From Nonomuraea rhodomycinica (lineage in GTDB: Bacteria; Actinomycetota; Actinomycetes; Streptosporangiales; Streptosporangiaceae): DNA of 64,000 nt. Below the pieces are notes generated by a model, which was not told the origin of the DNA, did not search any database, and was given only the letters and a program-made list of their open reading frames with translations. Location: contig NZ_JABWGO010000001.1 in NCBI RefSeq assembly GCF_013363995.1, forward strand, positions 744,001 through 808,000, written 5' to 3'. The position numbers and the translations under genes were made by a program. Shown one piece after another: positions 1-64,000 of the stretch (positions are counted from its first letter, which is position 1; each line of letters starts with the position of its first letter).

Positions 1-514
1 GCAGGAACGCCCAGATCGTGTCGACCGCGCCGGCGGGATCGGCCAGCTCGGCGCCCCGCGCCGACGCGATGTCCTGCAGCGCGACGCGGAACACGCGGAA
101 GGCGTCCCTGGCCTCCCTCGGGGTTTCGGCTGTGCCGAACGGCACCCCGTCCATGCCGTTCATCGCCTGGTAGAGCTCCGGCGAGGCGAACGCGAACGTC
201 CAGTACGCCTCGGCCATCGCGACCAGCCGCCGGCCGGGAGCGTCCTCGGCGGCCAGGCGCAGCCGCTCAGCCAGCTCGGCGAAACCGACGGTCATCAGCT
301 CGACGAGCAGGTCCTCCTTGCTGGAGAAGTGCTGGTACAGGATCGGCGCGCTGTATTCGAGCTTGCCGGCGATGCGCCGGATCGTGACCGCGTTCCAGCC
401 CTCCTCGGCGGCGATGAGCCGGGCCGCGTCCAGCAGCCGGGCGCGCATCTCCTGCCGCTCCCGCTCGCGCCGCTTCTTGCTGGCGCTCGGCTCGGGCCCG
501 GCCTTCGTCGTCAC
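1..514 (-). CDS. TetR/AcrR family transcriptional regulator (3' end outside window)
   Basis: Reading in from the right, a GTG at 514 preceded by AGGAGG-like sequence (520-527) opens a frame that runs off the left edge. The basic start (TTKAGPEPSASKKRRERER) is followed by a classic TetR helix-turn-helix around residues 20-65, with motifs TIRRIAGKLEYSAPILYQHF and SSKEDLL. The visible remainder is helical and resembles the TetR ligand-binding domain. It is divergent to the NmrA-fold gene at 601 across 86 bp that contains a perfect palindrome, so it most likely represses that gene and itself. The effector is unknown. The C-terminus is not visible. Confidence 0.88.
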   Translation of the reverse strand, partial: MTTKAGPEPSASKKRRERERQEMRARLLDAARLIAAEEGWNAVTIRRIAGKLEYSAPILYQHFSSKEDLLVELMTVGFAELAERLRLAAEDAPGRRLVAMAEAYWTFAFASPELYQAMNGMDGVPFGTAETPREARDAFRVFRVALQDIASARGAELADPAGAVDTIWAFL

Positions 515-560
515 GATCCGTCCTCCTCTTGACCGCGACATCCTATCCCCGGTCTAATCT

Positions 561-573
561 CTAACAATGTTAG
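561..573. promoter_or_regulatory. Candidate TetR operator CTAACAATGTTAG
   Basis: This is a perfect 6+1+6 palindrome in the intergenic space between the divergent TetR gene and the NmrA-fold gene. It sits 28 bp before the start codon at 601, where a repressor would block transcription. A related half (CTAACAATGTT) occurs at 59694-59704 in the other TetR/NmrA intergenic region of this window. Confidence 0.6.
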
Positions 574-600
574 CTTTTTGAACTTCGTTAGGAGATCATC

Positions 601-1494
601 GTGATCGTCGTGTTCGGCGGGACCGGCAGGGTCGGCCGCCAGATCGTGGACCGGCTCCGCCGGGAGGGGAAGGCGGTGCGGGTCGTCACCCGTGATCCGA
701 CCTCGGCGCGCGCGGGTGAGGACGTCGAGGTCGTCGCCGGTGACCTGCGTGAGCGGAACACGCTGGTCCGGGCCGTGGCCGGGGCCGAGGCGGTCGTCTG
801 CACCGTCCAGGGCGGCGACGGGAAGGGGATCGACGGCCCCCGGCGCATCGAGGGCGCGGGGATCCCGAGGCTCATCGGCGTGGCGCGGGACGCCGCGGTC
901 GGGAACTTCGTCTACATCTCCTCCGCCAGCGCCCGCCCCGACAGCCCCGTCGAGTTCTTCCGGCTCAAGTTCGAGGCCGAGCGCGTCCTGCGCGCCAGCG
1001 GCCTGCCGTACTCGATCCTGCGCCCCACCCACCTGATGGACACGTGGGTGGAGACGCTCGCCGAGTCGATCGTCACGAAGGGGAAGGCCACCGTGCTCGG
1101 CTCGGGCGCGAGCCCCGTCTCGTGGGTGGCCGGCGAGGACGTCGCCAAGGTCGCCGCCGCGATCGCCGCCCGCCCCGGCGAGTGCTGGTCCGCCGACCTC
1201 GGCGGCCCCGAGGCGCTGCCGCTCACGAAGGTCAACGAGCTCATCGCGGCCTCCCTGGGCGTCCAGGTCAAGGGCGAGAACAGGATGCCCGCCGGGATGC
1301 TGCGGGTGATGAGCACGCTGACCAGGCCGTTCAACGAGGTCCTCGCCCGGCGGATGCGGATGGGGGCGCTGCTGGACACCCAGCCGCAGGTCGTCGACTC
1401 CGGCGCGGTCTGGGCCGAGTTCGGCGAGCCGCTGTCGTTCCCGGCGTGGCTGGAGGCCAACCGGCCCGCTCGGGGAGCGAGGTCGCCGGCGTAG
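601..1494 (+). CDS. NAD(P)H-binding protein, NmrA/SDR-a type
   Basis: This 297-residue protein begins with a glycine-rich Rossmann motif (IVVFGGTGRVGRQIVDRL, residues 2-19), as in NmrA-like and atypical SDR proteins that bind NAD(P)H and reduce or sense redox substrates. The central stretch VGNFVYISSASA and the YSILRPTHLMD segment are typical of this fold. The start is GTG with AGGAG 7-11 nt upstream. It lies divergent to a TetR regulator and is probably its target. No substrate can be deduced. A second NmrA-fold/TetR divergent pair occurs near 59 kb. Confidence 0.85.
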   Translation: MIVVFGGTGRVGRQIVDRLRREGKAVRVVTRDPTSARAGEDVEVVAGDLRERNTLVRAVAGAEAVVCTVQGGDGKGIDGPRRIEGAGIPRLIGVARDAAVGNFVYISSASARPDSPVEFFRLKFEAERVLRASGLPYSILRPTHLMDTWVETLAESIVTKGKATVLGSGASPVSWVAGEDVAKVAAAIAARPGECWSADLGGPEALPLTKVNELIAASLGVQVKGENRMPAGMLRVMSTLTRPFNEVLARRMRMGALLDTQPQVVDSGAVWAEFGEPLSFPAWLEANRPARGARSPA

Positions 1495-1501
1495 GCGGCG
1501 A

Positions 1502-2398
1502 TCAGGACGAAGGGAGGTCGGCGAGGAGGAGGGGGCGCGTCGTCGGACGCCGGGAGCCCCCGGCGGGCTCGACCGTGAGCCCCATGCGCGTGTCACCCTC
1601 CCGCACGCGGATCGGCACCGGCCCGGCCTGCCCGTCCCCGGCGCCAGGGACGGGACCGGCGCCGGGGCCCGTGTCGAGGAGGCCCGCCGGGCGGGAGCCA
1701 CCGGGACCCATCAGCCACAGCTCGTAGACGCGCGACGCGGGCAGTCGGGGCAGGCCCGCCGAGGCGAACACCACGCTCCCCCGTGCCCGGGAGACGACGA
1801 GCGTGCCGACGCCTCCTGAGGCGACCGGCCTCCGCACGGTGCGCGCGTCCGGGGCGGCCAGCACGGCGGCCACCTCGCGTTCCCGGGCGCGCGACGCGGC
1901 GAGGTCGCCGCGCGCGTCCCGGGCGGCCACCCCGAGCAGGACGGCCGCCGCCGTGGCCGCCGCCGTGGCCGCCATCGCGGCGGCCGTCACCCTCGGCAGC
2001 GCCACCGTGCCCGCGCGCCGCCGTCCGTCCCGGCGCCCCCCGGCGCGGCCCTCCTCCACGCCTCCGGAGCCCCTGGGCGGGCGGCGCAGCCGTACGGTCG
2101 CGTCCTCCGGGGAGACATGCGCGGCGGGGGGCGGCGGAGGAGACGACGGCCAGGAGGCCGGCGAGATCGGGCGCGGCGCGCGCAGGAGGCGGGCGGCGGA
2201 CACGATGCGGGGCCACAGGCCCCCCGGGGGCGGTTCGGCCAGCGGAAGCGCCAGCCGGGCGGCCGTCTCCCGCAGCCGCCGCACCTCCGCCGCGCACGCC
2301 GCGCACCCCGCCAGGTGGCGCTCGAACGGCGCCATCTCGTCCTCCGGCAGCGCGTGCACCGCGTAGGCGCCGGACAGGCTGTGGAGCTCATCGGTCAC
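1502..2398 (-). CDS. Anti-sigma factor, RskA-like with zinc-binding anti-sigma domain
   Basis: This 298-residue protein starts at GTG 2398. The N-terminus has the zinc-binding anti-sigma motif (FERHLAGCAACAAEVRRL, HxxxCxxC, residues about 26-43). A proline-rich region follows, then a single Ala-rich membrane segment about two thirds along (AAAMAATAAATAAAVLLGVA). The outer domain contains VYELWLMGPGGSRPAG, characteristic of the anti-sigma-K RskA family. Such proteins hold an ECF sigma factor at the membrane. No sigma gene lies next to it: upstream DNA holds only a gene remnant and aroG. It converges with the NmrA-fold gene with 7 bp between. Confidence 0.82.
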   Translation of the reverse strand: MTDELHSLSGAYAVHALPEDEMAPFERHLAGCAACAAEVRRLRETAARLALPLAEPPPGGLWPRIVSAARLLRAPRPISPASWPSSPPPPPAAHVSPEDATVRLRRPPRGSGGVEEGRAGGRRDGRRRAGTVALPRVTAAAMAATAAATAAAVLLGVAARDARGDLAASRAREREVAAVLAAPDARTVRRPVASGGVGTLVVSRARGSVVFASAGLPRLPASRVYELWLMGPGGSRPAGLLDTGPGAGPVPGAGDGQAGPVPIRVREGDTRMGLTVEPAGGSRRPTTRPLLLADLPSS

Positions 2399-2584
2399 GG
2401 TCGGCTCCCCACGTCGGTCGGCGACTCTCGTCCAGTGCTTCGGCTGCTCCGGCCCGCCGGATGTCCCGGCCGCCCGGCACCCGGGCCACCCACCGGACCG
2501 CCCGGCGTCCACCGCATCTTCGTGCCCGTACGGGGAAGGACCCGGCGAGAAGCCGCACCTGGGGACGGACCATGACCTGTGTGA

Positions 2585-2803
2585 TCGCCGGCGGCCTGGC
2601 GGCGCATGTGGCCGACCCGGGTGACCCAGGCCGCCCAGCGGGTGGTGCAGGGTCTGCTGATCGGCCCGGCGCCGCGCAGCCGCGTCCCGGCGCCGCCCAT
2701 CCGGCCCGACCTGGCGCGGATCCCGCTGCTCAACCGGGTTCCGCGGCGCTTCATCGGCCTCGGCGTACGGCCCGAGCACGTGGAGGTGCCGTCGTCCCCG
2801 TGA
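2585..2803 (+). pseudogene. Remnant: C-terminus of an FAD-dependent oxidoreductase
   Basis: An open stretch of about 70 codons bounded upstream by an in-frame TGA (2582-2584) reads VTQAAQRVVQGLLIG, then LARIPLLNRVPRRFIGLG and VRPEHV, ending in TGA. In my recollection this pattern matches the extreme C-terminus of actinobacterial FAD-dependent monooxygenases (RFIGLGVRPEHV). The FAD-binding N-terminal 350 or so residues are absent. The rest of the 2399-2870 gap shows no gene. I treat it as a decayed gene end; family assignment is from motif memory only. Confidence 0.42.
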
Positions 2804-2856
2804 AACGACCTTCTCACAACGTGGACATCGGGTCCTGCCGGGCGGCGCCGGTGGAA

Positions 2857-2862
2857 TACCCT
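2857..2862 (+). promoter_or_regulatory. -10-like TACCCT for aroG
   Basis: TACCCT fits TANNNT and ends 8 nt before the GTG start at 2871. No Shine-Dalgarno is present, so a leaderless transcript is likely. Confidence 0.45.
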
Positions 2863-2870
2863 CGTATGTC

Positions 2871-4208
2871 GTGAGCGCACACAGCAATCTGGATTCCTGG
2901 AGAGCCCTCCCCGCGGCCCAGCAGCCCGACTGGCCCGACCGCGGCGAGCTCGACAAGGTCGTCGCCGAGCTCGGCGGCCTGCCTCCCCTCGTCTTCGCCG
3001 GCGAGTGCGACCAGCTCAAGGACGAGCTGGCCGCCGTGGCGCGCGGCGAGGCGTTCGTGCTGCAGGGCGGCGACTGCGCCGAGACGTTCGCCGGCGCGAC
3101 CGCCGACAACGTCCGCAACAAGCTCAAGACGCTGCTGCAGATGGCGATCGTGCTCACGTACGCGGGCAAGGTGCCGGTCGTGAAGATCGGCCGGCTGGCC
3201 GGGCAGTTCGCCAAGCCGCGCTCCAAGGGCACCGAGACCCGCGAGGGCGTCGAGCTGCCCGCCTACCGGGGCGACATGGTCAACGGCTTCGACTTCACCC
3301 CCGAGGCGCGCAGGCCCGACCCGTGGCGGCTGCTGAAGGCGTACCACTCCTCCGCGGTGACGCTCAACCTGGCCCGCGCGTTCGCCAAGGGCGGCTACGC
3401 CGACCTGCGCCAGGTCCACGCCTGGAACCAGGACTTCGTCGCCGAGTCGCCGGCCGGCCGGCGCTACGAGCAGCTCGCCCGGGAGATCGACCAGGCGCTG
3501 GCGTTCATGCGCGCCTGCGGGGCCGACCCCGAGGAGTTCCACACGGTCGAGTTCTACTCCTCGCACGAGGCGCTGATCCTGGACTACGACCGGGCCCTGA
3601 CCCGCATCGACTCCCGCACCGGCCTGCCGTACGACGTGTCGGCGCACATGGTGTGGATCGGCGAGCGCACCCGCCAGCTCGACGGCGCCCACGTCGACTT
3701 CTTCGCCCGCATCCGCAACCCGATCGGCGTCAAGCTGGGCCCGACCACGACGGTGTCCGAGGCGCTGGAGCTGGTCGAGAAGCTCAACCCCGACAACGAG
3801 CCGGGCCGGTTGACGTTCATCACCCGCATGGGCGCCCCGAAGATCCGCGAGCTGCTGCCCAACCTGGTCAAGGAGGTCACCTCGGCCGGCGTGCAGGTGG
3901 CATGGGTGTGCGACCCGATGCACGGCAACACCTTCGAGGCGCCGAGCGGCCACAAGACGCGGCGGCTCGACGACGTGCTCGACGAGGTGGCGGGCTTCTT
4001 CGAGGTGCACCGCTCGCTCGGCACCCACCCGGGCGGCATCCACATCGAGTTCACCGGCGACGACGTGACCGAGTGCGTGGGCGGCGGCCACGAGATCGCC
4101 GAGGGCGACCTCGCGACCCGCTACGAGACGGCCTGCGACCCGCGCCTCAACCGGGGCCAGTCGCTCGACCTGGCCTTCCGCGTCGCGGAGCTCTACCGCA
4201 ACGCCTGA
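2871..4208 (+). CDS. aroG: Class II 3-deoxy-D-arabino-heptulosonate 7-phosphate synthase
   Basis: This 445-residue enzyme joins phosphoenolpyruvate and erythrose 4-phosphate in the first step of the shikimate pathway. It is of normal length for the plant/actinobacterial class II family. Visible hallmarks are FVLQGGDCAETF (metal-binding Cys), KIGRLAGQFAKPRS, EFYSSHEAL, DFFARIRNPIGVKLGP, CDPMHGNT (metal His), GGIHIEFTGDDVTECVGG (metal Glu) and ETACDPRLN (metal Asp). The GTG start lacks a ribosome binding site but has a -10 hexamer 8 nt upstream, suggesting a leaderless message. It converges on trxA across a strong hairpin. Confidence 0.97.
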   Translation: MSAHSNLDSWRALPAAQQPDWPDRGELDKVVAELGGLPPLVFAGECDQLKDELAAVARGEAFVLQGGDCAETFAGATADNVRNKLKTLLQMAIVLTYAGKVPVVKIGRLAGQFAKPRSKGTETREGVELPAYRGDMVNGFDFTPEARRPDPWRLLKAYHSSAVTLNLARAFAKGGYADLRQVHAWNQDFVAESPAGRRYEQLAREIDQALAFMRACGADPEEFHTVEFYSSHEALILDYDRALTRIDSRTGLPYDVSAHMVWIGERTRQLDGAHVDFFARIRNPIGVKLGPTTTVSEALELVEKLNPDNEPGRLTFITRMGAPKIRELLPNLVKEVTSAGVQVAWVCDPMHGNTFEAPSGHKTRRLDDVLDEVAGFFEVHRSLGTHPGGIHIEFTGDDVTECVGGGHEIAEGDLATRYETACDPRLNRGQSLDLAFRVAELYRNA

Positions 4209-4237
4209 GGTCCCCGGCCGGCCTCGCGGACGTGCGA

Positions 4238-4263
4238 AAGCCCCGCCACCACGGGCGGGGCTT
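4238..4263. terminator. Bidirectional hairpin between aroG and trxA
   Basis: AAGCCCCGCC at 4238-4247 pairs perfectly with GGCGGGGCTT at 4254-4263 around a 6-nt loop. It lies between the two convergent stop codons, with A-rich/T-rich ends on both strands, as expected for a shared intrinsic terminator. Confidence 0.85.
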
Positions 4264-4269
4264 GGCGGG

Positions 4270-4650
4270 TCAGTTGTTGCCCTGCTCGGCCTGCTTGAGC
4301 TCCTCGCTCAGCTCGGTGCGGATGGCGTCCATGTCGAGCGCGCGCACCTGCCTGATGAGGTCCTCGAGGGCGGGCTCGGGAATGGCGCCGGGCTGGGCGT
4401 AGACGACGATGCCGTCGCGGATCGCCATCAGCGTGGGGATCGAGGAGATCTCGAAGCCCTGCGCGAGCGCCTGCTGGGCGTCCGTGTCGATCTTGCCGAA
4501 GGTGATGTCGTCGTGCTTGTTCGACGCCTTCTCGAAGATCGGGCCGAACATCCGGCACGGACCGCACCACTCAGCCCAGAAGTCGAGCAGGACGATCCCC
4601 TTGTCGGCGATGTCGTTGAAGTTGGTCTCGGTTACCTCGATGGTCGCCAC
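4270..4650 (-). CDS. trxA: Thioredoxin
   Basis: This 126-residue cytoplasmic disulfide reductase carries the active site WAEWCGPCRMFGPIF (residues about 26-40) and the cis-proline loop EISSIPTLMAIRDG. The start is set at GTG 4650 (VATIEVTE) because GAGGAG lies 6 nt upstream; an in-frame ATG at 4683 has no such support. The tail after the fold (DMDAIRTELSEELKQAEQ) is a short acidic helix, slightly longer than a minimal thioredoxin. No thioredoxin reductase gene is nearby. Confidence 0.95.
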   Translation of the reverse strand: MATIEVTETNFNDIADKGIVLLDFWAEWCGPCRMFGPIFEKASNKHDDITFGKIDTDAQQALAQGFEISSIPTLMAIRDGIVVYAQPGAIPEPALEDLIRQVRALDMDAIRTELSEELKQAEQGNN

Positions 4651-4728
4651 AAGTGGCTCCTCGCTCGTCGTTGAAACTGCCAACGGATAGGAACTCCTAC
4701 CCGTCCTCCGTCATTCCAGCCGCACGCG

Positions 4729-4765
4729 CGCGGGCCCCGCCACGTCTCAGGTGGCGGGGCCCGCG
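4729..4765 (-). terminator. Terminator of the secreted nuclease gene
   Basis: Perfect 15-bp inverted repeat: 4729-4743 pairs with 4751-4765 around a 7-nt loop. It lies 24 bp past the nuclease stop codon and before the trxA start. Confidence 0.8.
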
Positions 4766-4788
4766 TCCGTCGTACGCCTCCCCCTTTT

Positions 4789-6528
4789 CTACCCCTTGCC
4801 GCCGGGCAGGGTGAGGCCGATCACGACGGGGTCGTGGTCGGAGGAGCGGTAGGCGTCCGGCCGGTAGAGGTCCGGCGGGTTGAACTCGGTGTTGTAGTCG
4901 AGGATGCGCGGCTCGTCGGCGTTGATGTGCCAGATCGTGGTGCTGGTGACCCGCTTGAGGAGCTGCCGGCCGGCGAGGGCGTGGTCGAGCTCGCCGGACA
5001 TGCCGTCGAACAGGTAGCTGTAGCGCAGCGGCGCCGGCACGAACCGCTTGGTGAGGCTGGTCAGGCCGCCCACCTCCAGCGTGTCGATCGGGTCCTCCTC
5101 GCCGTAGGCGTTGAGGTCGCCGAGGACGAGCGGGTTGGGCAGGTCCTCGACCAGCCCGAGCAGGGCCTGCGCCTGCTTGACGCGGGTGGCGTTCCAGCAG
5201 CCCTGCCCGTCGCCCTGGTCGGCGTCGGGCCCGCCGGCGGGGCAGCTGCCCTTGGACTTGAGGTGGTTGACGACCATGGTGAACGGCTGGCCGCCGCCGG
5301 GGCGGCGGAACGTCTGGATGAGCGGCGGCCGGCTGAACACCGGGTCCTGCGAGGCCTGCGGCTCGCCGACGGGCTCCAGCCTGGCGGGCTTGTAGATGAG
5401 GCCGACCCGGATGGCGTCGGTGCCCGGGTAGGGGTGGGTCAGCGCCGCGTACGTGCCGGCGCCGACCTCGGCGTTGACGGCGTCCACGAGCGTCTGGAGG
5501 GCGGTCTGGCCGTTGTTCTCGACCTCCATGAGGGCGACGGCGTCGGCGTCGATGCCCTTGAGCGCCGCCACCAGCTTGGCGAGCTGGCGCCGCTGCTCCT
5601 CCGCGTTGCTCGCGCCGCGTGAGCCGACGGTGGTGAACCAGTTGAGGGTGTTGAACGAGGCGACCCTGACGTTGCCGACCACCGGGAACGGCTTGGGCAG
5701 CCGGGGGTTGGCGTCGAGGTAGGTGACGGGCTTGGTGGGCTGGAGCCGGTAGGTGTCGAAGCCGTAGCTGAGGACGCCCGTGAGGCCCATGGCCACCTGG
5801 CCGGTGCGCACGACGGGCGGCAGGGTGGCGGGGTTCTGCCGGGTGGAGCCGTCGTCGATGAGCAGCGTGCGGGCGCGCTGCTGGCCGGCGTCCACGCCGG
5901 GGCGGTCGGTGGGCTGGAAGAGCCGGCCGTCGGCCGAGACGGTGACCTCGCCGAAGCGGCCGAGGTTGTAGTGGTCGGTGACGGTGAGCGGCTGCGGGAA
6001 CGTGAGCAACATGTTCTCGACGGGCTCCAGCCCGTCGCCGGGCAGCGTGTACGGCCGGGCGGGCACGGTCCCGGTGCCGCAGACGTCCACGGCGGTCACC
6101 GGGGACAGCTCGGTCCAGCCGTTGTACTCGACGGCCTTGCCGGTGACGAGCACCCGGTCGCCGGGCTTGACGTCCTTGAGCGTGTCGCGGGCGAAGGCGA
6201 ACAGTCCTTCGGAGGTGGCAGGGTCGGAGTCGGGCTCCGGGTCCTGCAGGAAGAAGCCGCTGAGCTGGTCGGAGCGCTGGAAGTCGCCCGTGACGACGCC
6301 TTCGACGCGGACGGTCCGCCCGGCGAGCGGGGTGGCGTCGCCGCTGCCCTGGACCTGGGAGATCCGGTGGGTGGCGGGGGTGTCGCAGGACGTGGCCGCG
6401 GCTTGCGGCGCGGCGGCGGCGTCCGGCGTGGCGGGCGCGGGGGACGCCGCCACGGCGGGGACGGCCAGGACGGCGGACAGGACGGCCGCGCCGAGGGCGG
6501 CGAGAGTGGCCCGGGGTAAAACGCGCAT
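4789..6528 (-). CDS. Secreted endonuclease/exonuclease/phosphatase family nuclease (ExeM/NucH-like)
   Basis: This 579-residue protein starts at ATG 6528 (MRVLPRATLAALGAAVLS) with a Sec signal peptide and a likely cut after AVAA near residue 29. Residues about 50-200 look like the OB-fold region of ExeM-type extracellular nucleases (QGSGDATPLAGRTVRVEGVV, GFFLQDP). The catalytic EEP domain follows: VASFNTLNWFT, ALMEVENNG, VNHLKSKGS, VLGDLNAYGEEDP and YRSSDHDPVVIGL. These carry the metal-binding Glu/Asp/His set. It likely digests extracellular DNA. No cell-wall sorting signal is seen at the C-terminus. A 15-bp hairpin terminates it. Confidence 0.9.
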   Translation of the reverse strand: MRVLPRATLAALGAAVLSAVLAVPAVAASPAPATPDAAAAPQAAATSCDTPATHRISQVQGSGDATPLAGRTVRVEGVVTGDFQRSDQLSGFFLQDPEPDSDPATSEGLFAFARDTLKDVKPGDRVLVTGKAVEYNGWTELSPVTAVDVCGTGTVPARPYTLPGDGLEPVENMLLTFPQPLTVTDHYNLGRFGEVTVSADGRLFQPTDRPGVDAGQQRARTLLIDDGSTRQNPATLPPVVRTGQVAMGLTGVLSYGFDTYRLQPTKPVTYLDANPRLPKPFPVVGNVRVASFNTLNWFTTVGSRGASNAEEQRRQLAKLVAALKGIDADAVALMEVENNGQTALQTLVDAVNAEVGAGTYAALTHPYPGTDAIRVGLIYKPARLEPVGEPQASQDPVFSRPPLIQTFRRPGGGQPFTMVVNHLKSKGSCPAGGPDADQGDGQGCWNATRVKQAQALLGLVEDLPNPLVLGDLNAYGEEDPIDTLEVGGLTSLTKRFVPAPLRYSYLFDGMSGELDHALAGRQLLKRVTSTTIWHINADEPRILDYNTEFNPPDLYRPDAYRSSDHDPVVIGLTLPGGKG

Positions 6529-6633
6529 GACCCGCACTTTAGAGGGACAGCGCTTGCATATTTCGACATAAATGTGGAGAGAGGATGAAATTAGTAAATC
6601 TTGACACGTGGGCGGCCGGGGTATGACGACTCC

Positions 6634-8043
6634 ATGGACTGGGTCACCTGCGCGCACTCTGCTGCCTGCACGGGCATCGCACGCCGGCCGTACAACCTCT
6701 GCCTGGCGCATCTGCCCCCCGACCAGCTCGCCGCCGCGATCGGCGAGCTGGCCCCCGGCCGCCTGCTCGACCTGCGGGGGACGGTGGTCGGCGGCGACCT
6801 GCTCTCCCGGCTGATCGAGGCCACCGGCGCCCGGCCGGGCCGGGCCCGCCTCGACCGGGTGCGGTTCACCGGTGACGTGCGCCTGTCGGGCGTCACCTTC
6901 GCCGGGGACGTGTCGCTGGACGGCGCCGTGTTCGAGCGCCTCGCGTCGTTCTTCGGCGCCCGCTTCGAGGGCAACCTCTCCCTCGCCGACGCCCGCTTCT
7001 CCCGGGAGCTGTCGATGCACGGCGTGACCGTGCGCGGCCACGCCTCGCTGGACCGGGCCGTCATGGCGCGCGACGCGCTGTTCAGCCAGGCGTCGTTCGG
7101 GCGCGGCCTGTCGTGCGAGCGGGCCAGGTTCGACGGGTACGCCACCTTCGACGGGGCGCGGCTCGGCGACGGCGCGACGTTCCGGGGCGCCCGGTTCGGG
7201 CGGACGCTGTCGTTCCGCAAGGTCGTCGGCGCCGCCGGGTTCGACGCCGCGCACTTCGCCGCCAACGCCTACCTGTCGGCCACCGGCCGCCTGTCGGCCG
7301 CGCGCGCCCGCTCCGACGCCTCGCTCGACGTGTCGGTCACCGGCTGCGGGGTGGACCTGCGGCGCGTGGACGTCGCCGGGGCGACCACGCTGCGGCTGAC
7401 CGGCTCCCACGCCGACCTGGAGGGCGCGGTGCTGCGCGGCCCGGCGACGGTGACCGGGCGCGGCGGCGCGGCGCTCACCTCGCTGCGGCACGTGGACGCC
7501 CGCAGCCTCGCGCTGTACGGGCTGGACCTGTCGGCCTGCCGCTTCGCCGGGCTGGCGCACCCGGCGGGGGTGCGGCTGAAGGACTGCCGGTTCGCGCTGA
7601 CCGGGCGCGGCGTGCGGGTGAGCATGCGCCGGCCGATGCTGCGCTGGTTCTCGCGGCGCAGCGTCCTGGCCGACGAACGGGCCTTACGCGGCGGTCCCGG
7701 CCTGGAGGAGTCCGGGCCTTCGCTCGTGCCCGGTGAGCCGCGCGACGCCCCCGACCTGCGGGCCGGCTGGCTCGCCACCCTGTACGCCGAGCTCGGCCGG
7801 CGCGTCGACGACCGCGGCCTGTCCCTCGACTTCGCCTTCGCCGCCACGGAGATGCGCCGCCTGGCGGGACACCGCTGGTGGGGCGCCGGCTCCTGGCCGC
7901 TGGTCACGGCCGGGGTCCGCCTGGGGCGGGCGGCCGGCTGGCTCGTCCTGATGACGGCCATCGCCGCGGGCGCCATGCTGCTGTCCACGGCCCAGCACGC
8001 CGCCCACGGCGCCCCGCACCAGCCCCCGGCCGTCCATCACTGA
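6634..8043 (+). CDS. Pentapeptide-repeat protein with C-terminal membrane anchor
   Basis: This protein has 469 residues from ATG 6634. The first residues contain CAHSAACTGIARRPYNLC, four cysteines that could bind metal. From about residue 65 to 330 runs a degenerate pentapeptide-repeat solenoid with A/V-x-F or L spacing (for example VRFTGDVRLSGVTFAGDVSLDGAVF), which forms a right-handed beta-helix. After a charged stretch, one hydrophobic helix near the end (WLVLMTAIAAGAMLL) likely anchors it in the membrane. TTGACA (6601-6606) and TATGAC (6622-6627) precede the ATG by 6 nt, so it may be leaderless. Function is unknown. Confidence 0.78.
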   Translation: MDWVTCAHSAACTGIARRPYNLCLAHLPPDQLAAAIGELAPGRLLDLRGTVVGGDLLSRLIEATGARPGRARLDRVRFTGDVRLSGVTFAGDVSLDGAVFERLASFFGARFEGNLSLADARFSRELSMHGVTVRGHASLDRAVMARDALFSQASFGRGLSCERARFDGYATFDGARLGDGATFRGARFGRTLSFRKVVGAAGFDAAHFAANAYLSATGRLSAARARSDASLDVSVTGCGVDLRRVDVAGATTLRLTGSHADLEGAVLRGPATVTGRGGAALTSLRHVDARSLALYGLDLSACRFAGLAHPAGVRLKDCRFALTGRGVRVSMRRPMLRWFSRRSVLADERALRGGPGLEESGPSLVPGEPRDAPDLRAGWLATLYAELGRRVDDRGLSLDFAFAATEMRRLAGHRWWGAGSWPLVTAGVRLGRAAGWLVLMTAIAAGAMLLSTAQHAAHGAPHQPPAVHH

Positions 8044-8089
8044 TCCGCCCACCCACTGATCCGCCCACCCACAGATCCGCCCACCCGCC
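8042..8089 (+). repeat. Three 16-bp tandem copies starting at a stop codon
   Basis: The motif GATCCGCCCACCCA begins at 8042, 8058 and 8074, a 16-bp period. The first copy includes the TGA of the pentapeptide-repeat gene (8041-8043), so the 3' end of the gene has been tandemly duplicated into the spacer. Confidence 0.8.
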
Positions 8090-8190
8090 CCGCGCCCGCC
8101 CGGAGGCTTGCTCCCGGCGGGCGCGGGCGGCACCCTTGACGGGTCCCGCGTCCCGGGGACGGGACGCGTCCCTGCAGAGCTGGAGGCACG

Positions 8191-8973
8191 ATGAACCTGG
8201 AGCCGATCCCCACCGACCGGCTGACGTTCCGGTTGCCGCAGACGTTCGAGGACGTGGCGGACGAGCGCCGCCACCGCCAGGAACGGCTGGTCGCCGCGCT
8301 GCGCCTGTTCGGCCGGTTCGGCTTCGAGGAGGGGGTGGCCGGGCACATCACCGCCCGCGACCCCGAGCACCCGGACCACTTCTGGGTCAACCCGTTCGGC
8401 ATGAGCTTCAAGCACATCCGGGTGAGCGACCTCATCCTGGTCAACCACGAGGGCCAGGTGGTCCACGGCTCGTACCACGTCAACCAGGCCGCCTTCGCGA
8501 TCCACTCGATGGTGCACCAGGCCCGGCCCGAGGTGGTGGCGGCCGCCCACTCCCACTCGGTCCACGGCAAGGCGCTGTCCTCGCTCGGCGTCATGCTGGA
8601 GCCGCTCACCCAGGACGCCTGCGCCTTCTACGAGGACCACGGCCTGTTCGACGACTACACCGGCGTGGTGGTGGACGTCGAGGAGGGCAGGCGCATCGCC
8701 CGGGCGCTCGGCTCGCACAAGGCCGTCATCCTGCGCAACCACGGCCTGCTGACCGTGGGCGACTCCGTGGACGCCGCCGCCTGGTGGTTCATCACGATGG
8801 AGCGCTCGTGCCAGGCGCAACTGCTGGCCAAGGCCGCGGGCCCGACGGTGCCCATCGAGCACGAGCAGGCCAAGCTCACCCACGGGCAGGTCGGCAACGA
8901 CCTGGTCGGCTGGATCAACTTCCAGCCGCTGTACGACCAGATCGTCCGCTCCGACCCGGACCTGTTCGACTGA
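8191..8973 (+). CDS. Class II aldolase/adducin family protein
   Basis: This 260-residue protein starts at ATG 8191 with GGAGG 6 nt upstream. The class II aldolase fold is recognised from GHITARDPEH near residue 51, the metal histidines in AAAHSHSVHGKALSS, and the later ILRNHGLLTVGDSVDAAAW with another metal His. Known members are zinc-dependent fuculose- or ribulose-phosphate aldolases and adducin-like proteins, but many actinobacterial ones are uncharacterised. It stands alone, without sugar kinase or transporter neighbours, so the substrate cannot be inferred. Confidence 0.88.
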   Translation: MNLEPIPTDRLTFRLPQTFEDVADERRHRQERLVAALRLFGRFGFEEGVAGHITARDPEHPDHFWVNPFGMSFKHIRVSDLILVNHEGQVVHGSYHVNQAAFAIHSMVHQARPEVVAAAHSHSVHGKALSSLGVMLEPLTQDACAFYEDHGLFDDYTGVVVDVEEGRRIARALGSHKAVILRNHGLLTVGDSVDAAAWWFITMERSCQAQLLAKAAGPTVPIEHEQAKLTHGQVGNDLVGWINFQPLYDQIVRSDPDLFD

Positions 8974-9082
8974 CGCGCGGGCCGCGCCGGCAGGCCGTTC
9001 ACTGTGAGCACTTTGGGGTGGATTGGGTGTTTAGGGGCTTTTATCCCACTTACGCTGGGTGGAGATGGCCCGAGGAGGACCC

Positions 9083-9331
9083 ATGAGCAAGTTCATCGAC
9101 GTCCATCACGGCATGGTCGGCATCACCGCGGACCAGCTGCAGCAGGCGCACGACGCCGATCTCGCGATCCAGGGTGAGGAGAAGGTGACCTTCGAGCACG
9201 CCTGGGCCGACCCCGACACGGGCGTCGTCTACTGCCTGTCGGAGGCGCCCAGCGCCGAGGCGGTGCAGCGCATCCACGAGCGGGCCGGCCACCCGGCCGA
9301 CGAGATCCACGCCGTGCCGCTCGACGTCTGA
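9083..9331 (+). CDS. SCO4226-like nickel-binding family protein (DUF4242 type)
   Basis: This 82-residue small ferredoxin-like-fold protein starts at ATG 9083 with GAGGAGGA close upstream. MSKFIDVHHGMVGITADQL, VTFEHAWADPDTGVVYCLSE and IHERAGHPADEIHAVPLDV match the small Streptomyces nickel-binding SCO4226 family in length and motif order. Several His and Glu residues could coordinate metal. It is a stand-alone gene whose physiological role is not known. Confidence 0.8.
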   Translation: MSKFIDVHHGMVGITADQLQQAHDADLAIQGEEKVTFEHAWADPDTGVVYCLSEAPSAEAVQRIHERAGHPADEIHAVPLDV

Positions 9332-9445
9332 CCCGGCCCCCGCCCCCCGCATCGCGGCCTTCCTCTGGAGCGCGTTTGCCTTGACGCCGGTGACAACGTT
9401 CTACCCTGTCGCCGTCGTCAACGGCCGGCCCCAGAGGAATGCCCC

Positions 9446-10315
9446 ATGAAGTTCGCCATCAGCTACAGCACCCCTCACTGCGGGGTGGACCCGGACGCGA
9501 TCGCGGCGTTCGCCCGGCACGCCGAGGCGTGCGGTTTCGAGGCGCTGTACGTCCCGGAGCACGTCGTGCTGTACCGCGGCGCCAAGCTCGGGCCCTGGGA
9601 GATCCCGACGTCGCTGCCGTACGCCGACCCGCTCGACACGCTGACGTTCGTCGCCGCGGCCACCCGGCGGCTCCTGCTCGGGACCGCCGTGCTGCTGCTG
9701 CCGTACCACCATCCCGTCACCCTGGCCAAGCGCCTGGCCACCGTCGACCTGCTGTCCGGGGGCAGGATGCGGCTGCTGACCGTGGGCGTCGGCGCGCTGC
9801 CGGGCGAGGCCCGGGCCATGGGCGTCGACTTCGCCACCCGCGGGCGGCGCGCCGACGAGGCCATCGACGTGCTGCGGCTGCTGTGGGCGGGCGGCGAGGA
9901 AGGCGTCTCGTACAGCGGCGAGTTCTTCGCCTTCGAGGACCTGTGCAGCTTCCCCAAGCCGCTCGGTGACGCGGGCCTGCCGATCCACGTCGGCGGGTCG
10001 AGCGACGCGGCGGCGCGCCGGGCCGGGCGGCGCGGCGAGGGCTACTTCCCCGGCGGCCGACTGGACGCGGCCGAGCGCGCCGCCCAGTGGGAGCTCGTCC
10101 GCTCCTCCGCCGCCGAGGCGGGCCGCGACCCGGACGCGCTCGAATACACCCGGTGGGGGGCGATCGACATGACGCACGAGCGGGCCGAGGAGCTGGCGGC
10201 GGCCGGCGTGACCCGCCTCGTCGTCTCGCCGGCCTCCATCGACCTGGACGAGCAGCGCGAGGAGATGTCCGACTTCGCCCGCCGGTTCGGCCTCTCGGGC
10301 GACGGATCCTCCTGA
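9446..10315 (+). CDS. LLM class F420-dependent oxidoreductase
   Basis: This 289-residue TIM-barrel protein belongs to the luciferase-like monooxygenase superfamily. It starts KFAISYSTPHCGVDPDAI and has GFEALYVPEHV, LLLGTAVLLLPYHHPV, LATVDLLSGGRMRL and VGVGALPGEARAMGVDF. The IHVGGSSDAAARRAGRRGEGYFPG segment matches the F420-dependent TIGR-type subfamily of actinobacteria. The expected chemistry is hydride transfer with F420 rather than FMN; the substrate is unknown. AGAGGA lies upstream of the ATG. Confidence 0.87.
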   Translation: MKFAISYSTPHCGVDPDAIAAFARHAEACGFEALYVPEHVVLYRGAKLGPWEIPTSLPYADPLDTLTFVAAATRRLLLGTAVLLLPYHHPVTLAKRLATVDLLSGGRMRLLTVGVGALPGEARAMGVDFATRGRRADEAIDVLRLLWAGGEEGVSYSGEFFAFEDLCSFPKPLGDAGLPIHVGGSSDAAARRAGRRGEGYFPGGRLDAAERAAQWELVRSSAAEAGRDPDALEYTRWGAIDMTHERAEELAAAGVTRLVVSPASIDLDEQREEMSDFARRFGLSGDGSS

Positions 10316-10343
10316 ACGCCCCCACCGACCGCGCTCGCCCGGT

Positions 10344-10349
10344 TACGGT
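10344..10349 (+). promoter_or_regulatory. -10-like TACGGT before a 13-codon upstream ORF
   Basis: TACGGT ends 6 nt before the ATG at 10356, the spacing expected for a leaderless transcript. Confidence 0.4.
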
Positions 10350-10355
10350 TCCGGC

Positions 10356-10397
10356 ATGGGCGAGACGGACGAGGACCGGGCCGGGAGGCCGCGATGA
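10356..10397 (+). CDS. 13-residue upstream ORF coupled to the Zn-ribbon gene
   Basis: ATG 10356 opens MGETDEDRAGRPR and ends with a TGA that overlaps the next ATG as ATGA (10394-10397). A -10-like hexamer ends 6 nt before it, so it could be translated from a leaderless message and feed ribosomes into the downstream gene by termination-reinitiation. The alternative is that it is a chance frame and the Zn-ribbon gene is translated from its own GGGAGG (10383-10388). Confidence 0.35.
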   Translation: MGETDEDRAGRPR

Positions 10398-10699
10398 CGG
10401 GACGGGACCTGTGCTACAAGTGTTCGGGCCGCAGGGTGCAGCGGCTCGGCCGGATATTCCTGCTCTGCGTCGCCTGCCGGGGGCTCGGCTGGGTGGGCGG
10501 CGACGACGACGATGAGGAGCCCGAGCTGGAGGCGCCCGAGCTCGCGGAGACTCCGCCGGTGTGGGAGGACCCGCGATGGCTCGACCCGATGGTCGCCGCC
10601 GCCTTCACCTGCCGCTACTGCCTGGGCCACGGCGCGGTGCAGCACATCGACCGCCGGCGCGGGCTCATCTTCGCCCGGCGGTGCCCGTGCGCCGTCTGA
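10394..10699 (+). CDS. Small zinc-ribbon protein with four Cys pairs
   Basis: This 101-residue protein has no recognisable named family. Two paired cysteine motifs flank each half: CYKCSG with CVACRGLG, and CRYCLGHG with CPC. These CxxCxGxG-like elements resemble DnaJ-type zinc-finger repeats and suggest one or two structural zinc sites. An acidic linker (DDDDEEPELEAPELAE) separates them. GGGAGG lies just upstream. Its last 35 bp overlap, on the opposite strand, the decayed lyase gene. Confidence 0.62.
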   Translation: MTGRDLCYKCSGRRVQRLGRIFLLCVACRGLGWVGGDDDDEEPELEAPELAETPPVWEDPRWLDPMVAAAFTCRYCLGHGAVQHIDRRRGLIFARRCPCAV

Positions 10700-11004
10700 G
10701 GGGCCAGCGGACGTAGATGTCCGGCCGGGGCGGGGCCGGCATGCCGTCGCCGATGAAGAAGCCGGGGGTTCGAGTCGAACGCCCACCGCTTGGTGAGCGC
10801 GCCGGCGCGGAAGTCCCAGGCCACGATGACGGAGCGCGTGCAGGAGGCGCGCGCCATGATCAGCGACGGCCGCGTCCCGTCCAGGTACGCGGTACCGGCC
10901 AGGAACCGGTCCACGTCGAGGTCCTCCATCTGCCTGGCGGCGGCTGCGGTGCCGGTGAGAGCCACGGCGAGGACGAGGACGGCGGCAGCGAGGATCTGCC
11001 GCAT
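10665..11004 (-). pseudogene. Rhamnogalacturonan lyase (PL11) remnant with internal deletions
   Basis: ATG 11004 opens a signal peptide (MRQILAAAVLVLAVALTG, AAAARQMEDLD), the usual beginning of PL11 secreted lyases. It jumps directly to VDRFLAGTAYLDGTRPSLIM and SVIVAWDFRAGALTKRWAFDSN, which lie some 200 residues further on in intact enzymes. After FDSN the frame breaks; in the adjacent frame the C-terminal signature GFFIGDGMPAPPRPDIYV appears, ending at TGA 10665-10667. Two large internal deletions plus a frameshift reduce a roughly 600-residue enzyme to three stitched pieces. It cannot be active. Confidence 0.78.
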
Positions 11005-11084
11005 CGCGGAGGCAGCGTCCCACCAGGCAGAACCCTCGCCGGGCGGGGCGCCGGGGCAATGAACGTCGCAACAAGAGCCTGCAG

Positions 11085-11545
11085 GGCGTCCGCGGCGCCG
11101 TGCTCGCCGCGGACGCCGACACGGTGCGCGCCGCCGTGGTGTGGCGGCAGCGGCTCGGCGGCGGCATCGCGGACGCCTGGCCGCTCGCCTTGGCCGCCAT
11201 GGCCGGTCTCGACACGCTGCCGCCCCGCATGGCCGCCTTCCGGGACCACGCGATCGCCATCGCCGCCGCCGTCAACGCCGACGGCGCCGCGCGGGTCCAT
11301 CCCGATCCGCCGCAGACGCCGATCTTCCACGTCCACCTGCCGGCCCCCAGGGCGGCCGTCGAGCAGGCCGGGGCGGCCATCCTCGCCGAGCAGGGCGTCC
11401 AGCTCTGGGGACGGGTACGGTCCGGGCCGGATCCGTCACGCTGCAGCTTCGAGGTGACGGTGGGAGACGTGGGCGCCGGCGCGGAGCGGCAGCCGCCCAA
11501 CCACGCGATCTCATGGCTCTCCACCGGAGCATCGACCTCCAGGAG
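11085..11545 (+). pseudogene. Threonine aldolase / beta-eliminating lyase remnant (C-terminal part)
   Basis: The frame reads AVLAADADTVRAAVVWRQRL, GGGIADAWPLALAAMAGLD, TLPPRMAAFRDHAIAIAAA, VHPDPPQTPIFHVHLP and FEVTVGD. This is the order seen in the C-terminal domain of low-specificity threonine aldolase-like proteins. The N-terminal two thirds, with the PLP lysine, are missing. After FEVTVGD the family match is lost, with a likely frameshift. No ribosome binding site or plausible start exists. It abuts the decayed lyase head to head. Confidence 0.7.
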
Positions 11546-11590
11546 GTGGGCCAGGTCGGGTGACGCTCACCGAAGCCGGGTCTCATCAGC

Positions 11591-11690
11591 GGGTCAACTC
11601 CTCTTCTCGGTGGGTCAACTCCTCTTCGATCTTGCCCTTCTGGGTCTTCCCGCTCTTGGGTCTTCCCGCTCTTGGGTCTGCGTGCTCGTG
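11591..11690 (+). repeat. Short tandem repeats in a non-coding stretch
   Basis: GGGTCAACTCCTCTTC occurs at 11591 and 11612 (21-bp period). GGGTCTTCCCGCTCTT occurs at 11642 and 11658, with a third partial copy at 11674 (16-bp period). No gene is supported between 11546 and 11947. Confidence 0.75.
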
Positions 11691-11769
11691 GACCTCCGCT
11701 CCCCTCGGGCCGCCCACCCGGGAGCCTTCGCCCCAAGTGAAGCTCGGCAGGCCGCCCGGTGTGTCTCGG

Positions 11770-11871
11770 CAGGGCCCGGGGTCCGGGGCCGGGAGGCTCC
11801 GGCCGGGGGTGCGGGGCGCGAGCCCAGCCCAGGGAGTCCGAGCGGAGTGAGGGCCATGCCTTGGGGGTTCG
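11770..11871. repeat. Dispersed intergenic repeat, copy A
   Basis: About 100 bp that starts CAGGGCCCGGGGTCCGGGGC and ends near GAGCGGAGTGAGGGCCATGC plus a G-rich tail. It is closely similar to 25062-25190. Both copies are non-coding and contain GC-rich partial palindromes, so they look like a chromosomal interspersed repeat. Confidence 0.75.
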
Positions 11872-11947
11872 AAGGGGGCGAAACGGCGATACCCATGACA
11901 GGGCTCCGGCGCGACGGGGGGTCGCGGGAGCGGGTGAGGTGACGACC

Positions 11948-12823
11948 ATGACAGAGCCGATCGTCGTCGGATTCGACGGATCGCAATCCTCGCGGCAGGC
12001 CCTGACCTGGGCGGAGCAGGAGGCGGCCGTCCGTGACGCGCCGCTGCGCGTCCTGCACGCCATGCCGCGCTGGTCACCCGACGTCCTGCTGGTCCCCGAG
12101 CCCTCCGGCTGGGAGATCGAGGCGAACAAGGCCGCGCGCGAGCAGCTCACGCAGGTGGTGGCCGAGATCCGGGCGCGCAGGCCGCGGCTGGAGGTCGCCA
12201 CGGACGTGGTCGGGGACCGGCCGGGGGACGCGCTCGTCCACGCCGCCGAAACCGCGCAACTGGTGGTGGTGGGCAGCAGGGGCCGCGGCGGGTTCACCGA
12301 GCTGCTGCTCGGCTCCGTGAGCAGGCACGTGGCCACCCGCGCGCCGCGTCCCGTGGCGGTCGTCCGGGAGACGCCGGACGGCGAGCCCGCCGCTCGGCAC
12401 GGAGTCGTCGTCGTGGGCGTGTCGGGGCTGGCGGGCGAGGACGCCGTGGTGGACTACGCGTTCCGGGAGGCGGTGCTGCGGGGATCCGTCCTGCGCGCCG
12501 TCCACGCCTGGACGCACCCCGGCACGGTCGAGCCCTGGACCGTGGAGCCGGTGGTCTTCGACACCGAGGCGACGGGACGGGACGAGGCGCAGCGGCTGAC
12601 GGCGTTCCTCATCCGGACGGCCGAGAGGTTCCCGGACGTGGAGCTCAGCGCGCAGGTGGTGCGCGGGCATCCGGGCAAGGCGCTGGCCGCCGCCTCGGCG
12701 GAGTGCGACGTCGTGATCGTGGGGGCCGCGCACGGGGCGACGGGGGCGCTGCTCGGCCTCGGCGGCACGGCCCACGCGGTCCTGCACCACGCGCGGGCGC
12801 CGGTCATCGTGGTCCGCGGCTGA
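11948..12823 (+). CDS. Universal stress protein, tandem UspA domains
   Basis: This 291-residue protein has two UspA folds. Domain 1 (about 3-140) has VVGFDGSQSSRQALTWAEQE and the ATP-binding signature VVGSRGRGGFTELLLGSVS. Domain 2 (about 152-291) has VVVGVSGLAGEDAVVDYAF and VIVGAAHGATGALLGLGGT. Such tandem proteins bind ATP and act in dormancy and stress responses in actinobacteria. The start is ATG 11948; longer upstream frames run through repeat DNA and are not supported. Confidence 0.93.
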   Translation: MTEPIVVGFDGSQSSRQALTWAEQEAAVRDAPLRVLHAMPRWSPDVLLVPEPSGWEIEANKAAREQLTQVVAEIRARRPRLEVATDVVGDRPGDALVHAAETAQLVVVGSRGRGGFTELLLGSVSRHVATRAPRPVAVVRETPDGEPAARHGVVVVGVSGLAGEDAVVDYAFREAVLRGSVLRAVHAWTHPGTVEPWTVEPVVFDTEATGRDEAQRLTAFLIRTAERFPDVELSAQVVRGHPGKALAAASAECDVVIVGAAHGATGALLGLGGTAHAVLHHARAPVIVVRG

Positions 12824-12839
12824 CCGCCCAGCCGGGCGG
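12824..12839 (+). terminator. Small hairpin after the universal stress gene
   Basis: CCGCCC-AGCC-GGGCGG forms immediately after the stop codon. The stem is short and no T-run follows. Confidence 0.35.
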
Positions 12840-12879
12840 CACCGGCGCGAAGAGGCCACATCCGCCGGGGGCGGCCCGG

Positions 12880-12885
12880 TAACCT
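12880..12885 (+). promoter_or_regulatory. -10-like TAACCT
   Basis: It ends 6 nt before ATG 12892, and no Shine-Dalgarno is present, so a leaderless start is likely. Confidence 0.5.
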
Positions 12886-12891
12886 GCGCAG

Positions 12892-13425
12892 ATGCGAACC
12901 GGCTCCCCCGGCACGGTCCTCATCGTCATCCGCGGCAACTCCGGGTCCGGCAAGACCAGCGTCGCGCACGCGGTGCGTGACGCGTACGGCCGACGCGGGA
13001 TGGCGCTCATCAGCCAGGACGTGGTGCGGCGCGACATCCTGCGCGAGCCGGACAGAGCGGGCGGGGTGAACATCGGGCTGATCGACGTGATGTGCCGCCA
13101 CGCGCTGGACGCCGGCCACCACGTGGTCCTCGAGGGGATCCTCGCGGCGAGCCGGTACGGCGCCATGCTGAACGCGCTCCGCCGCGACCACCTGGGGACG
13201 ACGAGGTTCTACTACTTCGACATCTCCCTGGAGGAGACCCTGCGCCGGCACGACACGCGCCCCCAGCGCGACCTGTTCAGCGCCGAGCAGATGCGCCGGT
13301 GGTACGTCGAGCGGGACGCGCTGGACGGGCACGACATCGTCGTCGGTGAGGACTCCTCGCTGGAGGAGACCGTGCGGCGCGTCCTGCGTGATGCCGGCCT
13401 GCCGATCGGCCCGCCCCCGGTCTGA
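12892..13425 (+). CDS. P-loop kinase-like ATPase
   Basis: This 177-residue protein opens with a Walker A motif, VIRGNSGSGKTSVAHAV (P-loop GNSGSGKTS). The segment DAGHHVVLEGILAASRYG resembles the DxxxhhhEG strand of zeta-toxin, chloramphenicol phosphotransferase and polynucleotide kinase-like proteins. ETLRRHDTRPQRDLFS supplies arginines typical of the lid region. It could phosphorylate a small molecule or nucleotide; the substrate is unknown. No antitoxin-like gene lies next to it. It appears to have its own leaderless promoter. Confidence 0.78.
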   Translation: MRTGSPGTVLIVIRGNSGSGKTSVAHAVRDAYGRRGMALISQDVVRRDILREPDRAGGVNIGLIDVMCRHALDAGHHVVLEGILAASRYGAMLNALRRDHLGTTRFYYFDISLEETLRRHDTRPQRDLFSAEQMRRWYVERDALDGHDIVVGEDSSLEETVRRVLRDAGLPIGPPPV

Positions 13426-13580
13426 GGCGAGGCGGCGCCTCAGGCTCGCCGTGTCCGCGGCGATGGTAGGGCTGTCACCACCTGAGGAACGGGTGCCAGC
13501 GGGGGTCCGCTCCCCCACCGGCGACGGCGATGCTGACAAGCGATCACGTATGACCGACTTCGTCAGCATCGGAGACAGAT

Positions 13581-14606
13581 GTGACTGTGGTGGAGGCGTC
13601 CCGCCCGCAGCGGGGCAGCGACTTCGCGAAGCTGTCGCGCCGCATCGCGGAGGCGGGACTGCTGGAGCGGCGGCCCGGCTCCTACGCGGTCCGGATCGGA
13701 CTGGTCGCGACCCTGTTCGCGGGGACCTGGGCGGCGTTCGCCGTGGTGGGCGACTCCTGGTGGCAGATGCCGGTGGCGGTGCTGCTGGCCGTGGCCTTCG
13801 CCCAGGTGACGCTGCTGGCCCACGACCTCGCGCACGGCCAGATCTCCCGCTCGCGCCGTACCGACAGGATCGCGGGGCTGCTGGTCGGCAACCTGGCCGT
13901 CGGCCTGAGCTACGGCTGGTGGATGGACAAGCACACCCGCCACCACGCCAACCCCAACCACGAGGACCGCGATCCCGACGTCGCGCCGGACATCCTCATC
14001 TGGTCGCGCAAGCAGGCCGAGGCCGCGCGCGGGCTGCCGCGGCTGGTCGGGCGCTGGCAGGCGTGGCTGTTCTTCCCGCTGCTCACGCTGGAGGGCGTCA
14101 ACCTCAAGGTGTCGAGCTTCCGCGCGCTGCGCCGCCCCGGGCTGAGGAACCGCCCGGCCGAGGGGCTGCTGCTCGTCGCGCACGTGCTGCTGTACGCGGG
14201 AGCGCTGTTCGTGGTGCTGCCGCCCGGCAAGGCGCTGGCCTTCCTCGCCGTTCACCAGGCGTGCTACGGCGTCTACCTGGGCTGCACGTTCGCTCCCAAC
14301 CACAAGGGCATGCCGGTGCTGACGGCGGAGGACGAGCTGGACTTCCTCCGCCGCCAGGTGCTGACCTCCCGGAACGTCAGCGGCGGGCGCCTCATGGACG
14401 TGGCCCTCGGCGGCCTGAACTACCAGATCGAGCACCACCTGTTCCCCGGCATGCCCAGCGCGAACCTGCGCAGGGCGCAGCCCATCGTGCGCGACTACTG
14501 CCGCTCGCTGGGCGTCGAGTACACCGAGTGCGGGCTGCTCGCGTCATGGGGGCAGGCCCTGCGCCACCTGCACGACGCGGGCCGGCCGCTGCGCGACCCG
14601 CGATGA
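13581..14606 (+). CDS. Membrane fatty acid desaturase
   Basis: This 341-residue integral membrane di-iron desaturase has the three expected histidine boxes: HDLAHGQ (about residue 77), [10 protein letters not shown] (about 117) and [10 protein letters not shown] (about 281). Hydrophobic pairs lie around residues 42-75 and 175-225. The QIEHH third box is that of front-end/acyl-lipid desaturases. It introduces a double bond in membrane acyl chains using oxygen and an electron donor. GTG start with GGAGA upstream. The next gene follows after 7 bp and may be cotranscribed. Confidence 0.92.
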
Positions 14607-14613
14607 TGTCCGG

Positions 14614-15315
14614 ATGGACACGCGTTTCCTTGGCATCGCCGAGCTGGTCGAGACTCCGCCGGCGGCGGTCGTGGTCGACGTCATGCGCGCCTTCACCGTG
14701 GCCGCGTGGGCCTTCGCCCAAGGGGCGGAGCGGATCGTCCTCGCTGAGTCGCTGGACGAAGCCCTGGCGCTGAAGGCCCGCCACCCGGACTGGGTGGCGC
14801 TCAAGGACGGTCCGCCCGCGGCCGGGTTCGACGCCGTCAACTCGCCGGCCCTGCTGCGCTCTGTCGACCTCGGCGGGCGGACGGTCGTGCAGAAGACCAC
14901 GGCGGGGACGGTCGGCGCGCTCGCCGTCAAGGAGGCGTCGCTGGTCCTGTGCGCCGGTTTCGTGGTGGCGGAGGCGACGGCCCGGCTCCTGCGGGCACGC
15001 GAGTGCGGCAGTGTCACGTTCGTGGTCACCGGCGACGAGGGGCGCGCCGACGAAGACCTGGCGTGCGCTCAGTACATCGCCCGCAGGGCCGCCGGGGACG
15101 GGGCGGATGCGGCCGGGTTCCTCCGCCGCGCCGGCGCGTCGCGCGCCGCCGCCGAGTTGGCGGAGGGCGTGCGCCAAGGAGCCCATCCCGATGACGTCGC
15201 ACTCTGTCTTGAACTCGACCGGTTCCCCTTCGCCATGGTGGCGGCCCTGGAGGACTCGCTCATGGTGCTCCGCCTGTGCGCCGTGCCGTCGCCGACCGCC
15301 GAGGCTTCGATCTGA
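14614..15315 (+). CDS. 2-phosphosulfolactate phosphatase family protein (ComB-like)
   Basis: This 233-residue protein resembles Com[55 protein letters not shown] and [18 protein letters not shown] follow the family's conserved order. ComB hydrolyses 2-phosphosulfolactate in coenzyme M biosynthesis, which actinomycetes are not known to perform, so the true substrate here is open. It lies 7 bp after the desaturase and probably shares its transcript. Confidence 0.85.
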
Positions 15316-15343
15316 TCACTGGTCGGGGGGCACGGGCTCGGTC

Positions 15344-15349
15344 TAGGGT
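15344..15349 (+). promoter_or_regulatory. -10-like TAGGGT
   Basis: It ends 8 nt before GTG 15358; no ribosome binding site is seen. Confidence 0.42.
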
Positions 15350-15357
15350 GCCCGTGC

Positions 15358-16140
15358 GTGGAGGACTTGTTCGGTGGCGCCGCGCCCTATTACGCCCGGT
15401 ATCGTCCCGCGTACGGGGACGCGGCGATCGACCACCTGGCCGAGGCGTTCGGCGCGGACAGCCGGGTGCTGGACCTCGGCTGCGGTCCCGGGACGATCGC
15501 GATCCCGCTCGCGAACCGGGTGAGGGCGGTGCTCGCCGTGGACCCGGCGGAGGAGATGCTGGCGGAAGGCCGGCGCCTGGCGGAAGGCGTCCCCGCCATC
15601 ACGTGGCTGCGCGGCGACTCGGCCACGCTGCGCGCGCTGCCGCCGTTCGACCACGTGGTGATGGGACGGTCGTTCCACTGGATGGACCGCGGGGCGGTGC
15701 TGGCGGAACTGGACGAGCTGCTGCCGCCCGGCGGCGCGGTGGCGCTGCTCGGCCCGGCCGCGCAGCCGGGTGAGCCGTGGCAGCCGGACGCCCAGCCGTG
15801 GCAGGCGGTCGAGCGGCGGGTCTGCGCCGACTTCGGCCTCGACATGGACGCGGCGGCCACCTGCTTCCACGCCACCGGGCAGCCCCACCGCGCCGTGCTG
15901 GCCGCCTCGCCGTTCCGCCGCCTGGAGTCGCGGACGTTCAGGCGGCGGCTGGTCTGGGACGTGGACGGGCTGGTCGGGCTCCAGCTCTCCTACTCCTACA
16001 GCTCACCCGCCGCGCTCGGTGATCGGCTGGGCGCGTTCGTCGCGGCGTTCCGGGCGGCGCTGCTCGCCGCCGATCCGGCGGGGCGGTGGGAGCAGGACCT
16101 GGTCACCGAGGTACTGATCGCCAGACGGACGGAGCGCTGA
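15358..16140 (+). CDS. Class I SAM-dependent methyltransferase
   Basis: This 260-residue protein has the SAM-binding motif I VLDLGCGPGTIAIPLA (about residues 37-52), an acidic motif II region (VLAVDPAEEMLAEG) and a motif near HVVMGRSFHWMDRGAVLAEL typical of the UbiE/type 11 family. The N-terminal AAPYYARYRPAYGDAAIDHL is shared with small-molecule methyltransferases. The acceptor is unknown. The start is GTG 15358, preceded by a -10-like hexamer, consistent with leaderless expression. Confidence 0.88.
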   Translation: MEDLFGGAAPYYARYRPAYGDAAIDHLAEAFGADSRVLDLGCGPGTIAIPLANRVRAVLAVDPAEEMLAEGRRLAEGVPAITWLRGDSATLRALPPFDHVVMGRSFHWMDRGAVLAELDELLPPGGAVALLGPAAQPGEPWQPDAQPWQAVERRVCADFGLDMDAAATCFHATGQPHRAVLAASPFRRLESRTFRRRLVWDVDGLVGLQLSYSYSSPAALGDRLGAFVAAFRAALLAADPAGRWEQDLVTEVLIARRTER

Positions 16141-16154
16141 GCCCTCTTCCTGGC

Positions 16155-16175
16155 ACCGGCCGCGCCCCCGCCGGT
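16155..16175. terminator. Weak hairpin between convergent genes
   Basis: ACCGGC at 16155-16160 pairs with GCCGGT at 16170-16175. It sits between the methyltransferase stop and the SDR stop. Confidence 0.35.
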
Positions 16176-16215
16176 CACTCTCGCGCAGTCGAGCCCGGGT
16201 CTCTTCGTCCGGCCG

Positions 16216-16980
16216 CTACCAGGGCAGCGGGCCGTCCTCGCTGAAGAACCCGGCGGTCGGGCCGTCCGCGCCGAGGGTGGCCAGGCGCACCACGACCGCG
16301 GCGCCCTGCGCGGGCGTGAGGTGGCCGGTGTGGTTGTTGCTGTCGGTGTCGACGTAGCCGGGAGCGGCGGCGTTGACGAGGATCCCGTCTTTGCGCAGCT
16401 CGTTGGCGTACTGCACGGTCAGCGCGTTCAGCGCGGTCTTGGAGGGCGTGTACGCGGCCGAGGGCAGCAGCGCTGTGAACGGACCGTTCGGGTCACTGGT
16501 GAGAGCCAGCGATCCGGCGTGGCTGCTGACGTTGACGATGCGCGGCGCCGGCGACCGCCGCAGCAGCGGCAGCATGGTGTTGATCACCGAGATCACTCCG
16601 AAGACGTTGGTCTCGAACACCGCCCGCACCATGTCCAGGTCGACCGAGCTCGGGACCTGGTCGTGGGCATCCTGCGGCGAGACCTGTCCGGAGCCGGTGA
16701 CGCCGGCGTTGTTGACCAGCACGTCGAGGTGACCGAAGCGCTCCTCGATCCACTTCGCGGCCTCCTGGACGGTGGCCGGGTCGGTCACGTCCAGGGTCAC
16801 CGCGTGGGCGTCGCCGCCCGCCGCGCGCAGCGCCGCAGCGGCTTCCTGCCCGCGCCGCAGGTCTCTGGCCCCGATCAGGACCGTCATGCCCAGCCCGGCG
16901 AGTTGCTCGGCGGTCGCGCGGCCGATCCCCTTGTTCGCTCCGGTGATCATCGCCACCTTCTGGGTGGTGGGTTCGTTCAT
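16216..16980 (-). CDS. Short-chain dehydrogenase/reductase
   Basis: This 254-residue classical SDR has the cofactor motif MITGANKGIGRATAEQL (residues about 11-27), an NNAG motif (VLVNNAGVTG), an active-site Ser (IVNVSSHAGS) and the catalytic YTPSK (SAAYTPSKTALNAL). ILVNAAAPGYVDTDSNNHTG is the usual PG loop. It probably uses NADPH, because Arg is present at the end of strand 2 (GARDLRRG). The start is ATG 16980. A remnant of a second SDR lies just upstream at 17103-17352. Confidence 0.93.
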   Translation of the reverse strand: MNEPTTQKVAMITGANKGIGRATAEQLAGLGMTVLIGARDLRRGQEAAAALRAAGGDAHAVTLDVTDPATVQEAAKWIEERFGHLDVLVNNAGVTGSGQVSPQDAHDQVPSSVDLDMVRAVFETNVFGVISVINTMLPLLRRSPAPRIVNVSSHAGSLALTSDPNGPFTALLPSAAYTPSKTALNALTVQYANELRKDGILVNAAAPGYVDTDSNNHTGHLTPAQGAAVVVRLATLGADGPTAGFFSEDGPLPW

Positions 16981-17102
16981 GACCAAACTCCTGTTCCGAG
17001 AGGGTCTGTCTCGTGGCGTTCTGACGAACACCAGATGCCGGCGGGCCGCCCCCTGTGACAGCACGGTCCTGTGATGTGCACCACCCGTCGAGGACGCCAG
17101 AG

Positions 17103-17352
17103 GACCGCGGGGTGCGGCTGCTGCCGCCGGCCGTGGTACCTGTGCCCGCCACTGGTCAGGGCCTGGGGGTCGGCACTCGACGCGAGCCACTCCTGCGTAC
17201 GGTGGCCGAGCTCCAGATCGTCCGGCGCGTCCGGTCCGCCCATCCTCGTCGGCACCCAGAGCGAGGGACGCCCGTCGACATGCGAGCCGCTGCTCAGGTA
17301 CACCAGCCGCCGCGGCCCGCGGAGCAGCGCCGTGAGCAGGTACGTGCCGCCC
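17103..17352 (-). pseudogene. Remnant of a second SDR-family gene with internal deletion
   Basis: On the minus strand the frame reads TYLLTALLRGPRRLVYLSSG and SHVDGRPSL, the middle of an SDR. It then jumps to VPTRMGGPDAPDDLELGHRT, QEWLASSADPQALTSGG and RRQQPHPAV, the C-terminal end of the same family. The N-terminal nucleotide-binding part and the catalytic YxxxK region are absent. The flanking intergenic DNA (16981-17415) shows no intact gene. Confidence 0.72.
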
Positions 17353-17415
17353 CGTTTATTGGATGGAGGCGCCGATGCGCCGCTTGTACAGTGACTCCGG
17401 CCAAGGGGAGGGATC

Positions 17416-19152
17416 ATGCGCGTGCACTATCCGCGAACCCCGCACCTGCCCTGGTCCCCCGGAGCGACCCCCGACGACGTCCGCGCGGGAGATCTGTCCG
17501 GGCTGCGCGGGCGCGAGGTCGTGGTCACCGAGAAGCTCGACGGGGAGAACACCACCCTGTACGCGGACGGGATGCACGCCCGGTCGCCCGACTCGGCGCA
17601 CCATCCCTCCCGGGCATGGGTCAAGGGCCTGCAGGGACGGATCGGCCGGCGGATACCCGCCGGGTGGCGGGTGTGCGGGGAGAACGTGTACGCCCGGCAC
17701 TCCCTCGCGTACCGGGAGCTGGAGAGCTGGTTCTACGGGTTCTCGGTCTGGGACGGCGATCGGTGCCTGGACTGGGACCGCACCGTCGCGTTCCTGCGCG
17801 GGCTCGGCGTTCCGGTCCCGCCGGTGCTGTGGCGCGGCGTGTTCGACGAGCGGGCGTTGCGGGCCCTGCGGCTGGACGTGGAGCGGCACGAGGGCTACGT
17901 GGTGCGGACCGCCGAGGGGTTCGGGCGGGAGGAGTTCGCGGGGCGGGTGGCCAAGTGGGTGCGCCGACAGCACGTACGGACCGGCACGCACTGGATGCAC
18001 TCCGCCGTCGTGCCCAACGCGCTCGGCCCGGGAGCGGCGCTGTGGTCGGTGCGCTCGGGCGCGGACCCCGACGTGGGTGCCCTGCTGGCGGCGGTGGGCT
18101 TCCCCCTGGCCATGGAGGCACGGGTGGAGGCGGTGGCGGAGGTGTCCGCCCGGTTGGACGCGATCGGCCGGGACGGGGACGCCCGCCTGTGGGGCGTGCT
18201 GGCCGCGGCGCTGCACTCCATGCCGCGGGCCCGGGTCGCGGCCCGGCTGGCGGGGCCGCTGGGCATGCGGGCGGCGCGGCGGATCGCGGACCTCGTCGGG
18301 CTGCACGGCGCGCTGCGCCGGCCGTACCCGGACGAGGAACGGCGTGCCGGGCTCGCGCGCATGGCGCCGGCCGCCGACCTGGGCGTGCTGCACGCCGTGG
18401 CGGCCGCCGTGCTCGCCGGGCGCGCGGACGACGAGGCGAGCCAGGGACGTGAGCAGGTCGAATGGTCGGCCCTGCACGCCGAGGAGGCCGGCCTGCTCGG
18501 GCCGGCGCCGCTGGAGCCGCTGCGGGACGGCCTGCGCGAGGCGCTGGCCGGGCTCGGGGCGGAGGCGGCCGACCGGTGCTGGGCGGAGGCGCGCGACGCC
18601 TGGGCGAGGGGGCGGGTCGCCACGGCCGAGGAGGCCGTGGCGGCGACATGGCGGTGGCGGTCCGGGCGGTTCCCCCGGCTGGTGCACCTCGTCGGGCCGT
18701 CGGGCGGCGGGAAGAGCACGTTCGGGGCCGGCCTGGCGGGGATCGACGCGTACCTGTCGCTGGACGACCTGCGCCAGGCGCGGGGCTCGCGGGCCGACCA
18801 GCGGGCCAACCGTGAGGTGCTCGGCGAGGCGCTGGACCGGCTCGACGCCGCCCTGGCGGCCGGCGGCGCCGTGGTCTGGGACGCCACCTCGCTCGACCAG
18901 CGCCGGCGCTCCCTGGTCCACGCCGTGGCGCGCCGCCGCGACGCGCTGACGACGTACGCGGTCACGCTGGTGGAGGAGGACGAGCTGCGTCGGCGCAACG
19001 CGCGCCGTGCCCATCCGGTGCCCGCGCACGTGCTGGCCGCGCAGTCGCGCCGGTTCGTCCCGCCGTATCCCGGTCAGGCCCATCGCATCTGGTACATCGG
19101 GGCGGACGGAACCGTCGGCGACGAGGACGGCAGCCTGGAGGGGGAGGCGTGA
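17416..19152 (+). CDS. RNA ligase fused to polynucleotide kinase-like P-loop domain
   Basis: This 578-residue RNA repair enzyme has an N-terminal nucleotidyltransferase ligase domain. Motif I is [14 protein letters not shown] with the adenylated Lys near residue 40. [14 protein letters not shown] follows, then [10 protein letters not shown], motif [10 protein letters not shown] (about 158) and motif V VAKWVRR (about 178). A helical middle region (about 210-415) of unknown role follows. The C-terminal P-loop kinase domain has [16 protein letters not shown] (about 428) and [14 protein letters not shown] (about 488), as in bacterial 5'-OH polynucleotide kinases. Kinase and ligase in one chain can heal 5' ends and seal RNA. 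GGGAGGG precedes the ATG; the stop overlaps the next start (TGATG), so the two are translationally coupled. Confidence 0.88.
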
Positions 19153-22034
19153 TGCGTACCAGCGAGGAGATCTACCACCGGGTCCGCTGGGATCCGCGGT
19201 GTGATCCGTCCCGTTTCGTCCTGGGGGTCGGCCAGCGCGGCGCCGAACCCAAGCGCGTCCCGCTGCCCGCCTTCGATCCGGGCGGCGACATCCCGTGGCA
19301 CCGGGTGCTGTTCGTCGAGGCGGACGGCGAGCGGGTCTGGGACCGCGCCACGGGCCTGGACCGGGTCGACACCTGCGAGGCGGGCCGGGCGCGTGACCCG
19401 CGCCGCCTGCGGCCCCCGTTCTTCACGGCCGGCACCCCGTACGTCTGGGACGCGGCAGGCGGATGGCGTCCCTCCGCGGGGCGCGCGCACCCCGGGCCCT
19501 CCGCGAGCCGCGCACACGCCGGGCGTGCGCACCCCGGGCCCGCACACGCCGGGCCTGCGGCCGTGCGCGTGCTGACGTGGAACACGCTGTGGGACCGCTA
19601 CGACAGCGACCGCATCGACACCGCCCGGCGCCGCCCCCTCCTCCTCGCGGCCCTGGAGGAGGCCGACGCGGACGTCATCGCCCTGCAGGAGGTCGAGCCC
19701 GCGCTGCTGTCGATGCTGCTGGCCGCCCCGTGGGTACGCGACGGCTACACCCTCGGCACCGACCCGTACGGCCCCGACGTCGAGGACGACGGCCTGCTGC
19801 TGCTGAGCCGGCTGCCCGTCCAGGAGGCGGCCCGGCACGGGCTCGGCCCGCACAAGTCGCTCGCCGCCGTCGCCGTGGACACCGCCGGCGGCCCGCTCGT
19901 CGTCGCCGTCACCCACCTGACCAGCGACCATGCGAGTGACGGGGCGGGGAGGCGGCGCGCCGAGCTGGCGAGGATCGCCGAGGGGCTGGCGGGCGTGGAC
20001 GGTGATCTGGTCCTGGTGGGCGACTTCAACGACGGCACGGACACCCCCGGGTCCGCGCTCGGGCTCCGCGACGCCTGGACGGAGGCGTACGGATCCGATC
20101 AGACGCCCACGTTCGACCCGGCCGTCAACCCGCTGGCGGCGATCTCATCACGGTCGGGCCGGGCCGCGCGCCTGGATCGGGTGCTGCTCCGGGGCCGGCC
20201 CCGGGTGGTGTCGGCGGCTCTGCTCGGCGACACGCCCACCTCCGAGGGGCTGTTCGTCTCCGACCACTACGGGGTGGAGGCCGTCCTCGACCTGTTCGGT
20301 GACGTGGCCGGCGGTGTGCTCGACCTGTTCGGTGACGCGGCCGGCGGTGTGCTCGACGTGCCGCCGACGGCGCGGACGGCGGTGGCCTGGATACCGCCGG
20401 GTGAGCTGTGGCCGCCGATCCAGGCCGTCCGCCGCGCGCACGACCCGCGGATCGACCGCTGGCCGCCGCACGTGAACCTGCTCTTCGGCTTCGTACCGGA
20501 GTCCGCGTTCGAGGCGGCGGCGCCGTTGCTGGCCGCGGCGGCAGCCGAGGCCGAGCCGTTCGTCGCCAGGCTGGAAGGGGTGCGGACGTTCCGGCATCGC
20601 GACCACGTGACGGCCTGGCTTGACCCGGCCGCCGACGACCCGGCACCCTGGGCGCGGCTGCGGCAGGCGCTCGAACGGCGCTTCCCCCGCTGCGTGGGAC
20701 GCCCCGAAGGCTTCACCCCGCACCTGACGCTCGGCCGCACCGAGGACCCGATCCGCCTGCCCGGGATGACGGCGCGGGTCGGGGAGCTCGTGATGCTGTC
20801 GCGCCGCGCGGACGAGCCCATGCGTCCCCGGGCCCGGATCACCCTGGGAACGGGCGAGATCCACTGGCCCCCCGACCCGGTGACCGGCTCGGCGGGGCAG
20901 GCGGACCGGGCGGGGCCGGCGGCGGGCGTGGCGCGGCGGCTGGAGGAGGCGCTGGCGCCGGGGGCCGTGCATGTCGTCGGATCCAGGCGCATGGGCTGCG
21001 AGCTCCCGGACGCGGACCTGGATCTGGTGGCGGCGCTGCCCGGCGGACCGGACATGGACGACGTCGAGGCCCGGGTACGCGCGGCGCTGCCCGACGCGGC
21101 CCGGCTGCGCAGGGTGGTGGGCGCCCGGGTGCCGGGCCTCCGGTTCCGTACGGCCGATCTGGACGTGGACCTGACCGTGGTCCCCGCCGGCCCCCTCCCG
21201 CCCGGGCAGGCCGTGACCCGCCGCGCCGAACTGGGCCCGGCGGCGGCGGTCGCCCTGAGCGCGGTCAGCGACGCGGACGCGGTCCGCGCCGCCGCCGGCC
21301 ACGACCACGACCGCTTCGCCGGCCTGGCCAGGCGGGTGAAGGCGTGGGCGCGGGCCCGCGGCCTGGACTCCGCCCCGTTCGGCGGACTCCCCGGGCTGGC
21401 CTGGACGGTCATGGCCGCACGCACCGTACGCGAGAGCGGCGACCTGCCCGCCTGCGACGACCTGCTGGGCCGCTTCTTCAGCACGTGGGCCGCCTGGAAC
21501 TGGCGGGACCCGATCGCCCTCGACGTCACCCCCGCCGTTCCCGAACCGGCCCCTGCGGTGGTGCTGACGCCCAGCGCCCCCGTACGCAACTGCGCCCGCC
21601 AGGTCACCCCCGGCTTCCTCGACCTGCTCGGCCGGGAGCTCTACCGGGCCTGGGAGCTGACGGACGACGGCCGCTGCGCCGAGCTGCCCGCCCCGCCGCC
21701 CCTCCACCGCCGTCACGCGGCCTGGGCGGTGGTGACCGTGCGCCCCGAGCGCCCCGAGCGCCCCGAGCGGCTCGACGCGGCGCTCGGCCGCGTCCGGGGA
21801 CGGATGCTGGAGCTGGTCACGGCTCTGGAGGAGTACGGGGTTCCGGACGTCCACGCCTGGCCGCGCCCGTTCGAGAGCGGCCCACGGCAGGTGCGCTACG
21901 CGATCGGCCTGGGCCGCACTCCCCCGCGGGCCGGGCGGCTCGGCGAGATCACCCGCCGGTGGGCCGCGGACCTGCCCGGCGTCACGGTCGAACGGGCCGA
22001 CGGCGGCGCCGTGCCCACCTTGACCTGCCCGTAG
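19152..22034 (+). CDS. Multidomain RNA end-processing protein: DUF504, EEP, 2H, nucleotidyltransferase
   Basis: This protein has 961 residues. Residues 1-75 ([29 protein letters not shown]) are the DUF504/MJ1316 domain, proposed to recognise cyclic-phosphate RNA ends. An Ala/His/Gly/Pro linker (about 108-136) leads to an EEP phosphoesterase (about 138-375: [36 protein letters not shown]). Two copies of [11 protein letters not shown] precede a 2H phosphoesterase (about 405-575) with PHVNLLFG and PHLTLGR. A Pol-beta/poly(A)-polymerase-like nucleotidyltransferase (about 590-860) has [17 protein letters not shown] and LDVDLTVV, its metal Asp residues. The C-terminal 90 residues are unrecognised. 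Start ATG 19152 overlaps the ligase stop. The set suggests removal of cyclic or 3'-phosphate ends and re-extension of RNA before ligation. Confidence 0.88.
20286..20357 (+). repeat. In-frame 33-bp tandem duplication
   Basis: The DNA coding for VLDLFGDxAGG is present twice (period 33 bp, copies begin near 20286 and 20319), with the start of a third (VLDV). It lies in the linker between the EEP and 2H domains, so it extends a linker without breaking either domain. Confidence 0.8.
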
Positions 22035-22073
22035 AGCGGCATCACCCCTCGGACGGCGGGCGTCCCGGGTGCG

Positions 22074-22478
22074 CTACCTCGCCCAGATCCACGTCCACAT
22101 GCCGCGCTGGCGGTGGTGGTCCACCGGGCACCACAGCATGTAGCGGCCGTGCTTCAGGGTCACGGTGAGCGATGCCCTTCCCCCGGGCGGGATGAGCGCG
22201 GAGGTGCTGTGGACTCCGGGCCCGGCGATCGAGAGCGCGTGCCGGTGCCAGCCCACGTTCTTGATCCTGAACTGGACGGTGCCCGTCCTGAAGCCCTGCC
22301 TCGGGAGCGCGATGAAGAAGTTCCCCTCCCTCACCGGCACGACGGCTGTGCCGCTGGTGCCGGCGGGGACTTGGGGCGTCGCCGTCGCGGCTGGAGCGCC
22401 GACCGTCAGCGTCAGCGCGGCGGCGGCCAGCACCGCCGCCAGACCAGCCGTCGGCCCGGAACCGACTGAAGTGAACAT
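22074..22478 (-). CDS. Secreted cupredoxin-like copper protein
   Basis: About 134 residues from ATG 22478; an ATG at 22487 is also in frame, but AAGG is well placed only for 22478. A signal peptide (GPTAGLAAVLAAAALTLTVG) ends near TATA. The mature part has the plastocyanin-like pattern FRIKNVGWHRHALSI (first Cu His), then a C-terminal YMLWCPVDHHRQRGMW giving Cys, His and Met ligands. This implies a type 1 blue-copper site and an electron-transfer or copper-handling role outside the membrane. No oxidase or copper exporter lies nearby. The domain is short and should be compared with other cupredoxins. Confidence 0.75.
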   Translation of the reverse strand: MFTSVGSGPTAGLAAVLAAAALTLTVGAPAATATPQVPAGTSGTAVVPVREGNFFIALPRQGFRTGTVQFRIKNVGWHRHALSIAGPGVHSTSALIPPGGRASLTVTLKHGRYMLWCPVDHHRQRGMWTWIWAR

Positions 22479-22585
22479 GATCGCCATCCCTTCATCGCCG
22501 TACGGCCGATGTCGACCATGACAAAGGCCGCATCACGTGCCCATACACACGCGGCGGTCACCCCACGGGAGCCTCTTGAGGTCCT

Positions 22586-22599
22586 ATGGTGTTCACCAT
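22586..22599. promoter_or_regulatory. Palindrome ATGGTG-TT-CACCAT
   Basis: A perfect 6+2+6 inverted repeat in the divergent space between the cupredoxin gene and a YciI remnant. It overlaps a possible -10 (TATGGT, 22585-22590), so it may be an operator for the former + strand gene. The binding protein is unknown. Confidence 0.4.
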
Positions 22600-22687
22600 T
22601 TCGAGCCGTCCTGCGCCCTTGCAGGGCCTGTCCCCGGAGCAGGACATGCGGTCGCGGCGGTCGCGGGTGTTCCCCTAGGGCCCGATC

Positions 22688-22834
22688 ATGTTCACTGTCA
22701 CAGTGACCTGCACGGCACCGCTGGATGAGGTCGACCCGTGGCGGCCGGCCCACGGCGGCTGGCTGAACGACCTCATCGCACGACGGTTGCTGCTGGTGGC
22801 CGGGCGCCAGGTGCCTCTGGTCGGCGGGAGATCC
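22688..22834 (+). pseudogene. YciI-family remnant (N-terminal half)
   Basis: ATG 22688 begins MFTVTVTCTAPLDEVDPW, then RPAHGGWLNDLI and LLLVAGRQVPLVGG. This matches the first half of YciI-like proteins, in which TYTAPL...AHxxWL...LLSGxxVPxxGG is conserved. After GG the sequence becomes unrelated and runs on to a stop at 22931 inside the neighbouring hydrolase. The second half (usually ILA...DPF...) is lost, so it is likely a truncated gene. Confidence 0.62.
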
Positions 22835-22905
22835 TCAAGTCCGAGGAGTGAGCCAGGCAGGGCCCGCTCCGGACGTCCGAGTGGACGGAGGTGCTTGCTG
22901 CTGCT

Positions 22906-24165
22906 TCATACGGGCCGGGCGATGACGTCGTGACCCGCCCAATCGAGGGCGATCTCGCCGTTTGCCAGGAAGTCCAGCTCGACCTCCCCCTTCATCCTCG
23001 CGAAGAAGCGGGTCCGCGACATCGGACGCAGCTCCGTCCTCACCAGCCCGCTCACCTCCACCATGAGCCGCTCGTCCTCCCGCGTGACGTCCATCGTGGA
23101 GGTACGTCCCATGTACCGCATGGTGTAACGGCCCACGTACCGGTCGAGGATGTCGGGAGTGACAGTGACGAAGACGCGCCGGCTCGGCAGCTCGTACGGC
23201 TCGCCGCGGGCGATCGCCGCCAGCGCGGACTCGATCTCGGAGAAGGCGGCATTCTCGAAGTTGGACAGAACGGTGACGAAGAGGTCGTCGTGCCGGTAGT
23301 GAGCCGAGACGCTGACGAATCCGATCGTGCCGCCCGCGCTCTCCACCCGGTCCCCTTTCACCACGCAGCCGTACCCGTACCCACCGCCGTCGGCTTCGAC
23401 GTGTGGCCTGACCAGCTCCGCCAGCGACTCGCGCCGCAGCAGCCGGGGCAGGCCCCGGTTCCAGCGGCGCAGGTCCTCGACCGTCGAGTGAAGCGCTCCG
23501 GCGGCGTCCTGGTTGGAGTTGTCCAGGTACGGGGTCCTGGCGAGACGGCCGTCGGCCGACATGTAGCCGACGGCTGACCCGGCGCCGTCGGTCAGGCCGC
23601 TGCTCTCCATGGCCAAGGGGGCGAAGACGTTGCGGCGCAGGTATTCGCCGTAGGTCAAGCCGGACAGCCGCTCGACGACCTCGCCCAGCAGGATCCATCC
23701 CGAGTTGCTGTAACTCATCCGCGTGCCCGGCTCGAACAGCAGGGGCCGGTCCTTGAAGTCGTCGATGAGCTGCCGCCGGGTGCGCGGTGTCCCCATGACG
23801 CCGGTGAAGCCGTCCGCCGTGACGTAGTCCGGGATGCCCGAGGTGTTGCACAGCAGGTGGTGCAGGGTGATCCGCGTGCCGTGCGGATAGCCGGGCAGGT
23901 GGCGGGCGATCGGGTCCGTGACGCGCAGCCGGCCCCGCTCCTGCAGTTGCAGGAGCGCGATCGCGGTGAACGTCTTGGTCTGGGACCCGATGCGGAAGGG
24001 CGTCGCGGGCGTGTTGGGCACACCGTGCTCGTGGTCGGCGTGGCCGTACCCCTTGGCGAACAGCCGCCGGTCGCCGCGCGCCACCAGCACCGCGCCGCTG
24101 AACCTGCCCAGTTCCGCGTACGCGCTGACGAGCGCGTCCATCCGGCGCGAGAAGCGGGAGAACAC
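22906..24165 (-). CDS. Serine hydrolase, beta-lactamase/class C family
   Basis: This 419-residue protein has the SxxK motif IGSQTKTFTAIALLQL (nucleophile Ser, general-base Lys, about residue 60), the YSN motif (SYSNSGWILLGEVVERL, about 150) and a third-motif-like SAGGTIGF. This fits the DD-peptidase/esterase EstB-like branch. A C-terminal domain with RYVGRYTMRYMGRTSTM is typical of actinobacterial members. No signal peptide is evident, so it may act in the cytoplasm. The start is GTG 24165 with GGAGG upstream. It is divergent to the PadR gene and likely its target. Confidence 0.88.
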   Translation of the reverse strand: MFSRFSRRMDALVSAYAELGRFSGAVLVARGDRRLFAKGYGHADHEHGVPNTPATPFRIGSQTKTFTAIALLQLQERGRLRVTDPIARHLPGYPHGTRITLHHLLCNTSGIPDYVTADGFTGVMGTPRTRRQLIDDFKDRPLLFEPGTRMSYSNSGWILLGEVVERLSGLTYGEYLRRNVFAPLAMESSGLTDGAGSAVGYMSADGRLARTPYLDNSNQDAAGALHSTVEDLRRWNRGLPRLLRRESLAELVRPHVEADGGGYGYGCVVKGDRVESAGGTIGFVSVSAHYRHDDLFVTVLSNFENAAFSEIESALAAIARGEPYELPSRRVFVTVTPDILDRYVGRYTMRYMGRTSTMDVTREDERLMVEVSGLVRTELRPMSRTRFFARMKGEVELDFLANGEIALDWAGHDVIARPV

Positions 24166-24194
24166 CGAACAACCTCCAATTTGAATAATCTAGT

Positions 24195-24237
24195 TTGACT
24201 ATCTGAACATGGCGCGCCTGATATGGTCAAGCTTGAC
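24195..24237 (+). promoter_or_regulatory. padR promoter with operator palindrome GTCAAGCTTGAC
   Basis: TTGACT (24195-24200) and TGATAT (24219-24224) have 18 bp between them and could drive padR. A perfect 12-bp palindrome GTCAAGCTTGAC (24226-24237) covers the expected transcription start. TTGACTAT is also present twice (24195 and 24233). This fits autorepression and repression of the divergent hydrolase. Confidence 0.55.
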
Positions 24238-24256
24238 TATCGCGTGGAGGTGTTGA

Positions 24257-24781
24257 GTGTCCTCGACCCGGCTGCTCGTCCTGGGACTGCTCCATGAGGG
24301 GCCGCGGCACGGCTATGAGATCAATCAGCTGGTCACGGCCGGAGCTCTGGAGCAATGGACCGACGTGAAACCGGGATCGGTCTACCACGCTCTGGCCAAG
24401 CTGGAGAGCGAAGGACTGGCGGAGACCCGTTCCGAGGAGCGCACCGGCGACCGGCTGCGACGCGTCTACGCGATCACGCCCGAGGGCCGGCGCGCGCTTC
24501 ACGACCTGCTGCGCAAGGCGCTCGCCGCGCCGCCGCACTCCACCAGGTCCGACTTCGCGCTCGCACTGCGCTGGCATGCGCTCCTGGAGTCCGGCGAGGC
24601 GCGGGACCTGGTGGCAGCCTCACGGCAGGCGCTGGATGCTCGGCGGGCGATGCTCCGCGCGGGGCGCGAGGCGAAGGCGGGGCTGTCGCCGCTGGCCGAC
24701 GCCCTGTTCGACAACGCCGAGGCGCACCTGGCCGCCGACGCGAAGCTCCTGGAGGACGTCCAGCGCCTGCTGGACGACTGA
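24257..24781 (+). CDS. PadR family transcriptional regulator
   Basis: This 174-residue protein has the PadR winged helix (residues 1-85): LLVLGLLHEGPRHGYEINQL, VKPGSVYHALAKLESEGL and the wing RRVYAITPEGRRAL. The C-terminal helical PadR domain (about 95-174) mediates dimerisation. The GTG start has GGAGG 6 nt upstream. It probably controls itself and the divergent serine hydrolase through the palindromic site between them. The inducer is unknown. Confidence 0.93.
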   Translation: MSSTRLLVLGLLHEGPRHGYEINQLVTAGALEQWTDVKPGSVYHALAKLESEGLAETRSEERTGDRLRRVYAITPEGRRALHDLLRKALAAPPHSTRSDFALALRWHALLESGEARDLVAASRQALDARRAMLRAGREAKAGLSPLADALFDNAEAHLAADAKLLEDVQRLLDD

Positions 24782-25061
24782 CGACCCGCACGCCGCCGTG
24801 CTCAGGGCAGAACGAACCGACCGGCGGCGGCTACGCCTCGGCAGAGAAGACGTCCGGGATCGCCTCGGCTCGCGACGAGCTCAGGGCCGCACGTCTCCCG
24901 GGTCGCGGCGCCGAGGTCCAAGCCCGTCGGCGATACCGGCCCTCGTCTCGCTACTCTCTCCGAGCCTCGACCCGCCTGCTGACAGCCACTGAACGCCGGT
25001 CCGCGCGTCGGCATCCTCTTCCGATCCCGGCAGCTCCCCTCTGCGCCATGAGCGCGTCGGG
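24782..25061. other. Intergenic DNA without recognisable gene
   Basis: Between the PadR stop and the dispersed repeat I see no start-plus-RBS combination, conserved motif or strong hairpin on either strand. Confidence 0.5.
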
Positions 25062-25190
25062 CAGGGCCCGGGGTCCGGGGCCGGGAGGCCCCGGTCGGGG
25101 TGCGGGGCCGGGAGGCCCCGGTCGGGGGTGCGGGGCGCAAGCCCCGCTCAGAGCGTCCGAGCGGAGCGAGGGCCTTGCTTTTGGGGGTCA
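25062..25190. repeat. Dispersed intergenic repeat, copy B
   Basis: It matches copy A at 11770-11871 along its length but carries an extra tandem copy of a 27-bp GC-rich unit (GGGCCGGGAGGCCCCGG core). It ends at the stop codon of the SRPBCC gene (25188-25190). The shared end GTCCGAGCGGAGYGAGGGCC is the best-conserved part. Confidence 0.75.
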
Positions 25191-25676
25191 GGCTGGGAGT
25201 TCGTCCAGGATCGCGGCGATCGCGCGGAAGTGGCCCGAGCGCCAGCCGCTGCCCATGATGCGGCGCGACAGTTGCTGCGTCGCGTCGTCCGGGTCGAAGC
25301 CCTCGTGGTCCAGGAACAGCCGGGTGCCCGTGCCCTCGGGCTCCAGGCGCCAGGTGACCGTCCAGTCGGCGTTCCGGCCGCCGCGCCAGCTGATGCGCAG
25401 CAGGCGTTCCCGTACGACCTCCAGCACCTCGCAGCGCACGATCCCGTCGAAGCCGACGGCCTCCATGGGCTTGGTCGTGTAGGTGAAGCGGTGTCCCACG
25501 ACGGGCTTGAAGTCGTTCGGCATGAGCCAGCGGGCCATCAGGCCCGGATCGGTGATCGCCCGCCACACCTTGGCGGGCGGGTGGGCGAGGAACTGGTCCA
25601 GGTGGATCGAGCGCAGGTCGTCGTCCACGTCGGTGGCGCCGGGCGGCGGCGTCGGGTCAGACATGGGGTTGCTCAC
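25188..25676 (-). CDS. SRPBCC (AHSA1/START-like) domain protein
   Basis: This 162-residue protein has LRSIHLDQFLAHPPAKVWRA, ITDPGLMARWLMP and a C-terminal WTVTWRLEPEGTGTRLFLDH. This is the order of the Aha1/polyketide-cyclase-like SRPBCC fold that binds hydrophobic ligands. The start is GTG 25676 with GGAAGG upstream; an ATG at 25664 is possible. It overlaps the ArsR gene by 20 bp and forms the last gene of a three-gene operon (VOC, ArsR, SRPBCC). ArsR-SRPBCC pairs are common in actinobacteria, often with uncertain ligands. Confidence 0.88.
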   Translation of the reverse strand: MSNPMSDPTPPPGATDVDDDLRSIHLDQFLAHPPAKVWRAITDPGLMARWLMPNDFKPVVGHRFTYTTKPMEAVGFDGIVRCEVLEVVRERLLRISWRGGRNADWTVTWRLEPEGTGTRLFLDHEGFDPDDATQQLSRRIMGSGWRSGHFRAIAAILDELPA

Positions 25677-26040
25677 CGTTCCTTCCGTTCAGGCCGTCGG
25701 GACCGTGCTCGTCGTCCGGGCCGAGGTCGTCCATCTCGTCCAGCAGCGTGCTGAGGGCGGACAGGCGTTCGCGCCAGAACCGCTCGTACGGCGTCAGCCA
25801 CTCGCGGATCTCCATGAGCGGGCCCGCCTCCAGCCGGTAGTGCCGCTCGCGTCCCCTGCGGCTCTCGGCCACGAGGCCCGCGTCCTTGAGGACCTTCAGA
25901 TGCTCCGAGACGCTCGGCCGGCTCATATCGAAGCGCACGGCCAGCCGCCCGGCCGGCTGCGCGCCCTCGTCCAGCAGCAGGCGCAGCAGCCGGCGCCTGG
26001 CCGGGCTGGCCAGCGCGGCGAAGACGTGGTCGGCCGTCAC
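25657..26040 (-). CDS. ArsR family winged-helix regulator
   Basis: This 127-residue protein has HVFAALASPARRRLLRLLL, RFDMSRPSVSEHLKVLKDAG (recognition helix) and the wing RRGRERHYRLEAGPLMEI. No CxC metal motif is present, so this is not a metal sensor of the classical kind; it belongs to the group paired with SRPBCC proteins. GTG start 26040 overlaps the VOC stop as GTGA, so translation is coupled. It likely represses its own operon through the palindrome at 26405-26420. Confidence 0.92.
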   Translation of the reverse strand: MTADHVFAALASPARRRLLRLLLDEGAQPAGRLAVRFDMSRPSVSEHLKVLKDAGLVAESRRGRERHYRLEAGPLMEIREWLTPYERFWRERLSALSTLLDEMDDLGPDDEHGPDGLNGRNGEQPHV

Positions 26041-26390
26041 GCCGCCACCGCCACGAACCCGTTGCCGTCGGGGTCCTTGAACACGAGCTGCCGCCCCCAC
26101 GGCTCGTCGGCGGGCCCCTCGCACGGCGCGTCGTGCTCGCGCAGGCGGGCGGCGAGCTCGTCCAGGCCGGGCGAGGCGACCACGAGGCCGCCGACCGGCG
26201 CCATGTCCGGGAACCAGGAGGCGAGCAGCAGGGCGGTCTCGGCGCCCTTGGGGGCCACGGTCAGCCAGCGCCCCATGGGGGCCGGGTCGTCGGTGCGGAC
26301 CTCCATGCGGAGGACGCCGGTGTAGAAGGCGAGCGCGCGCTCCTGGTCGGCCACGGGCACGGTCACGGTGAGGATCGAGGAGATGTCCAT
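26037..26390 (-). CDS. VOC (glyoxalase/bleomycin-resistance) family protein
   Basis: This 117-residue protein has one vicinal-oxygen-chelate fold: VTVPVADQERALAFYTGVL, WLTVAPKGAETALLLASW, LAARLREHDAPCEGPADEPW and VFKDPDGNGFVAV. It is the first gene of the VOC-ArsR-SRPBCC operon. ATG 26390 is preceded at 7 nt by TATAGT (26398-26403, minus strand), pointing to a leaderless message; a GTG at 26399 in frame is less likely. The substrate is not predictable. Two of the usual metal-ligand positions cannot be judged by eye. Confidence 0.88.
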   Translation of the reverse strand: MDISSILTVTVPVADQERALAFYTGVLRMEVRTDDPAPMGRWLTVAPKGAETALLLASWFPDMAPVGGLVVASPGLDELAARLREHDAPCEGPADEPWGRQLVFKDPDGNGFVAVAA

Positions 26391-26404
26391 GCCGGACACT
26401 ATAT

Positions 26405-26420
26405 GTAGGATTTTTCCTAC
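26405..26420. promoter_or_regulatory. Candidate ArsR operator GTAGGA-TTTT-TCCTAC
   Basis: A perfect 6+4+6 inverted repeat that abuts the -10 hexamer of the VOC-ArsR-SRPBCC operon. This is the expected place for autorepression. Confidence 0.6.
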
Positions 26421-26480
26421 GCATCAAGCCCGGGCCGGACATCCGGGAGATCCCCGATGGGCCGCCGGCGGCCCGGCCCG

Positions 26481-26486
26481 TACACT
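26481..26486 (+). promoter_or_regulatory. -10-like TACACT
   Basis: It ends 6 nt before ATG 26493, with no ribosome binding site, consistent with a leaderless transcript. Confidence 0.5.
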
Positions 26487-26492
26487 TGGGGC

Positions 26493-27170
26493 ATGCTGAT
26501 CGACGACTACGTGGCCGATCTGAGCAGGGCGCTGGCCGGGCCGGCCGGGCCCAAGCGCGATCTGGTCGTCGAGGCACGCGACAGCCTGGCCGACGCCGCC
26601 GACGCCCTGGAGGCGGAGGGGTTCGACCGCGCCGAGGCCGAGCGGCTGGCCGTGGCGGAGTTCGGCGAGGTGACGGAGATCGCCCCGGGCTTCCAGGACG
26701 AGCTGACCGCGGCGGCGGGCCGGCGGCTGGCGGCGCTGCTGTTCCTCAGCCTGCCGGTCAGCGTGCTCGTCTGGTCGGCGATCTGGCGGCTCTACCCCAG
26801 CTCCGGCACGCCCTGGGAGGACCGTCCGGCCTGGTACGGAGCGGTCTCGCACGCGCTCGACTACGTGCAGGCCGGGGCGGGCGTGTACGGCGGGATCGCG
26901 CTGCTGGCGCTCGGTCGCGGCGCCCGCTGGATCCGCCGGCCCCGGGCGGTCACGCGTTCGCTCGGGATGACCGTCATGATCGCGCTGCCGGTGTGCGGGC
27001 TGCTGAGCTCGGCGCTGACTCTGACCTCGGGGCTGCCGCGCGAGTTCGACCGGATGCTGCCGGTCGCGCTGGCCGAGCTGGTGACGTCGGCCTTCTGGGG
27101 ACTGCTGCTGTACGGCGCCGTCCGCTGCCTGCGCCTGACCCGTACCGGCAGACCGTCCCTTACGGTCTGA
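26493..27170 (+). CDS. Membrane protein with permease-prefix-like domain
   Basis: This 225-residue protein has an N-terminal helical part (DDYVADLSRALAGPAGPKRD, EARDSLADAADALEAEGFDRAEAERLAVAEFG). It resembles the permease prefix/DUF1700-like domain, in which AExxAxxxFG is characteristic. About four membrane helices follow (AALLFLSLPVSVLVWSAIW, GGIALLALG, SLGMTVMIALPVCGLLSS, AFWGLLLYGAVRCL). Such proteins often accompany PadR regulators, and a PadR gene converges on it here. No enzymatic function is assigned. Confidence 0.78.
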   Translation: MLIDDYVADLSRALAGPAGPKRDLVVEARDSLADAADALEAEGFDRAEAERLAVAEFGEVTEIAPGFQDELTAAAGRRLAALLFLSLPVSVLVWSAIWRLYPSSGTPWEDRPAWYGAVSHALDYVQAGAGVYGGIALLALGRGARWIRRPRAVTRSLGMTVMIALPVCGLLSSALTLTSGLPREFDRMLPVALAELVTSAFWGLLLYGAVRCLRLTRTGRPSLTV

Positions 27171-27209
27171 ACCGGCCCGAACCGGCCCAAACCAGCGCGT
27201 GAGGCGTCG

Positions 27210-27542
27210 TCAGGGGGCTTCCGGGCCCGGGCTCAGGACGCTGCCGATGGCGCTGGTGAACTCGCGCCAGGCCGACCGCTCGCCTTCCAGCTGCTTGCGC
27301 CCGGAGTCGGTGAGCCGGTAGGTGCGGCGTTTGCGCCCGCCCACCGTGGCCCACTCGCTGGACAGGTGGCCGACCCGCTCCAGCCTGCGCAGCGCCGGGT
27401 ACACGGTGCCCGTCGGCACGGACAGCGCACCCCCGCTCCGCTCCTGCAGCGCCTCGATGATGGCGTAACCGTGCAGCGGCCCGGCCTCGACCACGGACAG
27501 CAGCAGAGCGTCCATGTGGCCGCGGAGCGCGTCGGGGTTCAT
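27210..27542 (-). CDS. PadR family transcriptional regulator upstream of cydABDC
   Basis: This 110-residue short PadR (subfamily s1) has LLLSVVEAGPLHGYAIIEAL, SVPTGTVYPALRRLERVG and the wing GRKRRTYRLTDSGRKQL. There is no long C-terminal domain. It is divergent to cydA across 90 bp containing a perfect PadR-box palindrome and three phased ATGTAG elements. It therefore likely controls the bd-oxidase operon. What it senses is unknown; regulation of cyd by a PadR protein is not a pattern I know as established. Confidence 0.92.
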   Translation of the reverse strand: MNPDALRGHMDALLLSVVEAGPLHGYAIIEALQERSGGALSVPTGTVYPALRRLERVGHLSSEWATVGGRKRRTYRLTDSGRKQLEGERSAWREFTSAIGSVLSPGPEAP

Positions 27543-27569
27543 GCCCTCGATCCTAGGCAACCGTGCGTC

Positions 27570-27605
27570 ATGTAGACAGTCTACATGTAGGCTCTCTATA
27601 TGTAG
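27570..27605. promoter_or_regulatory. PadR operator array in front of cydABDC
   Basis: ATGTAGAC-A-GTCTACAT (27570-27586) is a perfect 8+1+8 palindrome fitting the ATGT...ACAT PadR box. ATGTAG occurs at 27570, 27585 and 27600, exactly 15 bp apart, so at least two overlapping sites can be occupied. The site is 28-63 bp before the cydA start. Confidence 0.75.
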
Positions 27606-27632
27606 GTGGTCTAGATAAGGGAGTTGACGCGC

Positions 27633-28796
27633 ATGGACGCGCTGGACCTGGCGCGAACGCAGTTCGCGGTGACGGGAAGCCTGCACTTCCTGTTCGTCCT
27701 GCTCACCCTGGGGTTGGCGCCGCTGGTGGCGATCATGCACACCCGCTGGACGCGGTCCGGCGCGCCCGAGCACGAGCGGGCGGTCAGGTTCTGGGGGCAG
27801 GTCTACGTCACCAACTACGCGGTGGGCATCGTCACCGGCCTGGTGATGGAGTTCCAGTTCGGGCTGTCGTGGAGCGGGCTGTCCCGCTACGCCGGAGACG
27901 TCTTCGGCGCCCCCCTGGCCATGGAGACGCTGGTCGCCTTCTTCCTGGAGTCCACGTTCCTCGGCCTGTGGATCTTCGGGTGGGGCCGGCTGCCGAAGTG
28001 GCTCCACCTGGCCTGCATCTGGGCCGTGACCCTCACCGCGTACGCCAGCGCCTGGTTCATCATGGCCGCCAACTCCTTCCTGCAGAACCCCGCCGGCGCC
28101 GTCGAGCGCGGCGGCCGCATGGAGCTGGTCGACGCGGCGGCCCTGTTCACGAACAAGACCCTCGTGTTCTCCTTCCCGCACGTGATCAGCGCGGGCCTGT
28201 TCACGGCCGGCATGATGCTGGTCGGCGCGAGCGCCTACCGGCTGCGCCGCGGCGGCGAGGACGCCGCGTTCTTCACCCGCTCGATGCGCACGGGCATCGT
28301 GACGGCCGCCCTCGGCATCACACTGACCGTCGGCTTCGGCTACGCCCAGTTCGGCGGCATCCAGGAGGGCAAGTTCAAGGGCGACACCGCCGCCACGCCG
28401 CTCGCCCTGATGATGGACGTCGGCAACCTGATGTTCTTCCTCGCGGTGTTCCTCATGCTGCCGCTGGTCCGTTTCCTGCCGCGCTGGCGGTGGACGCACC
28501 GGCTGCTGATGATCCTCACGCCCGTCCCGTTCGTCCTGGCCGTCTGCGGCTGGCTGGCCAGGGAGCTGGGACGCCAGCCCTGGATGGTCTGGAAGAAGCT
28601 GACCGTCGCCGACGCCATGTCCCCCGGCCTCACCCCGGGCATGATCACCGTCTCGCTGGTCGGCTTCACCGCCGTGCTCGGGCTGCTCGCCCTCACCGAC
28701 TACGCGCTGATCGCCCGGCTGATCCGCCGGGGCCCGCGCGACCTCGACCTGGGCGCCGCCGCCGAAGAGCGGCCCGCCCCCGCGCTGAGCCTCTAG
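27633..28796 (+). CDS. cydA: Cytochrome bd quinol oxidase subunit I
   Basis: This 387-residue integral membrane subunit carries the hemes and the quinol site. LARTQFAVTGSLHFLFVLLT contains the heme b595 His near residue 18. AFFLESTFLGLWIFGWGRLP carries the conserved acidic proton/heme residues, VFSFPHVISAG a heme His, and GRQPWMVW the Q-loop motif. It is much shorter than the E. coli subunit (about 520) because the Q-loop insert and the C-terminal helices are reduced, as in other short-Q-loop actinobacterial proteins. The ATG 27633 start has AGGGAG upstream. First gene of cydABDC. Confidence 0.93.
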   Translation: MDALDLARTQFAVTGSLHFLFVLLTLGLAPLVAIMHTRWTRSGAPEHERAVRFWGQVYVTNYAVGIVTGLVMEFQFGLSWSGLSRYAGDVFGAPLAMETLVAFFLESTFLGLWIFGWGRLPKWLHLACIWAVTLTAYASAWFIMAANSFLQNPAGAVERGGRMELVDAAALFTNKTLVFSFPHVISAGLFTAGMMLVGASAYRLRRGGEDAAFFTRSMRTGIVTAALGITLTVGFGYAQFGGIQEGKFKGDTAATPLALMMDVGNLMFFLAVFLMLPLVRFLPRWRWTHRLLMILTPVPFVLAVCGWLARELGRQPWMVWKKLTVADAMSPGLTPGMITVSLVGFTAVLGLLALTDYALIARLIRRGPRDLDLGAAAEERPAPALSL

Positions 28797-28808
28797 GAGC
28801 CCTCCCCC

Positions 28809-29573
28809 ATGGAACTCATCTGGTACGCCGTCTTCACGCTGCTCCTGTCCGGCTACTTCGCGCTGGAGGGCTTCGACCTCGGCGTGGGGCTGCTCATGCC
28901 GGTGATCGGCCGGACCCAGGAGACCCGCGACCGCATGGTCGCCGCCATGGCGCCCTTCGTGCTGGCCAACGAGGTGTGGCTGGTCGCCGTCGCCGGCGCG
29001 CTCTTCGGCGTCTACCCGCACCTGGAGGGCGAGGCGCTGTTCGGGCTCTACCCGCTGGTGGTGGCCATGCTGCTGGCGTGGGTCGTCCGTGACGCCGGGC
29101 TGTGGTTCCGGCGCCGGATCGACGGGCCCGGCTGGCGGCGGTTCTGGGACGTGACGATCACGGCCGGGTCGCTGGGGCTGTCGTTCGGCTGGGGCGTCGC
29201 GCTGTACGCCGCCGCGACCGGCTTCGGCTCCTCGCTGCTGCACCCGCTGGGGCTGCTCCTGGGCGTGGTGGTCACGCTGCTGTTCGCCTGGCACGGCTGG
29301 ACGTTCCTCGGCTGGCGCGCGCCCGAGACCGCCGGCATCACCCGCACCGGGCGGGCCCTGGCCCTGTCGGGGCTGGCCGCGGCCCTGCCCGCGCTGGCGG
29401 TCCTCGGGGGCGCCCTGCCGTACCTGCTGGACCACAGCGCCCCGGCCTCCACGCTGGGTGTGATGGGTGTCATGGCGTTGCCGTTCGCGCCCGTCATGGT
29501 GCTCGCGCAAGTATGGGTGTGGCGGTTCTTCCGACCCGGGAGGAGCGCCGTCCGGACCCCCTCGTTCTTCTGA
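28809..29573 (+). CDS. cydB: Cytochrome bd quinol oxidase subunit II
   Basis: This 254-residue membrane subunit has WYAVFTLLLSGYFALEGFDL, GVGLLMPVIGRTQETRDRM, FVLANEVWLVAVAGALFGVY and a late ALPFAPVMVLAQVWVWRFF. It is shorter than the usual 330-380 residues but keeps the standard beginning and end, so the loss is internal rather than a truncation. It begins 12 bp after cydA. Its 3' end is duplicated (TTCTTCTGA twice, 11 bp apart) before cydD. Confidence 0.9.
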   Translation: MELIWYAVFTLLLSGYFALEGFDLGVGLLMPVIGRTQETRDRMVAAMAPFVLANEVWLVAVAGALFGVYPHLEGEALFGLYPLVVAMLLAWVVRDAGLWFRRRIDGPGWRRFWDVTITAGSLGLSFGWGVALYAAATGFGSSLLHPLGLLLGVVVTLLFAWHGWTFLGWRAPETAGITRTGRALALSGLAAALPALAVLGGALPYLLDHSAPASTLGVMGVMALPFAPVMVLAQVWVWRFFRPGRSAVRTPSFF

Positions 29574-29584
29574 AGTTCTTCTGA
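29564..29584 (+). repeat. Stop-codon duplication at the cydB 3' end
   Basis: GTTCTTCTGA occurs at 29564-29573 (ending in the cydB stop) and again at 29575-29584. Confidence 0.7.
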
Positions 29585-29590
29585 GGACAC

Positions 29591-31486
29591 GTGCATCGAG
29601 ATCTCCTCCGGCTCATGCGGGCCGAGCGGTCGGTACGCCGCCACCTGGCCGTCACCCTCGCGGCCGCGGTCGTCGCCGGCCTGCTCGTGCTGGCGCAGGC
29701 CGAGCTGCTGGCCGGCGTGCTGTCGGGCAGGTTCGCCGCGACGGCGCTGGCCGGCCTGGTCGCCGTCGTGGCGCTGCGCGGCCTGCTGGCCTGGACGCAG
29801 GGCGCCTTCGCCGGGCGCACCGCCACCGGCGTGAAGTCCGCCCTGCGCCGGCGGCTGCTGGAACGGCTCCAGGAGCTCGGCCCGGCCCGGCTCAGCGGCC
29901 ACCGCTCGGGCGAGCTCGTGACGCTCGCCGGCCGCGGCCTCGACCGGCTCGACGCCTACCTGACCGGCTACCTGCCCGCGGTGGCCGTCGCCGGGGTGGT
30001 GCCGGTGGCGGTGCTGGTCCGGCTGTTCGCCGCCGACCTGGCCAGCGCGGTGATCGTCCTGGTCACGCTGCCGCTGATCCCGGTCTTCGGCGCGCTGGTG
30101 GGCATGACCACCAAGGCGGTCACCGAGCGGCAGTTCCACGCGCTGTCCCGGCTCGGCGGGCACTTCCTCGACGTGGTGCGCGGCCTGCCGACGCTGCGCG
30201 CGTTCGGCCGCGCCCGCTACCAGGCGACGGTCATCCGGCAGGTCGCCGACGCCCACCGCGCGGCCACCATGCGGACGCTGCGGGTGGCGTTCCTGTCGTC
30301 GCTGGTGCTGGAGCTGTGCGCGTCGCTGTCGCTGGCGCTGGTGGCGGTGCCGATCGGGCTGCGGCTGCTGGGCGGCACGCTGGACCTGACGACGGCGCTG
30401 CTGGTGCTGCTGCTGGCGCCGGAGGCGTACCTGCCGCTGCGGGCGATGGGCACGCGCTTCCACGCCTCGATGGAGGGGGTCGCGGCGGCCGACGCCGCCT
30501 TCGCCGTCCTGGACCGGGCGGCCGGCCCGGAGCCCGCCGCCCCGAAGCCCGCCACGACCCCGGCCACGGTGAGCGGGGCGCCGCGGATCGAGCTGGAGAA
30601 CGTCACCGTGCGCTACCCCGGCCGGGACGACACGGCCCTGTCCGGCGTGTCCCTGACCATCGAGCCGGGCGAGCGGGTGGCGCTCGTCGGCGAGAGCGGC
30701 GGCGGCAAGAGCACGCTGCTCCACCTGCTCCTGCGCTTCGTCGAGCCGTCCGAGGGCCGCGTCCTCGTGGACGGCGCCGACCTGCGCGACCTCGACCCGC
30801 GCGCGTGGCGCGACCGGCTGGCGTTCGTGCCGCAGCGGCCCCACCTGTTCGCGACGTCCGTGGCCGGCAACATCCGGCTGGGCGCCCCTGAGGCCACCCT
30901 CGACGACGTACGCCGGGCCGCGACGGCGGCCCGCGCCGACGAGTTCGTGGAACGGCTCCCCGGCGGCTACGACACCCCGGTGGGCGAGCGCGGCGCCAAC
31001 CTGTCGGCCGGCCAGCGGCAGCGGATCGCGCTGGCGCGGGCCTTCTGCCGCCCGCACGCCCCGGTGCTGCTGCTGGACGAGCCGACCGCCCGGCTCGACG
31101 GGCGCAGCGAGGCCGCGGTGGTGGCCGCGACGGCCGAGCTGAGCGAGGGGCGCACGGCCGTCGTCGTCGCGCACCGGCCCGCGATGATCGAGCTGGCCGA
31201 CCGGGTCGTCCGGCTCCACGAGGGCCGGGTGATCTCCGACACCACCGCCCGCCGCGGGGCCCCCTCACCCCTGGACGCCGCCTCCACGGCCGCTCCCTCC
31301 ACCGGCGCCGCCTCCACGGACGCCCCCTCCTCACGTGTCCAGTCGCCGGACGGGCCGCCTCCGGAGCCGGAGCCGGAACGGGCGCGGCGAGAGGGCCTGA
31401 CCGGGGACGACGGACGCCCCCAGGCCGGCCCCGAAGGCGAGCAGGCCGTGCGGGCCGGTGGCCAGGACCTCGGAGGTGACCGGTGA
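29591..31486 (+). CDS. cydD: Thiol reductant ABC exporter subunit CydD
   Basis: This 631-residue half-transporter has six membrane helices in the first 300 residues, then an ABC domain with Walker A GESGGGKST, Q-loop VPQRPHLFATSV, signature NLSAGQRQR and Walker B VLLLDEPTARLDG. CydDC exports cysteine/glutathione-type thiols needed for cytochrome bd assembly. It has an unusual C-terminal tail of about 75 residues rich in Ala, Ser, Thr and Pro (DAASTAAPSTGAASTDAPSS) that lies beyond the ABC fold. GTG start; its stop overlaps cydC as GTGA. Confidence 0.92.
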   Translation: MHRDLLRLMRAERSVRRHLAVTLAAAVVAGLLVLAQAELLAGVLSGRFAATALAGLVAVVALRGLLAWTQGAFAGRTATGVKSALRRRLLERLQELGPARLSGHRSGELVTLAGRGLDRLDAYLTGYLPAVAVAGVVPVAVLVRLFAADLASAVIVLVTLPLIPVFGALVGMTTKAVTERQFHALSRLGGHFLDVVRGLPTLRAFGRARYQATVIRQVADAHRAATMRTLRVAFLSSLVLELCASLSLALVAVPIGLRLLGGTLDLTTALLVLLLAPEAYLPLRAMGTRFHASMEGVAAADAAFAVLDRAAGPEPAAPKPATTPATVSGAPRIELENVTVRYPGRDDTALSGVSLTIEPGERVALVGESGGGKSTLLHLLLRFVEPSEGRVLVDGADLRDLDPRAWRDRLAFVPQRPHLFATSVAGNIRLGAPEATLDDVRRAATAARADEFVERLPGGYDTPVGERGANLSAGQRQRIALARAFCRPHAPVLLLDEPTARLDGRSEAAVVAATAELSEGRTAVVVAHRPAMIELADRVVRLHEGRVISDTTARRGAPSPLDAASTAAPSTGAASTDAPSSRVQSPDGPPPEPEPERARREGLTGDDGRPQAGPEGEQAVRAGGQDLGGDR

Positions 31487-33165
31487 ACCGGCGGATGGGA
31501 CTCCGGCTGACCTGGGCCGTCCTGGCCGGGGCGGGCGCCGACCTGGCCGGGCTGGGCCTGATCGCCGCCGCCGCCTGGCTGATCACGCGGGCCGCCGAGC
31601 AGCCGCCGCTGGCCGCGCTGAGCGTGGCGATCGTGGCCACGCGGGCGTTCGCCACCGGCAAGGGCGTGCTGCGCTACGCCGAGCGCCTCACCGGCCACGA
31701 CGTGGCCCTGCGCGCCCAGGCGGCCACCCGTGAGGAGCTGTACGAGGCGCTGATCCCGCCGCGCCCGCCCCGGCACGGCGGCGCCGACCTGCTGAGCCGC
31801 ATGGTGGACGACACCGAGGCGGTCCAGGACCTGCTCGTGCGCGCCCTGCTCCCGGCCGCCGCCGCGGCGCTGACCGGGCTGGCCGCGGTCGTCGTCGGGC
31901 TGTTCGTGCTGCCCGTGACGGCGCTGGTGCTGGTCGCCGGGCTGGCCGTGGCCGGCGTGCTGCTGCCCGCCCTCACCGCCGCCGCGGCGCGCCGCTGGTC
32001 GGCGCGGATCGCCCCGGCGCGGGCCGCGCTGGCGGGCTCGGTGGCGGACCTGGTGCACGGCTCGGCCGACCTGGCCGCGTACGGGGCGGAGGACAGGGCG
32101 CTGACGGCGGCGCTGGCCGCGGACGACGACCTGGCCGCGCTCGAACGGCGCCAGGCCCGCGTCCAGGCCGTCGCCCTGGCCGTCGGCACTCTCGTGCAGG
32201 GCCTGACCGTGGCGGCGATCGTGCTGCTCGCCCAGGGCGCGGGCGCGGGTCCGGTGGCCACGGCCGTGCTGGCGCTGACGGCGCTGGTGTCGTTCGAGCC
32301 GGTGCTGCCGCTCGCGGCGGCGGGCGAGCGCATGGCGGGCATCACGGCCGCGCTGCGGCGCCTCAAGGAGGTCCGCACAGCCCCGGCCGCGGTCGCCGAG
32401 CCGCGCGACCCCGCGCCTGTGCCCGCCCCGCCGTACACGGTGGAGGTCGAGGACCTGGTCGTGCGGCACGCGGAGGCCGCCCGGCCCGCGCTCGACGGCG
32501 TGTCGCTGACCCTGACGCCGGGCCGGCGGGTCGCGCTCGTCGGCCCCAGCGGCGCCGGCAAGAGCAGCCTGCTGTCGGCGCTGATGCGGCTGGTGGAGCC
32601 GGAGGCCGGCCGGGTGCTGGTCAACGGCGCCGACATCCGCGCCCTGGCGTCCGACGACGTGCGGACCCTCATGACGGGCCTGACCCAGGACCCGTACGTC
32701 TTCCAGACCACCCTGCGCGACAACCTGCGCCTGGCCGGCCCCGAGGCGGGCGAGGAGGAGCTGTCCCGGGCCGTGCGCGAGGCGCGGCTGGAGCAGTGGG
32801 TCGAGCGGACCGGCTGGGACGCCCAGCTCGGCGAGGACGGCCGGACCGTGTCCGGCGGGCAGCTCCAGCGGCTGGCCCTGGCGCGGGCCCTGCTGTACGA
32901 CCCGCCGGTGCTGCTGCTGGACGAGCCCGCCGAGGCGCTGGACGAGGAGACGGCCGACCGGCTCATGGCCGACCTGCTCGACGCGACGCGGGGCCGTACC
33001 ACGCTGCTCGTCACCCACCGGCTGCGCGGCCTGGAGGGCGTGGACGAGATCGTCGTGCTGGAGGAGGGCCGGGTGATCCAGCGCGGCACCCACGCCGAAC
33101 TGGTCGCCGGGCCGGGCTACTACCGTGACCTGTGGGAGTCCGAGGTGCTCACCCGCTCCCGCTGA
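31483..33165 (+). CDS. cydC: Thiol reductant ABC exporter subunit CydC
   Basis: This 560-residue partner of CydD has membrane helices over residues 5-300 and an ABC domain with Walker A GPSGAGKSS, TQDPYVFQTTLRDNLRLAG, signature TVSGGQLQR and Walker B VLLLDEPAEALDEE. It is the last gene of the cyd operon and is translationally coupled to cydD through a 4-bp GTGA overlap. Together with CydD it supports maturation of the bd oxidase. Confidence 0.92.
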   Translation: MNRRMGLRLTWAVLAGAGADLAGLGLIAAAAWLITRAAEQPPLAALSVAIVATRAFATGKGVLRYAERLTGHDVALRAQAATREELYEALIPPRPPRHGGADLLSRMVDDTEAVQDLLVRALLPAAAAALTGLAAVVVGLFVLPVTALVLVAGLAVAGVLLPALTAAAARRWSARIAPARAALAGSVADLVHGSADLAAYGAEDRALTAALAADDDLAALERRQARVQAVALAVGTLVQGLTVAAIVLLAQGAGAGPVATAVLALTALVSFEPVLPLAAAGERMAGITAALRRLKEVRTAPAAVAEPRDPAPVPAPPYTVEVEDLVVRHAEAARPALDGVSLTLTPGRRVALVGPSGAGKSSLLSALMRLVEPEAGRVLVNGADIRALASDDVRTLMTGLTQDPYVFQTTLRDNLRLAGPEAGEEELSRAVREARLEQWVERTGWDAQLGEDGRTVSGGQLQRLALARALLYDPPVLLLDEPAEALDEETADRLMADLLDATRGRTTLLVTHRLRGLEGVDEIVVLEEGRVIQRGTHAELVAGPGYYRDLWESEVLTRSR

Positions 33166-33199
33166 CCGACGGAACACCGACGAGAACCAGGATCCCCGC

Positions 33200-34165
33200 A
33201 TGACCCTCCGCTGCGCCGTGCTGGACGACTACCAGGGCGTCGCCCTGACCCTCGCCGACTGGAGTCCCCTCGCCGGGAAGGTCGAGGTACGCGCGCTGCG
33301 CGAACACCTCGCGGACCGCGACGAGCTCGTCGCCGCCCTCGCCGACTGCGAGATCGTCGTGGCGATGCGGGAGCGCACGCCGTTCGACGCGGACCTGTTG
33401 CGCCGCCTGCCCCGGCTGCGGCTGCTGGTGACCACGGGCATGCGCAACGCCTCGATCGACCTCGCCGCGGCGGCCGCGGCCGGGGTGACGGTCTGCGGCA
33501 CGACCAGCAGCTCCACCCCGCCCGTCGAGCTGACCTGGGCGCTGATCCTGGGCCTGGCCCGGCGGGTGCCGGCCGAGAACCGGGCTATGCGCGAGGGCGG
33601 CCCGTGGCAGTCCAGCGTCGGTCAGGACCTCCACGGCCGCACCCTCGGCCTGATCGGCCTCGGCAAGATCGGCGGCAAGGTCGCCCGCGTCGCCGCCGCG
33701 TTCGGCATGGACGTCCTCGCGTGGAGCCCGAACCTCACCCCCGAGCGGGCGGCCGAGGCCGGGGCCGAGGCGGCCGCCGGCAAGGAGGATCTGCTGCGCC
33801 GCAGCGACGTCGTCTCGCTCCACCTCGTCCTGTCCGAGCGCACCCGCGGCCTGCTGGGCGAGGCCGAGCTGCGCGCCATGCGGCCGCACGCCCACCTCGT
33901 CAACACCTCCCGCGCCGGCCTCGTCGACCAGGCGGCGCTGGTGCGCGCGCTGCGCGAGGGGTGGATCGCGGGAGCCGGCCTCGACGTCTTCGAGACCGAG
34001 CCGCTCCCCGCGGACGACCCCCTGCGCACCCTGCCCAACGTGCTGGCCACGCCCCATCTCGGCTACGTCACCGAGGGGAACTACCGCACCTACTACACGG
34101 AGGCGGTGGAGGACATCTCCGCCTTCCTGTCCGGCGCTCCCCTGAGGCGGCTGCCGGCCGGCTGA
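33200..34165 (+). CDS. D-2-hydroxyacid dehydrogenase family protein
   Basis: This 321-residue NAD-dependent enzyme has a Rossmann motif TLGLIGLGKIGGKVARVAAA and the catalytic set Arg (NTSRAGLVDQAAL), Glu (GLDVFETEPLP) and His (TPHLGYVTEGNYRTYY). The N-terminal CAVLDDYQGVALTLADW resembles proteins annotated as phosphoglycerate dehydrogenase-like, but the short length (no ACT/ASB domain) argues against SerA. The substrate is uncertain. The start is ATG 33200, 34 bp after cydC. Confidence 0.9.
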   Translation: MTLRCAVLDDYQGVALTLADWSPLAGKVEVRALREHLADRDELVAALADCEIVVAMRERTPFDADLLRRLPRLRLLVTTGMRNASIDLAAAAAAGVTVCGTTSSSTPPVELTWALILGLARRVPAENRAMREGGPWQSSVGQDLHGRTLGLIGLGKIGGKVARVAAAFGMDVLAWSPNLTPERAAEAGAEAAAGKEDLLRRSDVVSLHLVLSERTRGLLGEAELRAMRPHAHLVNTSRAGLVDQAALVRALREGWIAGAGLDVFETEPLPADDPLRTLPNVLATPHLGYVTEGNYRTYYTEAVEDISAFLSGAPLRRLPAG

Positions 34166-34205
34166 CCTTCCCACTCCGCGAAGGGGGTTGAGTTGGCGCC
34201 GCCAT

Positions 34206-34226
34206 CTGGTTTACAGTTCAAACCAG
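34206..34226. promoter_or_regulatory. Inverted repeat CTGGTTT-N7-AAACCAG over a -10
   Basis: A perfect 7+7+7 dyad with TACAGT (-10-like, 34212-34217) inside it. It sits just before the ABC exporter operon that encodes its own winged-helix regulator, which probably binds here. Confidence 0.6.
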
Positions 34227-34248
34227 TTTGGTGGTGAGAGAGGTTGAG

Positions 34249-34872
34249 ATGACAGACGACCCAGAGGCTCCGCCCACACCCGAGGAGACCCTGCGGCTCA
34301 TCGAGCAACAGCAGGCGGCCACCGTCCGGCGGCTCAAGGGCGAGCCGCTGCTGCTCTACCTCCCCTGGGGCGTCGCCTGGCTGATCGGCTTCGGCGCGGT
34401 CTTCCTGCACTTCGGGCTGGACGGCCGGGGTCTGGCCCCGATCTCGCAGATGCAGGCGGTCGGCGTGCTCCAGGGCGCGCAGGTCCTGGCGGGCGCCTTC
34501 GCCGGGTTCGGCATCGCGCGGCGGAGCCGGCAGGTGCGCGGCGACGCCTCCGCGCGCGGCGCCATGACCGGCTACAGCTGGGCGGCCGGGATGGCCCTCA
34601 TGATCGTCCTGTGCGTCCGGCTCTCCGTCGTCCTGCCGGAGGAGGAGGTGCAGATCCTCTGGACGGGCGCGTCGCTGCTCGTCGTCGGCCTGATGTACAT
34701 GATGTCGGCGGCGGCCTGGCTGGAATGGCCGATGTTCTTCCTCGGCGCCTGGACCATCGCCGTCGACGCCACCGGCGTCATGCTCGGCGCGGGCTGGCAG
34801 GCCCTGCTCGTCGCGGTCCTCGTCGGCGGGGGGTTCATCGCGGCGAGCCTGTGGCTCAGGCGGCGCCCATGA
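34249..34872 (+). CDS. Membrane protein of ABC exporter operon
   Basis: This 207-residue protein starts at ATG 34249 with AGAGG upstream; an upstream GTG frame has no support. The start is hydrophilic (PPTPEETLRLIEQQQAATVR), then about five membrane helices follow (LLLYLPWGVAWLIGFGAVFL, AGAFAGFGIARR, GYSWAAGMALMIVLCVRLS, GASLLVVGLMYMMSAAAWL, LLVAVLVGGGFIAASLWL). Similar proteins precede winged-helix/ABC exporter operons in actinomycetes. It overlaps the next gene by ATGA. Function unknown. Confidence 0.78.
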   Translation: MTDDPEAPPTPEETLRLIEQQQAATVRRLKGEPLLLYLPWGVAWLIGFGAVFLHFGLDGRGLAPISQMQAVGVLQGAQVLAGAFAGFGIARRSRQVRGDASARGAMTGYSWAAGMALMIVLCVRLSVVLPEEEVQILWTGASLLVVGLMYMMSAAAWLEWPMFFLGAWTIAVDATGVMLGAGWQALLVAVLVGGGFIAASLWLRRRP

Positions 34873-35195
34873 CCGCCGGCGCCACCCCGCCGCCCGAGCT
34901 CGACCCCGTCATCCACGCCCAGGCCCGGCTGCGCGTGGTGGCGGCGCTCAACACCCTCGGCGACCGCGACGAGATGGCGTTCCCGGCGCTGAAGGACCTG
35001 CTCGGCATGACCGCGGGCAACCTGTCCGTCCACCTCACCAAGCTGGAGGACGCCGGGTACGTCCGGATCACCAAGACCCACAAGGGCCGCACCCCCGTCA
35101 CCTACGTCGGGCTCACCAAGCGCGGGCGGCTGGCCTTCGACGAGTACACCAGGGCCATCCGCGCCCTCCTCGACCATGCTGGAGGATCGTCATGA
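34869..35195 (+). CDS. Winged-helix transcriptional regulator (MarR/ArsR-like)
   Basis: This 108-residue protein has RLRVVAALNTLGDRDEMAFP, LKDLLGMTAGNLSVHLTKLE (recognition helix), DAGYVRITKTHKGRTPVTYV and GLTKRGRLAFDEY. This is the single-domain winged-helix type often placed directly before ABC exporter genes. It is coupled on both sides by ATGA overlaps, so it is made in step with the transporter. It likely binds the dyad at 34206-34226. Confidence 0.9.
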   Translation: MTAGATPPPELDPVIHAQARLRVVAALNTLGDRDEMAFPALKDLLGMTAGNLSVHLTKLEDAGYVRITKTHKGRTPVTYVGLTKRGRLAFDEYTRAIRALLDHAGGSS

Positions 35196-36073
35196 CCGTC
35201 CTCGCCCGCGCGGCGCAGGTGTCCCGCAGGTACGGCGACGTGCTCGCGCTCGACCGGGTGTCGCTCGACATCCGGGCCGGCGAGCTGGTCGGCCTGCTCG
35301 GCCCCAACGGGGCCGGCAAGTCCACGCTCATCAACCTGTTCGTCGGCCTGCGCCGGCCGACGTCCGGCACGGTGGAGCTGCTCGGCGGCTCCCCCCAGGA
35401 CCCCCTGGTACGGCAGGGCATCGGCGTCACCCCGCAGGAGACGGGCCTGCCCGAGGCGCTGCGGGTCGGCGAGATCGTCGACTTCGTCTCGGCCCACTAC
35501 CCGCGCCGGGCGGACAAGGGCGAGCTGCTCGCACGGTTCGGCCTCCAGGACCTGGCCAGGCGGCAGATCGGCGGCCTGTCGGGCGGCCAGCGGCGGCGGC
35601 TGGCCGTGGCGCTGGCCTTCGCCGGCGAGCCCCGCATGGTCTTCCTCGACGAGCCGACCACCGGCCTGGACGTGGAGGCCCGGCGCGCGTTATGGGACGG
35701 CGTCAGGAGCTTCCACGAGCAGGGCGGCACGATCCTGCTGACCAGCCACTACCTGGAGGAGATCGAGGCGCTGGCGCGGCGCGTCATCGTCGTCGGCCAC
35801 GGACGGGTGCTGGCCGACGACACCGTGACCGCCATCCGCGACGTGGTCGGCACGCGGCGCGTCTCGCTGACCGCCGCCGAACTGCCCGAGCTGCCCGGCG
35901 TCCTCAGCAGCGAGCGCGAGGACGGCCGCATCCACCTCCTCACCGCCGACCCCGACCGGCTGGTGGTGGAGCTGGTGCGCAGCGGCACGCCGTTCTCGGG
36001 GCTGGAGATCCGGCCCACCACGCTGGAGGAGGCGTTCCTCGCCATCACCTCGAAGGAGACCGCCGATGTCTAG
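35192..36073 (+). CDS. ABC exporter ATP-binding protein
   Basis: This 293-residue ATPase has Walker A LLGPNGAGKSTLINL, TPQETGLPEALRV as the Q-loop region, signature IGGLSGGQRRRLAVAL and Walker B MVFLDEPTTGLDVEARR with a switch His in LLTSHYLEEI. The C-terminal 80 residues are the accessory region of drug/lipid exporter ATPases (DrrA/NatA type). It works with the permease encoded next, which it overlaps by 8 bp. Confidence 0.94.
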   Translation: MTVLARAAQVSRRYGDVLALDRVSLDIRAGELVGLLGPNGAGKSTLINLFVGLRRPTSGTVELLGGSPQDPLVRQGIGVTPQETGLPEALRVGEIVDFVSAHYPRRADKGELLARFGLQDLARRQIGGLSGGQRRRLAVALAFAGEPRMVFLDEPTTGLDVEARRALWDGVRSFHEQGGTILLTSHYLEEIEALARRVIVVGHGRVLADDTVTAIRDVVGTRRVSLTAAELPELPGVLSSEREDGRIHLLTADPDRLVVELVRSGTPFSGLEIRPTTLEEAFLAITSKETADV

Positions 36074-36806
36074 CCTCGTCCTCGCCCACACCCGCTACCA
36101 GCTCCTGGAGCAGATCCGGGTGCCGCTCGGGCTGGTGGCCAGCGCGTTCTTCCCCGCGGCGTCGATGCTGGCGTTCGTCGTGCCGTTCGCGGGCGACGAC
36201 CCGGCCGGCGCGACCCGGGCGACCGGGTCGATGATGCTGATCGGCGCGATGTCGGCGGCGCTGATGGGCCTGAGCATCTCGGTCGCGCAGGACCGCGAGC
36301 AGCCGTGGAACCCCTACCTGCGCACGCTGCCCGCCGGTCCGTTCCCCCGCTTCGCCGGGCGCATCCTCACCACCATGGCGGTCATGCTCGTGGCGGCGGT
36401 GCCGGTGCTGGTCATCGCGGCGCTGCTGACGAAGGCGAGCGTCACGGCGCCGAGGCTGGCGCTCGGGATGGCGGCGCTGCTCGCGGGGTCGCTGCCGTTC
36501 ATGCTGATCGGGCTGTTCCTGGGGTTCCTGCTGCCGTCGAAGGCGGCCATCGGCGTGTCGCAGGTGGTGTTCTTCCCGATCGCGATCGTGGGCGGGCTGT
36601 TCATGCCGCCGCAGGTCATGCCGGAGTTCCTGCAGGCGCTGTCCCCGTACGCGCCGAGCCGCGGCGCGGCGGAGCTGGTGTGGAGCGCGGCCACCGGCGC
36701 GACCCCGGGGACGACCGGGATCGTCATGCTGGTGGTGTGGACGGTCGCGGCGGCGCTGGCCGCCGCCTGGGCCTACCGGCGCGACGAGGGCCGCCGGTTC
36801 TCCTGA
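36066..36806 (+). CDS. ABC exporter permease (ABC-2 type)
   Basis: This 246-residue membrane protein has six predicted helices: VPLGLVASAFFPAASMLAFV, MMLIGAMSAALMGLSISVAQ, ILTTMAVMLVAAVPVLVIAA, LPFMLIGLFLGFLLP, IGVSQVVFFPIAIVGGLFMP and the last in VMLVVWTVAAALAAAWAY. PPQVMPEFLQALSPYAPSRGA is the conserved ABC-2 loop. It forms the export channel with the preceding ATPase. Substrate unknown. Confidence 0.92.
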   Translation: MSSLVLAHTRYQLLEQIRVPLGLVASAFFPAASMLAFVVPFAGDDPAGATRATGSMMLIGAMSAALMGLSISVAQDREQPWNPYLRTLPAGPFPRFAGRILTTMAVMLVAAVPVLVIAALLTKASVTAPRLALGMAALLAGSLPFMLIGLFLGFLLPSKAAIGVSQVVFFPIAIVGGLFMPPQVMPEFLQALSPYAPSRGAAELVWSAATGATPGTTGIVMLVVWTVAAALAAAWAYRRDEGRRFS

Positions 36807-36833
36807 CGGCCCTCGCGCCGGAAACCTGAACGG

Positions 36834-36874
36834 GGGTGTGCCGCCGAGTCCGCAGCGATCTCGACGGCACACCC
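36834..36874. terminator. Shared hairpin between convergent ABC permease and protease genes
   Basis: GGGTGTGCCG (36834-36843) pairs perfectly with CGGCACACCC (36865-36874) across a 21-nt loop. It lies between the two stop codons. Confidence 0.6.
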
Positions 36875-36892
36875 GTCCGTGAGGGGGTCCTG

Positions 36893-38140
36893 TTATTTCT
36901 TCTCTTCGAGAGTGACGGTGACGTTACTCGTCTTCCCGTCCCTCATATATGTGATCTGAACCTGTTGGCCCACTTTGAAACCTCTGACCTGCCCAACTAC
37001 CGTATCTCCGCCGTCAACCGGCTTGCCGGCGATCTTCGTGATGAGGTCGCCCTCCTGGAGCCCCGCCTTGGCGGCCGGGCTTCCCTGGATCACCTGGCGC
37101 ACCAGGGCGCCGGAGACGTCGCCGGTGGCGTCGGTGACGCTGACGCCGAGATAGGCGTGGCTGACCTTGCCGCCCTTGATGAGCTGGTCGGCCACCTGCT
37201 TGGCGGTGTTGATGGGGATGGCGAAGCCCACCCCGATGTTGCCGCTGCTGCCGCCGTTGGTGGCGATGGCGCTGTTGATGCCCACGACCTGGCCCGCCGC
37301 GTCGACGAGCGCGCCGCCGGAGTTGCCGGGGTTGATCGCCGCGTCGGTCTGGATGGCACCGCCGATCGTGGTCACCTCGGACGGCTGGCCGCCCGGCTGC
37401 TGGCCCCAGCCCGGCGGGACCTGCTGCTGCTGCTCGCCGCCGACGGTGAGCGTGCGGTCGAGGGCGCTGACGATGCCGGCCGTGACCGATCCCTGCAGCC
37501 CGAGCGGGCTGCCGATGGCCAGGACGGGCGCGCCGACCCTGAGCTGGTCGCTGTCGCCGAGCTGGGCCGGGGTCAGCCCCGACACGCCGTCGGCCTTGAT
37601 GACCGCGAGGTCGGTGGCCGGGTCGGTGCCGACGACCGACGCCTTGGCGCTCTTGCCGTCGCTGAACTTCACCGACATCTGGCCGCCCTGCCCGGCCCCC
37701 ACGACCACGTGGTTGTTGGTGAGGATGAGGCCGTCGGCGGTCAGCACCACACCCGACCCCTCACCGGTGCTGCCCTCGATCATGACGACGGACGGCTGCA
37801 GCTTCGCGGCGACGTCCGAGACGGTCAGGGTGCTGGCCGCCTGCTTGAACGAGGCGGGCGCCGGGGCCGCCGCGGCGATCGTGTCCGGCTGCATCGCGGT
37901 GGCGACGGCGGCCCCCGCCGCACCGCCGCCGATGGCCATGGCGGCCAGGGCGAGCCCGGCGATGGCCTTCTGACGGGTGGACAGGCCCGGCTTGACGGCG
38001 GACGCGGGCGGCGGAGGCGGAGGGACGGGCTGCCCCATGACCATGGTCTCTCGACGGGGGAACCCCCCGGCGGAGGGCGGCGTGTCACCGAACTGGCTCC
38101 AGCCGCCGTTTCCCTGCTCGCGAGGCTCGTTCGCGTTCAT
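36893..38140 (-). CDS. HtrA/DegP-type membrane serine protease with PDZ domain
   Basis: About 415 residues from ATG 38140, chosen because GAGGAG lies 6 nt upstream. A cytoplasmic N-terminal Gly/Pro-rich part (MVMGQPVPPPPPPASAV) leads to one membrane helix (AIAGLALAAMAIGGGAAGAA). The outer trypsin-like domain carries the triad His (ILTNNHVVVG), Asp (DPATDLAVIK) and Ser (INPGNSGGALVD). A PDZ domain follows (YLGVSVTDATGDVSG, GSPAAKAGLQEGDLITKIAG). It cuts misfolded proteins at the cell surface. A Gln/Gly/Pro-rich loop (GGEQQQQVPPGWGQQPGGQ) is inserted in the protease domain. Confidence 0.94.
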   Translation of the reverse strand: MNANEPREQGNGGWSQFGDTPPSAGGFPRRETMVMGQPVPPPPPPASAVKPGLSTRQKAIAGLALAAMAIGGGAAGAAVATAMQPDTIAAAAPAPASFKQAASTLTVSDVAAKLQPSVVMIEGSTGEGSGVVLTADGLILTNNHVVVGAGQGGQMSVKFSDGKSAKASVVGTDPATDLAVIKADGVSGLTPAQLGDSDQLRVGAPVLAIGSPLGLQGSVTAGIVSALDRTLTVGGEQQQQVPPGWGQQPGGQPSEVTTIGGAIQTDAAINPGNSGGALVDAAGQVVGINSAIATNGGSSGNIGVGFAIPINTAKQVADQLIKGGKVSHAYLGVSVTDATGDVSGALVRQVIQGSPAAKAGLQEGDLITKIAGKPVDGGDTVVGQVRGFKVGQQVQITYMRDGKTSNVTVTLEEKK

Positions 38141-38297
38141 TGTCATCTCCTCAAGTCCCGATGACTCAAGAGTGCCAAGTCGCGCGTAAGTGCAGCTTAA
38201 GACCGTGATCGGAGGTTTCTGAGACGTCTGACACGGGCCTTATCACCGCTGGTGGGGGCTCGGTCACGCAAGTGAGGAGCCGCGAAAAAATCTTCCC

Positions 38298-39845
38298 TCA
38301 CTTTGCCGTCGTGGCGCCGGACGGCCAGTACTGGTCCCTGAGCAGCCGCTTGTAGAGCTTGCCGGTGGCGTGGCGCGGCAGCTCCGCGCGGAAGTCGACC
38401 GAGCGCGGGCACTTGTAGGAGGCCAGCCGCGAGCGGCAGTACGCGATCAGCTCCGCCTCCAGCTCCGGCCCCGCCCGCTCCATGGACGCCGGCTGCACCA
38501 CGGCCTTGACCTGCTCGCCCATCTCCTCGTCCGGCACGCCGAAGACCGCGACGTCGGCGACCTCGGGGTGGACGGACAGGACGTTCTCCGCCTCCTGCGG
38601 GTAGATGTTCACCCCGCCGGAGATGATCATGTAGGAGAGCCGGTCGGTGAGGTGGAGGAAGCCGTCGGCGTCGAGGTGGCCGATGTCGCCGAGCGTGGTC
38701 CAGCCGCGCCCCTGGGGGTCCTGGACGGAGCGGGTCTTGCCGGGGTCGCCGTGGTACTCGAAGCGGACGCCGCTCTCGAAGTAGATCACGCCCGTCTCCC
38801 CCGGCGGCAGCTCCCGGCCCTGCTCGTCGCAGACGTGGACCGGGCCGAGCAGGGAGCGGCCGACCGTGCCCGGGTGCGCCAGCCAGTCCTGGGGCGAGGC
38901 GTACAGGAAGCCGTTGCCCTCGGTGCCCGCGTAGTACTCGTGGATGATCGGGCCCCACCACTCCATCATCTGCTGCTTGACCGGCACCGGGCACGGCGCG
39001 GCGGCGTGGATGGCGCAGGTGAGGGACGACAGGTCGTACGCCGCGCGGGTCTGCTCCGGCAGCTTGAGCAGCCGGCTGAACATGGCGGGCACGAGCTGCG
39101 TGTGGGTGACCGCGTGCTTCTCGACCAGCCGCAGGTACTCCTCGGGGTCGAAGCGCTCCATCACCACGACCGTCGCGCCGAGCCGCTGGAAGGTCATGCA
39201 GTAGCGCAGCGGGGCGGCGTGGTAGAGCGGCGCGGGCGACAGGTAGACGCTGTCGGCGGACGGCGCGAACAGGCCGGCCACGAGCTTGTAGAGCATGGTC
39301 GGCTCGGTGAGCGGGGCCCGCGGCAGGGGCGGTTTGACGCCCTTGGGGCGGCCGGTGGTGCCGGAGGAGTAGAGCATGTCGGCGCCCTGGCGCTCGTCGG
39401 GGATCGGCGTGACCGGCAGGCCGGCGACCGCCCGTTCGTACGACTCGAACCCCTCCGCCGTGCCGTCCAGCATGAGCCGGCGCTGGACGCGCGGCGTCGC
39501 GCCGGTGATCGACGTGGCGACCTCGGCGAGGTCCGCGCCGGCGATGAAGACCCGGGCGCCGCAGTTGTCCACGATGTAGGCCAGCTCGTCGGCGAGCAGC
39601 CGGGAGCTGATGGCCGTGTAGTACAGGCCGGAGCGGTGGGCGGCCCAGGCGATGGCCAGGAAGAGGGGATGGTTGCCGAGCATGAAGGCGACGTGGTCGC
39701 CCGGCCGCAGCCCGGCGGCGCGGAAGAGGTGGGCCAGCCGGTTGGACTCCTCGTCCAGCCGCCGATAGGTGACGATCTCCCCGGAGCCCGCCATCACCAC
39801 AGCGGGTTTGTCCGGGTGCGTTGCCGCGATCACTCCCGGGTACAT
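38298..39845 (-). CDS. Acyl-CoA synthetase (AMP-binding, FadD4-like)
   Basis: This 515-residue adenylate-forming enzyme has the ATP-binding motif MLYSSGTTGRPKGVKPP (about 157), IIHEYYAGTEGNGFLYAS (about 297), GWTTLGDIGHLDADGFLHLT with the catalytic Asp, YMIISGGVNIYPQE, and the C-terminal Lys in RHATGKLYKRLLRD. It activates a fatty or aryl acid with ATP and CoA; the acid is not predictable. ATG 39845 has no RBS, but TAGTGT ends 7 nt before it, indicating a leaderless message. It stands alone. Confidence 0.93.
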   Translation of the reverse strand: MYPGVIAATHPDKPAVVMAGSGEIVTYRRLDEESNRLAHLFRAAGLRPGDHVAFMLGNHPLFLAIAWAAHRSGLYYTAISSRLLADELAYIVDNCGARVFIAGADLAEVATSITGATPRVQRRLMLDGTAEGFESYERAVAGLPVTPIPDERQGADMLYSSGTTGRPKGVKPPLPRAPLTEPTMLYKLVAGLFAPSADSVYLSPAPLYHAAPLRYCMTFQRLGATVVVMERFDPEEYLRLVEKHAVTHTQLVPAMFSRLLKLPEQTRAAYDLSSLTCAIHAAAPCPVPVKQQMMEWWGPIIHEYYAGTEGNGFLYASPQDWLAHPGTVGRSLLGPVHVCDEQGRELPPGETGVIYFESGVRFEYHGDPGKTRSVQDPQGRGWTTLGDIGHLDADGFLHLTDRLSYMIISGGVNIYPQEAENVLSVHPEVADVAVFGVPDEEMGEQVKAVVQPASMERAGPELEAELIAYCRSRLASYKCPRSVDFRAELPRHATGKLYKRLLRDQYWPSGATTAK

Positions 39846-39852
39846 GAACCGA

Positions 39853-39858
39853 ACACTA
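39853..39858 (-). promoter_or_regulatory. -10-like TAGTGT for the acyl-CoA synthetase
   Basis: Read on the minus strand it ends 7 nt before ATG 39845. Confidence 0.45.
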
Positions 39859-39906
39859 TTCGGTCACCGGCCGCCGCGCCAGCACCCGTGATCACGGCTC
39901 CGGACG

Positions 39907-39946
39907 TGACGGAGCCGCGGCCCCGCACGAGGCCGCGGCTCCGTCA
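39907..39946 (-). terminator. Terminator of the metNIQ operon
   Basis: A perfect 16-bp stem (39907-39922 with 39931-39946) with an 8-nt loop lies 15 bp past the metQ stop. Confidence 0.85.
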
Positions 39947-39960
39947 GGCGCGCCGGGCGG

Positions 39961-40788
39961 TCACTGCGCGGGGATGACCGAGCCCTGGTACTTCTGCTTG
40001 ATGAACTCCTTGACCTTCGGGTCCTGCAGGAGCTTGCCGAGGGTGACGATCGCGGCGTCCTTCTCGTGCCCGGCCTGCACGACCAGGCCGTTGACGTACG
40101 GGTTGCCCTCGCTCTTCTCCAGCGCGAGCGCCTGGGAGGCGGGCTTGAGCCCGGCCTCGATGGCGTAGTTGCCGTTGATGACCGCGGCGTCCACGTCGTC
40201 GAGCGAGCGCGGGAGCTGCGCGGCCTCCAGCGGCTTGAACGCCAGGTTCTTCGGGTTGCCCGTCACGTCGCGCTCGGTCGCGGTGGTGCCGGCGCCCTGC
40301 TTGAGCGTGATGACGCCGTTGTCGGCGAGCAGCTTCAGCGCGCGGCCGAGGTTGGTGGCGTCGTTCGGCACGGCGACGCTCGCGCCGGAGGGCAGCGCCT
40401 GCAGGCTCGTGACCTTCTTCGAGTACAGGCCCAGCGGCTCCAGGTGGACGGGGGTGACGAAGCTCAGCTTCGTGCCCTTGGAGGCGTTGAAGTCGTCGAG
40501 GTACGGCTTGTGCTGGAAGAAGTTGGCGGCCAGCTTGCCCTCACTGAGCTGCACGTTCGGCTGCACGTAGTCGGTGAACTCGACCACTTCCAGCTTCAGC
40601 CCGGCGGCGGGCGCCAGGTTGTCCTTGACGTAGTTGAGGATCTCGGCGTGCGGCACCGGGGAGGCACCCACCTTGATCACGGTGTCGGCGGACTCGGCGC
40701 CCGCGTTCGTCGTCGCGGTCTGCGACGAGCCGCACGCGGCGAGCAACACCGAAAGGGCAGCGACACCCACAATGTTCCGCAATTTCAT
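39961..40788 (-). CDS. metQ: MetQ/NlpA methionine-binding lipoprotein
   Basis: This 275-residue lipoprotein has signal NIVGVAALSVLLAACGSS, with lipobox LAAC and Cys near residue 19. The NlpA fold follows: IKVGASPVPHAEILNYVKDN, LKLEVVEFTDYVQPNVQLSE, ANFFQHKPYLDDFN, HLEPLGLYSKKVTSL and VPNDATNLGRALKLL. It captures D/L-methionine for the MetNI importer. AAGGA precedes the ATG. Encoded 37 bp after metI. Confidence 0.95.
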   Translation of the reverse strand: MKLRNIVGVAALSVLLAACGSSQTATTNAGAESADTVIKVGASPVPHAEILNYVKDNLAPAAGLKLEVVEFTDYVQPNVQLSEGKLAANFFQHKPYLDDFNASKGTKLSFVTPVHLEPLGLYSKKVTSLQALPSGASVAVPNDATNLGRALKLLADNGVITLKQGAGTTATERDVTGNPKNLAFKPLEAAQLPRSLDDVDAAVINGNYAIEAGLKPASQALALEKSEGNPYVNGLVVQAGHEKDAAIVTLGKLLQDPKVKEFIKQKYQGSVIPAQ

Positions 40789-40825
40789 GATTTTTCCTTA
40801 CTTATTCAGGGATGGTGTACGTAAG

Positions 40826-41482
40826 TCAGCGATGGGACAGGCGGCGGGCCAGGGCGTCGCCCAGGCTCTGCACGACCTGCACGATGACGACGAGCACGAC
40901 GACCGTGACGATCATGAGCAGGGTCTCGAAGCGCTGGTAGCCGTACCGGACCGCCAGGTCGCCGAGCCCTCCCCCGCCGATCGTCCCGGCCATGGCCGAG
41001 TAGCCGATGAGCGCGACGACCGTCACGGTCAGCCCCGCCACCAGGCCGGGGAACGCCTCGGGCAGCAGCACCTTGCGGACGATCGTCGTCCGGCTCGCGC
41101 CCATGGCCTGCGCGGCCTGGACCACGTCGGAGCCGACCTCGCGCAGGGCGGTCTCGACGAGCCGGGCGAAGAACGGGACCGCGCCCACGGTGAGCGGCAC
41201 GACCACGGCCGCGGTGCCGATCGTGGTGCCGACCACGAGCCGGGTGAACGGGATGATCGCGATCATCAGCACGATGAACGGCAGCGACCTGCCGACGTTC
41301 ACCAGCACGCCGAGCACCGACCGCAGCGCGGGCAGCGGCCGCAGCCCGCCGCGGTCGAAGACCACGAGCGCCACGCCCAGCGGCAGCCCGAACAGCAGCG
41401 TGAACAGCGTGGACCAGCCCACCATCTGCGCGGTCTGCCCGGCGGCCTCCCACAGCAGCGGCGTCATCTCGTCCCAGGTCAT
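40826..41482 (-). CDS. metI: Methionine ABC transporter permease
   Basis: This 218-residue inner membrane permease has five helices and the EAA-like loop (ETALREVGSDVVQAAQAMGA, LPEAFPGLVAGLTVTVVALI). AMAGTIGGGGLGDLAVRYGYQRF is the conserved MetI end. Its ATG overlaps the metN stop by ATGA. Confidence 0.95.
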   Translation of the reverse strand: MTWDEMTPLLWEAAGQTAQMVGWSTLFTLLFGLPLGVALVVFDRGGLRPLPALRSVLGVLVNVGRSLPFIVLMIAIIPFTRLVVGTTIGTAAVVVPLTVGAVPFFARLVETALREVGSDVVQAAQAMGASRTTIVRKVLLPEAFPGLVAGLTVTVVALIGYSAMAGTIGGGGLGDLAVRYGYQRFETLLMIVTVVVLVVIVQVVQSLGDALARRLSHR

Positions 41483-42429
41483 GGGGTCACCTCCACGAGC
41501 AGTCCGCGCTCGCGCAGGAAGGCGAGCGCCGGGGCGGTGTCACCGGTGATCGAGACGCGCAGCCGGCCGACCGAGCCGCCGGCCAGCTCCTCGATCGAGC
41601 CGCCCAGGATGCTGATCTCGACGTCGAACTTGCGCACCGCCTCCGACACGACCGGGCGCTGCGGGTCGCCGGTGAAGGTGAGCGTGACCGAGCCGGACGG
41701 CGCGGGCTCGGGCAGCGGGAAGATCTCGCGGGTCAGGCGGGAGCCCGGCGTGCGGATGAGGTCGGCGATGGCACCCGACTCCTCGATCCGGCCGCCGGAC
41801 ATGATGGCGACGGAGTCGCAGACGCTCTTGACGACGTTCATCTCGTGCGTGATGAGCAGGATCGTCAGGCCCAGCTCGGCGTTGAGCCGCTTGAGCAGGT
41901 CGAGGACCGAGCGGGTGGTCGCCGGGTCGAGCGCCGAGGTGGCCTCGTCCGACAGCAGCACCGACGGGTTGCCGGCCAGCGCGCGGGCGATGCCGACGCG
42001 CTGCTTCTGGCCGCCGGAGAGCTGGTGCGGGTGGTCGCCGCCGCGGCCGGACAGCCCGACCAGGTCGAGCAGCTCGGCGACGCGCCGGGCCCGCTCGGCC
42101 CGCGGCACGCCCATGACCTCCAGCGGGAACGCCACGTTGCCGGCGACGGTGCGCGAGGACAGCAGCGCGAAGTGCTGGTGGATCATGCCGATGCGCTGGC
42201 GCGCCCGGTTCAGCTCGCGGGACGGCAGCGCGGTCAGGTCCTGGCCGGCGACCGTCACCGTGCCCGCGGTCGGCCGTTCGAGCAGGTTGACGCAGCGCAG
42301 CAGCGTGCTCTTGCCGGCGCCGCTCTGACCGAGCACACCGTAGATCTCGCCTTCGCGCACCCGCAGGTCGACACCGTCGAGAGCGACGGTGTCACCGTAC
42401 AGTTTGCGCAGGCCGGACACCTGGATCAC
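41479..42429 (-). CDS. metN: Methionine ABC transporter ATP-binding protein
   Basis: About 316 residues from GTG 42429 (VIQVSGLRKLYGD), placed 7 nt after GGGG; GTG 42444 is an in-frame alternative. It has Walker A GVLGQSGAGKSTLLRCVN, signature HQLSGGQKQRVGIARAL, Walker B VLLSDEATSALDP and the His switch ILLITHEMNVV. The C-terminal NIL domain (about 240-316) senses methionine and inhibits transport. First gene of metNIQ, preceded by a long leader containing a small ORF and a hairpin. Confidence 0.95.
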   Translation of the reverse strand: MIQVSGLRKLYGDTVALDGVDLRVREGEIYGVLGQSGAGKSTLLRCVNLLERPTAGTVTVAGQDLTALPSRELNRARQRIGMIHQHFALLSSRTVAGNVAFPLEVMGVPRAERARRVAELLDLVGLSGRGGDHPHQLSGGQKQRVGIARALAGNPSVLLSDEATSALDPATTRSVLDLLKRLNAELGLTILLITHEMNVVKSVCDSVAIMSGGRIEESGAIADLIRTPGSRLTREIFPLPEPAPSGSVTLTFTGDPQRPVVSEAVRKFDVEISILGGSIEELAGGSVGRLRVSITGDTAPALAFLRERGLLVEVTP

Positions 42430-42447
42430 GAGAAAACCCCACACTGG

Positions 42448-42464
42448 CAGCGGCCACGCCGCTG
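42448..42464 (-). promoter_or_regulatory. Hairpin just before metN
   Basis: CAGCGGC pairs with GCCGCTG around a 3-nt loop. On the minus strand it is followed by GGGGTTTTC, so it could act as an attenuator or occlude the metN ribosome binding site. Confidence 0.45.
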
Positions 42465-42508
42465 GGAACGGACGAACGTCAGGAGAGAGCGCGGACTCGG
42501 GGCGCGGC

Positions 42509-42574
42509 TCAGCGGGTGCCGGGGTGGAAGGGCAGGTGGCTCAGCCTGCGCAGCACGTAGCTCGGTGCGATCAT
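42509..42574 (-). CDS. 21-residue leader peptide upstream of metN
   Basis: ATG 42574 with AAGG 7 nt upstream opens MIAPSYVLRRLSHLPFHPG, TR and stops 80 bp before metN. The good ribosome binding site and position in a roughly 400-bp leader suggest real translation. It has no internal Met or Cys, so a classical methionine attenuator is not obvious. No SAM riboswitch could be recognised by eye in the leader (42445-42800). Confidence 0.5.
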   Translation of the reverse strand: MIAPSYVLRRLSHLPFHPGTR

Positions 42575-42818
42575 CGGGGAACCTTCGTGGGAGGGCGGAC
42601 GGGTCTTCACGCCTGCGGGGCCTTGGCCCGCGGAGGGCGGCTCGGCCGGCGCGTTCGCGCGATCAGCTGCTCGGTCAGCGCATTCGCGCGGTGCGCATTC
42701 GCCGGGTGCGCATGCGACAACAGCGCCCGCCGATGGGAGCGCTTCGGTTGCTCGCGTGTACCTCGTCCACGATGAGCGCTAACGCCCCCTTTACTTCCCT
42801 ATATTCCCGACACTTTTG

Positions 42819-42832
42819 GTGATCTATATCAC
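42819..42832. promoter_or_regulatory. CRP-type site GTGA-N6-TCAC upstream of metNIQ
   Basis: GTGATCTATATCAC matches the core CRP/FNR-family half-site spacing. It lies about 16 bp upstream of a possible minus-strand -10 (TATAGG, 42798-42803), which makes activation or repression of the metN leader transcript plausible. Confidence 0.5.
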
Positions 42833-42852
42833 GCCGGTCTCGGGGCTCTCCG

Positions 42853-44115
42853 TCACGCCGGTCGTTCGGCGAGGATCCGCCAGGCGTGCGGGCCGACGAC
42901 GGCGGGGTCGTGGGCGCCGCGGTCCGGGGCCAGCGGCGTCAGCCGGGAGACGTCGAGCGGGAAGCGGTAGGCCCGGTCGTCGAGGTTGAGCAGGGTGACC
43001 AGCGCCTGCCCGCCGGCGCTCGACCTGAGCGCGGCGGCCCGGTTGGTCAGGTGCTCGACGTCCGTGCGGGCCCGCACCAGCCACGGGTGGCGGCGGCGCA
43101 GGCCGACCAGGTCCTGGTGCAGGCGGTAGACCGGCAGCCCGTACGGGGCCAGATCGGCGGGCGTGTCCGGGAAGGCGGGGCGGATGGCGTCGTCGCCGCC
43201 CTCGCGCTCCTCCTTCAGCCCCTCGAACGCCTGCTCGTCACCGGAGTACAGGCTCGGGACCCCGCCCACCGTGAGCAGGATCGCCAGGGCGTGGCCCAGG
43301 TGGCGCCGGTCGTCGAGCCGGGTCGCGAGCCGGGTGACGTCGTGGTTGCCGGCGAAGGTGAGCGGGGTGAACGTGGCGAGCAGGTCGTTGTGCCGGTCGA
43401 GGGCCCAGGCCAGCTCGAACAGGTTGCGGTCGTTGAGGGAGCTCCAGATCGCCTTCCACAGTTCGTACTGGGTGACGGAGTCGAGGCCGGACTCCTTGAC
43501 GTACCCGGCGTAGTCGCCGTGGATGACCTCGCCGGCGAACCACGCGTCGGGGTGCCGCTCGCGGACGCCCGGCAGCACCTCGCGCCAGAACGCCGGGGGC
43601 ACGGCATAGGCGGCGTCGAGCCGCCAGCCGGCCGCGCCGCGGGCCAGCCAGTGGCCGAGGACGGCGGCGACGTGGTCGCGCACCGCCGGCTGGTCGTGGT
43701 CGAGGGCGACCAGGCGCTCGTGGCCCTCGAACGTGTCGTAGCCGTCCGGGCCCTTCCTGAACCAGGACGGGCCGCCGGTGAAGGACCTGCCGACGTGGTT
43801 GAAGACGCCGTCGAGCACGATCCGCAGCCCGCGCCCGCGCGCCTCGGCGACCAGGGCGTCGAAGTCGGCGTCGTCGCCCAGGCGCGGATCGACGCGGAAG
43901 TGGTCGACGGTGTCGTAGCCGTGGGTCTCGGAGGCGAAGACGGGGCCGAGGAGGAGGCCGGAGCAGCCCAGCTCGACGGCGTAGTCCAGCCACGGCAGCA
44001 GCCGCCGCAGCCGGTGCCGCACCGGCTCGCCGGGCGGCGGGGCGACGGCGGGGGCCCCGGTGAAGCCGAGGGGGTAGACCTGCCAGAGGATCGCGTGGTC
44101 ACTCCACGTCGGCAC
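42853..44115 (-). CDS. GH13 alpha-amylase family glycoside hydrolase
   Basis: This 420-residue cytoplasmic enzyme lacks a signal peptide. GH13 regions are LRIVLDGVFNHVG (region I), AAGWRLDAAYAVP (region II, nucleophile Asp), WFAGEVIHGDYAGY (region III, acid Glu) and TFAGNHDVTRL (region IV, transition-state Asp). ILLTVGGVPSLYSGDEQAFEG follows. The compact size fits a small oligo-glucosidase or cyclomaltodextrinase-like enzyme; the substrate is unclear. GTG 44115 has GAGGAG upstream. It overlaps the FUSC gene by 17 bp, so the two are likely cotranscribed. Confidence 0.93.
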   Translation of the reverse strand: MPTWSDHAILWQVYPLGFTGAPAVAPPPGEPVRHRLRRLLPWLDYAVELGCSGLLLGPVFASETHGYDTVDHFRVDPRLGDDADFDALVAEARGRGLRIVLDGVFNHVGRSFTGGPSWFRKGPDGYDTFEGHERLVALDHDQPAVRDHVAAVLGHWLARGAAGWRLDAAYAVPPAFWREVLPGVRERHPDAWFAGEVIHGDYAGYVKESGLDSVTQYELWKAIWSSLNDRNLFELAWALDRHNDLLATFTPLTFAGNHDVTRLATRLDDRRHLGHALAILLTVGGVPSLYSGDEQAFEGLKEEREGGDDAIRPAFPDTPADLAPYGLPVYRLHQDLVGLRRRHPWLVRARTDVEHLTNRAAALRSSAGGQALVTLLNLDDRAYRFPLDVSRLTPLAPDRGAHDPAVVGPHAWRILAERPA

Positions 44116-45235
44116 GGGTGCTCCTCACTGTGTCGGGACGGCTCGCGGCCCGATCCGCGCGGTCGTCTTCCTGGTCGCGCTCGTGGGCCTGCCGCTGGTC
44201 CTGCTGGTGCGGTTGCTCTCGGCGGCGTACTGCCCAGGGAAGGTAGCCGAAACCCAGGGCGAGCGCGCACCCGATGGCCGTGTCGGCGATCCGGAGGCCC
44301 GCCAGGCCGGCGGGGGCACCCCCGGTGAGCAGCAGGACCAGGGGGGTCATCACGGCGGCGTACAGGGCCGGGTGATGCTCCTTGACCGCCGGGCGCAGCC
44401 CGGCCAGCCCGGCCACCACGAGCGTGAACGGCCAGGCGGTCAGCGCCCACAGCGGCAGGGCGGCCGCCGCGAGGGCGCCCGCGGCGGTGCCGGCGGCCCG
44501 CTCGACGGCCCGCCGGGCGGCGCCGGTCAGCTGCCGCCGCACCACGATCACCACGGTGACCGAGATCCACGACCCGGTCGGGTGCGGCCAGAGCAGGGCG
44601 ATCCCCTGGGCCGCGCCGAGACAGGCGGTCAGGCGCACGGCGTAGCGGCGGCTCGTGGCGCTCCACGCTCCCCGCCGGACGCGCCTCACGAACGACGCGC
44701 CTCTCCGGCGCGCCGTGTCCCCCGTCGCGTGTGTCAGGGCCCGCTGCGGAGGGTCGTCCGCCCTGCGCGCCAGAGCCAGGGCCAGGGGCAGCGCCAGCAG
44801 GACTCCCCACGCCACCCCCGCGGCCACGACGGCGGCGACCGCCGCCGGGTGGCCGTTCCGGGCGGGGCCGGTCGTGATGACCATGAACGTGACGAAGCGG
44901 GTGGTGAGCTCCGCCATGGGACGGCTGAGCCCGCCCGCGAGGGCCGACACGGCCGCCATCAGCACGAGCGCGACCGCTCCGCCCCATCCGTGCCCGGTCA
45001 CGGCGGCGCCCGCGAAACCGGCGGCGGCGACGGCGCCCACGGTGCTCGCTGCTCCCCGCAGGATCGCCCCGGCGGATGCGGTGCCGTCTCCCTGGCTCGC
45101 GGCCGAGGGGACGCCGGTGGCGGCCAGTGCTCCGACGGCGGCGAGCGCGCCCAGCGCCGGTCGGCCCGCGGCGACGCCCAGCGCGACCGGCCCGCCCACG
45201 CCGAGCGCGGCGACGGCCATCCGCATCCAGATCAT
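44099..45235 (-). CDS. FUSC-family membrane exporter-like protein
   Basis: This 378-residue protein starts at ATG 45235 (MIWMRMAVAALGVGGPVALG). Two groups of hydrophobic helices are separated by a charged loop: residues about 5-155 and 195-340. WPHPTGSWISVTVVIVVRRQ, RAVERAAGTAAGALAAAALP and PLVLLLTGGAPAGLAGLRIA, then DTAIGCALALGFGYLPW, match the FUSC/aromatic-acid exporter domain. The C-terminal tail is highly charged (QHEQ-rich). It is divergent to a MarR regulator, the usual arrangement for an exporter induced by its substrate. Confidence 0.85.
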   Translation of the reverse strand: MIWMRMAVAALGVGGPVALGVAAGRPALGALAAVGALAATGVPSAASQGDGTASAGAILRGAASTVGAVAAAGFAGAAVTGHGWGGAVALVLMAAVSALAGGLSRPMAELTTRFVTFMVITTGPARNGHPAAVAAVVAAGVAWGVLLALPLALALARRADDPPQRALTHATGDTARRRGASFVRRVRRGAWSATSRRYAVRLTACLGAAQGIALLWPHPTGSWISVTVVIVVRRQLTGAARRAVERAAGTAAGALAAAALPLWALTAWPFTLVVAGLAGLRPAVKEHHPALYAAVMTPLVLLLTGGAPAGLAGLRIADTAIGCALALGFGYLPWAVRRREQPHQQDQRQAHERDQEDDRADRAASRPDTVRSTRADVE

Positions 45236-45245
45236 ACGCAGAGCG

Positions 45246-45290
45246 TACCAATTATCGGGCGTTCTGCTGCTGCGTTGGCCCAAATTGGTA
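45246..45290. promoter_or_regulatory. MarR operator pair TACCAATT / AATTGGTA
   Basis: Perfect 8-bp inverted elements at 45246-45253 and 45283-45290 in the 73-bp divergent spacer. The right element sits inside CCAAATTGG (45280-45288), itself a palindrome. Two sites about 37 bp apart would allow a regulator to control both directions. Confidence 0.6.
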
Positions 45291-45308
45291 AGTGATAGCG
45301 TAGCGACC

Positions 45309-45788
45309 ATGGAAGAGACCGAGCTGCACGCGACGGCCGCCTCGCTGCGGCGGGCCGCTGTCGGGCTCGCGCGGCGGCTGCGCGACGAACGCACCGCCGA
45401 GGCGCCGGGAAGGCTGGCGCTGTCGTTGCTGGGGCACCTGCGCAGGCACGGCGCCATGACGGCGGGCGAGCTGGCGGCGGCCGAGCACCTGCAACCACAG
45501 TCGATCACGCGGGCGCTCGCGTCCCTGGAGGAGGGCGGCCTGGTCCGGCGCTCCCGCGACGCCGGCGACCGCAGGCGTCACCTCATCGTCCTGACCGACC
45601 CGGGCGCCAGGGCGCTCACCGACCAGGTGAGGGGCGGCGACGCCCGGCTGGCGGAGGCGATGTCCCGGGCGCTCACGCCGGAGGAGTGCCGTGTCCTCGG
45701 GGTGGCGGCCGACCTGATCGACCGCCTCCTCACCGACCAGCCGGACGGCCCGCCCCCGCGCCGTACTCAGAAGCCCGAAGGCGCGTGA
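45309..45788 (+). CDS. MarR family transcriptional regulator
   Basis: This 159-residue protein has RLALSLLGHLRRHGAMTAGE, LAAAEHLQPQSITRALASLE (recognition helix), EGGLVRRSRDAGDRRRHLIV with the DxRxxxh wing motif, and ALTPEECRVLGVAADLIDRL in the dimer helices. It probably represses the divergent FUSC-GH13 genes and itself. Its stop codon is the first member of a run of GTGAGC-containing repeats. Confidence 0.93.
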   Translation: MEETELHATAASLRRAAVGLARRLRDERTAEAPGRLALSLLGHLRRHGAMTAGELAAAEHLQPQSITRALASLEEGGLVRRSRDAGDRRRHLIVLTDPGARALTDQVRGGDARLAEAMSRALTPEECRVLGVAADLIDRLLTDQPDGPPPRRTQKPEGA

Positions 45789-45893
45789 GCCCGTGACCTT
45801 GCGGATCCGCGGGCCCGTGAGCGCAAGGACCCCTGCGCGCCGTGAGCCCAAGGGCCCATGAGGCGGACCCGTGAGCGCAAGGGCCCGTGAGGC
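45784..45893 (+). repeat. Degenerate GTGAGC repeats after marR
   Basis: CGTGAGCGCAAGG-like elements begin near 45784 (spanning the marR stop), 45826, 45841 and 45870 with irregular spacing. No gene is supported in 45789-46183. Confidence 0.6.
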
Positions 45894-46048
45894 CGAGGGC
45901 GGCCCCTCCCCGTGAGGCGCCCGGCCTTCAGGATCCGTCGCGACATCTTCCGGCTCGCCTGCCCTTCCTCTCCCCGCGACCGGGGCGCCGAGGGCTGCCC
46001 CCACTCGCGGGCCGACCCTCGGGCATCCCGCCCTGAGGCGGACATGAC

Positions 46049-46083
46049 GACGCCCGCCGTCCCCTGAGGGATCGGCGGGCGTC
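46049..46083 (-). terminator. Terminator downstream of lon
   Basis: GACGCCCGCCG (46049-46059) pairs perfectly with CGGCGGGCGTC (46073-46083), loop 13 nt with an inner CCC/GGG. It lies about 100 bp past the lon stop. Confidence 0.7.
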
Positions 46084-46183
46084 GATCGAGATGTCCCCGC
46101 CACCGGGAGACGCCCTCCCCTCGGCCACGAGAGGAGCGACGTCCCGGAGGGCGGCGGACGGTCCCGGCCGCGGGAGCCGGGGG

Positions 46184-48556
<2,373 letters not shown>

Positions 48557-48571
48557 GCGAACTCCCAAGGG

Positions 48572-48590
48572 TTGAGTTATACAGACTCAA
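48572..48590. promoter_or_regulatory. HAIR-like element TTGAGT-N7-ACTCAA (HspR operator)
   Basis: It matches the HspR inverted repeat CTTGAGT-N7-ACTCAAG at 12 of 14 positions with exact spacing. A minus-strand -10 (TATAAC) lies inside it, 15 bp upstream of lon. HspR control of lon is established in Streptomyces. Confidence 0.85.
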
Positions 48591-48724
48591 TTCATTGGAG
48601 CCCACCGATGTTCCCTTCCTTGCCGATGTTCGCTCACAGCGATCGTAATCATGTAAGCACGAGCGTGGATGCGCGGCGCGCCGCCGGGCGAACCCTCGCC
48701 TCGGCGGCGCCGGTCAGGCGCCCG

Positions 48725-49273
48725 TCAGCGCCGCCCGCCGAACTCCCAGTCGTGGACCTCGATGCCGGCGTACCGGTCGGGGGTCAGCACGGCACGGGCC
48801 GCGTCCGGGTCCGGCGCCCGCACCAGCGCCGCCGTACCCAGCCAGGCGGCGCCGTCGTCGGACAGCAGCGGCCCGTACGCGATCAACTCTTCCCCGCCGG
48901 ACGGCGGGACGACGTCGGCGGCCTGCCCGGAGCCGAGGCCCAGCACCAGATAGCGGTTGCCGCCTTCGCGGCCGCCGGGGAAGTCCCACATGGTGCGGCC
49001 CAGCACGTTGCGCCATCGCCGCACCATCACGTCCCGGTAGACACCGGCCTGGTAGTTGGGCTCGTCGAAGACGAAGGCGCGCGCGGCGGCGACATCCGGC
49101 AGGTCGAGGATGTGCACGCTGCCGGTGGCCGTGTCGTCCGCACGGGAGAAGGTCGGGCCACGGGCGATCATCTCCGCCGCGAAGCGGTCCATGTAGGACC
49201 AGTGCTCTTCGAGCAACGCGTCGCGCAGCGCGCCGGAGCCTGGACGATCACGGTGATAGCAGAAGAATTCCAT
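48725..49273 (-). CDS. YciI-like protein, two-domain
   Basis: About 182 residues from ATG 49273 (MEFFCYHRDRPGSGALRDAL). The first half has EEHWSYMDRFAAEMIARGPT, then HILDLPDVAAARAFVFDEPN, the YciI alpha/beta fold with a conserved His. The second half (GGNRYLVLGLGSGQAADVV to VHDWEFGGRR) looks like a second YciI-type module with RAPDPDAARAVLTPDRYAGI. Members are small dimeric barrels of mostly unknown function, sometimes dehalogenase or hydrolase-like. The start could be 49291, but neither start has a good RBS. Confidence 0.78.
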   Translation of the reverse strand: MEFFCYHRDRPGSGALRDALLEEHWSYMDRFAAEMIARGPTFSRADDTATGSVHILDLPDVAAARAFVFDEPNYQAGVYRDVMVRRWRNVLGRTMWDFPGGREGGNRYLVLGLGSGQAADVVPPSGGEELIAYGPLLSDDGAAWLGTAALVRAPDPDAARAVLTPDRYAGIEVHDWEFGGRR

Positions 49274-49507
49274 GCCGAAGGTACCTACCATGAAACGCGG
49301 CCACGGCCCCCGTCCAGCGACCATGGCTTCGTGCCCCACGTCCGTGGAGCACGCTCCCAAGGAGACCGAGTTTCCGCCCAACGCAGTCTCAGGCGCGACA
49401 GGCCCGGCCGGGGCAGCGGTCCGAACGGGGCAGCGGTCCGAACGGGCGGCGCCCGGCCGAGGGGGGCGGCTCCAACAAGGCCCGCCGGCACGGGCCCTCA
49501 ATGGAGC

Positions 49508-49690
49508 CGCGCCCGGCCACAGCGGCCGTTCAAGGACTCCCCCCGACCGCAGCGGCCGTTCATGGACTCCCGCCCGGCCGGAGCAGCCGTCCAAGAACTC
49601 CCGCCTCTCCAGAGCGGCCGTTCAAGCAGCCCCGCCCGGCCGGAGCGGCCGTTCAAGGAGCCCCGCCCGGCCGGAGCAGCCGCTGGGAGG
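49508..49690. repeat. Six-copy 30-31 bp tandem repeat with internal dyad
   Basis: The core AGCGGCCG (AGCAGCCG in two copies) recurs at 49521, 49551, 49582, 49613, 49644 and 49674. The consensus unit is about CCCGCCCGGCCGGAGCGGCC followed by GTTCAAGGAG. The mostly 31-bp period is not a multiple of three, so it is unlikely to be coding. GGCCGGAGCGGCC is a partial palindrome. A two-copy 16-bp repeat (GGGGCAGCGGTCCGAAC type) precedes it. There are no spacers, so it is not CRISPR. Confidence 0.8.
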
Positions 49691-49726
49691 ACTTCGTCCC
49701 GGGCAGGCCGGTGTTCAGCCGCGGCT

Positions 49727-49912
49727 CTAGGCTGGGCCCTCCTCCCGCGCTTCCTCCACGTCACCTTCGGCCGCGGGTTCGCCGGTCTGGTCGTGCGCAG
49801 GAGTTCGCCCGGCATGCCGGTGACCGAGCAGATACGCTGAGTAGCTGTTCGCCATCGAGGAGGCGCCGGCCTCATGAGGGGTGACGAACATGGGGAACTG
49901 GTGTTGAGTCAT
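49727..49912 (-). CDS. Small orphan peptide of 61 residues
   Basis: ATG 49912 has GAAGG 9 nt upstream. The product begins MTQHQFPMFVTPHEAGASSM, continues ANSYSAYLLGHRHAGRTPA and ends in an acidic, Gly/Glu-rich tail (EGDVEEAREEGPA). It has no membrane segment, no Cys and a lower third-position G/C than neighbours. I recognise no family. A leader-plus-core peptide, a small regulator or a chance frame are all possible. It is flanked by the tandem-repeat array on one side and an AT-richer stretch with a large hairpin on the other. Confidence 0.45.
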   Translation of the reverse strand: MTQHQFPMFVTPHEAGASSMANSYSAYLLGHRHAGRTPAHDQTGEPAAEGDVEEAREEGPA

Positions 49913-49954
49913 GTCGAGTCGCCTTCGTTGTGCGTGACGGGGCGCCGACGGGAC

Positions 49955-49998
49955 GAGGGGGACGACTCCTGCTGCAACAGGAAGCCGCCGTCCCCCTC
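49955..49998 (-). other. Two-stage hairpin in the leader of the small peptide gene
   Basis: GAGGGGGACG (49955-49964) pairs perfectly with CGTCCCCCTC (49989-49998), and inside it TCCTG pairs with CAGGA around CTGCAA. It lies 43 nt before the ATG on the minus strand. It could be an attenuator or an isolated terminator. Confidence 0.5.
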
Positions 49999-50029
49999 GC
50001 CTCCCCGCCGGGGAGCCGGGAGACCCGGC

Positions 50030-50340
50030 GCAAGATGATCAATCATCCGATTTCACGTCATTCATCGAACGCGAATATGAATTGCGTTCACGTTCGACTC
50101 GGAGAGCATGGGGCGCCCTCTCGATCGAAGCGTACATAACATCAACACCGCCTCGCGCACGTACTCGTGAATCAAGCTCGGATCAATTTTCTCCCAGGAT
50201 CGTACTGGTCCCGACCCGCTTCGCCGTCCAACAACGCGCGCACCGAATTAAAGAAACGCGGCGATTATCCGCTTTCAAGAAAAAGGCGGTTTGCGCAATA
50301 CCAACACCGCTTCTATCGGGAAATTTCCGGTTTCAGGCGC
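50030..50340. other. Lower-GC intergenic island without a recognised gene
   Basis: This roughly 300-bp part is visibly A/T-richer than the rest of the window (for example runs AATATGAATTGCG, GAATTAAAGAAACG and AAGAAAAAGG). An open frame of 85 codons (50167-50424, +) has ordinary composition, no clear RBS and no recognised motif. The stretch probably contains the promoter of the minus-strand peptide and may be of foreign origin. Confidence 0.5.
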
Positions 50341-50376
50341 GGCTGGCGGGGCAGGCAGCAGGGAGCCACAGGTTTC

Positions 50377-50434
50377 ACGACACTGTGTCGTCATCCTCTT
50401 GACGAGACGGCCGCAGGTTTGTGACACTGTGTCA
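50377..50434. promoter_or_regulatory. Two related palindromes upstream of heme oxygenase
   Basis: ACGACAC-T-GTGTCGT (50377-50391) and TGACAC-T-GTGTCA (50422-50434) share the core GACACTGTGTC. Their centres are 44 bp apart, about four helical turns, and both follow a GTTT. The nearer one ends 29 bp before the GTG start. They look like paired sites for a TetR-type repressor, possibly the one encoded at 51178. Confidence 0.65.
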
Positions 50435-50463
50435 TGAAACACTGGTACACGGTGGGGTGAAGT

Positions 50464-51111
50464 GTGACGTCGTTCTCCGAAGCGCTGAGGAACGCCACGT
50501 GGGGAGACCACGAGGCGGCCGAGGGCGAGAGCTATCTCAAGGAGCTCATGGGCGGGCGGCTGAGCGCCGCCGAGTACGGCGAGATGGTCGCGCAGCACCA
50601 CTTCGCGTACGCGGCTCTCGACGGCGTGTCCCGCGAGCTGGCGGACCACCCGGTGGCGGGCAGGTTCGTGTTCCCCGAGCTGTACCGCGAACCGGCGCTG
50701 GAACGCGACCTCGCCACCATCTACGGCGACGGATGGCGCGACCGGATCGCCCCGTCCAAGGCGACCCGCACCCTCGTGGCCCGGATCGAGCAGATGGCCG
50801 GCTGGCCCGGCGGGTACGTCGCCCACCACTACACCCGCTACATGGGCGACCTGTCGGGCGGGCAGTTCATCCGGATGGAGCTCCAGCGCATCTACGGGTA
50901 CGCGAAGGGCGGCGGGGTCGACTTCTACCTGTTCGACCAGGTGGGCAGCCTGCCGAGGTTCAAGCGGGAGTACCGGTCGCGGCTGGACGCCTTCGGGGAG
51001 ACCCTCGACGAGCGGGAGCGGGAGCGCGTCATCCGTGAGGTGAAGCTGGCCTACCAGCTCAACACCGAGGTCCTGGCCGAGCTCCTCGACGCCGTCCGCG
51101 CGGTCGCCTGA
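50464..51111 (+). CDS. Biliverdin-producing heme oxygenase
   Basis: This 215-residue helical enzyme opens heme to biliverdin, CO and iron. It has the proximal heme His in LRNATWGDHEAAEG (residue about 17) and the distal-helix motif TRYMGDLSGGQFIRM (about 130-145), with VDFYLFDQVGSLPRFKREYR near the C-terminal helix. It likely serves iron acquisition or heme detoxification. GTG start with GGGGTGAA upstream. Two palindromes precede it, and a TetR gene follows 66 bp downstream. Confidence 0.94.
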   Translation: MTSFSEALRNATWGDHEAAEGESYLKELMGGRLSAAEYGEMVAQHHFAYAALDGVSRELADHPVAGRFVFPELYREPALERDLATIYGDGWRDRIAPSKATRTLVARIEQMAGWPGGYVAHHYTRYMGDLSGGQFIRMELQRIYGYAKGGGVDFYLFDQVGSLPRFKREYRSRLDAFGETLDERERERVIREVKLAYQLNTEVLAELLDAVRAVA

Positions 51112-51165
51112 CGGCGGCACGTCTCCGGCCGTACGTTCGCCCCTTCCCGTGGCGTACGCGCGGCC

Positions 51166-51171
51166 TACGAT
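51166..51171 (+). promoter_or_regulatory. -10-like TACGAT
   Basis: It ends 6 nt before ATG 51178, consistent with a leaderless message for the TetR gene. Confidence 0.5.
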
Positions 51172-51177
51172 GGCCCT

Positions 51178-51783
51178 ATGCCCCGGATCTCCGCCGCCAC
51201 CATCGGTGAGCACCGCGCCCGCACGCGCGAGCGCATCCTCCAGGCGGTCTCACGACTGTCGCGTGAGCAGGGCATCGACGCGCTCTCGATGACGGACGTG
51301 GCGCACGAGGCGGGCATCACCCGGACCGCGCTCTACAACTACTATCCCGACAAGGCGGCGCTGCTGCTCGCCTTCACCGAGCAGGTCACCGGCTACTTCA
51401 TCGAGAGCTACGAACGCGAACTGGCCGACGGGGCCACCCCGGCGGAACGGCTGCGCGCGTACGTGCGGCTCCAGCTCGCCGGCCTCGTCGCCCACCCGCA
51501 CCCCGGCCCCGCCGACCTCGGCGCCGCCCTCGGCCCGGACGCCTACCAGCGGCTGGCCGAGCACGTGGCGCCGATGCAGCGGATCCTCACGGAGATCTTG
51601 GAGAGCGGCGCCGCGTCGGGCGAGTTCGAGGTGCCGGACGTGACGGCGACGGCGCGCATGGTGCTCGCGGTGATCGGCGCGGAGCGGGTGCCCCTGGTGA
51701 GCGGGGCGATCACCGTGGACAGGGCCACCGAGCTGGTGTCGGACTTCGTCCTGCGCGCACTCGGCAGCCGCCCTCCGCGCTGA
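51178..51783 (+). CDS. TetR family transcriptional regulator
   Basis: This 201-residue protein has the helix-turn-helix in residues about 10-60: RTRERILQAVSRLSREQGID, MTDVAHEAGITRTALYNYYP and DKAALLLAFTEQVTGYF. The C-terminal ligand domain is ordinary in length. It lies just downstream of heme oxygenase on the same strand, with its own probable promoter. It is the best candidate to bind the GACACTGTGTC palindromes upstream of that gene, perhaps sensing heme or an iron-related ligand (inference). Confidence 0.92.
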   Translation: MPRISAATIGEHRARTRERILQAVSRLSREQGIDALSMTDVAHEAGITRTALYNYYPDKAALLLAFTEQVTGYFIESYERELADGATPAERLRAYVRLQLAGLVAHPHPGPADLGAALGPDAYQRLAEHVAPMQRILTEILESGAASGEFEVPDVTATARMVLAVIGAERVPLVSGAITVDRATELVSDFVLRALGSRPPR

Positions 51784-51923
51784 CCGCCGCCCGCTCCGGA
51801 CGGCCGTTTCGCACGGACCGCACGGTCCTAGAGCTCCCCGAAGGCGGTCGGAGGCGGGTCCGGCGCCTGATCGGGACCGGGGCCCGGAGCCGGACGGGGC
51901 AGGGTCGGGGGGCGTGGGCGGGC

Positions 51924-52901
51924 TCAGGGCGCGGTCCGCTGCCGGGAGGGGGCGGAGTCCCGCGGCCGGTGCGGCCAGCCCGCGGGGATGCGTTCCAGGA
52001 CTCCGCCCGCGAAGGTGTCGTACAGACCGAGCGGCTCCAGGTGCACGTAGCCGATGTGGCAGTCGCACACCGCCAGCGGGCAGGGGCGCGGGCGGAGCGC
52101 CGCCAGCGCCGTTCCGTCGTACAGGTTGCCGAGGCGTCCCCGCACGAAGTGGCAGCGCCGCACGTCGCCCTCCCCGTCCACGGAGATCACGCTCTCTCCG
52201 GTACGGCACGGCAGTCCGAGGCTGGGATGCGGGTCGCGGCTCACGGCGAAGAGGGGGTCCAGCGCGGCCCAGTCGGCCGCCTCCTCGTCGGTGTAGAGGC
52301 GGCCTTCGGCGGCGTTCACCCACAGGTAGACGCCGCCGGGCAGGTCGGCGCGCAGGCGGCGGGCGGCGTCGAGGTGCTCCGGGAGGCCGACCACGCCCAC
52401 GCTGTACCGCACCCCCCTGCCGGACAAGTCATGACATTTCTGGATGAAGCGGTCGTGGGACACCTGGCCCGGGTGGTAGGTGGCCCACAGGGCGAGCGTG
52501 TCGAGGTCCGCCTGGTCGAGCCAGTCCGTCCGGCCACTGAGGTTCGTCTGGATGGCGACCCGGGGCACGTGGGCGAGACGGCTGAGCCGCAGCATGGCGC
52601 GCCGGTACCACGACCGCACGAGACCCTCGCCCCACGGGGTGAACAGCACGGAGACGCTGAAATCCTGCTCCGACACCCACCGGACGAACCGCTCCAGCGC
52701 CGCCCGGTCGACCCGCAGCTGCTCGGGTGTGTCGCGTCGCTTGGCGAACGGGCAGTAGGGGCAGTCGTAGTCGCAGCTCGCGAGGGGGCCTCGGTAGAGG
52801 ATCGTCAAACGCGCGGGCCCGGCGGCGGAGGACTGCTCGTGCGGGCCGCCGGCTGGACGGTGCGGGAGGCGGTCAGCGGTGGTCAGGTCAGCGGTGGTCA
52901 T
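51924..52901 (-). CDS. STM4011-family radical SAM protein
   Basis: This 325-residue protein has ILYRGPLASCDYDCPYCPFA with the CxxxCxxC cluster motif (about residue 43), and VRWVSEQDFSVSVLFTPWGE, RVAIQTNLSGRTDWL and ISVDGEGDVRRCHFVRG along the barrel. The later cysteines (RPCPLAVCDCHIGYVHLEPL) suggest a second metal site, but this is a guess. The gene name comes from Salmonella STM4011. The reaction is unknown. ATG 52901 overlaps the upstream STM4012-type gene by 14 bp, and it is the last gene of the operon. Confidence 0.88.
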   Translation of the reverse strand: MTTADLTTADRLPHRPAGGPHEQSSAAGPARLTILYRGPLASCDYDCPYCPFAKRRDTPEQLRVDRAALERFVRWVSEQDFSVSVLFTPWGEGLVRSWYRRAMLRLSRLAHVPRVAIQTNLSGRTDWLDQADLDTLALWATYHPGQVSHDRFIQKCHDLSGRGVRYSVGVVGLPEHLDAARRLRADLPGGVYLWVNAAEGRLYTDEEAADWAALDPLFAVSRDPHPSLGLPCRTGESVISVDGEGDVRRCHFVRGRLGNLYDGTALAALRPRPCPLAVCDCHIGYVHLEPLGLYDTFAGGVLERIPAGWPHRPRDSAPSRQRTAP

Positions 52902-54279
52902 AGGTGTCCATCAACTCCCGGACGCGGGCGGAGAACAGCGCGGGCCCGACGGCGTCGGAGTGGGCGAGCCCTTCGGCGGTGAGCCGGACGCGCTCGGCGT
53001 CGTGGTCGAGCCAGCCGCGCTCCGCGTAGCCCTCCAGGTCGAAGTCGTCCAGCACGTCGGTGCCGAAACGTTCCGCGTAGGCGGCGCGGTCGAGGCCAGC
53101 CGCCTGCAGGAGCGACTGGAGCAGGTGCCTGCGGCGGCGTTCGGCGGCGTCGAGCGCGAAGCCGGCGTTGGCGCGGGCGAACTCCTCGCGCGGCAGCCGC
53201 ACGTAGTCGTCGATGATCGCGCGGACGTGGCGGACGGCCACGGCGTACTCGAACGAGTAGTGCAGCCGCTCGGTGTAGGAACGGGCGCCGCAGCCGAGCC
53301 CGACCATCCCGTCGCGCTGACATCTGTACTCCTCCCCCGGCGACGCGCCGTGCGAGCCCCCCGGTGAAGCGCCGTGCGAGCCCTCCAGCGAGGAGCCGTG
53401 CGAGCCCTCCGGCGAGGAGCCGTACGGGCTTCCCGGCGCGGGGGAGGTGGCCGCGCGGCGGCGGAACATGCGCATCGACACCTGCTCGTAGCCCGCCCCC
53501 AGCAGGTGGTCGCGGCCCGCCCGGTACAGGCGCAGCCGCTGGTCGTCCCACGCGCCCGGCCGCAGCCCGAGCCCGGTGAGCGGCCGCACGTACAGGGGGT
53601 ACAGGTACATCTCCTCCGGCCGCCACGCCAGCGCCGCGTCGAGCGAGTACAGCCAGGACTCCTCCGTCTGGCCGTCGATGCCGTAGATCAGGTCGAGGTT
53701 GAGTACGGGCGGCCCGGCCGCCCTGATGGCGGCGAGCGCGGCCTCGACCTCGGCGCGCCGCTGCGGGCGCACCGCGGCCCGCGCCTCGGCGTCGAGGAAG
53801 CTCTGCACGCCGATCGAGACGCGGGTGACGCCCCTCTCGGCGAGGACGGCCAGCCGGTCGGGCGTCGCGGTGGCGGGCGAGGTCTCCACGCCGAACGGGA
53901 CGGCCCGCAGATCGGCCCCCATGACGTCCTCGGCGATGTCGAGGAGCCTGGCCAGCTCTCCCGCCTCCAGGTAGGTGGGTGTCCCGCCGCCGATCGCCGC
54001 CGCCGCGAACCGGGCCTCGGGGAGCGCCTCGCGGGTCACGGCCGCCTGGCGGCCGAGCGCGTCGAGGTAGGCCGCCACCAGGGAGGCGGGCGCGCCGGTG
54101 CGGGTGAACAGGTTGCAGAACCCGCACCGCATCTCGCAGAACGGCACGTGCAGGTACAGGAAGAGCGCCTGGTCCGGCTCCCGCGCCCACACCTCGCGCA
54201 ACGCGGGCCGCGGCTCCAGCGGCCGGTAGGCGGTCTTGTGCGGGTAGGAGTAGACGTATCCCTGGTAGGGCGAGGTCAC
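52888..54279 (-). CDS. STM4012-family radical SAM protein (HemN/HemW-like)
   Basis: This 463-residue protein has the start VYSYPHKTAYRPLEPRPALR, the cluster motif LHVPFCEMRCGFCNLFTR (CxxxCxxC, about residue 50) and IGGGTPTYLEAGELARLL. VSIGVQSFLDAEARAAVRPQ and LDLIYGIDGQTEESW match the HemN-like radical SAM barrel. It has a clear in-frame insert of four 8-residue Gly/Ser-rich repeats near residues 280-313. The start is GTG 54279, overlapping the hydrolase stop by GTGA. It is similar in fold to coproporphyrinogen oxidase but the family is distinct and unassigned. Confidence 0.88.
   Translation of the reverse strand: MTSPYQGYVYSYPHKTAYRPLEPRPALREVWAREPDQALFLYLHVPFCEMRCGFCNLFTRTGAPASLVAAYLDALGRQAAVTREALPEARFAAAAIGGGTPTYLEAGELARLLDIAEDVMGADLRAVPFGVETSPATATPDRLAVLAERGVTRVSIGVQSFLDAEARAAVRPQRRAEVEAALAAIRAAGPPVLNLDLIYGIDGQTEESWLYSLDAALAWRPEEMYLYPLYVRPLTGLGLRPGAWDDQRLRLYRAGRDHLLGAGYEQVSMRMFRRRAATSPAPGSPYGSSPEGSHGSSLEGSHGASPGGSHGASPGEEYRCQRDGMVGLGCGARSYTERLHYSFEYAVAVRHVRAIIDDYVRLPREEFARANAGFALDAAERRRRHLLQSLLQAAGLDRAAYAERFGTDVLDDFDLEGYAERGWLDHDAERVRLTAEGLAHSDAVGPALFSARVRELMDTYDHR
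53342..53437 (-). repeat. In-frame 24-bp tandem repeat inside the STM4012-type gene
   Basis: Four copies begin at 53342, 53366, 53390 and 53414 (24-bp period). They encode SHGASPGE-like octapeptides, which lengthen a loop without breaking the frame. Confidence 0.85.
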
Positions 54280-55181
54280 CGCCAGGATCCCTTCTCGAGG
54301 ACGAATTCGCCGTAGGGGACGGTCCACACGACCTCGTGGCCGATGCGGTGGCCGGTGTGCCCGTCCTCCCCGTACGCGGTGCCGTGGTCGGAGCAGACGA
54401 TGGCCAGGCACGGCCGCCGCTCGCTCATCAGGGCGAACAGCCTCGCGATGTGCCGGTCGACGTAGCGCAGGGCGGCGGCGTGCGTGGCCGGGTCGTCGCC
54501 GGTGGCGCCCGGCAGGTGGAACCAGTTGGGCTGGTGCAGCGCCGAGACGTTGACGAACAGGAACACGGGCCCGGCGGCCCTCCTGACGGCGGTCTCGGCC
54601 CGGTCGAGCTGCCGTTCGAAGGAGTCGGGCGCGGTCACGCCGAACCCCGGCTCCCAGTGCGACTCGGCGAACAGCGCCGGCAGCGCCGAGCCGAGCGGGG
54701 TGAGCTTGTTGAAGAAGCCCACGCCGCCGACGCAGATCGTGTGGTAGCCCGCCCGGGCGAGACCGCTGGGCAGGTCGGCGGCGTCGAAGCGCCAGGTGCC
54801 GGGCGCGGTGGTCTCGCTGCCGGGGAAGGCGGCGGCGAACAGCCTCGGGTGCGGGCCGGGGGTGACCGGCGTGGGCAGGAATCCGGCCAGCATCGCGGCG
54901 TGGGCGGCGTAGGTGAAGCTGCCGGGCGTGTGCCGGCGTTCCCACCGGCCGCCGGGCAGCACCCGGGCCAGGGTGGGCAGCCGGCCCGCGGCCAGCTCCC
55001 CGGCGGCGACGTCGTACCGCAACGTGTCGAGCGTGACCAGCAGCAGGTCGTGCGTGCCGATCACCGCGTGCATGTCCCTCATGGGCGTCCCGCTTCCGGA
55101 CCCTTCCCTCGCGGTCGGCACCGCGCCGGCGCGGTCCTCACGGCTGCTCCCCGTGGAGCCCTCCCCGCGTGTGCCGGTCAT
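54276..55181 (-). CDS. STM4013/SEN3800-family hydrolase (sulfatase/alkaline phosphatase fold)
   Basis: About 301 residues from ATG 55181, which overlaps the upstream stop as ATGA. A shorter start at 55085 or 55076 would remove a Gly/Ser/Arg-rich extension that looks non-conserved. The core begins THDLLLVTLDTLRYDVAAGE, with metal-binding Asp. It continues TPGSFTYAAHAAMLAGFLPT, a likely Ser/Thr nucleophile region, and ends LAIVCSDHGTAYGEDGHTGH with Asp/His ligands. This is the order of alkaline-phosphatase-superfamily phosphodiesterases/sulfatases. No signal peptide is seen, so it acts in the cytoplasm. Confidence 0.85.
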   Translation of the reverse strand: MTGTRGEGSTGSSREDRAGAVPTAREGSGSGTPMRDMHAVIGTHDLLLVTLDTLRYDVAAGELAAGRLPTLARVLPGGRWERRHTPGSFTYAAHAAMLAGFLPTPVTPGPHPRLFAAAFPGSETTAPGTWRFDAADLPSGLARAGYHTICVGGVGFFNKLTPLGSALPALFAESHWEPGFGVTAPDSFERQLDRAETAVRRAAGPVFLFVNVSALHQPNWFHLPGATGDDPATHAAALRYVDRHIARLFALMSERRPCLAIVCSDHGTAYGEDGHTGHRIGHEVVWTVPYGEFVLEKGSWR

Positions 55182-56317
55182 CGACGGCCCGCCGTCGGTA
55201 CGGACCCCAGGAGCAGCTCCACCTGCGCCTCGTACGTGTCCAGGCCCTCGGCGCCGCCGCCGGGCAGCCCGGTCAGGCCCGGCAGCAGGTCGCCGAACGC
55301 GTTGACTTCGGCCACCGCCGGCTCCCACCGGCCGGCCCCCACCATGAGGTCCACGCCGACGGCCGGGCTCCCGGGGAAGCAGGCGGCGGCCCGGGAGCAG
55401 ACGTCCATGGCCCGCGCCCATGCGGGCTCCCCCAGGGCGGCGCGGACCGCGGCGAGGTCTCCCCGCCGGCCTCCGAGGTGGAGGTTGGTCATGGGGGCGT
55501 GGCTGGTGCGCGCGACCGCGTGGGTGGGCCGGCCGCCGATCACCACCACCCGCAGGTCGAACACGCGCCCGCCGACGGACGCCTTGGGGAACCAGCGCTC
55601 GACGTGCAGCCCGTCGGGCGCCAGGGCGCCGACGATCGCCGCGACGTCCGCCTCCCGCTCGTACGAGCGCACCCGCAGGGAGTTGTGCAGCGTGCCCGCG
55701 GGCCCCCGCTCCACGGACGTGGTGGCCTTGATCCGCGGACCGCGCGCCTGCAACGCCACCACACCCGAGGCGGACGAGCCGTGGGCCGGTTTGACGAACA
55801 CCCGGGCCCAGCCCGCCGCGCGCATCGCGGCCCGCAGCCCCGGGTAGCCGGTGATCGGGCCCGGCAGGGCGGGCGGGACCGGCACGCCGGCCGCCGCGAG
55901 CCGGGCGTGGCACAGCCGCTTGTCGAACATCACCGCGATCTCCCCGACGTCGCCCGCCAGGCGCGCTCCGGGGGTGCGGTCCACCGCGTCCCGGACCGCC
56001 TCCAGCGCGCGGACGAAGCGGGTGTGCCAGGTGGCGCCGCCGCCGACGCGGGTCGGGTCGCCGGGGCCGCGCAGCAGCGCGTCGGCCGCCGCGTCCTCGC
56101 CCGGCGACTCGACCCGGACCAGCGCCCCCTCGGGGAGGCCGGGGAGGCGCGGCGCCCAGGCGTTCTCCACGTCATCCCCGCCGAGCACGTCGCGCCAGGC
56201 GACCACGTGCGGCTCCGGCAGACCCCGGCGGCGCAGCGCGGCGGCGAACAGGGTGACCCGCCGGTCGCCCGGCGTGCCGACGACGGCGACCGGCGGCGCC
56301 ACCGGGGCCCGGGTCAC
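55178..56317 (-). CDS. STM4014-family ATP-grasp-like protein
   Basis: This 379-residue protein starts at GTG 56317, overlapping the LRR-type gene stop as GTGA. ARVFVKPAHGSSASGVVALQ is an ATP-grasp nucleotide-binding segment (about residues 165-185). PDGLHVERWFPKASVGGRVFDLRVVVIGG and VGVDLMVGAGRWEPAVAEVNAFGDLLPGL carry the metal-binding Glu/Asn at the end, in two blocks. The first 130 residues are a distinct N-terminal domain. The family is expected to join a carboxylate to an amine or thiol at the expense of ATP; the substrate is unknown. Confidence 0.85.
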   Translation of the reverse strand: MTRAPVAPPVAVVGTPGDRRVTLFAAALRRRGLPEPHVVAWRDVLGGDDVENAWAPRLPGLPEGALVRVESPGEDAAADALLRGPGDPTRVGGGATWHTRFVRALEAVRDAVDRTPGARLAGDVGEIAVMFDKRLCHARLAAAGVPVPPALPGPITGYPGLRAAMRAAGWARVFVKPAHGSSASGVVALQARGPRIKATTSVERGPAGTLHNSLRVRSYEREADVAAIVGALAPDGLHVERWFPKASVGGRVFDLRVVVIGGRPTHAVARTSHAPMTNLHLGGRRGDLAAVRAALGEPAWARAMDVCSRAAACFPGSPAVGVDLMVGAGRWEPAVAEVNAFGDLLPGLTGLPGGGAEGLDTYEAQVELLLGSVPTAGRR

Positions 56318-57246
56318 TCCGACACCGCGACGTAGCGCCACTTCTTGCCGGCATCCTGGCGGCCGGACAGGTCGAGCTCCACCCCGGGCAGCGCGGCGCG
56401 CAGCCGCTGCGTCATCGCCTCGCTCAGGTAGTGGTGGCTCAGGTCGAGGCTCCTCAGGTGGGTCAGCGGCCGGCCGGACAGCAGCGCCTCGGCCCCGGTG
56501 TCGGTCAGGACGCCCATCGACAGGTTCAGGGACTCCAGGCGGGCGACCACCGGGGCGGCGGCCACGGCGGCGCACACCTCGTCCTGGATATCGCTGTCCT
56601 GCAGGCCGAGGTGGCGCAGGGCGGGCAGGCCGGAGCCGTCGAGGATGCCCGTCCAGTCGGCGGGCCGGGAGTCGCCGGAGTAGTCCTCGCTGCCGAGCCA
56701 GAGCTCCAGGTGCCGCAGCGCGGGGAAGGAGCTCTCGCCGACGGCGCGCGCCACCGACGCGGGCAGGCCGCCGGTCTCGAACCTGAGCACCTCCAGCGCG
56801 TCGTGGGTGACGGGCCGCAGGCGCAGCCCGGTGCCGCCGCGCACCTCCAGCCGGCGCAGGCGCGGGTAGGCGTCGAGCAGCGGCGTGACGTCGTCCTGCT
56901 CGATCCAGGAGATCTCGGACTCCTCCGCGACGATGTCGCCGAGGAAGATCGCCTCCAGCGCCGGCAGCCGGTCGGCCGCCTCGGCGAGCATCCGGATCGG
57001 GATGTCGCCGCGCGCGCCGTCCCAGCCGGGGCCCCACCAGCCGATGACCAGCGCCCGGATGCGCGTGGGCTCGACCCTGGCGAGCAGTTCCTCGAACCGC
57101 TGCTGGAGCGTCGGCTCGTCCTCTGCGTAGGGGGCCTGCACGCGCCAGGCCACGGTGTCGGGGGCGGCCGACGACGTCGCCGGGTCGAGGCCGACCCAGC
57201 GGACCGGCAGGCCGTGGAAGGTGTCGAGGTGGGCGTGGATGGTCAT
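56314..57246 (-). CDS. STM4015-family leucine-rich-repeat-like protein
   Basis: This 310-residue first gene of the operon starts at ATG 57246 with GGAGA upstream. The N-terminal part (DTFHGLPVRWVGLDPATSS) is followed from about residue 70 by repeats such as LRRLEVRGGTGLRL, ALRHLELWLGSEDYSG, ALRHLGLQDSDIQDE, RLESLNLSMGVLTDTG and HLRSLDLSHHYLSEAM, i.e. LRR modules. No signal peptide is seen. It may bind protein or peptide partners for the four downstream enzymes. It overlaps the next gene by GTGA. Confidence 0.88.
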   Translation of the reverse strand: MTIHAHLDTFHGLPVRWVGLDPATSSAAPDTVAWRVQAPYAEDEPTLQQRFEELLARVEPTRIRALVIGWWGPGWDGARGDIPIRMLAEAADRLPALEAIFLGDIVAEESEISWIEQDDVTPLLDAYPRLRRLEVRGGTGLRLRPVTHDALEVLRFETGGLPASVARAVGESSFPALRHLELWLGSEDYSGDSRPADWTGILDGSGLPALRHLGLQDSDIQDEVCAAVAAAPVVARLESLNLSMGVLTDTGAEALLSGRPLTHLRSLDLSHHYLSEAMTQRLRAALPGVELDLSGRQDAGKKWRYVAVSE

Positions 57247-57292
57247 CGGGTCTCCAGGTAGGGGGAGATCAAGGTCTACCAGAGAGCGGTGA

Positions 57293-57298
57293 CAGGAT
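57293..57298 (+). promoter_or_regulatory. -10-like CAGGAT for the MFS gene
   Basis: It ends 6 nt before ATG 57305, fitting nAnnnT and a leaderless start. No RBS is seen. Confidence 0.4.
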
Positions 57299-57304
57299 GG
57301 GCGC

Positions 57305-58702
57305 ATGGAGAACGGCCACATCAGCCTCGGCAGCGCCCGGGGGCGGTGGATCCTCGCGGCCACCGTTCTCGGCTCCGGCCTGACGATGCTCGACAGCACG
57401 ATCGTCAACGTCGCCCTGCCCTTCCTGGGCAAGGAGCTGGACGCGGGCATGTCCGGCCTGCAGTGGACGGTCAACGCGTACACGCTGACGCTGGCGGGGC
57501 TCATCCTGCTGGGCGGGTCGCTGGGCGACCGGTACGGCCGGCGCAAGGTGTTCCTCATCGGCACGGTGTGGTTCGCGGTCGCCTCCGCGATGTGCGGGCT
57601 GGCGCCCGACGTCGGTTTCCTGGTGGCGGCGCGGGCGTTGCAGGGCGTGGGCGGGGCGCTGCTCACCCCGGGGTCGCTGGCGATCATCCAGGCGTCGTTC
57701 GAGAAGGCCGACCGGCCGCGCGCCGTGGGCGCCTGGTCGGGGCTGGGCGGGGTGGCCGCCGCCGTGGGACCGCTGCTCGGCGGCTGGCTGGTGGAGTGGG
57801 CGGGCTGGCGCTGGGCGTTCCTGCTCAACCTGCCGTTCGCGGCGCTGGTGGTGCTGGTCGCCGTCCGGCACGTGCCCGAGAGCCGGGACGAGCAGGCCGC
57901 CGGCCGTTTCGACGTGCTGGGCGCGGCGCTCGCGGCGCTGGCGCTGGCCGGGATCACGTACGGGCTGATCGACCTGAGCGCGCCCGTGCCGCTGATCGTG
58001 GGCGTGGCGCTGAGCGTGGCGTTCGTGCTGGTCGAACGGCGGCGCTCGCCGGACGCGCTGGTGCCCGTGGGGATCTTCCGCGACCGGGTGTTCACGGCGG
58101 TGAACGTGGTGACGCTGATCATGTACGCGGCGATGGGCGTGGTGTTCTTCCTGCTGGTGGTGCAGCTCCAGGTGGTGTCCGGGTTCAAGCCGGTCGCGGC
58201 GGGCCTGGCCCTGCTGCCGACGACGGTGCTGATGCTGGTGCTCTCGCCCGCGGCCGGTGAGGTGGCCAAGCGGTACGGGCCGCGCCTGCCGATGACGCTG
58301 GGCATCGTCGTGGCGGGACTGGGCTTCCTGTGGATGAGCACGATCTCCACCGGCGCGTCGTACGCGCTCCAGGTGCTGCCCGCGGTGGCGGTCTTCGGCC
58401 TCGGCCTGTCGGCGGCGGTGGCGCCGCTGACGGCGACCGTGCTGGCCACCGCCGAGGAGCGGTACGCGGGCACGGCCAGCGGCGTCAACAACGCGGTGGC
58501 CCGTACCGGCAGCCTGCTCGCGGTGGCCGCCGTGCCGCCCCTGGTGGGCCTGGTCGGCGACGCGTTCGAGCGGCCGGCGGTGTTCGACGCGGGTTTCCGG
58601 GCCGCGATGGTGGTCAGCGCGGTGATGATGTTCGTCTCAGCGGCCATCACGTTCCTGGCGATCAGGACGAACGTGCTCGCCGCGGAACGAGCCGACCGCT
58701 GA
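57305..58702 (+). CDS. MFS transporter, DHA2 (EmrB/QacA) type
   Basis: This 465-residue exporter has about 14 helices. It has LTMLDSTIVNVALPFLGKEL, WTVNAYTLTLAGLILLGGSL, motif A GDRYGRRKVFLIG and motif C-like GPLLGGWLVEWAGWRWAFLL. It likely exports a drug or metabolite by proton antiport. It is divergent to the STM4015-type gene and shares a 58-bp spacer, with no direct evidence that it belongs to that system. The start is ATG 57305. Confidence 0.94.
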   Translation: MENGHISLGSARGRWILAATVLGSGLTMLDSTIVNVALPFLGKELDAGMSGLQWTVNAYTLTLAGLILLGGSLGDRYGRRKVFLIGTVWFAVASAMCGLAPDVGFLVAARALQGVGGALLTPGSLAIIQASFEKADRPRAVGAWSGLGGVAAAVGPLLGGWLVEWAGWRWAFLLNLPFAALVVLVAVRHVPESRDEQAAGRFDVLGAALAALALAGITYGLIDLSAPVPLIVGVALSVAFVLVERRRSPDALVPVGIFRDRVFTAVNVVTLIMYAAMGVVFFLLVVQLQVVSGFKPVAAGLALLPTTVLMLVLSPAAGEVAKRYGPRLPMTLGIVVAGLGFLWMSTISTGASYALQVLPAVAVFGLGLSAAVAPLTATVLATAEERYAGTASGVNNAVARTGSLLAVAAVPPLVGLVGDAFERPAVFDAGFRAAMVVSAVMMFVSAAITFLAIRTNVLAAERADR

Positions 58703-58739
58703 GTCACGGCTCCCGCGGGCTCCGGCGCCCGCCCGCGCG

Positions 58740-59618
58740 TCAGCGGGCCAGGACGGCGGGCCTGAGCACCTCCTGGCACCACTGGCGGAAGCCGGTGGGC
58801 GCGGGTGCGGCCAGGGCCTTCCGCTCGGCGTCGTAGATGCCGTCGTCCTGTGCGGCGGCCATGTCCACCAGGCCCTGCGCCCATGCCTCGCTCATGCCGT
58901 ACCGCAGCATCGTCTCCTTGTAGGTCCGTGCGTCGAGCTGCTGGAAGGGGACCGGGCGCTCCAGCACCTCGGACATGACCTGCGCCATGTCGTCGGGGGA
59001 CAGCGTGTCGCCGATCACCGGGACGGTCTCCTGCCCGCTCCAGGAGTCGTCGCTCAGCAGGGCGGCGGCGGTGGCGGCGATGTCGCGGGTGGCGACGGTC
59101 GCCAGCGGGCGGTCCGCCGCGTTGGCCAGCGCGAACGTGCCCCGCGTCCTGACCGCCTCCGCCTGGGCGAGCAGGTTCTCCATGAAGAACGGCATGGCCA
59201 GGGCCCGATAGCCGACCCCGGAGCTCTCGATCAGGTCGTCCATCGCGAACGCCGGCGACAGCAGCCCGGCGTGCTTGCCGTAGGCGCGGCCCAGGCTGGT
59301 GACGCCGACGACGCGCGTGACGCCGTGCGCCTTGAAGGCGTCGCAGGCCGGGCGGGTGAAGTCGAGGTAGTGGCCCTCGGGGTCCGCCGTGCGGGGGTTC
59401 GGCGGGACCAGCCACAGGACGGCGTCGGCGCCCTGGAACGCCTCGGCGAGGACCGCGGGGTCCCGGTGCGAGCCCCGCACGACCTCCACCTGCTCGCGTG
59501 TCCCCGGCGCCAGGCGGGCCGGCTCGCGGGCGATCACCCGCGCCGGCCGGCCGGCCGTGAGCAGGGCGTCGAGGACCTGGCGGCCGATCCGGCCGGTGGG
59601 AGCGGTGACGACGATCAA
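58740..59618 (-). CDS. NmrA-fold NAD(P)H-binding protein
   Basis: About 292 residues from TTG 59618, chosen because AGGAGG sits 5 nt upstream; a longer ATG start (59678) lies within the operator region. The Rossmann motif IVVTAPTGRIGRQVLDALLT starts at residue 2, and TRVVGVTSLGRAY and YRALAMPFFMENLLAQ follow. This matches QOR2/NmrA-like NAD(P)H-binding proteins. It is divergent to a TetR gene with three operator copies between, so it is probably induced by that regulator's ligand. Confidence 0.88.
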   Translation of the reverse strand: MIVVTAPTGRIGRQVLDALLTAGRPARVIAREPARLAPGTREQVEVVRGSHRDPAVLAEAFQGADAVLWLVPPNPRTADPEGHYLDFTRPACDAFKAHGVTRVVGVTSLGRAYGKHAGLLSPAFAMDDLIESSGVGYRALAMPFFMENLLAQAEAVRTRGTFALANAADRPLATVATRDIAATAAALLSDDSWSGQETVPVIGDTLSPDDMAQVMSEVLERPVPFQQLDARTYKETMLRYGMSEAWAQGLVDMAAAQDDGIYDAERKALAAPAPTGFRQWCQEVLRPAVLAR

Positions 59619-59648
59619 GAAAGCCTCCTGTGACGCGGTGACGCGCTG

Positions 59649-59720
59649 TTTCCACTGATAACGCTTGCATGTTTCCACCGATTACGCAAACTGCTAACAA
59701 TGTTCCGTTATCATTGGAAA
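59649..59720. promoter_or_regulatory. Three operator copies TTTCCANNGATWACG between TetR and NmrA-fold genes
   Basis: TTTCCACTGATAACG at 59649-59663, TTTCCACCGATTACG at 59672-59686 and, inverted, CGTTATCATTGGAAA at 59706-59720. The outer pair is complementary at 14 of 15 positions. The third covers the -10 and start of the TetR gene, so it would autoregulate. Confidence 0.75.
59709..59714 (+). promoter_or_regulatory. -10-like TATCAT for the TetR gene
   Basis: It ends 7 nt before ATG 59722 and lies inside the third operator copy. A leaderless start is likely. Confidence 0.5.
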
Positions 59721-59721
59721 C

Positions 59722-60405
59722 ATGGAGGACAACCGCGCACGGATCATCGCCGCCGCCACCCGGTTGCTCGCGGAAGGCGGACGCGAAGCGGTGTCCACCC
59801 GCGCGGTCAGCGCCGCGGCGGGCGTCCAGGCCCCGACCATCTACCGGCTCTTCGGCGACAAGCAGGGGCTGCTCGACGCGGTCGCGGCGCGCGGCCTGGC
59901 GACGCATCTCGGCGCGAAGGCCGGCCTTCAGCCCACCGATGATCCGGTCGAGGACCTGCGCACCGGCTGGAACCTCAACCTGGAGTTCGGTCTCGCCAAC
60001 CCGGCCCTGTACGCCCTCCTGTACGCCGAGCCGCGCCCCGGTGTCGAGCCGCCCGCCACCTCGGCCGCGCTGGACATCCTCGGCGCCCACATCCGCCGGA
60101 TCGCCGAGGCCGGGCGGCTGCGGATCGACGAGGAGCGCGCCACCCGGCTGGTCCATGCCGTCGGCGGCGGCACCACGCTCGCCCTCATCGCCGCCCCCGA
60201 GGACCGCCGGGACGTCAGCGTGTCCCACCTGGCCAGGGAGGCGGTCATCGCCGCGATCACGACCGGCACCCCCGCCGCCGAGACGCCGGGGCCGGCCGGC
60301 GCGGCACTCGCCCTGCGCGCCCTGCTCCCGCGGACCAAGGTGCTCACCCCGGGCGAACAGGCCCTGCTCACCGAACTGCTCGACCGCATCGCCGAAGACA
60401 CGTGA
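59722..60405 (+). CDS. TetR family transcriptional regulator
   Basis: This 227-residue protein has the DNA-binding domain at residues 4-60: ARIIAAATRLLAEGGREAVS, TRAVSAAAGVQAPTIYRLFG and DKQGLLDAVAARGLATHLG. The large C-terminal helical domain is unremarkable. It is divergent to the NmrA-fold gene and likely binds the three operator copies, one of which overlaps its own promoter. The inducer is unknown. Confidence 0.93.
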   Translation: MEDNRARIIAAATRLLAEGGREAVSTRAVSAAAGVQAPTIYRLFGDKQGLLDAVAARGLATHLGAKAGLQPTDDPVEDLRTGWNLNLEFGLANPALYALLYAEPRPGVEPPATSAALDILGAHIRRIAEAGRLRIDEERATRLVHAVGGGTTLALIAAPEDRRDVSVSHLAREAVIAAITTGTPAAETPGPAGAALALRALLPRTKVLTPGEQALLTELLDRIAEDT

Positions 60406-60407
60406 GA

Positions 60408-60457
60408 CCGGACCGCCAGAAGTGCCGAACCGCCCGAAGGTGCCGGACCGCTAGAAG
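60408..60457 (-). repeat. Tandem copies of the P450 gene's 3' end
   Basis: CCGGACCGCC-AGAAG, CCGAACCGCC-CGAAG and CCGGACCGCT-AGAAG start at 60408, 60425 and 60443 (17-18 bp apart). The last includes the P450 stop (CTA at 60451-60453). Confidence 0.65.
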
Positions 60458-61695
60458 GTGAAAGCCTGGCTGCGGACGCTGTTGTCGAAGTTGGACAGCA
60501 GCAGCTCGGGCTCCCCCACCGCCCGCACGCCGGGCAGCCGCGTGAGCAGCTCGCGGAACATCGTGCGCAGCTCCTGGCGGGCCAGGTTGGCCCCCAGGCA
60601 GAAGTGCGGCCCGGGGCCGCCGAAGCCGACATGCGGCTTGGTGTCGCGGGTGATGTCGAAGGTGTCGGGGTCGGGGAAGACGCTCTCGTCGCGGTTGGCG
60701 GAGCCGTAGAAGAGCACGACCTTGTCGCCCTGCTTCAGCTCCAGGCCGCGCAGCGAGTAGTCCTGGGTGACGGTGCGGCGGAACTGCATGATCGGGGAGA
60801 CGTGGCGGACCATCTCCTCGATGGTGTTGTTGATGTGGCCGTCGAAGTCGCTCATCAGCAGCTCGCGCTGGGCGGGGTTGTCGGTGAGCAGCTTGATGCC
60901 GTGGGCCATCGTGTTGCGGGCGGTCTCGTTGCCGGCGACCAGCAGCAGCGCGAAGAACGAACCGAGCTCCTTGTCGGTGAGCTTCTCGCCGTCGGGGTTG
61001 GCGGTGACCAGCAGCGAGATCAGGTCGCCCTTGGGGTCGGCGGCGCGCTCGTGGCCGAGCTTGATCACCATGCGCTGGAGGGCCAGCAGGGCGAGCATGT
61101 TCTGGCCGGCGAGCTGGATGCTGCGGGCCAGGCTGGGCCGCACGCCGGTGTAGGCGGTGGAGACGTCGACGTGCTCGTGGACCTTCTCCCGCAGCTCCTG
61201 CGGGATGTCGAGCATGTCGCAGATGACGTGGATGGGCAGCCGGGCGGCGACCTGGCGGACGAAGTCGCGGGGGCCGTCCTTGACCACGTCGTCCACGATC
61301 CGGGCGCAGGCCGCCTCGATGTCGCCCTGCAGCCCGGCCAGCATGCGCGGGCTGAAGGAGCGGGTCACGATGCGGCGCAGGCGGGCGTGGCGGGGGTCGT
61401 CCATGTTGACCATGGACTCGCCGAACACCTGCTTGACCCAGCCCGGCGGCTCGGGGTTGGTGACGGCCGGCTCGCTGGAGAACACCTTGGCGTTGCGGCT
61501 GGCCTCCACCACGTCGGCGTGGCGGACCAACGCGTAGAAGCCCTTGCCGGAACGCAGCAGCGGCACCCGCTTCTCCTCGAAGAACACCGGGTGCTCCAGC
61601 TGCCGGAGCCTGGCGAACGCCTCGTGCCGTTCCTTGAGGGGTCTGCGCCAGAAGTCCAGGTCCGCGAGATCGATGTCCGCCACGTCGATAGCCAC
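60451..61695 (-). CDS. Cytochrome P450 (CYP125/steroid-type-like)
   Basis: This 414-residue soluble P450 has I-helix FFALLLVAGNETARNTMAHG (Thr replaced by Glu-Thr pattern GNETA), the ExxR region replaced by EEMVRHVSPIMQFRRTV, and the heme-binding loop GFGGPGPHFCLGANLARQEL with the Cys ligand. MVNMDDPRHARLRRIVTRSF is the conserved C-helix region. Length and GPHFCLGA spelling resemble CYP125/CYP142-type sterol oxidases, but the subfamily needs a search. GTG 61695 has CAGGAT 6 nt before it, so it is probably leaderless. No ferredoxin neighbours. Confidence 0.93.
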   Translation of the reverse strand: MAIDVADIDLADLDFWRRPLKERHEAFARLRQLEHPVFFEEKRVPLLRSGKGFYALVRHADVVEASRNAKVFSSEPAVTNPEPPGWVKQVFGESMVNMDDPRHARLRRIVTRSFSPRMLAGLQGDIEAACARIVDDVVKDGPRDFVRQVAARLPIHVICDMLDIPQELREKVHEHVDVSTAYTGVRPSLARSIQLAGQNMLALLALQRMVIKLGHERAADPKGDLISLLVTANPDGEKLTDKELGSFFALLLVAGNETARNTMAHGIKLLTDNPAQRELLMSDFDGHINNTIEEMVRHVSPIMQFRRTVTQDYSLRGLELKQGDKVVLFYGSANRDESVFPDPDTFDITRDTKPHVGFGGPGPHFCLGANLARQELRTMFRELLTRLPGVRAVGEPELLLSNFDNSVRSQAFTF

Positions 61696-61701
61696 GCGTC
61701 T

Positions 61702-61707
61702 ATCCTG
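61702..61707 (-). promoter_or_regulatory. -10-like CAGGAT for the P450 gene
   Basis: Read on the minus strand it ends 6 nt before GTG 61695. Confidence 0.4.
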
Positions 61708-61903
61708 GCACGTTCCCGGGGCGGTCCACTCATGGATCCCCGTCACCGCCGGGGTTCCCGCGTCTCGGCGCGCCAGGCCGGCGCGCCGCTGGTCCGGGTC
61801 ACGTCCGCGAGCCGTCCGGCGGGGGGCGATGTGCATCCGGACCTCTCGGGGCGTTCCCGTCACGTTCAGGCGTGGTTCCTCCTGGACGGTCATCACTGGA
61901 GGC

Positions 61904-63346
61904 ATGAAAGCGCTGCTCGCCGCCTGTCTGATCCTCCCCCTGGCCTCCGGGGCGGCCCACGCCGCGCCGCACGCCGCGATCGCCCGGTCGTGCGCCGGCG
62001 GGCCGTCCGACTTCGACGGCGACGGCCGTCCCGACCTGGCCGTGGCGGCGCCGTACGACGACCGCCGCGCCGGGTCGGTGACCGTCCTGTACGGCGACGG
62101 CCGCACGGTGAAGCTCACGCAGGACGACGCCGAGCCGGGCGACGCGTTCGGCTCGGCGCTGGCCACCGGCGACTTCGACGGCGACCGGTGCGCCGACCTG
62201 GCCGTGGGCGTGTCGGAGGAGTTCGCGGGCCGGCGGGTGCCGGGCGGCGACGGCAACGGTGTGGTGCAGGTCTTCCACGGCTCGCCGGAGGGGCTGCGCG
62301 CGGGCGGGCGGCTCGCGCCGCGCGACCCGTCCAGCGACCGGTTCGGCGCGGCGCTGGCGGCGGGCGACCTGGACGGCGACGGCCGCGACGAGCTGGCCGT
62401 GGGCGCGCCCACGCGCGGGCGGGGCGGTTCGGTGGTCGTCTACTGGCTGAAGGGGCGCGGCCCGTACGAGATCACCCAGCGGACCCGGTGGGTGCGGCAG
62501 GCCGCGAACGTCACCGACCAGTGGGGCGCGGCGCTGGCGACGGGCGACTTCGACGGCGACGGCCGCGACGAGCTGGCCGTGGGCGCCCCGGCCGACAGCG
62601 TCACCCAGGACGGCCAGGGCTCCGTGACCGTGCTCGACGTCGCGCGCGGCCGGGCCCTGGCGCTGACCCAGAGCAGCGCCGGGATCAAGGGGGCGGCGGA
62701 GAAGTGGGACGCGTTCGGGGCGGCGCTGGCGACGGGCGACTTCGACGACGACGGCCGTGACGACCTGGCCGTCGGGGTGCCCGGCGAGGGGCTGAGCGCC
62801 AACCAGCGGGCGATGGACTACGGCGACGGGGCCGTGCACGTGATCTACGGGGGCCGTTCCGGGCTGCGGGGGGCGCGCAGCGAGACGTGGACGCAGCGGC
62901 TGCTGAAGGGCGAGCCGCGCTACTACGACCGGTTCGGCGCGGCGCTGGCGGCCGGTGACTTCAACGGCGACGGCGACGACGAGCTGGCCGTCGGTGTGCC
63001 CGGCGAGAACGCGGTGCAGGTGCTGGCCTCGGACCGGTCCGGCGGCCTGACCCGGCACGGGGACGTGCTGGTCAAGGGGCGCGGCGCGGTCCCGGCCGTG
63101 CTGCCGGCGGTCCGGCGCGGCCCTGCCCTGTCCGCGCCCCCGGCCAAGGGCGCGACGGCGGCCGTGGCGGCGGACGCCCGTCCGATGGAGGGGCGGGTGG
63201 ACGGGCTGGTGGTGGCCGAGCCGGAGAAGGGCGCGGTCTGGCTCGTGCCGGGTGCCCGCAGGCCGGGGCCGTACCCGGGGGTGCGGCCGGGCCGGGCGCG
63301 GGAGCTGGGCGAGGGTCCCGGCCTGTACGGCTACGCCCTGGGATAG
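61904..63346 (+). CDS. Secreted FG-GAP repeat protein
   Basis: This 480-residue protein has a signal peptide (KALLAACLILPLASGAAHA, cut near residue 21) followed by a beta-propeller of integrin-like FG-GAP units. Calcium-binding DxDxDGxxD loops recur: DFDGDGRPDLAVAAP, DFDGDRCADLAVGV, DLDGDGRDELAVGAP, DFDGDGRDELAVGAP, DFDDDGRDDLAVGVP and DFNGDGDDELAVGVP, with FGxALAxGD before each. The last 110 residues are less regular. It is expected to sit outside the cell; partners or enzyme function are not visible. Confidence 0.9.
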   Translation: MKALLAACLILPLASGAAHAAPHAAIARSCAGGPSDFDGDGRPDLAVAAPYDDRRAGSVTVLYGDGRTVKLTQDDAEPGDAFGSALATGDFDGDRCADLAVGVSEEFAGRRVPGGDGNGVVQVFHGSPEGLRAGGRLAPRDPSSDRFGAALAAGDLDGDGRDELAVGAPTRGRGGSVVVYWLKGRGPYEITQRTRWVRQAANVTDQWGAALATGDFDGDGRDELAVGAPADSVTQDGQGSVTVLDVARGRALALTQSSAGIKGAAEKWDAFGAALATGDFDDDGRDDLAVGVPGEGLSANQRAMDYGDGAVHVIYGGRSGLRGARSETWTQRLLKGEPRYYDRFGAALAAGDFNGDGDDELAVGVPGENAVQVLASDRSGGLTRHGDVLVKGRGAVPAVLPAVRRGPALSAPPAKGATAAVAADARPMEGRVDGLVVAEPEKGAVWLVPGARRPGPYPGVRPGRARELGEGPGLYGYALG

Positions 63347-63371
63347 CCCCGCGAAGGGCGACCCGGCCGCG

Positions 63372-63545
63372 CGTCCGGGTACGCACCCGGCGGGGCCGCC
63401 CGACGGTTCGTCCGGGCACGCACCCGGGTGGGCCGCCCGACGGTTCGTCCGGGCACGCACCCGGGTGGGCCGCCCGGCGGTTCGTCCGGGCACGCACCGG
63501 CGGGACCGCGCGGCTACTCGTCCGGGTACGCGCCCGGCGGGGCGG
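63372..63545 (-). repeat. Five 37-bp tandem copies of the histidine kinase gene's 3' end
   Basis: CGTCCGGG begins at 63372, 63409, 63446, 63483 and 63519 (periods 37, 37, 37, 36). The last copy is inside the kinase coding region, next to its stop codon (63514-63516), and the other four extend into the spacer. Confidence 0.85.
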
Positions 63546-64000
63546 CGGGCAGGACGACGCGGAACACCGCGCCCTTCCCCGGCTCCGACGCGGCGGTGAT
63601 CGTGCCTCCGTGCGCCTCCACGAGCGTGGCCGCGATCGACAGGCCGAGCCCCGACCCGCCGGTGCCGCGCGCCGGGTCGGCCCGGTAGAACCGCTCGAAC
63701 ACCAGCTCCGCCACCCGAGGCGGGAAGCCCGGCCCCTCGTCGGCCACCTCCAGCTCGACCCGGTCCCCGAGCAGGCCGACCCCGACGCGGAACGGCGTGC
63801 CGGGCGGCGTGTGGGCGAGCGCGTTGCCGACGAGGTTGCCCAGCACCTGGGCCAGGCGCGGCTCGTCGCCCACCACCGGCACGGGCCCCTCTCCCCCGTC
63901 GAGCCGGACCAGCTCGACGACCCGGTCGGGGGCGAGCGTCTGCGCGTCGATGACGGCCGTCGCGGCCAGGCTCAGCAGGTCGACGGGCCGCCGGTCGAGG
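63514..64000 (-). CDS. Sensor histidine kinase (C-terminal part; 5' end outside window)
   Basis: The visible 161 residues are the catalytic ATP-binding domain of a HisKA-type sensor kinase. They show the N-box RLAQVLGNLVGNALAHTPPG, G1 DEGPGFP, the F-box region VFERFYRAD and G2 GTGGSGLGLSIAATLVEAHG. The stop is TAG at 63514. The dimerisation/phospho-His region and the sensor lie beyond the right edge, as presumably does its response regulator. The last residues (PPGAYPDE) are encoded by the repeat unit that is tandemly copied downstream. Confidence 0.92.
   Translation of the reverse strand, partial: LDRRPVDLLSLAATAVIDAQTLAPDRVVELVRLDGGEGPVPVVGDEPRLAQVLGNLVGNALAHTPPGTPFRVGVGLLGDRVELEVADEGPGFPPRVAELVFERFYRADPARGTGGSGLGLSIAATLVEAHGGTITAASEPGKGAVFRVVLPAAPPGAYPDE

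Follow-up and report, generated by a model that had tools for sequence, protein, structure and literature searches.

The STM4011-STM4015 locus

Five successive open reading frames, all on the minus strand, span positions 57246 down to 51924 of the window, the 64-kb stretch of DNA analysed here. Read from STM4015 to STM4011, neighbouring genes overlap by GTGA, ATGA, GTGA and 14 bp, in agreement with the initial annotation, and GGAG lies 5' of the ATG of the first gene. The assignment to an STM4011-STM4015-type set with two different radical SAM proteins was confirmed by a profile search, in which all five proteins far exceeded the curated cut-offs of the NCBIfam families STM4015, STM4014, STM4013, STM4012 and STM4011. 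The features are:

56314..57246, minus strand: STM4015-family LRR protein, 310 aa, proposed substrate or carrier (NF038076, 361.7 bits, cut-off 275)
56317..56334, minus strand: codons of the conserved C-terminal tail Y-V-A-V-S-E, STM4015 residues 305-310
56341..56376, minus strand: variable linker preceding the tail, STM4015 residues 291-302
55178..56317, minus strand: STM4014-family ATP-grasp ligase with predicted RimK/LysX-like fold, 379 aa (NF038074, 415 bits, cut-off 175)
54276..55181, minus strand: STM4013-family alkaline-phosphatase-superfamily hydrolase (NF038075, 408 bits, cut-off 250)
52888..54279, minus strand: STM4012-family radical SAM protein, HemN-like, 463 aa (NF006067, 627 bits, cut-off 380)
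53334..53438, minus strand: 24-bp tandem repeat (4.4 copies) within STM4012, a Gly/Ser-rich insertion
51924..52901, minus strand: STM4011-family radical SAM protein with a SPASM-like C-terminal Cys set (NF038073, 399 bits, cut-off 200)

The start of STM4013 at 55181 is uncertain because homology begins near an internal ATG at 55082, so that an ATGA overlap at 55181 may but need not exist. An Rfam scan of 50000-59000 gave zero matches, and a promoter and terminator scan of 50400-57700 gave none either. PADLOC reported one weak match only, PDC-M51A to STM4012 (E 3.5e-4).

Actinomycetes, Salmonella, some E. coli, Deinococcus, Paenibacillus and Methylobacterium carry annotated members of the five families. 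Where a locus was split (four cases), the genes lacking from it turned up elsewhere in the same genome; for the three loci without STM4014, that gene was present at another site of the genome, next to a full or truncated STM4015. The view of a dedicated, co-conserved gene set held across several phyla. Among phage records three Salmonella or Escherichia matches were seen. The families had initially been described as lacking a known function, and none was found for STM4011-STM4015 in the open-licence literature (subscription papers and preprints lay outside the search).

Enzymes of the operon

STM4014 had been called ATP-grasp-like, and its model bears this out as a predicted ATP-grasp ligase fold. 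The nearest structures were ArgX-LysW (3vpb) with Z 23.5, RimK with Z 23.0 over 282 residues at 3.6 Å, and LysX with Z 22.8; the graspetide ligase PsnB and the D-cycloserine synthetase DcsG were among the top Foldseek matches. GshB (21.7) and Ddl (21.0) trail RimK/LysX by only about 2 to 2.5 Z, so the substrate of STM4014 cannot be deduced from its fold. K133, K176, R256, D323, E337 and N339 were invariant in 63 sequences.

The hydrolase STM4013 was initially described as having a sulfatase fold. At the superfamily level this was correct, with 34.7 bits for Pfam Sulfatase against a cut-off of 25. However, none of 80 STM4013 relatives had the C/S-x-P-x-R motif of the sulfatase active site, which ruled out a formylglycine sulfatase that STM4011 would mature. 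A Thr motif was matched by 76 of the 80, and D19, T57, D209, D232-H233 and H249, putative metal ligands and nucleophile, were invariant in seven sequences. The best PDB profile matches were nucleotide pyrophosphatases/phosphodiesterases followed by sulfatases. Judged by its sequence, STM4013 looks like a Thr-nucleophile enzyme of the alkaline-phosphatase superfamily.

In STM4012 the cysteines C48, C52 and C55 of the CxxxCxxC motif were invariant in seven sequences. Only two PDB sequences matched at E ≤ 0.001, HemN (1olt) and NocN (9p2u), and the protein is a HemN-like and probably two-SAM enzyme. The Gly/Ser-rich repeat insertion of the window protein is missing from six aligned relatives. STM4011 had C43, C47 and C50 plus C232, C250, C274, C279 and C281 invariant in eight sequences. 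Pfam SPASM scored 18.3 bits in the Bacteroides protein, below the cut-off of 21.5, and was unlisted for STM4011 of the window.

The C-terminal tail of STM4015 and the neighbouring genes

A conserved C-terminal tail of STM4015 is a new finding of this analysis. The window protein ends in ...WRYVAVSE. In the family a variable linker is followed by a short terminal tail, typically [YF]-[VI]-x-V-x-Glu-COOH, also written as [YF]-[VI]-x-[VIL]-[SATG]-Glu-COOH. In a first set the tail expression or Glu end was found in 153 of 155 sequences; among 210 distinct ORFs the final residue was Glu in 199 and the strict expression was matched by 194. Orphans, decayed copies or frame-split pieces accounted for most of the ORFs not ending in Glu. 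The ORF surveys did not include loci L001-L012 (3.8 kb each), and weak, below-cut-off STM4015 matches in five genomes (G017, G020, G029, G038, G044) were excluded as general LRR hits. The terminal Glu was one of 11 invariant columns across 105 aligned sequences. Variability averaged 0.97 bits over the last six residues versus 3.1 bits at positions -9 to -20 (153 sequences), and the last six residues of the other operon proteins reached 3.0-3.4 bits for STM4014, STM4013 and STM4011 and 1.9 bits for STM4012. A degenerate tail-plus-stop pattern had one match in the window, with 0.01 expected, and five in the 9.6 Mb genome, where a true stop was used only at the window STM4015.

Six phyla provided examples of the same or a looser tail. 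The tail type is shared by one example each from Bacteroides, Paenibacillus, Deinococcus, Methylobacterium and Calothrix, and Salmonella and E. coli carry the looser forms YMNAMYTE and YMNPMFTE; sampling of these other phyla was uneven. Each locus has one to six tailed STM4015 copies alongside one enzyme set. Identity between same-locus copies was 59% in the body, 14% in the linker and 76% in the tail (50 pairs, from the 105 aligned sequences). Overlap with the start of the next gene as the main cause of tail conservation was rejected: the RTGA overlap does not explain the tail because 31 of the 199 copies stop with TAA or TAG and the codon of the terminal Glu varies synonymously (GAG 129, GAA 65). 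The STM4015 copies of Salmonella, E. coli LF82 and Paenibacillus do not overlap with STM4014 at all.

The AlphaFold model of the window STM4015 had a mean pLDDT of 95.6. Its best PDB match was 2RA8 (Z 32.1, 281 residues, 2.5 Å), for which no paper was found in the open-licence literature by code or accession. Because the pLDDT of the tail is near 90 and the alignment with the 2RA8 crystal structure extends to the last residue of the model, the tail may be a folded structural element. In this main rival explanation the tail would be a cap or self-docked plug, STM4015 an adaptor or sensor, and the product of the enzymes a small molecule with no relation to the tail. The basic LRR residue R136 (window numbering) was invariant in 105 STM4015 sequences, with Arg or Lys, read by eye, at the equivalent position of homologues from other phyla, and could pair with the invariant terminal Glu. 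Yet a cap needs no exact protein end, and Glu was the last residue in 199 of 210 ORFs. Furthermore, some ORFs in which much or most of the LRR is gone still keep the tail, possibly as relics. We therefore consider a purely structural tail rather unlikely.

Among the LRR-less ORFs are very short, nearly tail-only ones of 15 aa (locus L155) and 41 aa (locus L157). They would suit a RiPP- or cofactor-like pathway, in which the tail is a core peptide whose Tyr, Val or Glu is crosslinked or cleaved by the radical SAM enzymes, with excision of the whole tail or of a fragment. The two radical SAM enzymes and the tandem copies with conserved end and variable linker fit such a pathway as well. On the other hand, the nearly tail-only ORFs occur in a few loci only, the set is without a peptidase, and usual leaders differ from the large, conserved fold of the STM4015 body. 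Phe at position -6 in 26 of 153 sequences makes a Tyr-derived quinone unlikely. Several LRR-less short ORFs immediately precede STM4014 or the next STM4015, which weakened them as proof of a peptide precursor; the small tail-only ORFs upstream of STM4014 may have been retained for translational coupling. Taken together, excision of a core peptide is improbable.

The initial annotation had proposed that the LRR protein presents a protein or peptide to the other enzymes, and candidates for such a partner come from the neighbouring genes. In 70 of 80 actinobacterial loci the operon is flanked by a gene pair coding for DUF6745 and a protein of about 98 aa, and 92 of 96 distinct DUF6745 ORFs end in YxPxx[EQ][TSA]. 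The ends of both proteins are conserved, but the residues preceding them are likewise. DUF6745 was found neither in the genome of the window nor in the Salmonella, Paenibacillus and Bacteroides records, and none is annotated beside the E. coli LF82 operon. Open-licence papers on DUF6745, on RimK with radical SAM, and on LRR with radical SAM and RiPP held nothing on the operon. In a sample of 296 genomes eight had DUF6745, five of them without STM4015; one of these five (G081) kept the full tail and another (G153) a partial one, which weakened DUF6745 as a second substrate. Presentation of another protein is thus a rival that we retain as the least probable one, and the evidence points via the conserved tail to STM4015 itself as the likely substrate or carrier.

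A HAD phosphatase gene adjoins the operon in Salmonella and E. coli LF82; in a Bacteroides plasmid it forms a fusion with STM4011. The annotated neighbourhoods examined showed no constant transporter or regulator. Thus the proposed survey for invariant partners yielded the DUF6745 pair and the HAD phosphatase as extra partners, none of them universal.

Proposed tail modification and comparison with known systems

Because the tail is strongly conserved and STM4014 resembles ligases acting on protein ends, the pathway appears to build onto the end of STM4015. We favor, with a probability of roughly 0.45, the reading that the operon is a protein-tail modification pathway, in which the folded LRR protein STM4015 is the encoded substrate or carrier and its tail the site of chemistry. 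The analysis shows the genes, their linkage, the constrained tail and, by prediction, the ligase fold; the modification, each chemical step, their order and the product are what we infer as follows. STM4014 would activate a carboxylate of the terminal Glu and join an amine-bearing group to it. The HemN-like STM4012 and the SPASM-like STM4011 would then alter the attached group or tail residues. The putative Thr-nucleophile phosphohydrolase STM4013 might remove a phosphate or phosphodiester or help in product release, a step that the HAD phosphatase may join in some Gram-negatives.

Some findings speak against tail modification. The LysX recognition motif, the LysW tail and the zinc cysteines are all absent. 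Genome G006, which lacks STM4013, contains an orphan STM4015 whose similar tail has Asp as its last residue. One tandem copy ends in Arg (L128), and the relative from Calothrix has the tail but none of the operon genes within the 9 kb read around it.

If the C-terminal Glu is modified, this would be carrier or tail chemistry on an LRR scaffold, which was not found described in the open-licence literature. More tentatively, the operon could represent a new class of ribosomally encoded carriers, in which an ATP-grasp ligase starts a small molecule or cofactor-like group on the C-terminal Glu of an LRR protein and two radical SAM enzymes elaborate it, with up to six paralogous carriers per enzyme set in at least five phyla. 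Naming a likely substrate and its exact residues makes the pathway testable.

In the LysW/ArgW-LysX/ArgX systems an ATP-grasp ligase accompanies a protein whose C-terminal Glu is functional, which resembles the operon with its conserved C-terminal Glu, and the fold of the ligase (3vpb) is the best match of STM4014. PMC10433800 describes LysW as loaded on its C-terminal Glu and GSWGR as the recognition motif of LysX-type ligases. Yet the carrier end EDWGE and the zinc-binding CxxC were found in 0 of 105 STM4015 sequences each and GSWGR in 0 of 63 STM4014 sequences, which ruled out membership in the LysW/LysX system. In addition, amino-acid biosynthesis enzymes accompany LysW/LysX, while radical SAM enzymes and a phosphohydrolase are present here. 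RimK shares the ATP-grasp fold with STM4014 and modifies a protein C-terminus, that of ribosomal protein S6 (RpsF), which it extends according to PMC10092738; the partner in the operon is an LRR protein. PsnB and DcsG resemble STM4014 in fold, but act on a short precursor peptide or on a small molecule.

For STM4012 the nearest solved relatives by sequence are NocN and HemN. The NosN/NocN class C (HemN-like) methylases belong to a thiopeptide context and their similarity to STM4012 is low; NosN, a homologue of NocN, closes a lactone onto the Glu side chain of a peptide. In PQQ, mycofactocin and FxSxx-COOH systems an encoded peptide or protein is the target of a SPASM-type radical SAM enzyme close to its C-terminus, and in PQQ and mycofactocin a tail or fragment is excised. 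Their precursors are short, without an LRR body, and their tails are unlike that of STM4015. The solved homologue of STM4015 itself, the Bacteroides fragilis WGR-LRR protein 2RA8, is entitled an uncharacterised protein in its record and ends in YPMITE.

Composition and distribution of the operon

All five open reading frames of the operon, with their overlaps, were confirmed at the positions given by the initial annotation, and its family assignment proved right, each protein scoring far above the NCBIfam cut-off. The labels given by Pfam were weak or general (radical SAM, the C-terminal domain of HemN, Sulfatase, ATP-grasp and LRR). The genome containing the window measures 9.6 Mb.

Operon and flanking features (window coordinates)
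57246 to 51924, minus strand: STM4015 (LRR protein), STM4014 (ATP-grasp), STM4013 (hydrolase), STM4012 and STM4011 (radical SAM proteins)
57305-58702, divergent from STM4015: DHA2-type MFS efflux gene (NCBIfam 237.8 bits, cut-off 230.2)
51178-51783, convergent, downstream of the operon: TetR-like gene (every match below cut-off)
50464-51111, plus strand: ORF adjoining the TetR-like gene, presumably heme oxygenase-like, without NCBIfam match
53334-53438, within STM4012: 24-bp tandem repeat, 4.4 copies

The repeat in STM4012 encodes a Gly/Ser/His-rich insertion without counterpart in six aligned relatives. Neither the MFS efflux gene nor the TetR-like gene was a constant partner among the annotated relatives examined. 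A recurrent pair, a DUF6745 gene and a protein of ~98-108 aa, adjoined the actinobacterial operon in loci L013-L015 and in 70/80 of loci L020-L099. The small protein carries the motifs RQGDV... TGHxH ... HEEH, and DUF6745 ends in YxPxx[EQ][TSA].

The expected co-conservation was borne out in 80 loci collected with the STM4013 profile (all Actinomycetota, the best among 561 confirmed stretches), 75 of which contained all five genes. Among the five incomplete loci, L069 was truncated by a contig end. Genome searches located elsewhere the missing STM4014 of L036 and of L060, the missing STM4015 of L078, and the missing STM4011, STM4014 and STM4015 of L038, the latter with the end of an STM4012 frame visible beside them. 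In the three loci lacking STM4014 the gene found elsewhere had a full or truncated copy of STM4015 as its neighbour. Within the window's genus STM4013 and STM4015 each exceeded the cut-off in 28 of 54 genomes. STM4015 was present in 27 of the 28 STM4013-bearing genomes, the exception (G053) having its operon at a contig edge, and in one (G006) of the 26 without STM4013. In an even sample of the phylum STM4015 was rare (6/296, the window's own genome included). Gene order was identical in Streptomyces, Methylobacterium, Deinococcus, Paenibacillus, Salmonella and E. coli LF82. A 3.8-kb Salmonella operon stretch was matched at 60-80% identity by 154 of 5,426 complete E. coli genomes, at least 80% of it being covered in 153. 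On a Bacteroides finegoldii plasmid (L019:8935-9316) STM4013 and STM4012 survived as fragments (82 and 68 aa); STM4015, STM4014 and an STM4011-HAD fusion were still open.

Taken together the five-gene set is a real, scattered and uncharacterised pathway. Single loci appear in a sigma54 binding table (STM4013.S), a table of a cefotaxime-colonisation study (STM4010, putative hydrolase) and one of a positive-selection study (STM4015); these tables, as excerpted, give no function, and the open-licence papers searched yielded no experiment on the pathway.

The C-terminal tail of STM4015

Of the new results the most useful is the conserved tail with which STM4015 ends in Glu. A similar short tail ended all STM4015 proteins first compared, from the window and six further genera (five phyla), with a looser form in Salmonella. 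In 2RA8, the solved homologue from B. fragilis, the end reads YPMITE. Around the Calothrix relative no operon gene was annotated within the 9 kb read.

C-terminal ends of STM4015 and a relative
Window: RYVAVSE
Streptomyces: RYVAVGE
Methylobacterium: RSIAVSE
Deinococcus: RYVALGE, RFVALGE
Paenibacillus: RYPSLTE
Bacteroides: YYPMITE
Salmonella: YMNAMYTE (looser form)
E. coli LF82: YMNPMFTE
Calothrix (relative): RYCSVAE

The surveyed loci yielded 221 STM4015 ORFs, 210 of them distinct by their last 120 residues. Glu was the final residue in 199/210, and 194/210 matched the strict tail expression. Of the 11 ORFs without Glu, two in L083 are apparently pieces of a split frame, and one in L128 is a tandem copy ending in Arg. 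Three are orphans with Asp as last residue (L115, L116, L117), and the other five are decayed fragments or pseudogenes (L118, L119, L124 and two in L120). The orphans, from same-genus genomes G006, G041 and G050, form a subfamily with the tails YFPAITD and YLPAIID; one sits in a genome without STM4013. In the genus, terminal Glu was absent from all three STM4015-like genes read in STM4013-less genomes (one each in G006 and G047, and a fragment in G043), a small number.

Over 153 sequences the average was 0.97 bits for the last six residues of STM4015 and 3.1 bits for the twelve at -9 to -20. STM4014, STM4013 and STM4011 had variable ends (3.0-3.4 bits), and the end of STM4012 gave 1.9 bits. 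DUF6745 and the ~98-aa protein had conserved ends (1.35 and 0.66 bits), which we regard as domain-like because the residues ahead of them were conserved too (0.97 and 0.59 bits). By these values the conservation of the STM4015 tail is unlike that of a domain end. Same-locus copies (50 pairs among 105 aligned) shared 59% identity over the body, 14% over the linker ahead of the tail and 76% over the tail; for all 5,460 pairs the values were 54%, 17% and 70%. Tail codons varied synonymously, and 31/199 copies used TAA or TAG as stop; an RTGA overlap is therefore impossible in those copies.

The tail-plus-stop pattern matched once in the window versus 0.01 expected, and five times in the whole genome (reversed control: once). 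Just one of the five, STM4015's own, had a true stop at the pattern end, because the last codon of the pattern also permits TGG. Across 34,273 ORFs from the collected loci, tail scores were bimodal (209 at 8 or above, 7 between 4 and 8). Twelve high scorers were singled out because a text filter detected no LRR signature close to their ends: four were true STM4015 proteins (L015, L048, L083, L148), six were short or frame-shifted ORFs near the operon (L034, L042, L045, L155, L157, L141) and two (L148, L112) were probably chance ORFs.

Substrate, carrier or structural element

The conserved tail points to STM4015 as a substrate or carrier, with the tail as the putative site of modification. The initial interpretation is supported in part, the LRR protein likely taking this role and not only presenting another substrate. 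The main rival is a structural or self-docking role for the tail, because the tail is probably ordered when unmodified: confidence of the STM4015 model is high there (pLDDT ~90 over the last ten residues), and the alignment with 2RA8 spans it, covering model residues 8-310, a range that alone does not prove residue-by-residue equivalence. Against modification also speaks that the tail, with Asp or Glu at its end, is kept in G006 and in the Calothrix relative, where no operon genes were seen.

Short ORFs carrying the tail would fit a precursor-like role. In L155 a 15-aa ORF, MSVHRDPHFYVAVPE (L155:1451-1498), has a good Shine-Dalgarno sequence (GGAGAG) ahead of its ATG, ends in HFYVAVPE and stops where STM4014 starts; it occupies the STM4015 slot, the full STM4015 lying on another contig of the same genome. 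L157 has a 41-aa ORF with the tail, L045 (identical in sequence to L129) has two internally deleted STM4015 copies, and L172 and L143 keep C-terminal parts. We give these ORFs little weight because their site upstream of the next gene also allows a coupling explanation.

Predicted enzymes and their known relatives

STM4011 has the radical SAM cysteines and five invariant C-terminal cysteines; one homologue gave a sub-threshold SPASM match, and there was no PDB relative at E <= 1. Residues conserved in STM4013 are consistent with metal binding and with Thr as the nucleophile. The Thr motif was found in 76/80 sequences, the sulfatase active-site motif in 0/80, and the best PDB profile matches were nucleotide pyrophosphatase/phosphodiesterases, followed by sulfatases. 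Paralogues of ~47% identity outside the operon possibly belong to a separate nucleotide-related pathway: on Kitasatospora plasmid NZ_CP109408.1 (L149:3768-7187) among MoaA-like radical SAM, thymidylate-kinase-like and NUDIX genes and a 165-aa protein, and on an S. albidoflavus plasmid (L017:7693-9856) next to a NUDIX gene and not far from a lasso B2 gene.

The STM4014 model (mean pLDDT 91.5) matched ArgX with LysW best (Z 23.5, 274 residues, 2.9 Å), followed by RimK (Z 23.0, 282 residues, 3.6 Å) and LysX (Z 22.8, 273 residues, 3.0 Å), which are ties under the rule of the comparison tool. GshB (Z 21.7), an inositol-pyrophosphate kinase (21.1) and Ddl (21.0) came next, and Foldseek placed DcsG, ArgX and PsnB on top. 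By sequence only weak links to the PDB emerged (best E 0.001); the usual ATP-grasp positions hold residues, with putative roles, that were invariant in 63 sequences. This fold is common to many small-molecule ligases, which argues against modification of the tail.

The nearest relatives of STM4012 are HemN and NocN. Excerpts of PMC13266988 state that NocN binds two SAM molecules and that NosN, a homologue of NocN, closes a side ring on the side chain of a Glu. LysX-type ligases couple an amino group to LysW at its C-terminal Glu, according to an excerpt of PMC10433800, and RimK, in that of PMC10092738, appends glutamates to the C-terminus of RpsF.
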